Of a DNA stretch of 34,284 bases, positions 1 through 34,284 are shown in pieces; the stretch's first letter is position 1; the number at the start of each line of letters is the position of its first letter. Under the pieces are notes generated by a model that was not told the origin of the DNA, did no database searches, and worked only from the letters and a program-made list of their open reading frames with translations. A program made the translations under genes and the position numbers. Location of the stretch: assembly GCA_016204585.1 (NCBI GenBank), contig JACQKH010000074.1:1-34284 (forward strand), given 5' to 3'. This DNA comes from Candidatus Kerfeldbacteria bacterium (lineage in GTDB: Bacteria; Patescibacteriota; Patescibacteriia; SBBC01).

Positions 1-2139
1 AAGTTTGGTTGAGAAGAAAAGGCCGGAATCTGTATGCGAAGTCTTCGGTAGTGACGTCCAGGCTATTTTTGTGCCTGGCGGAGCCTCAAGAGTTAGTTCA
101 AACGTCCGATTCCTGGCTCCGGCTTGCTTCCCAACGGTCAAATCATAGCGGGCAAGAGAACCGCCAAGCGTCAGCGGGAGCTCGTAGGTGAAGCTGAAAG
201 TCTTGGTTTCTCCAGGATCAAGCTCAGTCCAGTTTCCAAACACGGTCTTGCCGAATTCATCGTTAATCCGCGTTCCGCTCTGCTCGTCAACGATTACTCG
301 ACCTTCGATGTCTGAGAAGAACGGATCGGGTTGCGATCCGGCCGGCAATTTCCAGAAAACATCTGGCGGTTCTTTGGTAAAACCGGTGGCGGCCAGCAGT
401 TTCGAACCGAACGGTACGTATAGGCGGTGGTAGGTTCGATTCCGACTGCCGGTGAAAATGTCGCCGGGAGTTCCTTGATGCGTTCGGGTAACTTCAATTG
501 TCGCGGTCACCCGACCGTCGGGTTCAATCCGCAGATGGTCGCGAATGATCTCGGAGATCACGCCGTCGGTCTTCCCGCCGCCGATATTCGAATCAACCAG
601 TTGGAGGAAATCTCCGTTCGAGGACGGCAGGCTTCCGGACCAACCGAGCTCGGCGATCTGTTGTTCGACCGCCGCCTCACCACTCCACAACTGTAAGTCC
701 CCGGCGGCCAAACTGGCAATCAGTACGCCGAGGAATGTCGGGTATTGATTGAAACTGAGTTTTGCCATTTGTTCGGCTATCACCGGGATCAAATCGACAA
801 TGAAACGCTTGGGATCGTTGACGCGCAGATCAAACTTCCGCTCGACCTGCGCCTGCGTGATTTCATCGAAGTTGGCGGCGTCCACGGTAACCCCGTAGGC
901 CGGCAGGTTGATCGGACCGGTGACGGTCAGCAGTCGTTCAATGAACGTATGGGTCAGGGCAATGACGCCCTCGGGCTTGAAGCCGCGCGCTTGCTCGTAG
1001 AACCGAGCGAATTGTTGAGCTGACGTCGGCCAATCGGGGTACCAGTTGGCATCGCGAAAGTACCAGCTCGGTGTAATCACCTGGAGTGGTAGCGGCGGGG
1101 TGATGGACGGTGAAATTAGGTCGTCAATCCCAAAGCTCCCGCGGTCGGGCGCGTCGAGAACCTTGAAGCGGCCCCGATCAAGACGGATTAAGGCGAAGCT
1201 GCCGACAAAACCGCCGGTCGGGCGAAGCTCGTTCGCGTTTTGGAAGACGAACAGATACTCAGATGGCTGTGACGCCCCCAGGATGGTCGCGACGATTCCG
1301 ACTGAGTCGGAAATTGTCGTGATGCTCTGCCGCAATCCCGGCAGAAGTTCCTGAATTCTGAGAATTTCTTCGCGGTAAGGCGAGGGCAGAGACTGAGCCT
1401 GCACCTGGCTGAGCTCGTCGAAGGCGCCGTTCAAATCCTGGAGGATGGCCTGCAAGGTCGGCTGGTCGCGTTCCAACCCGGCCACAAAATCCGCCGCTCC
1501 GGTCAAGCCCTCCCCCGATTCTACTAGTGGCTGGGCGATGGCAGTAAATCTTCGACCGGCATTGGCCAGCAAGCCAGCCGCTCGGACCAGATGCTTCCCG
1601 CTGCGAAGCTTAGCGCCGGCCACCGGCAGTTTTTCCAGAACGGCGTTTAGTCTCGGATTGACCTCTCGGAAAAATTCTTCGGCCGCGGAAAAACTCGCCC
1701 GGGCATCTTGAAATGCTTGGCTGGCTCCGGGCAAATCTTGCGATGAAGCTTTGGCGCCGGCCACTTTAAGCGACTGGTAGCCGGCTCGGGACGCCTCTAG
1801 CACGCGACTCTGCAGGCCGCGCATCTGCCCGAATAACGTGACCGAAGCGAACGCCAACAAGAGCGCGACGGCCAGAATTGGAAACGCGCCAATCCGGTAA
1901 CGACTGAAAATCGCGCGAAACCATATCGTCGTTCCGGCCGTTAGACTTTGGATGTCCCGGAAACGCTGGCGAGGCGGCAACTTTACCGTCGGCGCGCGCT
2001 GCCAGAATCTCTTTAGCACCTCGGAGCGCGGCTTTGATGCAGCTACCCGAGGCCGGGTCGCCTTTCGCAAATCCAATACATTCGCAGCCGGAATGTTAAT
2101 CTGCGTCAAGCGCGGATTGGCGGGCCGATGGGAGTCCAT
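1..2139 (-). CDS. DUF4012 domain-containing protein, C-terminus truncated by window edge
   Basis: Manual minus-strand reading from ATG at 2139 (MDSHRPANPRLTQINIPAANVLDLRKATRG...) is open to base 1; contains one TM segment and the motif NANELRPTGGFVGSFALIRLDRG typical of DUF4012. Missing from the ORF track because no stop lies in the window. Confidence 0.85.
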   Translation of the reverse strand, partial: MDSHRPANPRLTQINIPAANVLDLRKATRPRVAASKPRSEVLKRFWQRAPTVKLPPRQRFRDIQSLTAGTTIWFRAIFSRYRIGAFPILAVALLLAFASVTLFGQMRGLQSRVLEASRAGYQSLKVAGAKASSQDLPGASQAFQDARASFSAAEEFFREVNPRLNAVLEKLPVAGAKLRSGKHLVRAAGLLANAGRRFTAIAQPLVESGEGLTGAADFVAGLERDQPTLQAILQDLNGAFDELSQVQAQSLPSPYREEILRIQELLPGLRQSITTISDSVGIVATILGASQPSEYLFVFQNANELRPTGGFVGSFALIRLDRGRFKVLDAPDRGSFGIDDLISPSITPPLPLQVITPSWYFRDANWYPDWPTSAQQFARFYEQARGFKPEGVIALTHTFIERLLTVTGPINLPAYGVTVDAANFDEITQAQVERKFDLRVNDPKRFIVDLIPVIAEQMAKLSFNQYPTFLGVLIASLAAGDLQLWSGEAAVEQQIAELGWSGSLPSSNGDFLQLVDSNIGGGKTDGVISEIIRDHLRIEPDGRVTATIEVTRTHQGTPGDIFTGSRNRTYHRLYVPFGSKLLAATGFTKEPPDVFWKLPAGSQPDPFFSDIEGRVIVDEQSGTRINDEFGKTVFGNWTELDPGETKTFSFTYELPLTLGGSLARYDLTVGKQAGARNRTFELTLEAPPGTKIAWTSLPKTSHTDSGLFFSTKL

Positions 2140-2142
2140 GAA

Positions 2143-3288
2143 TTAAAATTTCCTGCCAACCGAATTGTACACCTCGAGCGTCTCTTTCGCCATCTTCGAC
2201 CAACTGAACAGTTTGACCCGGTCGGTTCCCCGCCGGCCAAGTTCGCGCCGGCGCTGCTCATCGTTCAACAAATCTCCAAGAACGGTTACCATGTCGTCAA
2301 TGCTGTATGGATCAAAATAGGCAGCCGCTTGGCCGTAGACCTCAGGCAGTGAGGAGGTTAGCGACGCCAGCACCGGCGTACCGCGGGCCATCGCCTCGAG
2401 ACCGGGTAAACCGAAGCCCTCGTAGATCGATGGACAGACATACAGGCTGGCCCGACGATAGAGCGCGTCCAACACTTCGTCACTAACATAACCGGTAAAA
2501 ACAATTTCGCGGCCGGTGCGATTGAGCTGACGGGCGGTCACGAATCGCTTAAGCCGACGGTAAAAATAATCGTCCCGCCCGGATAAAACCAGTTGGTATT
2601 TGAAGCCACGCTGGCGCAGCGCGGCCAGCGCGGCCACCAACCGTTCTAAGTTCTTATGCGGGTAGGCGGTACCGACGTACATGACGAACGGTTCGACGAT
2701 CCCCAATCGGCGTTCAAGTTCGGCCGGTGAAACCAGCGGCAGCTGCTGGGTCACGTCGCAAGCTTCGTAAATAACCGCAATCTTCTGGGCCGCCACCCGC
2801 CAGTTCGTTTGAATATCGCGCTTGGTGTTGTTGGTCACGGCAATGACCCTGGCCGAACGTTGGAGGGCTGCTCGGATAACTAAGTTGTAGGCCGCGTGCT
2901 TCAACCAGTAAAAGGCCGGCTCCAGTGTGGAAGCTCGGGTAGTTGGAAACTTACTCAGGATCAGGTCATGGACCGTGACCACAAACGGCCGCGGAGATAG
3001 CAGTGGAACGTTAAAATGAAGGAAATGGACGAAATCCAACCGTTGTTGACGGATGAGCGCGGGGAATTTTGATTGTTCCCCGAACGAATACCACTTCCAC
3101 GGAGCGAGTACTTTTCGAAACCTCGGGGCGGCCGGATGGTAGTAGGCGAAGTTTCCTTGGCCGAGGAACACCACGTATTCGTTGTGGTGGTCCTGCTCCT
3201 CGAGCTGTTCGATCAGCCGATTCGTGTATCGCCCTATCCCTGTGCCGGCGTGCGGACCGTAGAACCGCGCATCAATGCCGATTCGCAT
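2143..3288 (-). CDS. glycosyltransferase family 4 / group 1
   Basis: 381 aa; MRIGIDARFYGPHAGTGIGRYTNRLIEQL N-terminus and VMYVGTAYPHKNLERLV / VCPSIYEGFGLPGLEAMARGTPVLAS C-terminal GT4 motifs. Confidence 0.92.
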   Translation of the reverse strand: MRIGIDARFYGPHAGTGIGRYTNRLIEQLEEQDHHNEYVVFLGQGNFAYYHPAAPRFRKVLAPWKWYSFGEQSKFPALIRQQRLDFVHFLHFNVPLLSPRPFVVTVHDLILSKFPTTRASTLEPAFYWLKHAAYNLVIRAALQRSARVIAVTNNTKRDIQTNWRVAAQKIAVIYEACDVTQQLPLVSPAELERRLGIVEPFVMYVGTAYPHKNLERLVAALAALRQRGFKYQLVLSGRDDYFYRRLKRFVTARQLNRTGREIVFTGYVSDEVLDALYRRASLYVCPSIYEGFGLPGLEAMARGTPVLASLTSSLPEVYGQAAAYFDPYSIDDMVTVLGDLLNDEQRRRELGRRGTDRVKLFSWSKMAKETLEVYNSVGRKF

Positions 3289-3291
3289 GGT

Positions 3292-3936
3292 TTAGCGCTG
3301 GAGTGGTGGAGCGGTGGCCAGATACTCAACTAATGGTACCAGGAAAAGCAGGAGCGTTACGGCCACCAGTACCGAGACCGCTCCTAACAGCAGCGGGTTG
3401 GGTTGCGCCCTAATAATGACTGGCTTGGTGGACTGGATTTCGAAGATAGTCTTCCCGTCAGCCGTTCGGTTGGCTGCCTCGGCTCGCTGCTGCATGTTCT
3501 TGGTCAGTTCCGCCGCCAGTTTCGAGGCCTCATCGGCGGTGGCGGATGAATAAGTCACCACGATGTTCTGAGCCGAATATTTTTTCGTTTTGAATCTGGT
3601 GGTCAGGCGGCGAAGCGAGCCGACCGTTGGTGGGGTTAGTCCGGCCTGCTCGTAAATTTCAACTAACACTGGCGGCGCCTGCAGCCAGCTGACCACGGTT
3701 TGGGCGAACAGGTCAGCGGCCTGGAGCGCATAAAACCCGTCGTACTGATAATCGCTGGTGGATTCCTTGTTTACGCGGTTGACCGACAGAGACAGTGAGG
3801 TGGTGTAGTGAGGCGGTTGCCCGTAGGCCCAGGCGAAGGTGCCGCCGACGATTAGTGTGAAAATGATTAGACTCAACCTCAAGCGACGTTTAAAGAGAAA
3901 AAATGATTGGCGTAATTCCATACTATTTTTCTCCAA
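3292..3936 (-). CDS. Wzz/YveK-like polysaccharide chain-length / co-polymerase protein
   Basis: 214 aa, N- and C-terminal TM helices flanking an extracytoplasmic domain (FKRRLRLSLIIFTLIVGGTFAWAYGQPPHYTTSLSLSV ... PNPLLLGAVSVLVAVTLLLFLVPLVEYL), within the glycosyltransferase cluster. Confidence 0.75.
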   Translation of the reverse strand: MEKNSMELRQSFFLFKRRLRLSLIIFTLIVGGTFAWAYGQPPHYTTSLSLSVNRVNKESTSDYQYDGFYALQAADLFAQTVVSWLQAPPVLVEIYEQAGLTPPTVGSLRRLTTRFKTKKYSAQNIVVTYSSATADEASKLAAELTKNMQQRAEAANRTADGKTIFEIQSTKPVIIRAQPNPLLLGAVSVLVAVTLLLFLVPLVEYLATAPPLQR

Positions 3937-5082
3937 TTAATGTTCGGGGGTAAATCGCAACTCCGAGTGTGATTGCAGATGATGCTGCCAGGCCTTCTCC
4001 ACCGCCAGGCGAAACCGTTGTTTGAAGCGTTCGACGCTGAACTGTTCAGCGTGGGCTCGGATGGCGGCCGAATTGAATTCTTCCGGACGCCAGCGAATGA
4101 TCGTGTCAGCCAGCGATTCCCACTCGGCATCGTCAAAGAAGAGACCGGTCTTCCCGGGGACCACCGTCTCAAGCGCCCCGCCAGCGGCATAGGCGATCAC
4201 CGGTCGGCCCGACGCATTGGCCTCAAGCGCGGTGATGCCGAAGTCTTCCTCCTGTGGCTGGATGAAAGCCAGGCACTCGCGATACAGACGCATTAGTTCG
4301 GCCCGGTTCACTCGACCGAGAAACTCAATGTTTGATTTGGCCAGCTGGCGCAGCCGACCCTCCTCCGGACCGCTGCCGAAAACCTTCAACCGCAACCCTA
4401 GTCGGTTGAACGCTCGAATGGCCAGGTCATAGCGCTTGTACGCCACCAGACGACCGCCGATCAAATAGTAATCACCGACTTTCTCTGCCATATTTAAATC
4501 GGAAGTGTCAACCGGCGGGTGCATGATGATACTATCACGACGGTAGTACTTCTGCACACGTTGCTGCACATTTCGCGAGTTGGCGAAGAAAACGTCGACC
4601 CGATCAGCCGCCAGACGATCCCATTGCCGAATACGAGTCAGAATAAATGGGATAAAAACTTTCAGCAGCCGTGGGTACGGTAATTCATCGACGTAGCGAT
4701 GCGTGTCGCCCCAGAGGTAACGAGTCGGCGAATGACAATAGTCGATGTGCAGCGTCCGGGGAAGCGTGAGAACGCCTCGAGCGAAGGAGGCGGAGTTGGA
4801 GATGACCAGGTCATATTCGCTCAAATCAAAACGCTCCACCGCGTTCGGCATCCATGGCAAGTACCATTGATAGCGACGAACACCGAACGGCAGGCGCTGC
4901 AGGAAGGAGGTGCGAATGTCACGTTTCAGGAAAACTGGGTTGGCGCGCTGCGGATTATGGATCATGGTGTACGTCGGCGCGTCTGGATAGATCTCCTGCA
5001 GAATTGCCAACACCCGTTCCGCGCCGCCGTCCTGACCGAGGTGATCGTGGATGAGAGCCACCCGTCGCCGTCGTTCGGTCAT
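3937..5082 (-). CDS. glycosyltransferase family 4
   Basis: 381 aa; ALIHDHLGQDGGAERVLAILQEIYPDAPTYT, FIQPQEEDFGITALEANASGRPVIAYAAGGALETV. Confidence 0.92.
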   Translation of the reverse strand: MTERRRRVALIHDHLGQDGGAERVLAILQEIYPDAPTYTMIHNPQRANPVFLKRDIRTSFLQRLPFGVRRYQWYLPWMPNAVERFDLSEYDLVISNSASFARGVLTLPRTLHIDYCHSPTRYLWGDTHRYVDELPYPRLLKVFIPFILTRIRQWDRLAADRVDVFFANSRNVQQRVQKYYRRDSIIMHPPVDTSDLNMAEKVGDYYLIGGRLVAYKRYDLAIRAFNRLGLRLKVFGSGPEEGRLRQLAKSNIEFLGRVNRAELMRLYRECLAFIQPQEEDFGITALEANASGRPVIAYAAGGALETVVPGKTGLFFDDAEWESLADTIIRWRPEEFNSAAIRAHAEQFSVERFKQRFRLAVEKAWQHHLQSHSELRFTPEH

Positions 5083-5247
5083 CCCGTTAGAGAGTTAGCT
5101 CGTAAAGTATTCATAAGAACATTTCACCAGTTATGGATGAATAGCGCTCTCTCTAACGGGATCATCCCGTTATAAAGTTAAGATATGAAGCATCGAGGTA
5201 CATCGCGTAGTGATCCATGTTGAACGTGTACTTTCTAACGGGATCAT
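5079..5247. repeat. four copies of a 17-bp motif (CTYTMTAACGGGATSAY core TAACGGGAT), two in each orientation
   Basis: CTCTCTAACGGGATCAT 5149-5165; CTTTCTAACGGGATCAT 5231-5247; inverted copies at 5079-5095 and 5161-5177. Central pair forms the palindrome TAACGGGAT-C-ATCCCGTTA 5154-5172. Confidence 0.8.
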
Positions 5248-6629
5248 ACGGCCGATCTTGTGGACAGGACGATCCAAGGTGTTTTCAGCAGAATCTGCAA
5301 ATCCATCCGCAGCGACCAATTCTCGATGTAATATGTGTCCAGACGAACCTCCTCTTCAAAGGTCAGGTCCGAACGACCGGAAGTTTGCGCCATCCCCGTC
5401 ATACCTGGTTTAATCGACAGCAGCTTGCGATGATGTTTCTCGTAGCGGGCCACCTCGGCTGGCTCGTGTGGCCGCGGACCAACCAGGCTCATGTCGCCTT
5501 TGAACACATTCCAAAGCTGCGGCAGTTCGTCAAGCGAACTCTTACGAATGAATCGGCCGAACCGGGTAATCCGCGGATCATTCTTCATCTTGAAGAGCGG
5601 CCCTTCACGTTCATTTTTGTCCACCAGCTGGTCCTTCAAGGCCTCCGCGTTCTTAACCATCGAGCGGAATTTGAGGACGGTAAAGTGCTTGCCGCCCTGG
5701 CCGACGCGCTCCAGACCTAAAATCATGGGCCCCTCCGAATCGAGCTTCACTAAAATACCGATGATTATTAGCAGCGGCGATAAAAAAACTAAACCGATGA
5801 CTGACACCACGATGTCAAAAGCTCGTTTGATAATCTTCCCCCATCCATCAAGCGGAGTTCGCTTGATCTCGATGACCGGGACGCCAGCCAACATCTCGAT
5901 ATCAATGTGGGTGGCCCGGGAATCGAACAAATCAGCGGCGTAGCGGAAGATGAGGTTGTGGTCATTGCAAAAATCGATGAGCTGGAGGGTCCGGTCCTTT
6001 GGGCTCGAGGAGTCGCCGAGAACGACCTCGTCGATTCGCATATGACGCATCCGGTCAATCAGTTGGCTGAACATGTCCGGCGTGACTTCGTCATATCGAT
6101 CGACCACTCGGTAGCCAACGGCCAGATGTGTGCTGAGATAACCGACGATGTCGGTGGATGTTTCGTCTCGACCGACCAGGACGATGTTATGGACGCCGAT
6201 TCCTCTGACGAACAAACCGTGCTGAACACCACGGACGAACGCGCGTTCTATGATCATCAGGGTAACCGCCAAAATCCACCCAGCCAGGACGACGAAACGA
6301 GATGAGAAAAACTCGCGCTGGAAAAATATCAAGACGATGACCAGGAGAATGCCGGTCGAACAGGCCAAAAATATCTTGGCCACTTCATCCATGGCCCGAC
6401 GGGTGGAGCGAATCGAATACAGTCCAGACACAGCAAAAATTGTAATCCAGGCCGCCGCCACCACCAATAAAATATTCAGGTAAGTACGGAGAGGGATTAC
6501 TGCTTGAACTGGCAGAAACTGGTTGAAGGTAGTGAAACGGATGTAGTATGCCAGCAGTCCCGCGCCGATCAGAGTGGCGTAGTCGAGCGGGACGAGAAAC
6601 GCACTGAACGCGAGTTCCGACTTCTTCAT
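5244..6629 (-). CDS. undecaprenyl-phosphate sugar phosphotransferase (polyprenyl glycosylphosphotransferase)
   Basis: 461 aa; multi-TM N-terminus and bacterial sugar transferase domain (KRAFDIVVSVIGLVFLSPLLIIIGILVKLDSEGP ... KFRSMVKNAE ... SSLDELPQLWNVFKGDMSLVGPRP). Confidence 0.95.
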   Translation of the reverse strand: MKKSELAFSAFLVPLDYATLIGAGLLAYYIRFTTFNQFLPVQAVIPLRTYLNILLVVAAAWITIFAVSGLYSIRSTRRAMDEVAKIFLACSTGILLVIVLIFFQREFFSSRFVVLAGWILAVTLMIIERAFVRGVQHGLFVRGIGVHNIVLVGRDETSTDIVGYLSTHLAVGYRVVDRYDEVTPDMFSQLIDRMRHMRIDEVVLGDSSSPKDRTLQLIDFCNDHNLIFRYAADLFDSRATHIDIEMLAGVPVIEIKRTPLDGWGKIIKRAFDIVVSVIGLVFLSPLLIIIGILVKLDSEGPMILGLERVGQGGKHFTVLKFRSMVKNAEALKDQLVDKNEREGPLFKMKNDPRITRFGRFIRKSSLDELPQLWNVFKGDMSLVGPRPHEPAEVARYEKHHRKLLSIKPGMTGMAQTSGRSDLTFEEEVRLDTYYIENWSLRMDLQILLKTPWIVLSTRSAV

Positions 6630-6646
6630 ATCATAATGATGCCCTA

Positions 6647-7184
6647 GGGAGGCCTGTAAGCCGAATTCTGTCCGCCTCCGCCAAGGCTTCGACGGACACG
6701 TCCTCGTGAGTTCGAGGGCTTGCCAACCGGAGCCTCGGCGGAGGTTGGATGATCATCTCTCTTCGGCTACCATTGCTGGCAACCTGTAGCGATCAACCCG
6801 TCAGTCGGGTCGAATGACCCGACCAACCTATTTGATCTTGCACCAGGGAGGGTTTGCCCGCTTGAGCCGGTTACCCGGCTAAGCCGTGGGCTCTTACTTT
6901 ACCCGCCGGAGCGGGGTATCCCTCGCGAAGGAGGGCCCACGATTTCACCCTTACTCCGCCCGATAAGTCAGGTGGAGCGGTATGTTTCTGTTGCACTCTT
7001 CGTCCCGACGCGCTTGCGCGGTCGTGGATCCCTACGCTTCGTACAGTACGAGCATTCGCGAACGGACACTCGTAAAAATACTCGCGCGGCCGCTGTTAGC
7101 GGCTCCCTTAGTTCTCCGCCAAAGGCGGAGGGTGTTCGGACTTTCCTCCCCAGTCATACGACCGGGGCGATCATCCAGCCTCCC
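6647..7184 (-). ncRNA. rnpB: RNase P RNA, bacterial type A-like
   Basis: Reverse complement carries GGGAGGCTGGATGATCGC (5'), GAGGAAAGTCCGAACACC, GAGTGCAACAGAAACATACCGC, AAGGGTGAAATCGTGGG...GTAAAGTAAGAGCCCAC, AGAGAGATGATCATC, ACAGAATTCGGCTTACAGGCCTCCC (3'). P1 GGGAGGC/GCCTCCC closes the ends. Confidence 0.95.
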
Positions 7185-7198
7185 AAAGAGCGTTCTCC

Positions 7199-7227
7199 AG
7201 CGTACAAAAACTAGGCCGTTTCGTCAA
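7199..7227 (-). promoter_or_regulatory. candidate sigma70 promoter for rnpB
   Basis: Minus strand TTGACG - 17 bp - TACGCT, upstream of the rnpB 5' end; the -10 is weak. Confidence 0.35.
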
Positions 7228-7412
7228 GACCCCCGTAATGGTTCAATAGCTTGGCATCACCCTTCAGGTACACTGGTATGACAATGCCATACACTTTGAA
7301 TCCCCACCTTCACGGCTACGGATGGAGGCAGTGAAGATGGTGAGACCAGGCCAGAGCATTCAATCGGCGGCTCGGCACTTTAATGCGTAAAGTAAATCCC
7401 AGTAGCGAACCA

Positions 7413-8453
7413 TTATTCATGCAGCCAAAACCACAACTGATTTTCAAGTTTTTCCCGCAGCTTATAGCTATTTGCGTGTGATAGAACCCCACGATAGGAC
7501 TGCAGGGATTGTTCCAACCTTTCTTTGGTTATCTTTTCGGCTTTATACGCTTGTGCCTTCTGCCGAAGCTTTTTGAATATCCGCTGTCTCGTTTTCGTTC
7601 GCACAAGCTGATGATGCGGAAAAATCGTGTAGCCGAGGAAATCAATGCCCTGGCCGAGCTTTCGAATGCTGGTTTTCTTCGGGTGAAGGTTTAATGCTAA
7701 GGTTTGAGATAGAAAAAGATGGATTGGCTCGATCAAAGTTTCTAGATATTCTTTTTCATTGGACAGAATAATGAAGTCATCAGTGTACCGGGCATAATAC
7801 TTCACCTTTAGAACGTGTTTCACAAACTGATCAAACTCGTTCATGTACACGTTGGCAAAGAGTTGCGAGGTTAGATTGCCGATTGGCAGTCCTTTTGCTT
7901 CTGTTTTACTGTCCGAGAAACTACCAATGATTTCCTCCAGTAACCAGTGTGCGTCCGGGTCTTGCAATTTTCGCTTGAGCATGGTAAGGAGTATTGGCTG
8001 ATCGATACGGAAGAAGAACTTTTGTGCGTCGCACTTTAAAGCAAAGCACGGCCGCGTATCATTCCGGCTCACCTGCCTAGCCATTCTGGTCACCGCTTCA
8101 ACGCCTTTGTGCGTTCCCTTGTTTATTCGGCACGAAAACGAGTTGGGAATGAATGTCGGCTCGAATATGGGATTGAGAGCAGAAAACATTGCGTGATGCA
8201 GTATCCGGTCTCGCACTGATGCCTTGTGAATGTGCCGTTGCTTCGGGTCGTGAATGTAAAACGAGGTATATGTCCCGTGCCGATACTTCCTAGATCGCAA
8301 GTCACGGTGAAGTTGGAATAGGTTCGGTTCCAAATTCACCTCGTATTCCAAAACGTCCGGCTTGTTTCCTTTGTCGCTGTGAAACGCCTCCCACGCGGCA
8401 AACAGATTTTCTACCGAAATAATCCGCTCGTAAATATTATTAAACACTTTCAT
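7413..8453 (-). CDS. DGR-type reverse transcriptase
   Basis: 346 aa; catalytic YARYTDDFIIL (YxDD), GLPIGNLTSQLFANVYMNEFDQFVKH with the IGxxxSQ signature typical of DGR RTs, RDRILHHAMFSALNPIFEPTF, SFSCRINKGTHKGVEAV. Confidence 0.95.
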   Translation of the reverse strand: MKVFNNIYERIISVENLFAAWEAFHSDKGNKPDVLEYEVNLEPNLFQLHRDLRSRKYRHGTYTSFYIHDPKQRHIHKASVRDRILHHAMFSALNPIFEPTFIPNSFSCRINKGTHKGVEAVTRMARQVSRNDTRPCFALKCDAQKFFFRIDQPILLTMLKRKLQDPDAHWLLEEIIGSFSDSKTEAKGLPIGNLTSQLFANVYMNEFDQFVKHVLKVKYYARYTDDFIILSNEKEYLETLIEPIHLFLSQTLALNLHPKKTSIRKLGQGIDFLGYTIFPHHQLVRTKTRQRIFKKLRQKAQAYKAEKITKERLEQSLQSYRGVLSHANSYKLREKLENQLWFWLHE

Positions 8454-8456
8454 GCC

Positions 8457-8957
8457 ATGGATGGATTAGATGTCCCGATTTTGAAGAAAACGTATGCCCT
8501 CTACAAAGACCTGAACGGCCTTCGGGTTCGCGTTCCCAAACAGGATCGTTACACGCTTTGGGAGCGTTGTGAAAAGACGAATTTGGAAGTCTTGGAACTC
8601 ATGATGCTCGCGGCCCAGCGGCAGAAACCGGACAAGTACAGCGCTTTAGAGATAGCTAGCGCAAAGTTAAATGTCCTGCGCGTGCTTATCCGACTTGCGA
8701 AGGATGTGAAAGCGATCGACACGAAACGCTACCTTGCACTCGAATTGCAAATAGATGAAATTGGACGGATGCTCGGCGGCTGGATGTGGTCAATTATCGC
8801 CCCCCCCCCCGACTTAACGAAAGTTTTGTCCAACGAAAGGGCATTCCTGCGGGAATGCCCTTTGCCGTTATTGAGGAATGACTTCGGGAACCAGAGCGAG
8901 GCCGAACCGAACTTCTCATTGGGATTGTCGACGTTGTTCGTGTCAGTCTTGACCTGA
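8457..8957 (+). CDS. avd: Avd-like four-helix-bundle DGR accessory protein; C-terminus of this frame doubtful
   Basis: MDGLDVPILKKTYALYKDLNGLRVRVPKQDRYTLWERCEKTNLEVLELMMLAAQ...ALEIASAKLNVLRVLIRLAKDVKAIDTKRYLALELQIDEIGRMLGGWMWSI matches the Avd/four-helix-bundle family pattern. ATG 8457 is internal to listed ORF 8379-8957. Residues after the C11 tract (8800-8810) look non-homologous. Confidence 0.85.
   Translation: MDGLDVPILKKTYALYKDLNGLRVRVPKQDRYTLWERCEKTNLEVLELMMLAAQRQKPDKYSALEIASAKLNVLRVLIRLAKDVKAIDTKRYLALELQIDEIGRMLGGWMWSIIAPPPDLTKVLSNERAFLRECPLPLLRNDFGNQSEAEPNFSLGLSTLFVSVLT
8800..8810 (+). repeat. 11-C homopolymer in the 3' part of avd
   Basis: Direct reading: atcg-ccccccccccc-gactta. 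Confidence 0.95.
8836..8863. other. 12-bp perfect inverted repeat with 4-nt loop, between avd core and TR
   Basis: AAAGGGCATTCC (8836-8847) TGCG GGAATGCCCTTT (8852-8863). Confidence 0.9.
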
Positions 8958-9010
8958 CCGTCGTTCGAGTTGAAGTACGGAGCCTTGTCGAACTGGCCAT
9001 CGGCGTCCAG
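8881..9010 (-). repeat. DGR template repeat (TR)
   Basis: 130-bp ungapped match to VR 9398-9527; 115 identities, 15 mismatches all at TR sense-strand adenines (15 of 32 A; 0 of 98 other bases). Confidence 0.97.
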
Positions 9011-9397
9011 AATATTGTCTTTGCCCATCTATATCACCGGCGGGTTGTCCGTTTTAGGACTTCCCCCTGTATATTATTTGGCAGCAGCTCCAACTTCTTG
9101 GAACACCTGCACCAGGCAAAGACAAGCAGTATTTCCTCAATGCAACGCACTCGTGTAAGCCGTGACCTACACGACTCTGGTTGTATTCTTTTGAAGAAAG
9201 AGTTCGGCGACGGCAACCCGTAAGCGGCCGTACATGAGCCTAGTCTCCAAAAATAGTTTATCAGAATATTTGGACAAAAAGAAGACGGGCTACCCAGACA
9301 CTCTGACTGTACTAGCCAAGGTGTGGATAACCCGTCGGTTGCGAACGCAAGGATCAAAAGTCGATAGACCCAGGCGTTCAAGTTTCGAAGAGCAGTT
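9011..9397 (-). other. non-coding spacer between VR and TR, probable leader/upstream region of TR RNA
   Basis: No plausible protein in either strand; contains a 7-bp hairpin TCGTGTA(9151-9157)/TACACGA(9168-9174). Lies directly upstream of TR in TR orientation. Confidence 0.5.
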
Positions 9398-10304
9398 ACT
9401 GCGGGAACCAGAGCGAGGCCGAACCGAACAGCCCATAGGGATCGTCGACGCTGTCCGCGTCAGTCTCGACCTGACCGCCGTTCGAGCGGAAGTACGGAGC
9501 CCTGTCGAACTGGCCATCGGCGCCCAGCGAGTACTCGTCGCCGGGGAAGTCGACGAACAGGCCGTTGTCGGTGATTCGCTCGGGGTGCGTCAAAAGCATG
9601 CATCCCCCAGCCAACCATCCAGCGCCGAACTGATTGCCCATGAGGAGCTCACGGACTCGCAGGACGGACATCCCGCCGTACAGCTTGCCGAACTGGCCAG
9701 GCAGTACAGCGATGTCGCCCGGCTGCTGCTCGCTGACCCGCTTCCAGAAGGAGACGGAGCGAACGTGCTGCCGGAGACGATCGGGACCGAGCTGTCCCTT
9801 ACGCCAGTTGGTGAAGTCTCGGGACGAAGCGAGCTTGTCGTCGAGGATGAGCTGCACCCCACGACAGTAACGATCGGCATCGCCGGTGACGTCGGGGAAG
9901 TGCTTTCCCGCAACTCCATCGACCGTGGCGAATGCGTACCAGCCATCGGCCTCGTCGGGAACCGTGATCTTCGGCACCGCCTGGTCGATGAAGGTAAAGG
10001 CGCGGTCGGGTGAAAGCGAGAGCGTGTCGGCCAGCATCTCCACCTGCCGCCTGATCGGCTTCACGGCGAATCCAAGCGGGTACGTTCGCGTGCAGCGGAC
10101 GACCTGGTTGGCGTACTGGTTGGAAGCCGAGAACTTCCGAATCGTCGCCAGCCACTCGGCCTGTGCCTCGCCGCCGCGTTCCCAGAGGCGTTGCGCGCCC
10201 TCTTCGTCCAGCTTGGCCTTGTTGAACGTGTCGTCGAACAGACGAGTGATCGCGAGGCCCTTGTCATCACGGGACGTGATCAATGACACCGTCTTGGTGG
10301 CCAT
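9396..10304 (-). CDS. DGR target (variable) protein with C-terminal variable region
   Basis: Listed ORF 9396-10340; the preferred start is ATG at 10304 (MATKTVSLITSRDDKG...), preceded by AGGGAGG. C-terminus GADGQFDRAPYFRSNGGQVETDADSVDDPYGLFGSASLWFPQ* is encoded by VR. Confidence 0.92.
   Translation of the reverse strand: MATKTVSLITSRDDKGLAITRLFDDTFNKAKLDEEGAQRLWERGGEAQAEWLATIRKFSASNQYANQVVRCTRTYPLGFAVKPIRRQVEMLADTLSLSPDRAFTFIDQAVPKITVPDEADGWYAFATVDGVAGKHFPDVTGDADRYCRGVQLILDDKLASSRDFTNWRKGQLGPDRLRQHVRSVSFWKRVSEQQPGDIAVLPGQFGKLYGGMSVLRVRELLMGNQFGAGWLAGGCMLLTHPERITDNGLFVDFPGDEYSLGADGQFDRAPYFRSNGGQVETDADSVDDPYGLFGSASLWFPQ
9398..9527 (-). repeat. DGR variable repeat (VR)
   Basis: See TR; VR ends one codon before the target gene stop (TAA at 9396-9398). 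Confidence 0.97.
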
Positions 10305-10377
10305 CGTCATCATCCTCCCTAAGAAAGGGACATTGTCCAAGTGCGCCTTGAACGGGCGTGCTTTGGCGTGAGTGTAA

Positions 10378-10428
10378 TAGCCGCAGCGCTTAGACCAGGT
10401 TATTTCACTGATCTAGGCGCTACGGCTA
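10378..10428. other. 17-bp near-perfect inverted repeat between RNase HI gene and DGR target gene
   Basis: TAGCCGCAGCGCTTAGA (10378-10394) vs TCTAGGCGCTACGGCTA (10412-10428); one mismatch and one G-U type pair, 17-nt loop. Confidence 0.8.
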
Positions 10429-10490
10429 CCTCTATTTATTCCGCAGTGTTATCAAAGAACAACCGATACTAACATCGGGCTACGAAAATG

Positions 10491-10913
10491 TCAATACCCG
10501 GCAGCGTCGAGGGTTTGGTTGACCTGCCAGTCGGCTTGGGCGTTCTCGGCTCGAGGAACAGCCACGAAACGAACGCGTTTGAACCCCTGAGCCAGGTTCC
10601 AAACGCGCAAGAAAATCTTGCCCAGTTCCGGGTCCTTGATTTTGTATTCTCGCCGCAACTGACTGGCCACCAGCTCGCTGTCAAGCTTGACCGTCAGGTC
10701 AGTGCCGCCTAGCGCCTGGGCGCGTCGAAGTCCTTCCTCAACGGCCAGATACTCGGCCTGATTGTTCGTCAGGCGTTGGCCGATGAACTTGCCAAATATC
10801 TCCAACACCTGTCCACCTTCTTTAATCACCACACCGATGGCCGCCGGGCCCGGGTTTCCTCTAGCCCCCCCGTCGGTATAGATTTCGAAAACTCGAGGCG
10901 TCCGCAATTTCAC
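10491..10913 (-). CDS. ribonuclease HI family protein
   Basis: 140 aa; FEIYTDGGARGNPGPAAIGVVI, NNQAEYLAVEEGL, VKLDSELVASQLRREYKIK, PRAENAQAD. Confidence 0.93.
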   Translation of the reverse strand: MKLRTPRVFEIYTDGGARGNPGPAAIGVVIKEGGQVLEIFGKFIGQRLTNNQAEYLAVEEGLRRAQALGGTDLTVKLDSELVASQLRREYKIKDPELGKIFLRVWNLAQGFKRVRFVAVPRAENAQADWQVNQTLDAAGY

Positions 10914-12679
10914 GCCGCTCCTTTACTACTACTCCGGGAAAATTTCCGGACCGGTAAGGCCGAACGGTCGAGATCAATGATCTTCAACTCAATCTGGCGA
11001 CTGTCGTTCCACTGATTGACGCCGACCTCAAATACCAAATCGACCACGTCGCCTGGGTTAAGCTGGTCAAACCATGAACCAAAACGAAAGCCAATAGTCT
11101 TATGCACGGTCGAGGTGGCGTGACTGACGTGGAGACGGAGGTGCTGGCCGTCCTTGCCAACCGTGTCAACGGCCACCACTCGTAGTCCGCGGCTTAAAAA
11201 CCTTGGCCGTGGCGCACCGACACCAAACGGAGACAATCGGTCAACGTCGTTGACTAAATCCCAGTTGATATCATCGAGAATTACCTCGGCATCAACCTCA
11301 ACGACTCTTGTGGTATCGCGCTCGGCCAGTTGCTGTTGGGCAAGCCGTTGAAGGGTTCGGATAAAATCAGCCACCTCGGCTGCCGGCTTGACGGTGAACC
11401 CGCAAGCTTGGGGATGACCACCGAAACGCTCGAGATAATCATTCGCCTTTCCCAGGGCGGCGGTGATGTCAAAGGCTTCGATCGAGCGGCCGGAACCAAC
11501 GATTCTTCCCTGGGAAGTGGTCATGGCGATGGTCGGACGGTTGAAACGATCGGTGATCTTTCCGGCTACCAAGCCCAGAATGCCAACCGGCCAATTGGTT
11601 CCCTGCGCAACCAACAAGTAGGGCGTTGGTTTTTCCCCGATTTGACTAAGCGCCTCGTTCACGACCGCTTCAGTAGTCCGTTGTCGCTCTTGGTTTGTTT
11701 GAGAAAGTTCGGCCGATAGTTTTTTCGCTTCAGCCAAGTCGTCGGTGACCAGCAAACGATAGGCAGTTGAGGCGTGATTCATCCGGCCGGCCGCGTTGAG
11801 GCGCGGACCAACCTGGAAGGCCAGCGTCTCTTCGTCAACCTGATCCAATTCAGAACTGATGCTGGCAACCAGCTGGCGAAGCCCGACGCGCCGAGTCTTC
11901 CGCAGGACCGACAGACCGAATCGGACGAGCACCCGGTTTTCCCCGAGCATCGGCACCATGTCGGTCACCGTCGAAATCGCCACCAAATCAAGCAACCATT
12001 TTTCCCAGCCGAGGGGAAGCGCTGGACGACCAAGCGATGCGCCGTTTCTGGTGTGACTGAGTAAAGCGCCGGCCAACTTGAAGGCCACTCCCGACGCCGC
12101 CAGGTGACGGTACGGATAGGTCTCGTCGCGGAGTTCTGGATTGATCAGGGCGAAGGCCCGCGGAAGTTCGGGCGGTTGATCATGATGGTCAGTAATGATC
12201 ACCTCCATCCCCGACTGCTGGGCCAGGTCAACCTCAGCCACATTGGTAGTGCCGCAGTCCACCGTCAGCATCAATCTCGTTCCCCGAGCGGCTATCTCCT
12301 TCACCGCCGCCATGTTCAATCCGTACCCTTCGGTCTCACGGAAGGGAATGTAGATATCGGGTTGTCCGCCAAGGGCCTTAAGCGTCTCGGTCAGGATAGC
12401 AGTGGCGCACACTCCGTCAGCATCGTAGTCGCCGTAAACCACGATCTTTTCATTATTTTTCAATGCCCGGGCAATCCGCTCGACCGCCCGCTGCATGTGG
12501 CGGAACGTAAAGGGGCTGTGGATGTCACGCTGATAGTCAGGATCGAGAAATCGCTCGATTTCCTGCTTGTCCACCATGCCGCGTGCGTACAGAAGCTGAA
12601 GTAAGACACGATCAATCTTCGGCAATCGTTCGACGATCTCCGGCAGGACTTTTGAGCGGAGGATCCAGCGCTTCGGCAT
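10910..12679 (-). CDS. recJ: single-stranded-DNA-specific exonuclease RecJ
   Basis: 589 aa; IVVYGDYDADGVCATAIL, LTVDCGTTN, VIITDHHD, VGPRLNAAGRM, ERFGGHPQACGFTV (DHH/DHHA1). Confidence 0.95.
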   Translation of the reverse strand: MPKRWILRSKVLPEIVERLPKIDRVLLQLLYARGMVDKQEIERFLDPDYQRDIHSPFTFRHMQRAVERIARALKNNEKIVVYGDYDADGVCATAILTETLKALGGQPDIYIPFRETEGYGLNMAAVKEIAARGTRLMLTVDCGTTNVAEVDLAQQSGMEVIITDHHDQPPELPRAFALINPELRDETYPYRHLAASGVAFKLAGALLSHTRNGASLGRPALPLGWEKWLLDLVAISTVTDMVPMLGENRVLVRFGLSVLRKTRRVGLRQLVASISSELDQVDEETLAFQVGPRLNAAGRMNHASTAYRLLVTDDLAEAKKLSAELSQTNQERQRTTEAVVNEALSQIGEKPTPYLLVAQGTNWPVGILGLVAGKITDRFNRPTIAMTTSQGRIVGSGRSIEAFDITAALGKANDYLERFGGHPQACGFTVKPAAEVADFIRTLQRLAQQQLAERDTTRVVEVDAEVILDDINWDLVNDVDRLSPFGVGAPRPRFLSRGLRVVAVDTVGKDGQHLRLHVSHATSTVHKTIGFRFGSWFDQLNPGDVVDLVFEVGVNQWNDSRQIELKIIDLDRSALPVRKFSRSSSKGAA

Positions 12680-12685
12680 ACAGTT

Positions 12686-13576
12686 CTACTGGTAGGGAGT
12701 AAGGAGTTTGGAAATGTCGATTGGTTGGCTCGGTTGCTGTTCAACCAATGTCCGGCGGGCCAGCGCAGGCTGTTGCGATTCAATGGTTGGCCGCGACCTG
12801 GCATAGAAGACGCCGAGCGGTATTTTCTCGGCCATGTTTTCTTGGGCGCGTTCCCAGGCCGCCACGAAATTTTTCGAGTCATGGCCGACGGAATCCAAAT
12901 TGTAAACGCGCTGATAGTACCAGTGGTAGGAATTATGCCAGTTATAGGTGACGCATGGCTGGAGCGCGTCAACCAGGGCAAAGCCTTCGTGCTGGATGCC
13001 GCGCACGACAAGTTCTTCTAGTCCCGCCACGTCGCCAGCAAAACCGCGGCTGACGAAGGAAGCGCCGCTAGCCAGCGCCAAGGCCACCGGATTAACCGGC
13101 TCCTCTTGGACACCAAGCGGCGCTGACGGACTAATAAATCCGCGTTCGGCCGTCGGGCTATGCTGACCCTTGGTCAGCCCGTAGACCTGGTTATCGTGGA
13201 TAATGTAGGTAATGTTGGGATTGGATCGGGCGGTATGGAGGAAATGCCCGATTCCTTCACCCAGACCGTCGCCGTCCCCGCCCACCACAATTACTGGCAG
13301 CCGGTGATTAGCCAATCGGATCCCTTCGGCCACTGGCAGCGGTCGGCCGTGCAAACCGTGAAATCCATAGGCCTTAATGAAATTGACCATGTTGCCGGAA
13401 CAGCCGATGCCGAAAACGAACGTGACCTGATCCGGTTTAAGTTTCAACCGTCGGAGAGACCGTTGTAAAGCGTTCCAGATGCCGAAGTCGCCGCAACCCG
13501 GGCACCAGGTGGGGTGCTGAGAGGCGAACGGTTTACTTGGCGAGGGCGCTGGCTTTGCCATCTGATACATCCTCAC
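12686..13576 (-). CDS. 2-oxoacid:ferredoxin oxidoreductase, beta subunit
   Basis: 296 aa; TWCPGCGDFGIWNALQRSL, FGIGCSGNMVNFIKAYGFHGLHGRPLPVAEGIRLAN, VVGGDGDGLGEGIGHFLHTARSNPNITYIIHDNQVYGLTKGQ (TPP binding). Confidence 0.94.
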   Translation of the reverse strand: MRMYQMAKPAPSPSKPFASQHPTWCPGCGDFGIWNALQRSLRRLKLKPDQVTFVFGIGCSGNMVNFIKAYGFHGLHGRPLPVAEGIRLANHRLPVIVVGGDGDGLGEGIGHFLHTARSNPNITYIIHDNQVYGLTKGQHSPTAERGFISPSAPLGVQEEPVNPVALALASGASFVSRGFAGDVAGLEELVVRGIQHEGFALVDALQPCVTYNWHNSYHWYYQRVYNLDSVGHDSKNFVAAWERAQENMAEKIPLGVFYARSRPTIESQQPALARRTLVEQQPSQPIDISKLLTPYQ

Positions 13577-15318
13577 TTAACGCGCTGACGGAATGCGTCG
13601 GCTAGCTCAGTCGGTTCGAATGGGCGTCCGTCGAAACGAAGGATTCGATCGGCCAACTCGATCCCCGTCTGCTCAAGGGCCAAGCCGGCAAATTGGCCAG
13701 CTGCATTGCCTTCCACCACCACTGTCCGCTGGGCTGGCGAAACTAAATTTCGAAACTCTTGAGTCGGAAACGGGCTGAGGGCTTGCACGTGTACAGCGTT
13801 AACCGTCAAGCCGTCCGCCGCCAGCAAATCGAGCGCATCCAACACCGGCCCTTTACTCGAACCCCAGCAGATCACGGTCAAATCCGCTAGCTTTGGTCCG
13901 TAGCGCGAAGGTTTTGGAAGCTCCTCGGCAATTCCCTTGATCTTGCGCAGACGCTTGTTTTGCTGTGTGATACGCACATCCGCTTCCTCGTTCGACAAAC
14001 CGAACTGATCGTGCTCATCAGAATTAGCCATGAACGGAAGTCCGGGCGTACCTGGCAACGGTCTCGGCGATACCCCGCTGGGCGCATCAGCATACCGTCG
14101 GTACATGCCTGTCTGCTCATCGACCTTCCCCCTTTTCACAATCTGACCGCGATCGATTTTTACTCCGCTCAACGAGAACGGTTCAGTGGTAAACCAACTT
14201 TCGGCCAGATATTTGTCAGTCAGAACGATAACCGGAGTTTGATAGCGGTCAGCAATGTTGAAAGCCAACGGCATGATCGTAAAACATTCGTTCGGATCGC
14301 CCGGCGCGAGCACCACTCGCGGGAAATCGCCTTGGCTGGCGTGCATGACAAAACGGAGATCAGCCTGTTCGGTCCAGGTCGGCAGACCGGTTGACGGTCC
14401 CGGCCGCTGGGCGTTAATTATCACCAGCGGGGTCTCGGTCATGGCGGCCAAACCAAGCCCCTCGACCATCAGCGAGAACCCGCCGCCGGACGTTCCGACC
14501 ATGGCCCGCACACCGGCAAACGAGGCACCAATTGCCTGATTGATGACCGCGATCTCATCCGGTAGTTGCCGTACCACCATTCCGTAATCGGGGCCGTGCT
14601 TCACCAAATATGTAAGTATTGATGATGACGGTGTCATCGGGTAAGCAACGTAAAGCGAGCACCCCGCGGCCAACGCGCCGATGCTGAGCGCATCATTTCC
14701 GGGGATGAGCATTCGCGGCTGAGGATTGTGGAGTTGATGGAGGGCAACCGGGAATTTCTTGGGTGCATGGGCGTGAGCATACTCGGCTCCTACCGCCAGC
14801 GCCCGATAGTTCCCTTCCACCAACTGGTGTCCTTTTCCCTCGTATTCGGCGGCGATGATTTTCTTCGTGTCAGTAAGAGGATACCCGAGCAAGTCAAGCG
14901 TCACTCCGAGAGCGACGGTGTTACGCAACAGTCTCTCGGCGCCGATCTCTCTGGTGATACTCGTCAGCGGTACGCCGAATGACACGACATCAGGCCGGAC
15001 CATCGGTGCACCGCTGACGACGTCAGAGTCGTACACTAACCAGCCATTCGGCGAGAGCTCGCCCGCATGGAGCTTGATTGACTCTTCGGTCAGGCAAACC
15101 AGGAGCTGGACCGTGGTGCGGTGACTCCTGATTGTTCGTGAGCTGACCGCCACCTGGCCAGTCGATAACCCACCCTTGATGATTGACGGAAACTCGTCGT
15201 AGACGTGAACCGAATACCCGCCACGCACAAGGGTCCGACCGAGAATGTTCGATACGGCTTGCAGACCAGAGCCGCCAACGCCACAGATCTTCCAGTTGAA
15301 GACTTCAAGGGAATCCAT
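13573..15318 (-). CDS. 2-oxoacid:acceptor oxidoreductase, fused gamma-alpha subunit
   Basis: Listed ORF to 15354; start MDSLEVFNWKICGVGGSGLQAVSNILG at 15318 preferred. N-terminal gamma domain then GNDALSIGALAAGCSLYVAYPMTPSSSILTYL alpha domain. Confidence 0.93.
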   Translation of the reverse strand: MDSLEVFNWKICGVGGSGLQAVSNILGRTLVRGGYSVHVYDEFPSIIKGGLSTGQVAVSSRTIRSHRTTVQLLVCLTEESIKLHAGELSPNGWLVYDSDVVSGAPMVRPDVVSFGVPLTSITREIGAERLLRNTVALGVTLDLLGYPLTDTKKIIAAEYEGKGHQLVEGNYRALAVGAEYAHAHAPKKFPVALHQLHNPQPRMLIPGNDALSIGALAAGCSLYVAYPMTPSSSILTYLVKHGPDYGMVVRQLPDEIAVINQAIGASFAGVRAMVGTSGGGFSLMVEGLGLAAMTETPLVIINAQRPGPSTGLPTWTEQADLRFVMHASQGDFPRVVLAPGDPNECFTIMPLAFNIADRYQTPVIVLTDKYLAESWFTTEPFSLSGVKIDRGQIVKRGKVDEQTGMYRRYADAPSGVSPRPLPGTPGLPFMANSDEHDQFGLSNEEADVRITQQNKRLRKIKGIAEELPKPSRYGPKLADLTVICWGSSKGPVLDALDLLAADGLTVNAVHVQALSPFPTQEFRNLVSPAQRTVVVEGNAAGQFAGLALEQTGIELADRILRFDGRPFEPTELADAFRQRVK

Positions 15319-15386
15319 TGACCTCAGTATACCGTTCGCCAACTCGCCTGACAACTGCGTAGCGACTCACTAGACATCAGTGACGT

Positions 15387-16541
15387 TTATCTTTTGAGAA
15401 AACGCTTGACCTCCCGGAACATCTGGCGTTCTTCGTCGGCGTGAACGACTATGACTTTCGGCTGGCCAGGCAGTCGCAGCTGATTGAGGATTAACTTTCT
15501 GACTGTAGCATTGCGTTCTCCCATGGCGCCAGAAAAAATAATAGCGTCGACTCTTCCCAAGATGACCGCGTATCCACCAAGATATTTCTTAAGTCTCTGC
15601 TGGAAAACTTGCAGGGCCAGCCGGGCTCGTTTCTTCTGTGCGCTGGTCGGCCTAAGGGAAGTCGCGAAGCCGCGCACTGCGTACCCGGCCGCGGCCAACA
15701 CTTCCCGCATGTCAGAAGTAAAACCGGTCAGACCGCGCAGCCCGCTTCGCTCATTCAGCATGGTGGCAAGTTGCCGCCATGACCAGCCTTGTTCCAACAG
15801 GTACAGCAGAATTCCGGGGTCCAGATCGCCAGCCCGTTTGGCCATGACCAAGCCGGCCAGCGGGGTAAAGCCCATGGAGGTGTCAACCGGTTTACCATGT
15901 TTGATGGCGGCAACTGAACTGCCCGCGCCGAGGTGGACAGACAGAAGACGCAGGGATCGAAGCGGCCGTCGCAATGTCCGGGCGGCCAATTGAGCGGCGG
16001 CGGAATGACTAAATCCATGAAAGCCGATTTTTCTGATGCCGTAACGCGAGGCGATGCGATCATCAATGGCGTAGGTACGGGCCGCCGCCGGCAGATCAGC
16101 AAAGTAGGCCGTATCGAAGCAGGCGATATTCGTCAGCGGGTAGGATGGCCTTAACTCTTTGAACACCGCCAGGGCTGGTGGGTTATGTAGCGGCGCCAGC
16201 GGAATGGCGCGCTCGATCGCTCGTTCAACCGCCGCTGAAATTCGCACCGTTCTCGAGTACGGCGGGGCCACCACAATCCGATGGCCAATGGCCAGCAGGC
16301 CGGAGCGAGTGATTCCTTGATCAGCCAGAATTTTCATTAACATCTTGGCAGCCTGACGATGAGTGATGCCACGCCGAAGCTTGGTCTGGCGACGCGTCCT
16401 AATGATATGGTAGCTCAGCCGTTCGTTCGGTGTGCCGATCTCCGCGAACTCTCCGCCACCAATCCAATCTCCCTTCGGCCATCGATAAAGGGCGAACTTC
16501 AACGATGAGCTACCAGCGTTGCAGACTAAAACTAATTTCAT
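15387..16541 (-). CDS. ackA: acetate kinase
   Basis: Internal ATG 16541 gives MKLVLVCNAGSSSLKFALYRW; GHRIVVAPPYS, FDTAYFADLPAAARTYAID, RYGIRKIGFHGFSHSAAA, SVHLGAGSSVAAIKHGKPVDTSMGFTPLAGLVMAKRAGDLDPG. Confidence 0.95.
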   Translation of the reverse strand: MKLVLVCNAGSSSLKFALYRWPKGDWIGGGEFAEIGTPNERLSYHIIRTRRQTKLRRGITHRQAAKMLMKILADQGITRSGLLAIGHRIVVAPPYSRTVRISAAVERAIERAIPLAPLHNPPALAVFKELRPSYPLTNIACFDTAYFADLPAAARTYAIDDRIASRYGIRKIGFHGFSHSAAAQLAARTLRRPLRSLRLLSVHLGAGSSVAAIKHGKPVDTSMGFTPLAGLVMAKRAGDLDPGILLYLLEQGWSWRQLATMLNERSGLRGLTGFTSDMREVLAAAGYAVRGFATSLRPTSAQKKRARLALQVFQQRLKKYLGGYAVILGRVDAIIFSGAMGERNATVRKLILNQLRLPGQPKVIVVHADEERQMFREVKRFLKR

Positions 16542-17107
16542 ATCAGCACTTCCCCGACGACATTGCCCACAATTCCGGCGGCCTTCGCTTCGTCCGTATC
16601 GATATGCAATCGCCAGGTGTAACTGGGGTGAGTTTTTATCAAGACCTTGTCGAAAATCAGACCGCGATCGCCGGGCAGTCGGACGCGGACCATCGAATCC
16701 GGTTGTAAACCGTAGCGCTGACAATCATCGGCGGTGGCATGGATGTGTCGCCGTTGAATGATCGCCCCTTGGTGCAAAACGACCGTACCGCGCGGCCCAA
16801 TCAGCGTCACCCCGGCGCTTCCCGACAGCTCGCCTGAGTTTCGAAGTGGCGGATTGATACCCAAACATCGGGCATCGTTGAGGGCCAGCTCCACCTGGGT
16901 GTCCGAGCGCAACGGACCGACTACGCGAACGTTTTCAATTGTTCCTTTCGGACCCTGAAGCGTGATAGTTTCGACGGCGGCAAATTGCGGTGTCTGGGAA
17001 ATCAAGCGGAGTTGATGCAACGAAACGTCCGGTCCGAACAGGGCCTGAAATTCAGGCTGACTCAAGTGGACGTGGCGATTTGAGACTTCAACGACGACGC
17101 TAATCAT
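16538..17107 (-). CDS. pduL: phosphate propanoyl/acetyltransferase PduL-like
   Basis: 189 aa; VEVSNRHVHLSQPEFQALFG, VGPLRSDTQVELALNDARCLGINPPLRNSGELSGSAGVTLIGPRG, IIQRRHIHATADDCQRYGL. Confidence 0.93.
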   Translation of the reverse strand: MISVVVEVSNRHVHLSQPEFQALFGPDVSLHQLRLISQTPQFAAVETITLQGPKGTIENVRVVGPLRSDTQVELALNDARCLGINPPLRNSGELSGSAGVTLIGPRGTVVLHQGAIIQRRHIHATADDCQRYGLQPDSMVRVRLPGDRGLIFDKVLIKTHPSYTWRLHIDTDEAKAAGIVGNVVGEVLI

Positions 17108-18681
17108 AGGAGTTTACTAAAGCTCCGACCGGTCATATCGGGCGGGATCGGCAGACCTTCCAGATCCAACAGGGTCGGCGCGATGTCAGCCAGCAGCCCG
17201 CTCGGCGTGATCGAACTTAAATCCGCGGAACGACGGCCGCGCCCCTCCCACGATTTCCCAACCAGCACGAATGGTACCGGGTTGGCGGTATGCTCTTTAT
17301 TGATGAAACCGGTGGTCAGGTTGAGTTCTTCTTCGGCGTTCCCGTGATCAGCGGTTACCACCAGTAATCCGTCAACACCGAGAACGGCGCCGGCCAAGCG
17401 TTCCAACTGGCTATCGATAGCCTCGATTGCCTTGACGGTGGCCGGCATGTTTCCGGTATGCCCGACCATGTCGGCGTTGGCGTAGTTCATCACCATAAAC
17501 CCGTAGTTGGCATTGCTAATTTCCTTGATGGCCCGCTCGGTCATTTCCCGAGCGCTCATTTCCGGTTTCTGATCGTAGGTCGATACCGATGGCGATGGAG
17601 TGAGAATTCGATCCTCCCCGGGGAAAGGCGTTTCCATTCCACCGTTGAAAAAAAAGGTAACGTGGGCGTACTTCTCCGTCTCCGCAATGTGGACCTGCTT
17701 CTCGCCCAAATCACTAATCACTTTGGCCAGAGGGTTGGTAACTATTTCAGGCGGAAAAGCTATCAGCACCGGTAAGTTCTGTTCGTACTCGGTCATCGTC
17801 ACAAAGGTTAAGTGACGCAGGTACGGACGGTCGAATTTCATGAATCCCGGTAGGACAAAGGCCTTGGTCAGCTGGCGAGCCCGATCGGCGCGAAAGTTGA
17901 AAAAGACGACGCTGTCGCCCTCGCCCACCAACGTCCGAGGTTGGCCGTTGGCTTTGGTGATGACAACCGGCACAAACTCCTCGTCGTATACCCCTCGTTC
18001 GTAAGACGTCCGAATGGCCGTTAGGGCGTCACCGAAGTTCTCCGTTGAGATGCCCTCGGTCATGGCCTGGTATGTTTTACCAATCCGATCCCATCGGTTA
18101 TCTCGATCCATCGCCCAGTACCGGCCGCTGACAGTGGCAACCTGACCGAGTCCTAAAGCGCGGAGTTTTGACTCGAGCTTAACCACAAAGGCCTCGCCGC
18201 TGTTATGCGGGGTGTCCCGACCGTCCAGGATGACGTGAACGAAGACTTCTGTTAACTTCTCCTTAGCCGCCAACTCCAGCAAGGCATAGGCGTGTTCATT
18301 GAAACTGTGAATTCCGCCGGAACTTAAAAGTCCGACCAGATGAAGTGATCCCTTCGTAGCCCGCACGTGCTTGATTGCCTCGAGAAAGGCTGACCGCTGG
18401 TAAAAACTGCCGTCCAGGATGGCGCGATTGATTCGCGGTAAATCACGAAAAATTATTTTGCCGGCGCCAATATTCATATGCCCTACCTCGGAGTTACCCA
18501 TTTCCCCCCAGGGCAGTCCGACCGATTCGCCGGATGCTTGCAGCGTCACGGACGGATAGGTGGTTAAGAATCGATCCCAGGTCGGCGTGGTCGCTAGAGC
18601 GATCGCATTACCGCGGTTTTTCGGAGCCACTCCCCAACCGTCGAGTACGGCCAAGACGAGAGGACGAATTTTAAGCGCCAT
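17104..18681 (-). CDS. gpmI: 2,3-bisphosphoglycerate-independent phosphoglycerate mutase (copy 1)
   Basis: 525 aa; LDGWGVAPKNRGNAI, MGNSEVGHMNIGAGKII, HVILDGRDTPHNSG, GRYWAMDRDNRWDR, FFNFRADRARQLTKAF, HVTFFFNGG, VTADHGNAEE. Confidence 0.95.
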   Translation of the reverse strand: MALKIRPLVLAVLDGWGVAPKNRGNAIALATTPTWDRFLTTYPSVTLQASGESVGLPWGEMGNSEVGHMNIGAGKIIFRDLPRINRAILDGSFYQRSAFLEAIKHVRATKGSLHLVGLLSSGGIHSFNEHAYALLELAAKEKLTEVFVHVILDGRDTPHNSGEAFVVKLESKLRALGLGQVATVSGRYWAMDRDNRWDRIGKTYQAMTEGISTENFGDALTAIRTSYERGVYDEEFVPVVITKANGQPRTLVGEGDSVVFFNFRADRARQLTKAFVLPGFMKFDRPYLRHLTFVTMTEYEQNLPVLIAFPPEIVTNPLAKVISDLGEKQVHIAETEKYAHVTFFFNGGMETPFPGEDRILTPSPSVSTYDQKPEMSAREMTERAIKEISNANYGFMVMNYANADMVGHTGNMPATVKAIEAIDSQLERLAGAVLGVDGLLVVTADHGNAEEELNLTTGFINKEHTANPVPFVLVGKSWEGRGRRSADLSSITPSGLLADIAPTLLDLEGLPIPPDMTGRSFSKLL

Positions 18682-20236
18682 GTGATGTGGCGACTAAGGA
18701 AATCCCAGTCATCATTATTGACTTCGGCCTGCCCAGTAAATCCAAGAGCGTCGGCGCCACGTCAGCTAGTCTTCCGCCTTTCCTAAATTTGACGTTCAGG
18801 GGTGAATTCGTGACTAGCACAAAAGGCACTGGGTTGTTGGTATGTTCGGTATTGACTGTCTTCCCGTCGTCAGCCAACATGCTCTCCGCGTTTCCATGAT
18901 CGGCGGTGATGACCATGGTGCCGTCGCGCTCCGCCACTGCTCGGCGAATCTGACCAAGACACTGGTCAACGACTTCGATCGCCTGGACCGTGGCTTTGAG
19001 GTTGCCGGTATGGCCGAGCATATCCGGATTGGCAAAGTTCAAGACAATCACGTCATGACGCCCTTGGGCGAGGTCCTTGACCACATAGTCCGCAATCTCC
19101 CGCGCGCTCATGACTGGCGATCGGTCGTAAGAATGGATGCCTGGTGAAGGAATAAGCTGGCGGTCCTCGCCGACGACCGGGTGGTCGTATCCGCCGTTGA
19201 AAAAGAAAGTGACGTGGGCGAATTTTTCGCCTTCGCCTACATATAGTTGTCTCAACGGATGGAATAAGAAAGGCAAGGTGTTTCGAAGGTCCTGCGACGG
19301 AAAGGCGGTATAGATCTCTCCCAGGTCAGGACCGAAGTCCGTCATCGCCACGAACAGCAAATTGGTTGGAAAATTGACTCGGCGGAAGGCCCCCCGATTT
19401 AACTTGACGAAGTGCTTCTGAACGAAGGCTTTGGTCAGCTGGCGGGCGCGGTCGGAACGGAGGTTGAAAAAAATGACCGAATCGTTTTTGCGAATGCGAT
19501 TCTGATGTCGCGGACCGATGACGGTGGGGGCAATGAACTCATCGGTTTGTCCCTTGGTATATGCCTCGTCGATCGCCGCGGCGGCCGTCGGTGCTTGGCG
19601 ACCTTTGCCGGCGACCATCGCTTCGTAAGCCCGCTTGGTGCGAGACCATATCTTATTGCGATCCATGGCGTAGAATCTTCCCACCACGGTGGCGATCTTT
19701 TCCCGGTCGGAGAGCATCGCCGCCAAGCGCCGAAGGATGTTAATTCCGGAACGCGGCGGTGAGTCTCGTCCGTCCGTAAACACATGAAGCCGGACCGCTG
19801 GGACGTCCATGTTCCGACCAAGCGTCAGCAAGGCTAACAGATGGTCAGGGTCGGCGTGACCACTTTGGTCGGAAGACAATAAACCCATCAAATGTAGCTG
19901 CGAACGGTATTTTCGGACATGATGGATGGCGGCCCGCCAGGCAGGATTCTTGAAGAAACTTCCGTCATTAATGCTCTTGGAGATCCTGACCGAATCCTGT
20001 TCGACCAGGCGTCCAGCGCCGATGTTCATATGACCAGCTTCGGAATTGCCCGCCTGACGGGCGGGAAGTCCGACGTCAGTACCGGCGGCCGCTAGCAGGG
20101 CGTGCGGATACCGGCGGATGAGCTCATCGAAAACTGGCGTGTTGGCCAGGGTGATGGCGTTTCCTGGTCCGGCTGGGGCGCTTCCCCACCCGTCGAGAAT
20201 CACCAGCACCAGCGGCGTCCGAACAAGCGGTTTCAT
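18671..20236 (-). CDS. gpmI: 2,3-bisphosphoglycerate-independent phosphoglycerate mutase (copy 2, divergent)
   Basis: 521 aa; LDGWGSAPAGPGNAI, AGNSEAGHMNIGAGRLV, HVFTDGRDSPPRSG, GRFYAMDRNKIWSR, FFNLRSDRARQLTKAF, HVTFFFNGG, ITADHGNAES. Confidence 0.95.
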   Translation of the reverse strand: MKPLVRTPLVLVILDGWGSAPAGPGNAITLANTPVFDELIRRYPHALLAAAGTDVGLPARQAGNSEAGHMNIGAGRLVEQDSVRISKSINDGSFFKNPAWRAAIHHVRKYRSQLHLMGLLSSDQSGHADPDHLLALLTLGRNMDVPAVRLHVFTDGRDSPPRSGINILRRLAAMLSDREKIATVVGRFYAMDRNKIWSRTKRAYEAMVAGKGRQAPTAAAAIDEAYTKGQTDEFIAPTVIGPRHQNRIRKNDSVIFFNLRSDRARQLTKAFVQKHFVKLNRGAFRRVNFPTNLLFVAMTDFGPDLGEIYTAFPSQDLRNTLPFLFHPLRQLYVGEGEKFAHVTFFFNGGYDHPVVGEDRQLIPSPGIHSYDRSPVMSAREIADYVVKDLAQGRHDVIVLNFANPDMLGHTGNLKATVQAIEVVDQCLGQIRRAVAERDGTMVITADHGNAESMLADDGKTVNTEHTNNPVPFVLVTNSPLNVKFRKGGRLADVAPTLLDLLGRPKSIMMTGISLVATSHGA

Positions 20237-21492
20237 GCACCAACCTCGGCGGCGATTTCCAATAGACGATTGTACTTGGCCAGCCGCTCACTGCGCATGA
20301 GCGAGCCCGCTTTCAGGTACTCGCTGCCGATGGCCACCGCCAGGTCAGCAATGAAGTCATCACAGGTTTCACCGGATCGGTGGGAGACGACACACTGGTA
20401 GCCATTGCGTCGGGCGGTGGCAATCGTCTCCATGGTCTCAGTCAGAGTACCCACTTGATTCGGTTTGATCAGGATGGCGTTGGCCGCCCGGGATTTGATG
20501 CCCTGGTTTAGACGATCACGCTGGGTGGCGAAAAGGTCATCGCCGATGATCGTGATTTTCTTTCCCAGACGTTCGGTCAACAACTTCCAGCTATCCCAAT
20601 CGTCCTCGGCCAGTCCATCTTCCAAAGTCTTAATCGGATATTTGGCAACCAGCTCCTGGTATAACGAGATGAGTTCGGCGGCGGTCATCGCCCTAACCTC
20701 GGGTTGCAAGAGATATATTTTTCGCTCGATCGAGTAAAATTCGCTGGCTGCCACGTCGAGGCCGAAATTGACGTCGTCTCCTAGACGGAGGTCGGAGCGC
20801 GCCACCGCCTGCGACAAAAACTCCAATCCCTGCTCATTGCTCTCCAACATCGGCGCGAATCCGCCTTCATCACCCACCAAAATCCGGTCGCCGTGATGCC
20901 GAAGAATTTCTCGCAGTTCGTCAATGATTCGGGCTGTTCGTTCGATTTGAGCGGCGTACGTTTTTCCGCCAGCCAAAACTTGGTATTCCTGGAAAGAAAT
21001 GTTGTTATCGGCGTGCTTGGCGCCGTTCAACACGTTGCACATCGGTCGAGGAAACTTATCCGGCCTGGGCAGACCGAATGATTTTTGCAGATACTGGTAG
21101 AGAGGAAGTCGTGAAAAAATACTGGCCGTCCGGGCCGCGGCCAACGAGACGCTCAAAATTGAGTTGGCCCCTAAATTCGAACGGTCAGGAGTACCGTCTA
21201 GTTCAATAAGTTTATGATCGATCGCTGGTTGATCGTCCACCCGCATCCCAATCAGCGCCTGGCCAATCGTCCCGTTAACACGGGCAACTGCTTTCCGTAC
21301 GCCCTTGCCAGCGAAGCGTTCCGCCAAATCTCGAAGTTCAAGCGCTTCATGCGCGCCGGTTGAAACGCCGGCCGGCACCGAGGCTGCGCCGCGCTGGCCA
21401 TCGGTTAGCACCACCGTCGCGCGGACGGTCGGCTCGCCTCTAGAATCGAGGACTTCATGAGCCATGACGTGGTCAATGGTTGGATGTGCCAT
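20233..21492 (-). CDS. eno: enolase
   Basis: Listed ORF to 21546; start MAHPTIDHVMAHEVLDSRGEPTVRATV at 21492 sits 1 nt after the pgk stop. VGDEGGFAPML, LEDGLAEDDWDSWKLL, GDDLFATQ, ILIKPNQVGTLTET, VVSHRSGET. Confidence 0.96.
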   Translation of the reverse strand: MAHPTIDHVMAHEVLDSRGEPTVRATVVLTDGQRGAASVPAGVSTGAHEALELRDLAERFAGKGVRKAVARVNGTIGQALIGMRVDDQPAIDHKLIELDGTPDRSNLGANSILSVSLAAARTASIFSRLPLYQYLQKSFGLPRPDKFPRPMCNVLNGAKHADNNISFQEYQVLAGGKTYAAQIERTARIIDELREILRHHGDRILVGDEGGFAPMLESNEQGLEFLSQAVARSDLRLGDDVNFGLDVAASEFYSIERKIYLLQPEVRAMTAAELISLYQELVAKYPIKTLEDGLAEDDWDSWKLLTERLGKKITIIGDDLFATQRDRLNQGIKSRAANAILIKPNQVGTLTETMETIATARRNGYQCVVSHRSGETCDDFIADLAVAIGSEYLKAGSLMRSERLAKYNRLLEIAAEVGA

Positions 21493-21493
21493 G

Positions 21494-22654
21494 TTACTGC
21501 CTGACCAGTTCAACGCCCGGAAGTTTTCGTCCCTCCAGGAATTCAATCATCGCCCCGCCGCCGGTTGAAATAAAGTCCACCTGGTTAAGCAATCGCTGTG
21601 ACCGCAGGGCGTCAACCGTCTCGCCGCCGCCCACAACGGAGAAGGCCCGGCTGCTGGCCACCGCTCGGCCCATGGCTTTAGTTCCCCCGTCGTATGGGCG
21701 ACGTTCGTATTTCCCCATCGGGCCGTTCCAGACGACTGTCCGGGCGGTGGTCAGGATGTTTTGAAAAAGCTTAATGGTGTCTGGTCCAATATCAGAAATG
21801 ACCTCACCGGGTCGCACCGCGCCGGCCGCCCGGATGACCGGTCGGCCGGTCGGTCGAGCCACCACCAGGTCAACCGGAATGTGCAGTTTCGGATCGGTCA
21901 GGTGCAGCGCCTTGACTTTTCGCACCATCGCCGGTTCACTAAGAGATCTGCCGATCTGCAGACCCTGCGCTTGGAGAATAGTGTTGGCCAGCGCGCCGCC
22001 CAACAAAAGATTATCCACGCGTCGAAGCAGCGAACTGATTATGCCGAGCTTCGTCGAAATCTTCGCTCCGCCGAGTAGCGCGACCAATGGACGCTGCGGT
22101 TGACCGAGTACTTTGGACAAGGTGCTGACTTCGGCGCACAGCTGTAAACCGGCATAGCTGGGAAGGTATTTGCCAACCCCCACGATGGAGGCGTGGCGGC
22201 GGTGGGCCGAGCCGAAACTCTCTAGCACGAACACGTCAGCCAGCCGACTGAGGGCTTTGGCAAATGACGGACTGTTTCGCTCTTCACCTGGATAAAAGCG
22301 AGTGTTCTCCAGCAGGACGATCTCACCGGCGTTCATTTTCTTGACCGCGGCTTCGACTGGCGGTCCGATACAATCAGACAGCGCCGTAACCTGACGACCG
22401 AGAGCCCGCCGCAAGAGCGGAGCTAGTACCTTGGTTCTAAGAGCGGACACCACTCGACCGCCGGGCCGTCCCAGGTGAGTGGCCAGGACAATTTTAGCCC
22501 GGCGTTTTTGCAACAACTTTAAGGTCGGAATCACCGCCCGAATTCTCGAATCGTCAACCACCCGACCAGCGCGATCCCTTGCCACGTTCAGTTCGGCGGT
22601 TACCAATACCCGTTTCCCCTTAACGTTCGCACTGCGAACTGAACGGCATTTCAT
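21494..22654 (-). CDS. pgk: phosphoglycerate kinase
   Basis: 386 aa; KRVLVTAELNVARD, VLATHLGRPGG, VLLENTRFYPGEE, SFGSAHRRHASIVGVGKYLPSYAG, LLGGAKISTKLG, VWNGPMGKYE, VVGGGETVDAL. Confidence 0.95.
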   Translation of the reverse strand: MKCRSVRSANVKGKRVLVTAELNVARDRAGRVVDDSRIRAVIPTLKLLQKRRAKIVLATHLGRPGGRVVSALRTKVLAPLLRRALGRQVTALSDCIGPPVEAAVKKMNAGEIVLLENTRFYPGEERNSPSFAKALSRLADVFVLESFGSAHRRHASIVGVGKYLPSYAGLQLCAEVSTLSKVLGQPQRPLVALLGGAKISTKLGIISSLLRRVDNLLLGGALANTILQAQGLQIGRSLSEPAMVRKVKALHLTDPKLHIPVDLVVARPTGRPVIRAAGAVRPGEVISDIGPDTIKLFQNILTTARTVVWNGPMGKYERRPYDGGTKAMGRAVASSRAFSVVGGGETVDALRSQRLLNQVDFISTGGGAMIEFLEGRKLPGVELVRQ

Positions 22655-22660
22655 AGTTTC

Positions 22661-22689
22661 AGTATATCACGCTTGGCCGTCGCGGTCAG
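22661..22689 (-). promoter_or_regulatory. candidate extended -10 promoter for pgk
   Basis: Minus strand CTGACC - 17 bp - TATACT with TGA immediately before the -10; only 6 nt separate the -10 from the pgk ATG. Confidence 0.45.
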
Positions 22690-23951
22690 TCGTTCTTTAA
22701 GTATACTCTGGCGCCCCGAATGAACACGCGCAGCGCCTTGCGGAAACTCATGATCGACATGAAATAGTTCAAATCAATGAGCCGACGCAGAATCCAGGCG
22801 ATCAGTCCTTGTCCGTGTAACAGTCTGGTGCGGGCGATGGCGAACTTGCCGCCCACCGGCACCACGAATCCGAAGTGACGAGGTTGCCACGGCAGCAAAG
22901 GCAGACCGTTGATAGATCGGGCCACATTCTTGGCAACCTGTCGGCCAGCGTCGCTGGCCAGCGGAGCGACTTGCGGAATTGGCTTACCGGTGGCCGGGTC
23001 TATGAACATGACGCAGTCGCCGGCGGCCCAGAGGTTTTCGCTGCCTTTAACTCGCAGCGTCGGCTCAACCGCCACTTGACCGCGGCCAACCGTGGGGATG
23101 TCAAAACTTTTGAGCAGGCGATTGGCTTGGATGCCTCCGCTCCACACCAACAGGTCGAAGGGAATGGCCCGACCGTCTGGCAACTGAACTGCTTGGTTAC
23201 CGATTCGCGCGATTGGTGCGCCGAGCTCGAATCGTGCGCCCAGGCGGGCCAATCGCTGCTGGGCCGCCCGGCTTACGTCAGCGCCGAGTGATTTCAAAAG
23301 GGCATCACTGGCTTCAACGATTGTGACGCCGATGGCGTTCGGCGCAATCACCCTTTGCCGAACTAGCCGACGAATGTATTCCAGCAGTTCGCCGGCGAAT
23401 TCAACGCCGGTGAAACCGCCGCCAGCCACTATAATTTGCCGGGTGGTGCCCGGCGACTGGTTGCTCTTGGCAATAAGAAGGCGAACTTTATCACGAATGG
23501 CCAGGGCGTCCGGAATGTCCCGTAGGGACACGCTGTGCTCCCGCAGACCGGCAATTCCGTAGTCGGTCGGCTCGCTGCCCAAAGCGATCACCAAATGGTC
23601 GTAACCAAAGTCTGGCTCATGACCGCATAGTACACGCTGCCTCTGGCGATCGATGCCGGTCACCGTCGCTTGCATAAAATCAATCTGACGCTTCGTCACC
23701 AGCTCGCCCAACGCTTTCAACCTAATGCACACCCCGCCTTGAAGGTATTGGATGTCTTGCGGCCTAATTTCGAAGTGGGCGGTAGCCACTTCGTACAGGA
23801 GGCCGTGGTAAAGATGGTAACAGTTCTTGTCAACCAGCGTAACATTGTAGTCGCGCCGAAAACCGGGCTCGTTGGCCAGTTGAAGCGCGGCAGACAAACC
23901 GGCAAAACCGCCGCCAAGAATAACAACCTGTTTCCGAAGGTGTGCTTTCAT
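22686..23951 (-). CDS. NAD(P)/FAD-dependent oxidoreductase, type II NADH dehydrogenase-like
   Basis: 421 aa; VVILGGGFAGLSAALQL, LVDKNCYHLYHGLLYEVATAHF, LVIALGSEPTDYGIAGL, IIVAGGGFTGVEFAGEL, LWAAGDCVM; amphipathic basic C-terminus. Confidence 0.88.
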   Translation of the reverse strand: MKAHLRKQVVILGGGFAGLSAALQLANEPGFRRDYNVTLVDKNCYHLYHGLLYEVATAHFEIRPQDIQYLQGGVCIRLKALGELVTKRQIDFMQATVTGIDRQRQRVLCGHEPDFGYDHLVIALGSEPTDYGIAGLREHSVSLRDIPDALAIRDKVRLLIAKSNQSPGTTRQIIVAGGGFTGVEFAGELLEYIRRLVRQRVIAPNAIGVTIVEASDALLKSLGADVSRAAQQRLARLGARFELGAPIARIGNQAVQLPDGRAIPFDLLVWSGGIQANRLLKSFDIPTVGRGQVAVEPTLRVKGSENLWAAGDCVMFIDPATGKPIPQVAPLASDAGRQVAKNVARSINGLPLLPWQPRHFGFVVPVGGKFAIARTRLLHGQGLIAWILRRLIDLNYFMSIMSFRKALRVFIRGARVYLKND

Positions 23952-23960
23952 TTATTGTTA

Positions 23961-23989
23961 ATTCTAACACATTTTTGATAAAAAATCAA
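23961..23989 (-). promoter_or_regulatory. candidate sigma70 promoter upstream of the NDH-2-like gene
   Basis: Minus strand TTGATT - 17 bp - TAGAAT; 9 nt between the -10 and the ATG. Confidence 0.5.
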
Positions 23990-23999
23990 CTTTTACCAA

Positions 24000-25634
24000 C
24001 TAGCGGAGATCGTAAACGTTAACCGAATTTCCCAAAACAACTGTCGGCTTAATGTCTTGCAGCCAGCGAAACTGGCGACCAGGATAATGAAGAACCGATT
24101 TGCCAATGATGACGACGCCATGAAAAGGTTTTTGTGAAACCTCTTCGTCAGTGGGAACTGGCGATTCACGCAATCCATACGCGGCAGCTGGCGCGGTAGT
24201 GAATGACATAAAGCGATAATCGACAATCCCTTGGTGCTCAAGATATTGACGGACTAACGGCAAGTCCTGCCCCCAATCGAGATTTGAGTCAATCAGATAG
24301 CGTTCCAGCTTTGATGGACCGCCGAACGCTTCATTCGCATACGGCAGCCAGTGCGGGAAAAACCTGCTGACGGAGACGACGTGAAACGCTACCAGCAATG
24401 ACACGGCGACGGACAACACTTTTCTTGTTTTCCAACCCGTTCTGGCAACGCCGCTTCCGAAAATTATCAAAAGTACAATTGTTGGCAGAGCATACCGCAC
24501 GCCCAAATCCAGTTTACTGACCATCATGAAGATTGTTAGTAAAAACAGCGAGACGCCAAGAAACCGCGGAGTAAATATAGCTGACGAAGGTTGGTGACCG
24601 GGCGATCGGAGCGTCATCAAGCTCACTAACGCCAATCCGAGCGAAGCCAGCGTCATCTTAATCGCCAGCGCCACGGGGAAGTAGTACCACCAACCGTATT
24701 GGCTGGTTTGACCGAATAGGTAAGCCGGTTGACCGCCGGAGTTGTGCGCCACCTGCCAGAGCAGGCCGCTTACATACGAGGCGGCCGGTAATTCAATTCG
24801 CTGGACGAGTTGTCCAAACGACCCCCATTGATTGAGGAGATCGTTGGCGGCCCGGTCCTGAACTGCATTGAGGCTCCTAACTTCAAAGCCGTAGGCGGCC
24901 CATATCAAGAAAAAACTTACGGCCGCAAAAACTATAACAACCCGGCTTATTTCACCAAGCCTGAGTTTGCCTGTTTTTCCTCGCCTTGACACGAAGAATA
25001 ATACAATCAGTACGGGCACCAGCAGCAGGGCGTTAAACCTGGTCAATAGTGCCAGGCCGAAGGTCGTGGCCGCCGTGAACAGGCGTGTGGCCGTTCGTCT
25101 TTCTAAGTACAAGCCGAACATAAATATGCTGGCGAGTACGGCCAGGGTAAAACCGATGTCCGTGGTGGCCAGGTGACCGCTAGCCAGAACGTTCGGCTCA
25201 ACCGCCAACAACACCGCGGCCAGTAGGGCGGCTCTCCTCCCCCAGGTCTTCCAGGCCCAGGCCGCGGCCAGGGCGATCAACCCAAAGGTCAATAAGACAT
25301 TCATCATTCGCCCGTTCACTAAGAGTTCGTGTCCGGGACTGACGTTGCGGTACAGAACTTTGGGCGCGACGTCCCACTGGCTGGCGCCGCGCCAGTCGGC
25401 GTCGGCTGGTTGCCAGGTGGCTCCGCGGAAAAGCAAGGGAATCGCCAACCACAACTTGACCAGCGGCGGATGCTCAACATTCAACCGGAAATCACCGGTC
25501 CGCCAGTAGCTGAGACCTGAAGTCACATAGACGGCCTCGTCCGGCGTTTGCGATTCGCGCCAGGCCGGCACCAGTAATCCCGCCGCCAACGTCGCCACCA
25601 ACCAAGTGGCCAGCGCCACCGAGCTAACGCGCAT
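24000..25634 (-). CDS. membrane glycosyltransferase, GT39/PMT/ArnT-like
   Basis: 544 aa multi-TM; SQTPDEAVYVTSGLSYWRTGDFRLNVEHPPLVKLWLAIPLLF acidic loop motif, ATTDIGFTLAVLASIFMFGLYL. Confidence 0.75.
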   Translation of the reverse strand: MRVSSVALATWLVATLAAGLLVPAWRESQTPDEAVYVTSGLSYWRTGDFRLNVEHPPLVKLWLAIPLLFRGATWQPADADWRGASQWDVAPKVLYRNVSPGHELLVNGRMMNVLLTFGLIALAAAWAWKTWGRRAALLAAVLLAVEPNVLASGHLATTDIGFTLAVLASIFMFGLYLERRTATRLFTAATTFGLALLTRFNALLLVPVLIVLFFVSRRGKTGKLRLGEISRVVIVFAAVSFFLIWAAYGFEVRSLNAVQDRAANDLLNQWGSFGQLVQRIELPAASYVSGLLWQVAHNSGGQPAYLFGQTSQYGWWYYFPVALAIKMTLASLGLALVSLMTLRSPGHQPSSAIFTPRFLGVSLFLLTIFMMVSKLDLGVRYALPTIVLLIIFGSGVARTGWKTRKVLSVAVSLLVAFHVVSVSRFFPHWLPYANEAFGGPSKLERYLIDSNLDWGQDLPLVRQYLEHQGIVDYRFMSFTTAPAAAYGLRESPVPTDEEVSQKPFHGVVIIGKSVLHYPGRQFRWLQDIKPTVVLGNSVNVYDLR

Positions 25635-26223
25635 CCTGACTCGGGTTGACTACGCGGCGCCGCATTCTCCACCACGATCCGACCAGCAGGACGAGTATCC
25701 CGCCGAGCATGTTGAAAAAAATGTCCCGCTGGGCGTCGAACAACCCTTGAACTCGGTGGGTGTCGAATAATTCATCACCAATCCACTCCGACACTTCATA
25801 GAGCGCGCCGAGAGTTTGCGCCAGGCAGAATGTGTAAAGGTTGAGAACTCGCCAGGACATGGCTAAACGTCGAGCGTACCACAGGGCCACGGTCACCATG
25901 TAAAATCCAACGGTTACGGCTAAGCCGCCGATCGCATGAGTCAAGCGGTCCCACCACCAATACTGTGCGTACCAATGTTGAAAGTTCCCGAGTGCGTCGA
26001 GCCAAACGCTGGCGGCGATGATAACCAGCACCACCCAATGCAGTGTGATCCCGTAACGTCGGTGCGCGATTCGACCGACCGCCAGGTATAATCCGACGGT
26101 CACAACGTTGGTCAGAGCCAGCGCCAGCTGCCGCCCATTGGTGTCATATTTGGTGACCAGTTCAATTGCCAGCAGAATGACCTGGGCAGCCATTATTACG
26201 GTGGTAATAACCCGCTGGATCAT
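25624..26223 (-). CDS. DUF2238/YjdF-like multi-TM protein
   Basis: 199 aa; WWWDRLTHAIGGLAVTVGFYMV, YEVSEWIGDELFDTHRVQGLFDAQRDIFFNMLGGILVLLVG. Confidence 0.6.
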   Translation of the reverse strand: MIQRVITTVIMAAQVILLAIELVTKYDTNGRQLALALTNVVTVGLYLAVGRIAHRRYGITLHWVVLVIIAASVWLDALGNFQHWYAQYWWWDRLTHAIGGLAVTVGFYMVTVALWYARRLAMSWRVLNLYTFCLAQTLGALYEVSEWIGDELFDTHRVQGLFDAQRDIFFNMLGGILVLLVGSWWRMRRRVVNPSQDAR

Positions 26224-28916
26224 GGTATAGATGGTCTACGCTTTCTTGATCGCCGGATCGCTTTGCGCACCTCTTCCACCAGCAGCACCAGGCTGGCCGC
26301 ACCAACTACCAACAGCCAATCCGACGCGTCCAAGGCCGTCAGATGGAAGGCTCGCGAGAAACTCGGGATGTAAAGGATGGAAATCTGCATAACTAGCATC
26401 GCCGCCAAGGCCATTATCATCAGCGGATTTCTGGTGAGTCCGCTAACAAAGCTCCGGCGCGCTGATCGGCTAGCCAACCCGACAAACCACTCGCCCAAGG
26501 CGACGGTCGTGAGGGTCAGGGCAAACAGTTGCGGCGGCGGGCGCTGCTGCCAATAGGCCATCGCGAAGACGGCTAAGGCGCTGACGGCCACCAGCCCGCC
26601 GTTTACCACAATCCTGACCCAGTGACCGGCGTCGAGAATCGGGGCGCGCGGTGGGCGCGGTCGCTCAGCCATGACATGGGGGCCCTTCGGTTCGCGGGCC
26701 AAGGCTATCCCCAGAAACGGATCGGTAATAACGTTAAGCCAGATGATGTGAAGCGGTAGCAGGGGCAGCGGCAGACCGATCGCCATCGCTGCCAGAATAA
26801 GAAAAAGCTCGGCCAAGTTTGAGGCCAGGATGAAAATTAAGACGCGCTGGATATTACGAAAAATACTCCGTCCGGCTTCGACCGCCGCCACGATGTTCGA
26901 CAGGTTACCGTCGGTCAGGACCATGTCGGCCGACTCCTTGGCCGCATCGCTTGACGATTGCCCGATGGCGATACCGATGTTCGCTTCGGTCAGCGCCGGC
27001 ACGTCGTTGATGCCGTCGCCGGTCATGGCAATGACGTCGCCGTTGGCCTTGAGCGCCCGGGCAATTCGCAGCTTCTGCTCCGGCGAGACGCGGCTGAAGA
27101 CTCGGGCGGTCTTCACTCGTTCCTGCAGCGCTCGGTCGTCCATGGCCTCGAGCTCCTGACCGTCCACCACGTTGTGGTCAAGACCATTAAGAATACCGAT
27201 TTCGCGGGCCACGGTCTGCGCGGTCAAACGATAATCGCCGGTCAGCATGACCACCCGAATGCCCGCGGCTTGGGTGGCGGCCACCGTCGCCGGTGCTTCC
27301 GATCGGATCGGATCGCGGATGCCAACCAGTCCCAAAAAGATTAGTCGGTTCTTGAGATGCTCGTGGTGGATAGTCCGCCAGTCGTCCGCCGTCTCGGCGT
27401 AGGCCAAGGCTAAACCGCGAAGGGAGCGCTCGGCCAAGCGCTCGAATTTCTGACGGACCGCTTGTCTATCATCCGCGGTCATCGTGGTAACCGACTGTGC
27501 AGTTTGTTTGTGCGAGCAAAGTTCGAGTATCTGTCGCGGCGCGCCCTTAACCGCGACCAGGTGCTGACCGTTTGACATCGTATGGAATGTAACCATGTAC
27601 TTTAGCGAGAAATCGAACGGAAACTCGCCGACCCGAGGAAAAGCCCGATCAAGATCGAAGTGTCGCAGGCCGGCTTTTTCTCCCATGACAATCAGGCTTA
27701 TTTCCGTGGGATCGCCAATCCAGCGGTCCTGGTTATCCTCGTCACGGGATAGGCGACTGTCGTTGCAGAGCATGCCGACTTCGAGCAGGCGACGCATCCC
27801 GCTGTCGGCCAACGGGGCGATGGTCGTTTCGTGTTCCAAGAAATTCCCGACTGGTCGGTACCCCTCGCCGGTAACGACGATCCGCCGCGTTTCCAAAACT
27901 ACCTCCTCAACCATCATCTCGCCAAACGTCAAGGTGCCGGTCTTATCCGAGGCGATGACGGTGACCGCCCCGAGCGTTTCCACGGCCACCAGCTTGCGGA
28001 CCAGGGCGTGTCGTTTGGCCATCTGCCACATACCCCAGGCGAAGGTCAAGGTAATAATCACCGGCAAACCTTCCGGAATGAGCGAAACGACCAGGCTGAT
28101 CCCTAGCAGCACCGACTGCTCAAAGGCGAATCCTCTAAGGATGCTCAGCATCGTCACGCCGACGGACAAAGCCACGATGACCACGGCCAGTCGCTTGGCG
28201 AAAGACGAAATCTGTTGCTGGAAGGGGGTTGGCGATTCCGGGATGTGCGCCACTTCCCGAACAATCTGGCCGAATCGAGTGGCCATACCGGTCTCCGTTA
28301 CTACCATTTTACCGCGACCGGCGGCGATCGTCGTCGCTCGCCAGGCCAGGTTGTGGCGTTCAAGCGCCGGCGTTCCCGGCGGCGCTGGCCGAATCCACTT
28401 CTCAACCGGCACTGACTCGCCGGTAAAAACTGCCTCCATAACTTTTAGGTTGACCGCTCCGACAATCCGACCGTCCGCCGGCACGGTCGAACCGGCTTCC
28501 AACACCACCACGTCGCCGACCACCAGGTGTTCAGCGCTGATCTCCAGTTCTTCCCCGCCGCGAATGACCCTGACTCGCTGAACGTTCAGCGAACGGAGTC
28601 GTTCCATTGCCCGACTGGCACGACCCTCCTGAAAGAACCCAACCAGACCGTTGAAGAGGACTACGGCCAGAATGATCCATCCGTCTTTCACCGCGGCGAA
28701 AAAAAATGAGATAGCCGCCGCGGCAAACAGGATGACAATGAGCGGGCTTTTGAACTGGCTAAACAAAAGGGCCAGGTTGGAACGGGGGCGTTTCCTGATT
28801 ATTTCGTTCGGGCCATGCGCGGCCAATCGCTGCTTGGCTTCAGCCACGCTGAGGCCGTCAGCGGTCGTCCGCAGTTCAGACAGCACTTCGGCCACGGTTT
28901 TTTCGTGCCAGGTCAT
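26220..28916 (-). CDS. cation-translocating P-type ATPase (P2-like)
   Basis: Start MTWHEKTVAEVLSELRTTADGLS at 28916; VFTGESVPVEK, VIASDKTGTLTFGE, VVMLTGDYRLTAQTVAREIGI, AMTGDGINDVPALTEANIGIAIG. Confidence 0.95.
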   Translation of the reverse strand: MTWHEKTVAEVLSELRTTADGLSVAEAKQRLAAHGPNEIIRKRPRSNLALLFSQFKSPLIVILFAAAAISFFFAAVKDGWIILAVVLFNGLVGFFQEGRASRAMERLRSLNVQRVRVIRGGEELEISAEHLVVGDVVVLEAGSTVPADGRIVGAVNLKVMEAVFTGESVPVEKWIRPAPPGTPALERHNLAWRATTIAAGRGKMVVTETGMATRFGQIVREVAHIPESPTPFQQQISSFAKRLAVVIVALSVGVTMLSILRGFAFEQSVLLGISLVVSLIPEGLPVIITLTFAWGMWQMAKRHALVRKLVAVETLGAVTVIASDKTGTLTFGEMMVEEVVLETRRIVVTGEGYRPVGNFLEHETTIAPLADSGMRRLLEVGMLCNDSRLSRDEDNQDRWIGDPTEISLIVMGEKAGLRHFDLDRAFPRVGEFPFDFSLKYMVTFHTMSNGQHLVAVKGAPRQILELCSHKQTAQSVTTMTADDRQAVRQKFERLAERSLRGLALAYAETADDWRTIHHEHLKNRLIFLGLVGIRDPIRSEAPATVAATQAAGIRVVMLTGDYRLTAQTVAREIGILNGLDHNVVDGQELEAMDDRALQERVKTARVFSRVSPEQKLRIARALKANGDVIAMTGDGINDVPALTEANIGIAIGQSSSDAAKESADMVLTDGNLSNIVAAVEAGRSIFRNIQRVLIFILASNLAELFLILAAMAIGLPLPLLPLHIIWLNVITDPFLGIALAREPKGPHVMAERPRPPRAPILDAGHWVRIVVNGGLVAVSALAVFAMAYWQQRPPPQLFALTLTTVALGEWFVGLASRSARRSFVSGLTRNPLMIMALAAMLVMQISILYIPSFSRAFHLTALDASDWLLVVGAASLVLLVEEVRKAIRRSRKRRPSIP

Positions 28917-30172
28917 TGTGTCAGCAGTTGAATGATCAGAGCAATTCCGGAAATTGACATCACCGCAAACGTCAACCAAGCGCCGAAACGCACCGACCGA
29001 GGGCTGGCATGAGTCCCGACCACCTCTCGACGATCAGCCAGTCGAATAATGAACCACAACATCACCGGCGCCAATAAGCCGTTCAGAACGGCGGTCAGAA
29101 TCAGGAATCTAATCGGTGACACTCCCAGGAAGTTGGTCAGCGCTCCCAGCATGATGGCCAGGGCAATGACCAAGTAAAACGCCCGCGCCTGCCGGTAGCT
29201 CTTGGACAAACCTTCTCGCCAACCAAACACCTCGGACAAGGCATAGGACGCCGAGCCGGCCAGCACCGGCACGGCCAATAATCCCGTCCCTAAAATCCCC
29301 AACGTAAACAGGATGAATGAGGCCGAACCGGCCAACGGACGTAAAGCTTCCGCCGCCTGACCGGCCGTCGCTATATCCGTTATGCCAAAACGGAATAAGG
29401 TGCTGGCGGTTGCCACCATAATGAAAAACATTACCAAGTTGGAAAAAATCATGCCGATTGACACGTCTCTTCGCATGCCAGCCAGTTCTTTTGTGGTCAC
29501 CTGCTGTCGCTGTGGCAGCGTAGTCCGGCCGCTGTCAATTTCTTCCTCAACTTCTTCAGACGCTTGCCAGAAAAAAAGATACGGAGAAATCGTGGTGCCC
29601 AGCACGGCCACCATGATTATCCACGTATCTTTGCCAGCCGCCAACGTTGGCACAAGGGTATGTTGAACGATTGACCACCAATCCTGTTGAATCACGAAGG
29701 CGGTCGCCACATAAGAAAACAACGCTAATGTCAGCCAGCGCAGCACGTTTACGTACTTACGATAACTCACGAAAATTTCCAGCGCAATGATAATTACCGC
29801 AAAAACAATAAGATACAGCCATGAGGAGATTGGCAGAATGAGTCGCGCCGCTTCGGCCATCGCCCCGAGATCAGCGCCGATGTTGATCGTGTTCACCGTA
29901 AACAGCAACAGGCTTAAAACCAGAACCACTTTGGCTGAAACGTGTCTCCGCAGAATACCCGCCAATCCCCGGCCCGTTACCATGCCCAGCCGGGCCGACA
30001 TCTCCTGCACTGCCATCATCAAGGGCGTGGTGAACAATGACAACCACAGCAGTTGGTATCCAAACTGCGCCCCGGCTTGCGAATACGTGGCAATGCCGGA
30101 CGGATCGTCGTCCGAGGCGCCGGTAATAACGCCCGGCCCGATTCGTTTGAATATTTTTTTCGGGTGGAACAT
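28913..30172 (-). CDS. Nramp-family divalent metal transporter-like protein with atypical motifs
   Basis: 419 aa; FKRIGPGVITGASDDDPSGIATYSQAGAQFG, LGTTISPYLFFWQASEEVEEE; about 11 TM helices. Confidence 0.85.
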   Translation of the reverse strand: MFHPKKIFKRIGPGVITGASDDDPSGIATYSQAGAQFGYQLLWLSLFTTPLMMAVQEMSARLGMVTGRGLAGILRRHVSAKVVLVLSLLLFTVNTINIGADLGAMAEAARLILPISSWLYLIVFAVIIIALEIFVSYRKYVNVLRWLTLALFSYVATAFVIQQDWWSIVQHTLVPTLAAGKDTWIIMVAVLGTTISPYLFFWQASEEVEEEIDSGRTTLPQRQQVTTKELAGMRRDVSIGMIFSNLVMFFIMVATASTLFRFGITDIATAGQAAEALRPLAGSASFILFTLGILGTGLLAVPVLAGSASYALSEVFGWREGLSKSYRQARAFYLVIALAIMLGALTNFLGVSPIRFLILTAVLNGLLAPVMLWFIIRLADRREVVGTHASPRSVRFGAWLTFAVMSISGIALIIQLLTQ

Positions 30173-30180
30173 GCAACAAC

Positions 30181-30186
30181 ATTATA
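30181..30186 (-). promoter_or_regulatory. consensus -10 box (TATAAT) immediately upstream of the Nramp-like gene
   Basis: Minus strand TATAAT with 8 nt to the ATG at 30172; no convincing -35. Confidence 0.4.
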
Positions 30187-30214
30187 CCGAAAAATCCATT
30201 ATCTTGCATAACGC

Positions 30215-30242
30215 CACAGCGCGGGCTTAGGCCCGCGCTGTG
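30215..30242. terminator. 12-bp GC-rich perfect hairpin between DUF1801-like and Nramp-like genes
   Basis: CACAGCGCGGGC TTAG GCCCGCGCTGTG; no strong T-tract on the minus side, so terminator function is likely but unproven. Confidence 0.55.
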
Positions 30243-30320
30243 TGAATTGATTTCTAACAGAAAACCGCCGCGCCTATTCCGATTAGTGACCCACTCAAGG
30301 TCTAGTAGCAAACGCAGTCC

Positions 30321-30758
30321 TTAGTTCACCGCTTTCCTTACGAGTGCAATAATCTTTTTCTCTTCAGTCGGCGTCAACTTCATCAACGCGTACGAGGTCG
30401 GCCACATCTGACCCTCGTCCAGGTTCGCCGCGTCCTGAAAACCTAATGTCGAGTACCGGTATTTGAACTTGCTGGCGTTCTGGAAGAAGCAGACAACTTT
30501 ACCATCCTTAGTCGCATACGCCGGCATGCCGTACCACGTTTTCGGCTTAAGTTCTGGCGCGTTGGCTTTGATGATGGCATGGAGCCGCTTGGCCATGGTA
30601 CGATCCGGTTCCGGCATTTTAGCGATCGACGCGAGTACGGCGCTTTCTCCGTCGGCCTTCTCATCCTCCGCCTTCAGTTCTCGGGCGCGCTCCTGTATCG
30701 CCGCTCGTTCAAAGTCCGTGAACCCCTTGGACTTCTTGTTGATCGGGGTAGTGCTCAT
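30321..30758 (-). CDS. DUF1801-like / YdhG-like domain protein
   Basis: 145 aa; [49 protein letters not shown]. Confidence 0.75.
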
Positions 30759-31029
30759 ATTGTGAAGTTAATAATGTAATCTCTGAATTGCTTCAGTATA
30801 GCAAAAAGCGGCCGCTATACCAGCTGGTGGAGTATTTTTCAGTTAGTTCGAACGCACTTTGGGCCAAAAAAGGAAAGGCGATGGATTCGACAAGCTCACC
30901 ACAGGTTTCGCCGCGATCATTGCCTGCCCCGTACTTGAATCAGCATATTCACAGTGCGGGGTTGGCAGTTTTGAAAGTTTTTCTTTGGCGGCCGGTCAAG
31001 ACTAATCTTCAGCTTCTTTCGGGTTTCGT

Positions 31030-31551
31030 TCAGGAGCTCCGTTCAAAGCCAATTGTTGGTTCTTGTACCTCTTGTCTTCTGACCTCGTCACCAAACCATT
31101 CAGGGGGCACAAACTTTTCGCTTTCTTCTTCATCTTGAAATTCGACCTCAACCGCGATTAACCCCTTCAGGTCGCCCCGGTACACGTCTAACTCAATCAT
31201 CTTGTCTTCGTGTGGTATTTCATATCTCGTTTTCTGAATTCTTTTACCGCTTGTGGCTTTCCAAAGCGCTTCAAATTGCTCCGGCGAAATTTCTACTTCT
31301 GACTCGAATCTGGTTTTACCACTTCCGCTTTTAACGGTTTGAAAAAACTTGTCTCCTTTGCGACGTAAACGAACCTCGGTCCCATCAGTGGTAATTGCAA
31401 GATACCCTTGATCAATATCAGCGTGCTTATATGTTTCTATATTTTCCGGAAGAGCCCTAACCAAAAACTTTCTCTCAATCTCTTTCGATGGAGAAAGCTC
31501 CTTCGCTTCTCTACTTTGTCCAATGTCCCTAGGTTCTGAATACGGAGTCAT
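31030..31551 (-). CDS. CYTH-domain (triphosphate tunnel metalloenzyme-like) protein
   Basis: 173 aa; KEIERKFLVRALPENIETYKHADIDQGYLAITTDGTEVRLRRKGDKFFQTVKSG; ExExK signature. Confidence 0.9.
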   Translation of the reverse strand: MTPYSEPRDIGQSREAKELSPSKEIERKFLVRALPENIETYKHADIDQGYLAITTDGTEVRLRRKGDKFFQTVKSGSGKTRFESEVEISPEQFEALWKATSGKRIQKTRYEIPHEDKMIELDVYRGDLKGLIAVEVEFQDEEESEKFVPPEWFGDEVRRQEVQEPTIGFERSS

Positions 31552-31740
31552 TATCTGTTCGGCGTTTGCTAACTCCTCGGCGCTTGGTTGATAATCCTCT
31601 GATGATTGATGATATAGGCATAAAATTTTTTTGAGTTAATCCATCATATGAAGCGTATCTATGATAGCACAAACATGCGAAAACGTCAACAAAAAACGAG
31701 CTCTTAAATTAGAGTCAGTGACATGAAAAATTTTCTTTTA

Positions 31741-31824
31741 CCCCTTCGACTCCGCTGCGCTTCGCTCAGGGCAGGCAAAATGTGGTTCCCCGCACCACTC
31801 CGCTATGCTCCGGGTGCGGGACAG
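31741..31824. repeat. tandem of two related hairpin-prone elements (CGACTCCGCTGCGCTTCGCTCAGGGCAGGC and CCCGCACCACTCCGCTATGCTCCGGGTGCGGGACAGGC)
   Basis: Direct reading; second unit has an 8-bp stem CCCGCACC/GGTGCGGG. Non-coding. Confidence 0.55.
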
Positions 31825-31895
31825 GCGAGCTTCATCTGAGAAATCGGTTTTGCTGCGCCACGTTGTACGTGGGATGATCGCGGCGGAATCGTTAT

Positions 31896-32156
31896 CTATG
31901 ACGAAGCAAAGATTTTCGTTTCGTCCAGCTTTACGCCGTGCGCCTTTAGCTCACGAACCAAATTATGCATATGTCGATCGGTGGCAAGAAGATCGATGAA
32001 TGCAAATTTAACCTTGGAAACGTCCTCGGCAATCTCCCCAAGTTGAATTCCCATTTCCTTCAGCTGCTCGTTTTGTTTGCTTTGGCTTTCGTTAAAGCGA
32101 CTAATAATCTCGCGCGTTGCTTGCTTGAGATCGTCCTTTGTCGATGGCTGGTTCAT
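31896..32156 (-). CDS. small predicted helical/coiled-coil protein of unknown function
   Basis: 86 aa MNQPSTKDDLKQATREIISRFNESQSKQNEQLKEMGIQLGEIAEDVSKVKFAFIDLLATDRHMHNLVRELKAHGVKLDETKIFASS; coding-like composition, no competing ORF. Confidence 0.5.
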   Translation of the reverse strand: MNQPSTKDDLKQATREIISRFNESQSKQNEQLKEMGIQLGEIAEDVSKVKFAFIDLLATDRHMHNLVRELKAHGVKLDETKIFASS

Positions 32157-32429
32157 AAATGTCCTTGTTTGATGCCACCGAATGTCGGATCTATATTATC
32201 CCGTCGTAGCCCAATGTCAAACCGCGCGGAATGTGACTTTCTATTTTGGTGAGGCCGGATGGATTGGCGCTTTCGCTCACAGAGCTCCAGCGCCTGAACG
32301 GAGTAGATGCTTCTTTGCAAATGCCCTGCCTGAGCCAGATTTCAAATACTGTTCGAAACGAGCGGCAATATTCTTATCATGAAAAACACAATACCATGTC
32401 AGTTCCAGCGGTCGGTGAATGTCTCCTAG

Positions 32430-33704
32430 CTATTCGTCCACATTGATCTTCAGATCTTCTGGGTTATCGCCACTGTACTTACGGTAAAACATGAATTCTC
32501 TGTCGTTAAGGAATAACTTCCGAACGTTCTTACTGTAAGACACTAACAACGGCGTCACTCTTTTCTTTGCCTGTAGCCGCTCAACCCTATCCAAGGCTGA
32601 GGTCAAGTCTGACTGCCGGATGGTAACCCCAGAGCCCGCTTTTGATCGAATTCGTTCAAGCAGCGAATGATATGAAATACCGTTGATCAGTTCTAATTCA
32701 CTAGCGTCAACTAATTCGTTGTAGATTCTGGTGTATAGCTGAAGCTCTGCATCAGCGCGCATACCTTCTTTAAACACCTCCGTAATTCCTGTGTACCGTT
32801 GACGGATTTCGTTTACTAACTGAGTACGTGCTCTATTAAGGAGTTCGATGTCAGAAATTATTTTTGTCTGCGGTTGGAAGATAACAACTCCCGCTTCAAG
32901 ACAAATCTTTTCGGAGAGTCGCTGAAGTAATCCCACGTTGCCAAAAGCAGACTCAATGAGTTGACTTTTGAGCCCAGGCGCGAATTGTACGTTTAATGTT
33001 CCTTCTCCTTTGGTGAGGACTTCGTTTAGCTCCTCCTCAGACCAAGTTAGGTTGATCTCTTCTATCCGACCGGTTAGATCTCCATTGTAATAATTCAGCA
33101 AGTTCTGTTCAGACCAAATCCCTATGACGACAACGTATGCTTTCTCTTCATACAAGGCTTTGAGGCCAAAGGCGATACTCTTTCGGACCTCATCGGGGAG
33201 ATAATGGAAGTCTTCTAATATTAGTCTCTTGCTGTTGTCTCTTAGGTAGGCAGCCAAGATGGAAAGTGGGCCTTCTCCTGGCTCTTCAATTTCTTCTGAT
33301 GCCGACTTGGTACTTTCCAACCCACCACTTGCATTGCCTTTTACGCCAACCAAGCCGGGAACACCCGCTTTTGTCTCTAAAGTGCCATCAATATGGTCCC
33401 CTTCAGTAACAGTCCGTGTTGTCTTAGCTACAACCGGAACGCCTGCTTTCTCTAAAGCGGCCCGCCAAACGTCTTCGGCGTGCTCCATAGTGGGTAAGCA
33501 CTGGATTACCAAGCTGGTGCTGCTATCGATTTGTTTTTTACGAAGACAGGACTTGCCTTGCTTTGAAGCGCCATGAATAACTATATGTTTCTGGCTTGCC
33601 AAATAATGCGCGAACCGTTCGTCAAGTTCTTGACGATCGACGTACGTATACGTAGGAATATCGGTGGTTATCCCGAAGACTTGATTTAGTTTGACTTCTG
33701 TCAT
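32430..33704 (-). CDS. P-loop (AAA/STAND-like) ATPase of unknown function
   Basis: 424 aa; Walker A IHGASKQGKSCL, Walker B-like RLILEDFHYLP, downstream helical region without recognised sensor repeats. Confidence 0.75.
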   Translation of the reverse strand: MTEVKLNQVFGITTDIPTYTYVDRQELDERFAHYLASQKHIVIHGASKQGKSCLRKKQIDSSTSLVIQCLPTMEHAEDVWRAALEKAGVPVVAKTTRTVTEGDHIDGTLETKAGVPGLVGVKGNASGGLESTKSASEEIEEPGEGPLSILAAYLRDNSKRLILEDFHYLPDEVRKSIAFGLKALYEEKAYVVVIGIWSEQNLLNYYNGDLTGRIEEINLTWSEEELNEVLTKGEGTLNVQFAPGLKSQLIESAFGNVGLLQRLSEKICLEAGVVIFQPQTKIISDIELLNRARTQLVNEIRQRYTGITEVFKEGMRADAELQLYTRIYNELVDASELELINGISYHSLLERIRSKAGSGVTIRQSDLTSALDRVERLQAKKRVTPLLVSYSKNVRKLFLNDREFMFYRKYSGDNPEDLKINVDE

Positions 33705-33757
33705 GATTGGGTGGTGGATTGTGTGGTCGCGAAAACCGTTGGTGAATCGTCGTAATC

Positions 33758-34183
33758 TTAGAAACTATTTTCAAACTCACCCTCTTTACAGAGTGAGTTA
33801 CGCATCAAGATAGTGAGCCCAAAACTCCCATTAATATTTGTTGGGTAGTTCTCGTCACACTGGGTGTCACTCTTTGGCTTGTCGTCTTTGTACCTTATCA
33901 TGCACTTGTCGCCCTCCTCATCATAGCGCCAACCTCTCACATTATTCCATTTGTCACTCTCAGTTTTATAGATATCCAAACAATCAGATTTGCGTTGTGC
34001 GACGAACTCTTTGTTATCCTGTTCTGACTTGGCCTCTTCTGCTCGGTGCTTTTCTTGAAGGTCCAGTTGCTGCTGTCTTTCAATGGATTGCTGTTTATTT
34101 ATTTGGATTGCATAAAACGACCCGCCGATGATTAGGCTAGCAAGAACAATTGCAATTGGTAGAAATGATTTACCCAATGTCAT
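33758..34183 (-). CDS. hypothetical protein with N-terminal TM anchor and charged coiled-coil stalk
   Basis: 141 aa MTLGKSFLPIAIVLASLIIGGSFYAIQINKQQSIERQQQLDLQEKHRAEEAKSEQ..., Cys-containing C-terminal domain. Confidence 0.6.
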   Translation of the reverse strand: MTLGKSFLPIAIVLASLIIGGSFYAIQINKQQSIERQQQLDLQEKHRAEEAKSEQDNKEFVAQRKSDCLDIYKTESDKWNNVRGWRYDEEGDKCMIRYKDDKPKSDTQCDENYPTNINGSFGLTILMRNSLCKEGEFENSF

Positions 34184-34227
34184 AAATGTGATGTCAAGGT
34201 GGGTTAACGCTCGCGACGCGAGACTTT

Positions 34228-34284
34228 TGGTGGGTCGCCTGGGATTCGAACCCAGAACTCTCAGCTTAAAAGGCTGATACTCTA
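34228..34284 (-). tRNA. tRNA-Lys (UUU anticodon), 5' end beyond window, CCA encoded
   Basis: Reverse complement: TCAGC CTTTTAA GCTGA anticodon arm, CTGGG TTCGAAT CCCAG T-arm, GCGACCC ACCA 3' end. Confidence 0.93.

Follow-up and report, generated by a model that had tools for sequence, protein, structure and literature searches.

Among the systems closest to the one described here are the clade 2 targets of CPR bacteria in the large DGR survey of Roux et al. (2021), which have no membrane features; whether they are genuinely non-membrane-bound was left to be established (PMC8144416), and the target family of this work speaks to that question. Reviews of the CPR tie DGRs to host attachment (PMC10221324), and cytoplasmic DGR sensors of conflict systems have been described that are coupled to MoxR/STAND NTPases (Dore et al. 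2024, PMC10907252); a passage of the same paper, citing Paul 2017, names AAA-CLec as the commonest CPR DGR target architecture. A C-type lectin (CLec) fold is also present in Bd2740 (8oks), whose trimer is Mtd-like (PMC10769870). The DGR mechanism and CPR DGR targets as a class are already known; what this work adds is a target family, its natural activity, its predicted fold, which would display the variable residues on one side, its carriage by phages, and the absence of export signals across the family.

The window, by which we mean the whole 34,284-nt stretch of Candidatus Kerfeldbacteria DNA that was analysed, holds a DGR which, as read from its sequence, is bona fide and intact, with reverse transcriptase (RT), Avd, template repeat (TR) and variable repeat (VR) all in place (Table 1). 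We give a probability of roughly 0.6 to the reading that its target is a soluble CLec-like hypervariable recognition protein of an intact, Patescibacteria-type DGR, and that it most likely works inside the cell.

Table 1. Features of the window DGR and of a second DGR in the same genome
Feature	Position	Strand	Evidence and remarks
DGR reverse transcriptase, 346 aa, intact	7413..8453	-	RVT_1 1.3e-21; phrog_1423 7e-117; YTDD and IGNLTSQ motifs (read by eye from the sequence)
avd accessory gene (four-helix bundle)	8460..8815	+	NF033474 83.4 bits (cut-off 80); bAvd PF22296 62 bits; phrog_3206
Hairpin, perfect 12-bp stem, 4-nt loop	8836..8863	.	17 nt downstream of TR, between converging TR and avd
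TR, 130 nt, 32 adenines, 22 A-containing codons	8881..9010	-	Repeat search and alignment
VR, 130 nt, residues ~260-302	9398..9527	-	Repeat search and alignment
DGR target protein, 302 aa	9396..10304	-	ORF with ribosome-binding site (GGGAGG at 10314-10319, 9-nt spacer, start codon ATG at 10304; stop codon 9396-9398); family alignment; AlphaFold
C-terminal domain, residues 192-302, predicted C-type lectin fold, holding all variable residues	9396..9731	-	Model m7bb901e59223
Second DGR (locus L152)	Target 8338-8955; VR 8824-8950; TR 9320-9446; RT 9861-10844		G000:C19

TR and VR are direct copies 517 bp apart. On the coding (-) strand they differ by 15 substitutions, every one of them at a TR adenine (10 A>G, 3 A>C and 2 A>T). 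As adenines make up 32 of the 130 bases, this would happen by chance with a probability of ~7e-10. The substitutions sit in 13 codons, all are non-synonymous, and they alter 13 C-terminal residues of the target. The first mismatch at a base other than adenine lies at 9397, immediately beyond the repeat, and turns the codon TCA of TR into the stop codon TAA of the target. Genome-wide, full-length matches of TR are confined to TR itself and the window VR. The A-containing codons of TR give it the capacity to code for ~5e18 protein sequences, and only four of its codons, all AAG, are able to turn into a stop.

The same pattern extends to the relatives of the target. In the 24 pooled loci with a clear TR/VR pair, of which the window is one, TR adenines account for 456 of 464 mismatches and other bases for 8, codon changes are non-synonymous in 362 cases against 6 synonymous ones, and adenine occupies the third codon position in only 13 of 784 cases; the template is thus tuned for residue change. 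The same columns vary across the 24 loci, most of all 268, 273, 275, 278, 280, 284, 288, 290, 292 and 302. Direct evidence of ongoing diversification of the family comes from its phage relatives, not from the window genome: the phage contigs L141 and L142 differ at 22 positions over 9516 bp, of which 20 lie within the 131-bp VR (P ~1e-35) and 15 of these 20 at TR adenines, and the two TRs are identical. Because the differences are almost confined to VR, the target family is actively diversified. The sequence-only reading had taken the protein for a DGR target with 15 substitutions, all non-synonymous, and 13 differing residues; the counts are borne out by the alignment, and the assignment is now strongly supported by the intact RT, Avd, TR and VR, the adenine-only changes and the active diversification in relatives.

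According to the mechanism we propose, RT and Avd would copy the TR RNA into cDNA with misincorporation at adenines, and the cDNA would replace the C-terminal VR; these retrohoming steps are established for DGRs. A C-type-lectin-like domain, mounted on an uncharacterised helical N-terminal domain, would in this way have some 20 of its surface residues re-sorted, with codons free of adenine preserving the scaffold. It might be objected that in this genome the cassette is a remnant, silent or in decay, and that the target has no current function here. The avd frame passes through a run of 11 C at 8800-8810 and stays open without a stop to 8957, many members of the target family elsewhere have no RT nearby, and the family is patchy, with relatives in 33 of the 382 genomes sampled from the phylum. 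However, the frame reaching 8957 makes a sequencing indel or slippage at the C run likely, the 3' end of avd being uncertain on account of that run, and the run itself may be a sequencing error. Moreover, RT, TR, VR and target are intact and the repeat changes are adenine-only, which puts homing at a recent date on the time scale of neutral drift. We therefore hold a remnant to be very improbable.

The arrangement of the cassette, with RT and avd head-to-head and TR beyond Avd, is the rule: it recurs in the RT-bearing loci of the target family and in 20 further RT loci, nearly all of which have other targets. RTs similar to that of the window occur in 124 of the 382 genomes. Throughout this RT lineage the start codons of RT and Avd face one another on opposite strands, often a few bases apart (8451-8462 in the window; also L065-L143 and L152-L170), so that the promoters would lie inside the opposite gene, or RT expression would have to rely on the TR transcript. 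Of 25 TRs checked, 20 are followed by a strong hairpin (stem ≥8 bp) that starts ~12-20 nt downstream; such a hairpin occurs in 2% of random 60-mers and was found downstream of no VR. Its role may be to give the TR RNA its end or its shape, or to stop the converging transcripts of TR and avd. The same genome carries a second complete DGR on contig C19, which serves a 205-aa target of a different family and whose TR and VR differ by 11 changes, all of them at adenines. The organism thus has at least two diversified proteins.

The target is present in one copy in the 1.04-Mb assembly. Neither the protein nor its alignment found a relative in sequence searches of Pfam, NCBIfam, PHROGs or the PDB, so that by these comparisons it is the founder of a family absent from those collections; the phage records searched with it gave no match either. 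In a scan at one genome per species we found 76 target loci, nearly all in Patescibacteria bins; a few were in bins labelled Acidobacteria, Deltaproteobacteria or Loktanella, which may be misbinned. Three IMG/VR contigs also hold the target family. An apparent open frame of 23,325 aa in G323 was discarded as a masked N stretch. At another locus (L062, 5852-6661) the N-terminal motif of the family is fused to a variable C-terminal domain that belongs to a different CPR type, an apparent case of domain shuffling, and the RT serving this target is the closest one found, with 62% identity.

The AlphaFold model of the full-length target, built with 64 sequences, has a mean pLDDT of 95.6 and a pTM of 0.89, and predicts a helical N-terminal domain (residues ~1-191) followed by a C-type-lectin-like domain (residues ~192-302). 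The best PDB match of the full model is the tip of Bdellovibrio Bd2740 (8oks; TM 0.55 by target length, E 1.5), and TvpA (2y3c), which is a DGR target, is among its weak matches. When the C-terminal domain was modelled in isolation (pLDDT 84.7), its ten best PDB matches were all CLec proteins (TM 0.43-0.57, probability up to 0.82, best E 0.25). With no E below 0.25 for this domain, no Foldseek match at E < 0.001, and TM values at the edge of significance, the CLec fold of this domain is a well-supported prediction, not a proven one. Sequence profiles did not place the domain in a CLec family of Pfam or among PDB sequences, the CLec fold being often undetectable from sequence, and a profile comparison with the C-termini of other CPR DGR targets was not significant, though the same hairpin was aligned in register.

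This beta hairpin (~268-285, strands 268-275 and 278-285) shows how the variable residues may be displayed. Over its residues 269-284, 134 variations fall on residues of one parity and 9 on the other. Given a two-residue turn, the positions that should pair across the strands (275/278, 273/280 and 271/282) all vary, and the alternating fixed residues are mostly hydrophobic (F272 and V279; the family consensus has F at both 274 and 281). Because variable and invariant residues alternate, the variable ones are predicted to line one face, and strand parity points to that face being exposed. The earlier proposal of a C-type-lectin-like surface is favoured by the confident model, the CLec matches and this alternation, and falls short of a Foldseek match at E 0.001. 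Its statement that the fold was unclear no longer describes the C-terminal domain, predicted to be CLec, and remains true of the N-terminal domain, which matches nothing structurally; the mapping of variable residues that it had called for gave a single face, by strand parity on the predicted hairpin.

In an alignment of 64 family members, which spans many CPR lineages and phages, hydropathy and a lipobox scan revealed no convincing signal peptide core or lipobox, and hydropathy revealed no clear TM helix. Some members have a 19-residue hydropathy maximum >1.6 near residues 205-240, a region that forms a short helix of the C-terminal domain in the model. The first description, which saw no obvious signal peptide or TM segment, thus holds by hydropathy and can be extended to the lipobox, and its placing of the protein in the cytoplasm agrees with the missing export signals of the 64 members, an agreement that is not proof. 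We infer that the target is soluble and most likely acts in the cell, where it would most likely be a sensor or decoy for foreign proteins, for example those of phages. The surroundings of the cassette in the window are chromosomal and made up of housekeeping genes. One flank encodes DUF4012, glycosyltransferases and a sugar transferase; the other encodes an RNase H-like protein, RecJ, pyruvate:ferredoxin oxidoreductase and enzymes of glycolysis. The run of glycosyltransferase and sugar-transferase genes, ~0.8 kb past the RT end, would suit a target that is exported non-classically and serves as a surface adhesin attaching the episymbiont to changing hosts. Such an adhesin is the usual assumption for CPR DGRs and the one that reviews make in tying them to attachment (PMC10221324), and the DGR targets of cells are mostly membrane-anchored (PMC8144416). 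Nevertheless, the 64 aligned members have no signal peptide, lipobox or TM segment, and the cassette has no conserved secretion or anchor gene alongside; we consider this role unlikely.

Across the loci of relatives, the target has no conserved neighbour except the cassette itself, which means that neither a secretion partner nor an effector is linked to it; a third group of seemingly conserved neighbours turned out to be an antisense frame of the target. No MoxR/STAND NTPase or effector module was found near the target in relatives' loci or among the window genes. This counts against the sensor role within our preferred, intracellular reading, since a linked effector gene would be expected for a sensor. 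The sole hint of defence is the presence of DNA methylases in some loci. They make up 8 of the 107 neighbour genes in relatives' loci and are seemingly commoner there than in the phylum (where 64 of 97 genomes have matches, ~1-2 per genome), an excess on which we do not rely because several of the methylases come from related loci; the window cassette has no DNA methylase beside it. In L071, L085, L086, L103, L126 and others the cassette has type III restriction-modification genes and other DNA methylases nearby, and a few relatives have serine recombinases there.

A third possibility is that the target is a phage virion protein, for instance one that binds receptors, or has descended from such a protein, the chromosomal copies being domesticated or cargo. 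A signal peptide would then be unnecessary, the DGR targets of phages are mostly tail proteins (PMC8144416), and in two IMG/VR contigs (L141/L142, L172) the cassette stands at most 600 bp from a portal gene and 4.4 kb from a major head gene, directly upstream of both in the L142/L172 contig. Against this, the target matches neither PHROGs nor the viral structure library that was searched with its model, and the window and most other loci lie among housekeeping genes. Furthermore, in 2 of 17 other related phage contigs (L175 and L176) a DGR with the same type of RT sits close to the head genes, and the remaining 15 have no DGR in the stretch examined; as most phages of the lineage possess head genes and lack the cassette, it is accessory there. 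A virion origin is accordingly quite improbable in our judgement. Phages of this head-gene lineage (L172 / L171, L175, L176) carry interchangeable DGR cassettes. The targets of L175 and L176 look AAA-ATPase-like with a variable C-terminus, an assignment that we read from the sequence and not from a profile match, and an AAA-like domain would make these alternate targets cytoplasmic. That the two target types alternate favours action inside the cell over service as a tail fibre, though this evidence is circumstantial. We speculate that one family of soluble cytoplasmic hypervariable binders may be common to Patescibacteria and their phages, providing retroelement-driven recognition without a dedicated effector, perhaps for phage-host or phage-phage conflict; this extension is tentative and, in our estimate, somewhat doubtful.

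With a high-confidence model, defined variable residues and a construct that is probably soluble, the target family makes fold, localisation and ligand directly testable, and the sister phage alleles, which differ almost solely in VR, should aid such tests. A locus from tiny-genome Patescibacteria is a good test case for whether some hypervariable proteins work inside the cell and not on its surface, and both the ligand of this target and its cytoplasmic site of action are at present what we infer from the features above.

Among known systems, the CPR clade 2 targets of Roux et al. (PMC8144416) share with the window a Patescibacterial chromosome, a C-terminal VR and an adenine bias, and likewise have no recognisable TM segment and no conserved N-terminal domain, a likeness in features of the target. 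What differs is that a single target family is resolved in this work, with a confident model, a predicted CLec domain, 24 TR/VR pairs and phage carriers. The conflict sensors of Dore et al. (2024) resemble the window target in being predicted cytoplasmic CLec proteins diversified by DGRs, and differ from it in having a MoxR/STAND partner alongside. The C-terminal domain of Bdellovibrio Bd2740, a calcium-free C-type lectin fold, is the best full-length structural match of the window target; unlike it, however, Bd2740 is a surface-fibre tip that is not diversified by a DGR. Finally, although the window target has no detectable sequence relation to Mtd (Bordetella phage), TvpA (Treponema), AvpA (Nanoarchaeota) or TaqVP (Thermus) and has a different N-terminal domain, all four carry their variable residues on a CLec fold, as is predicted here.
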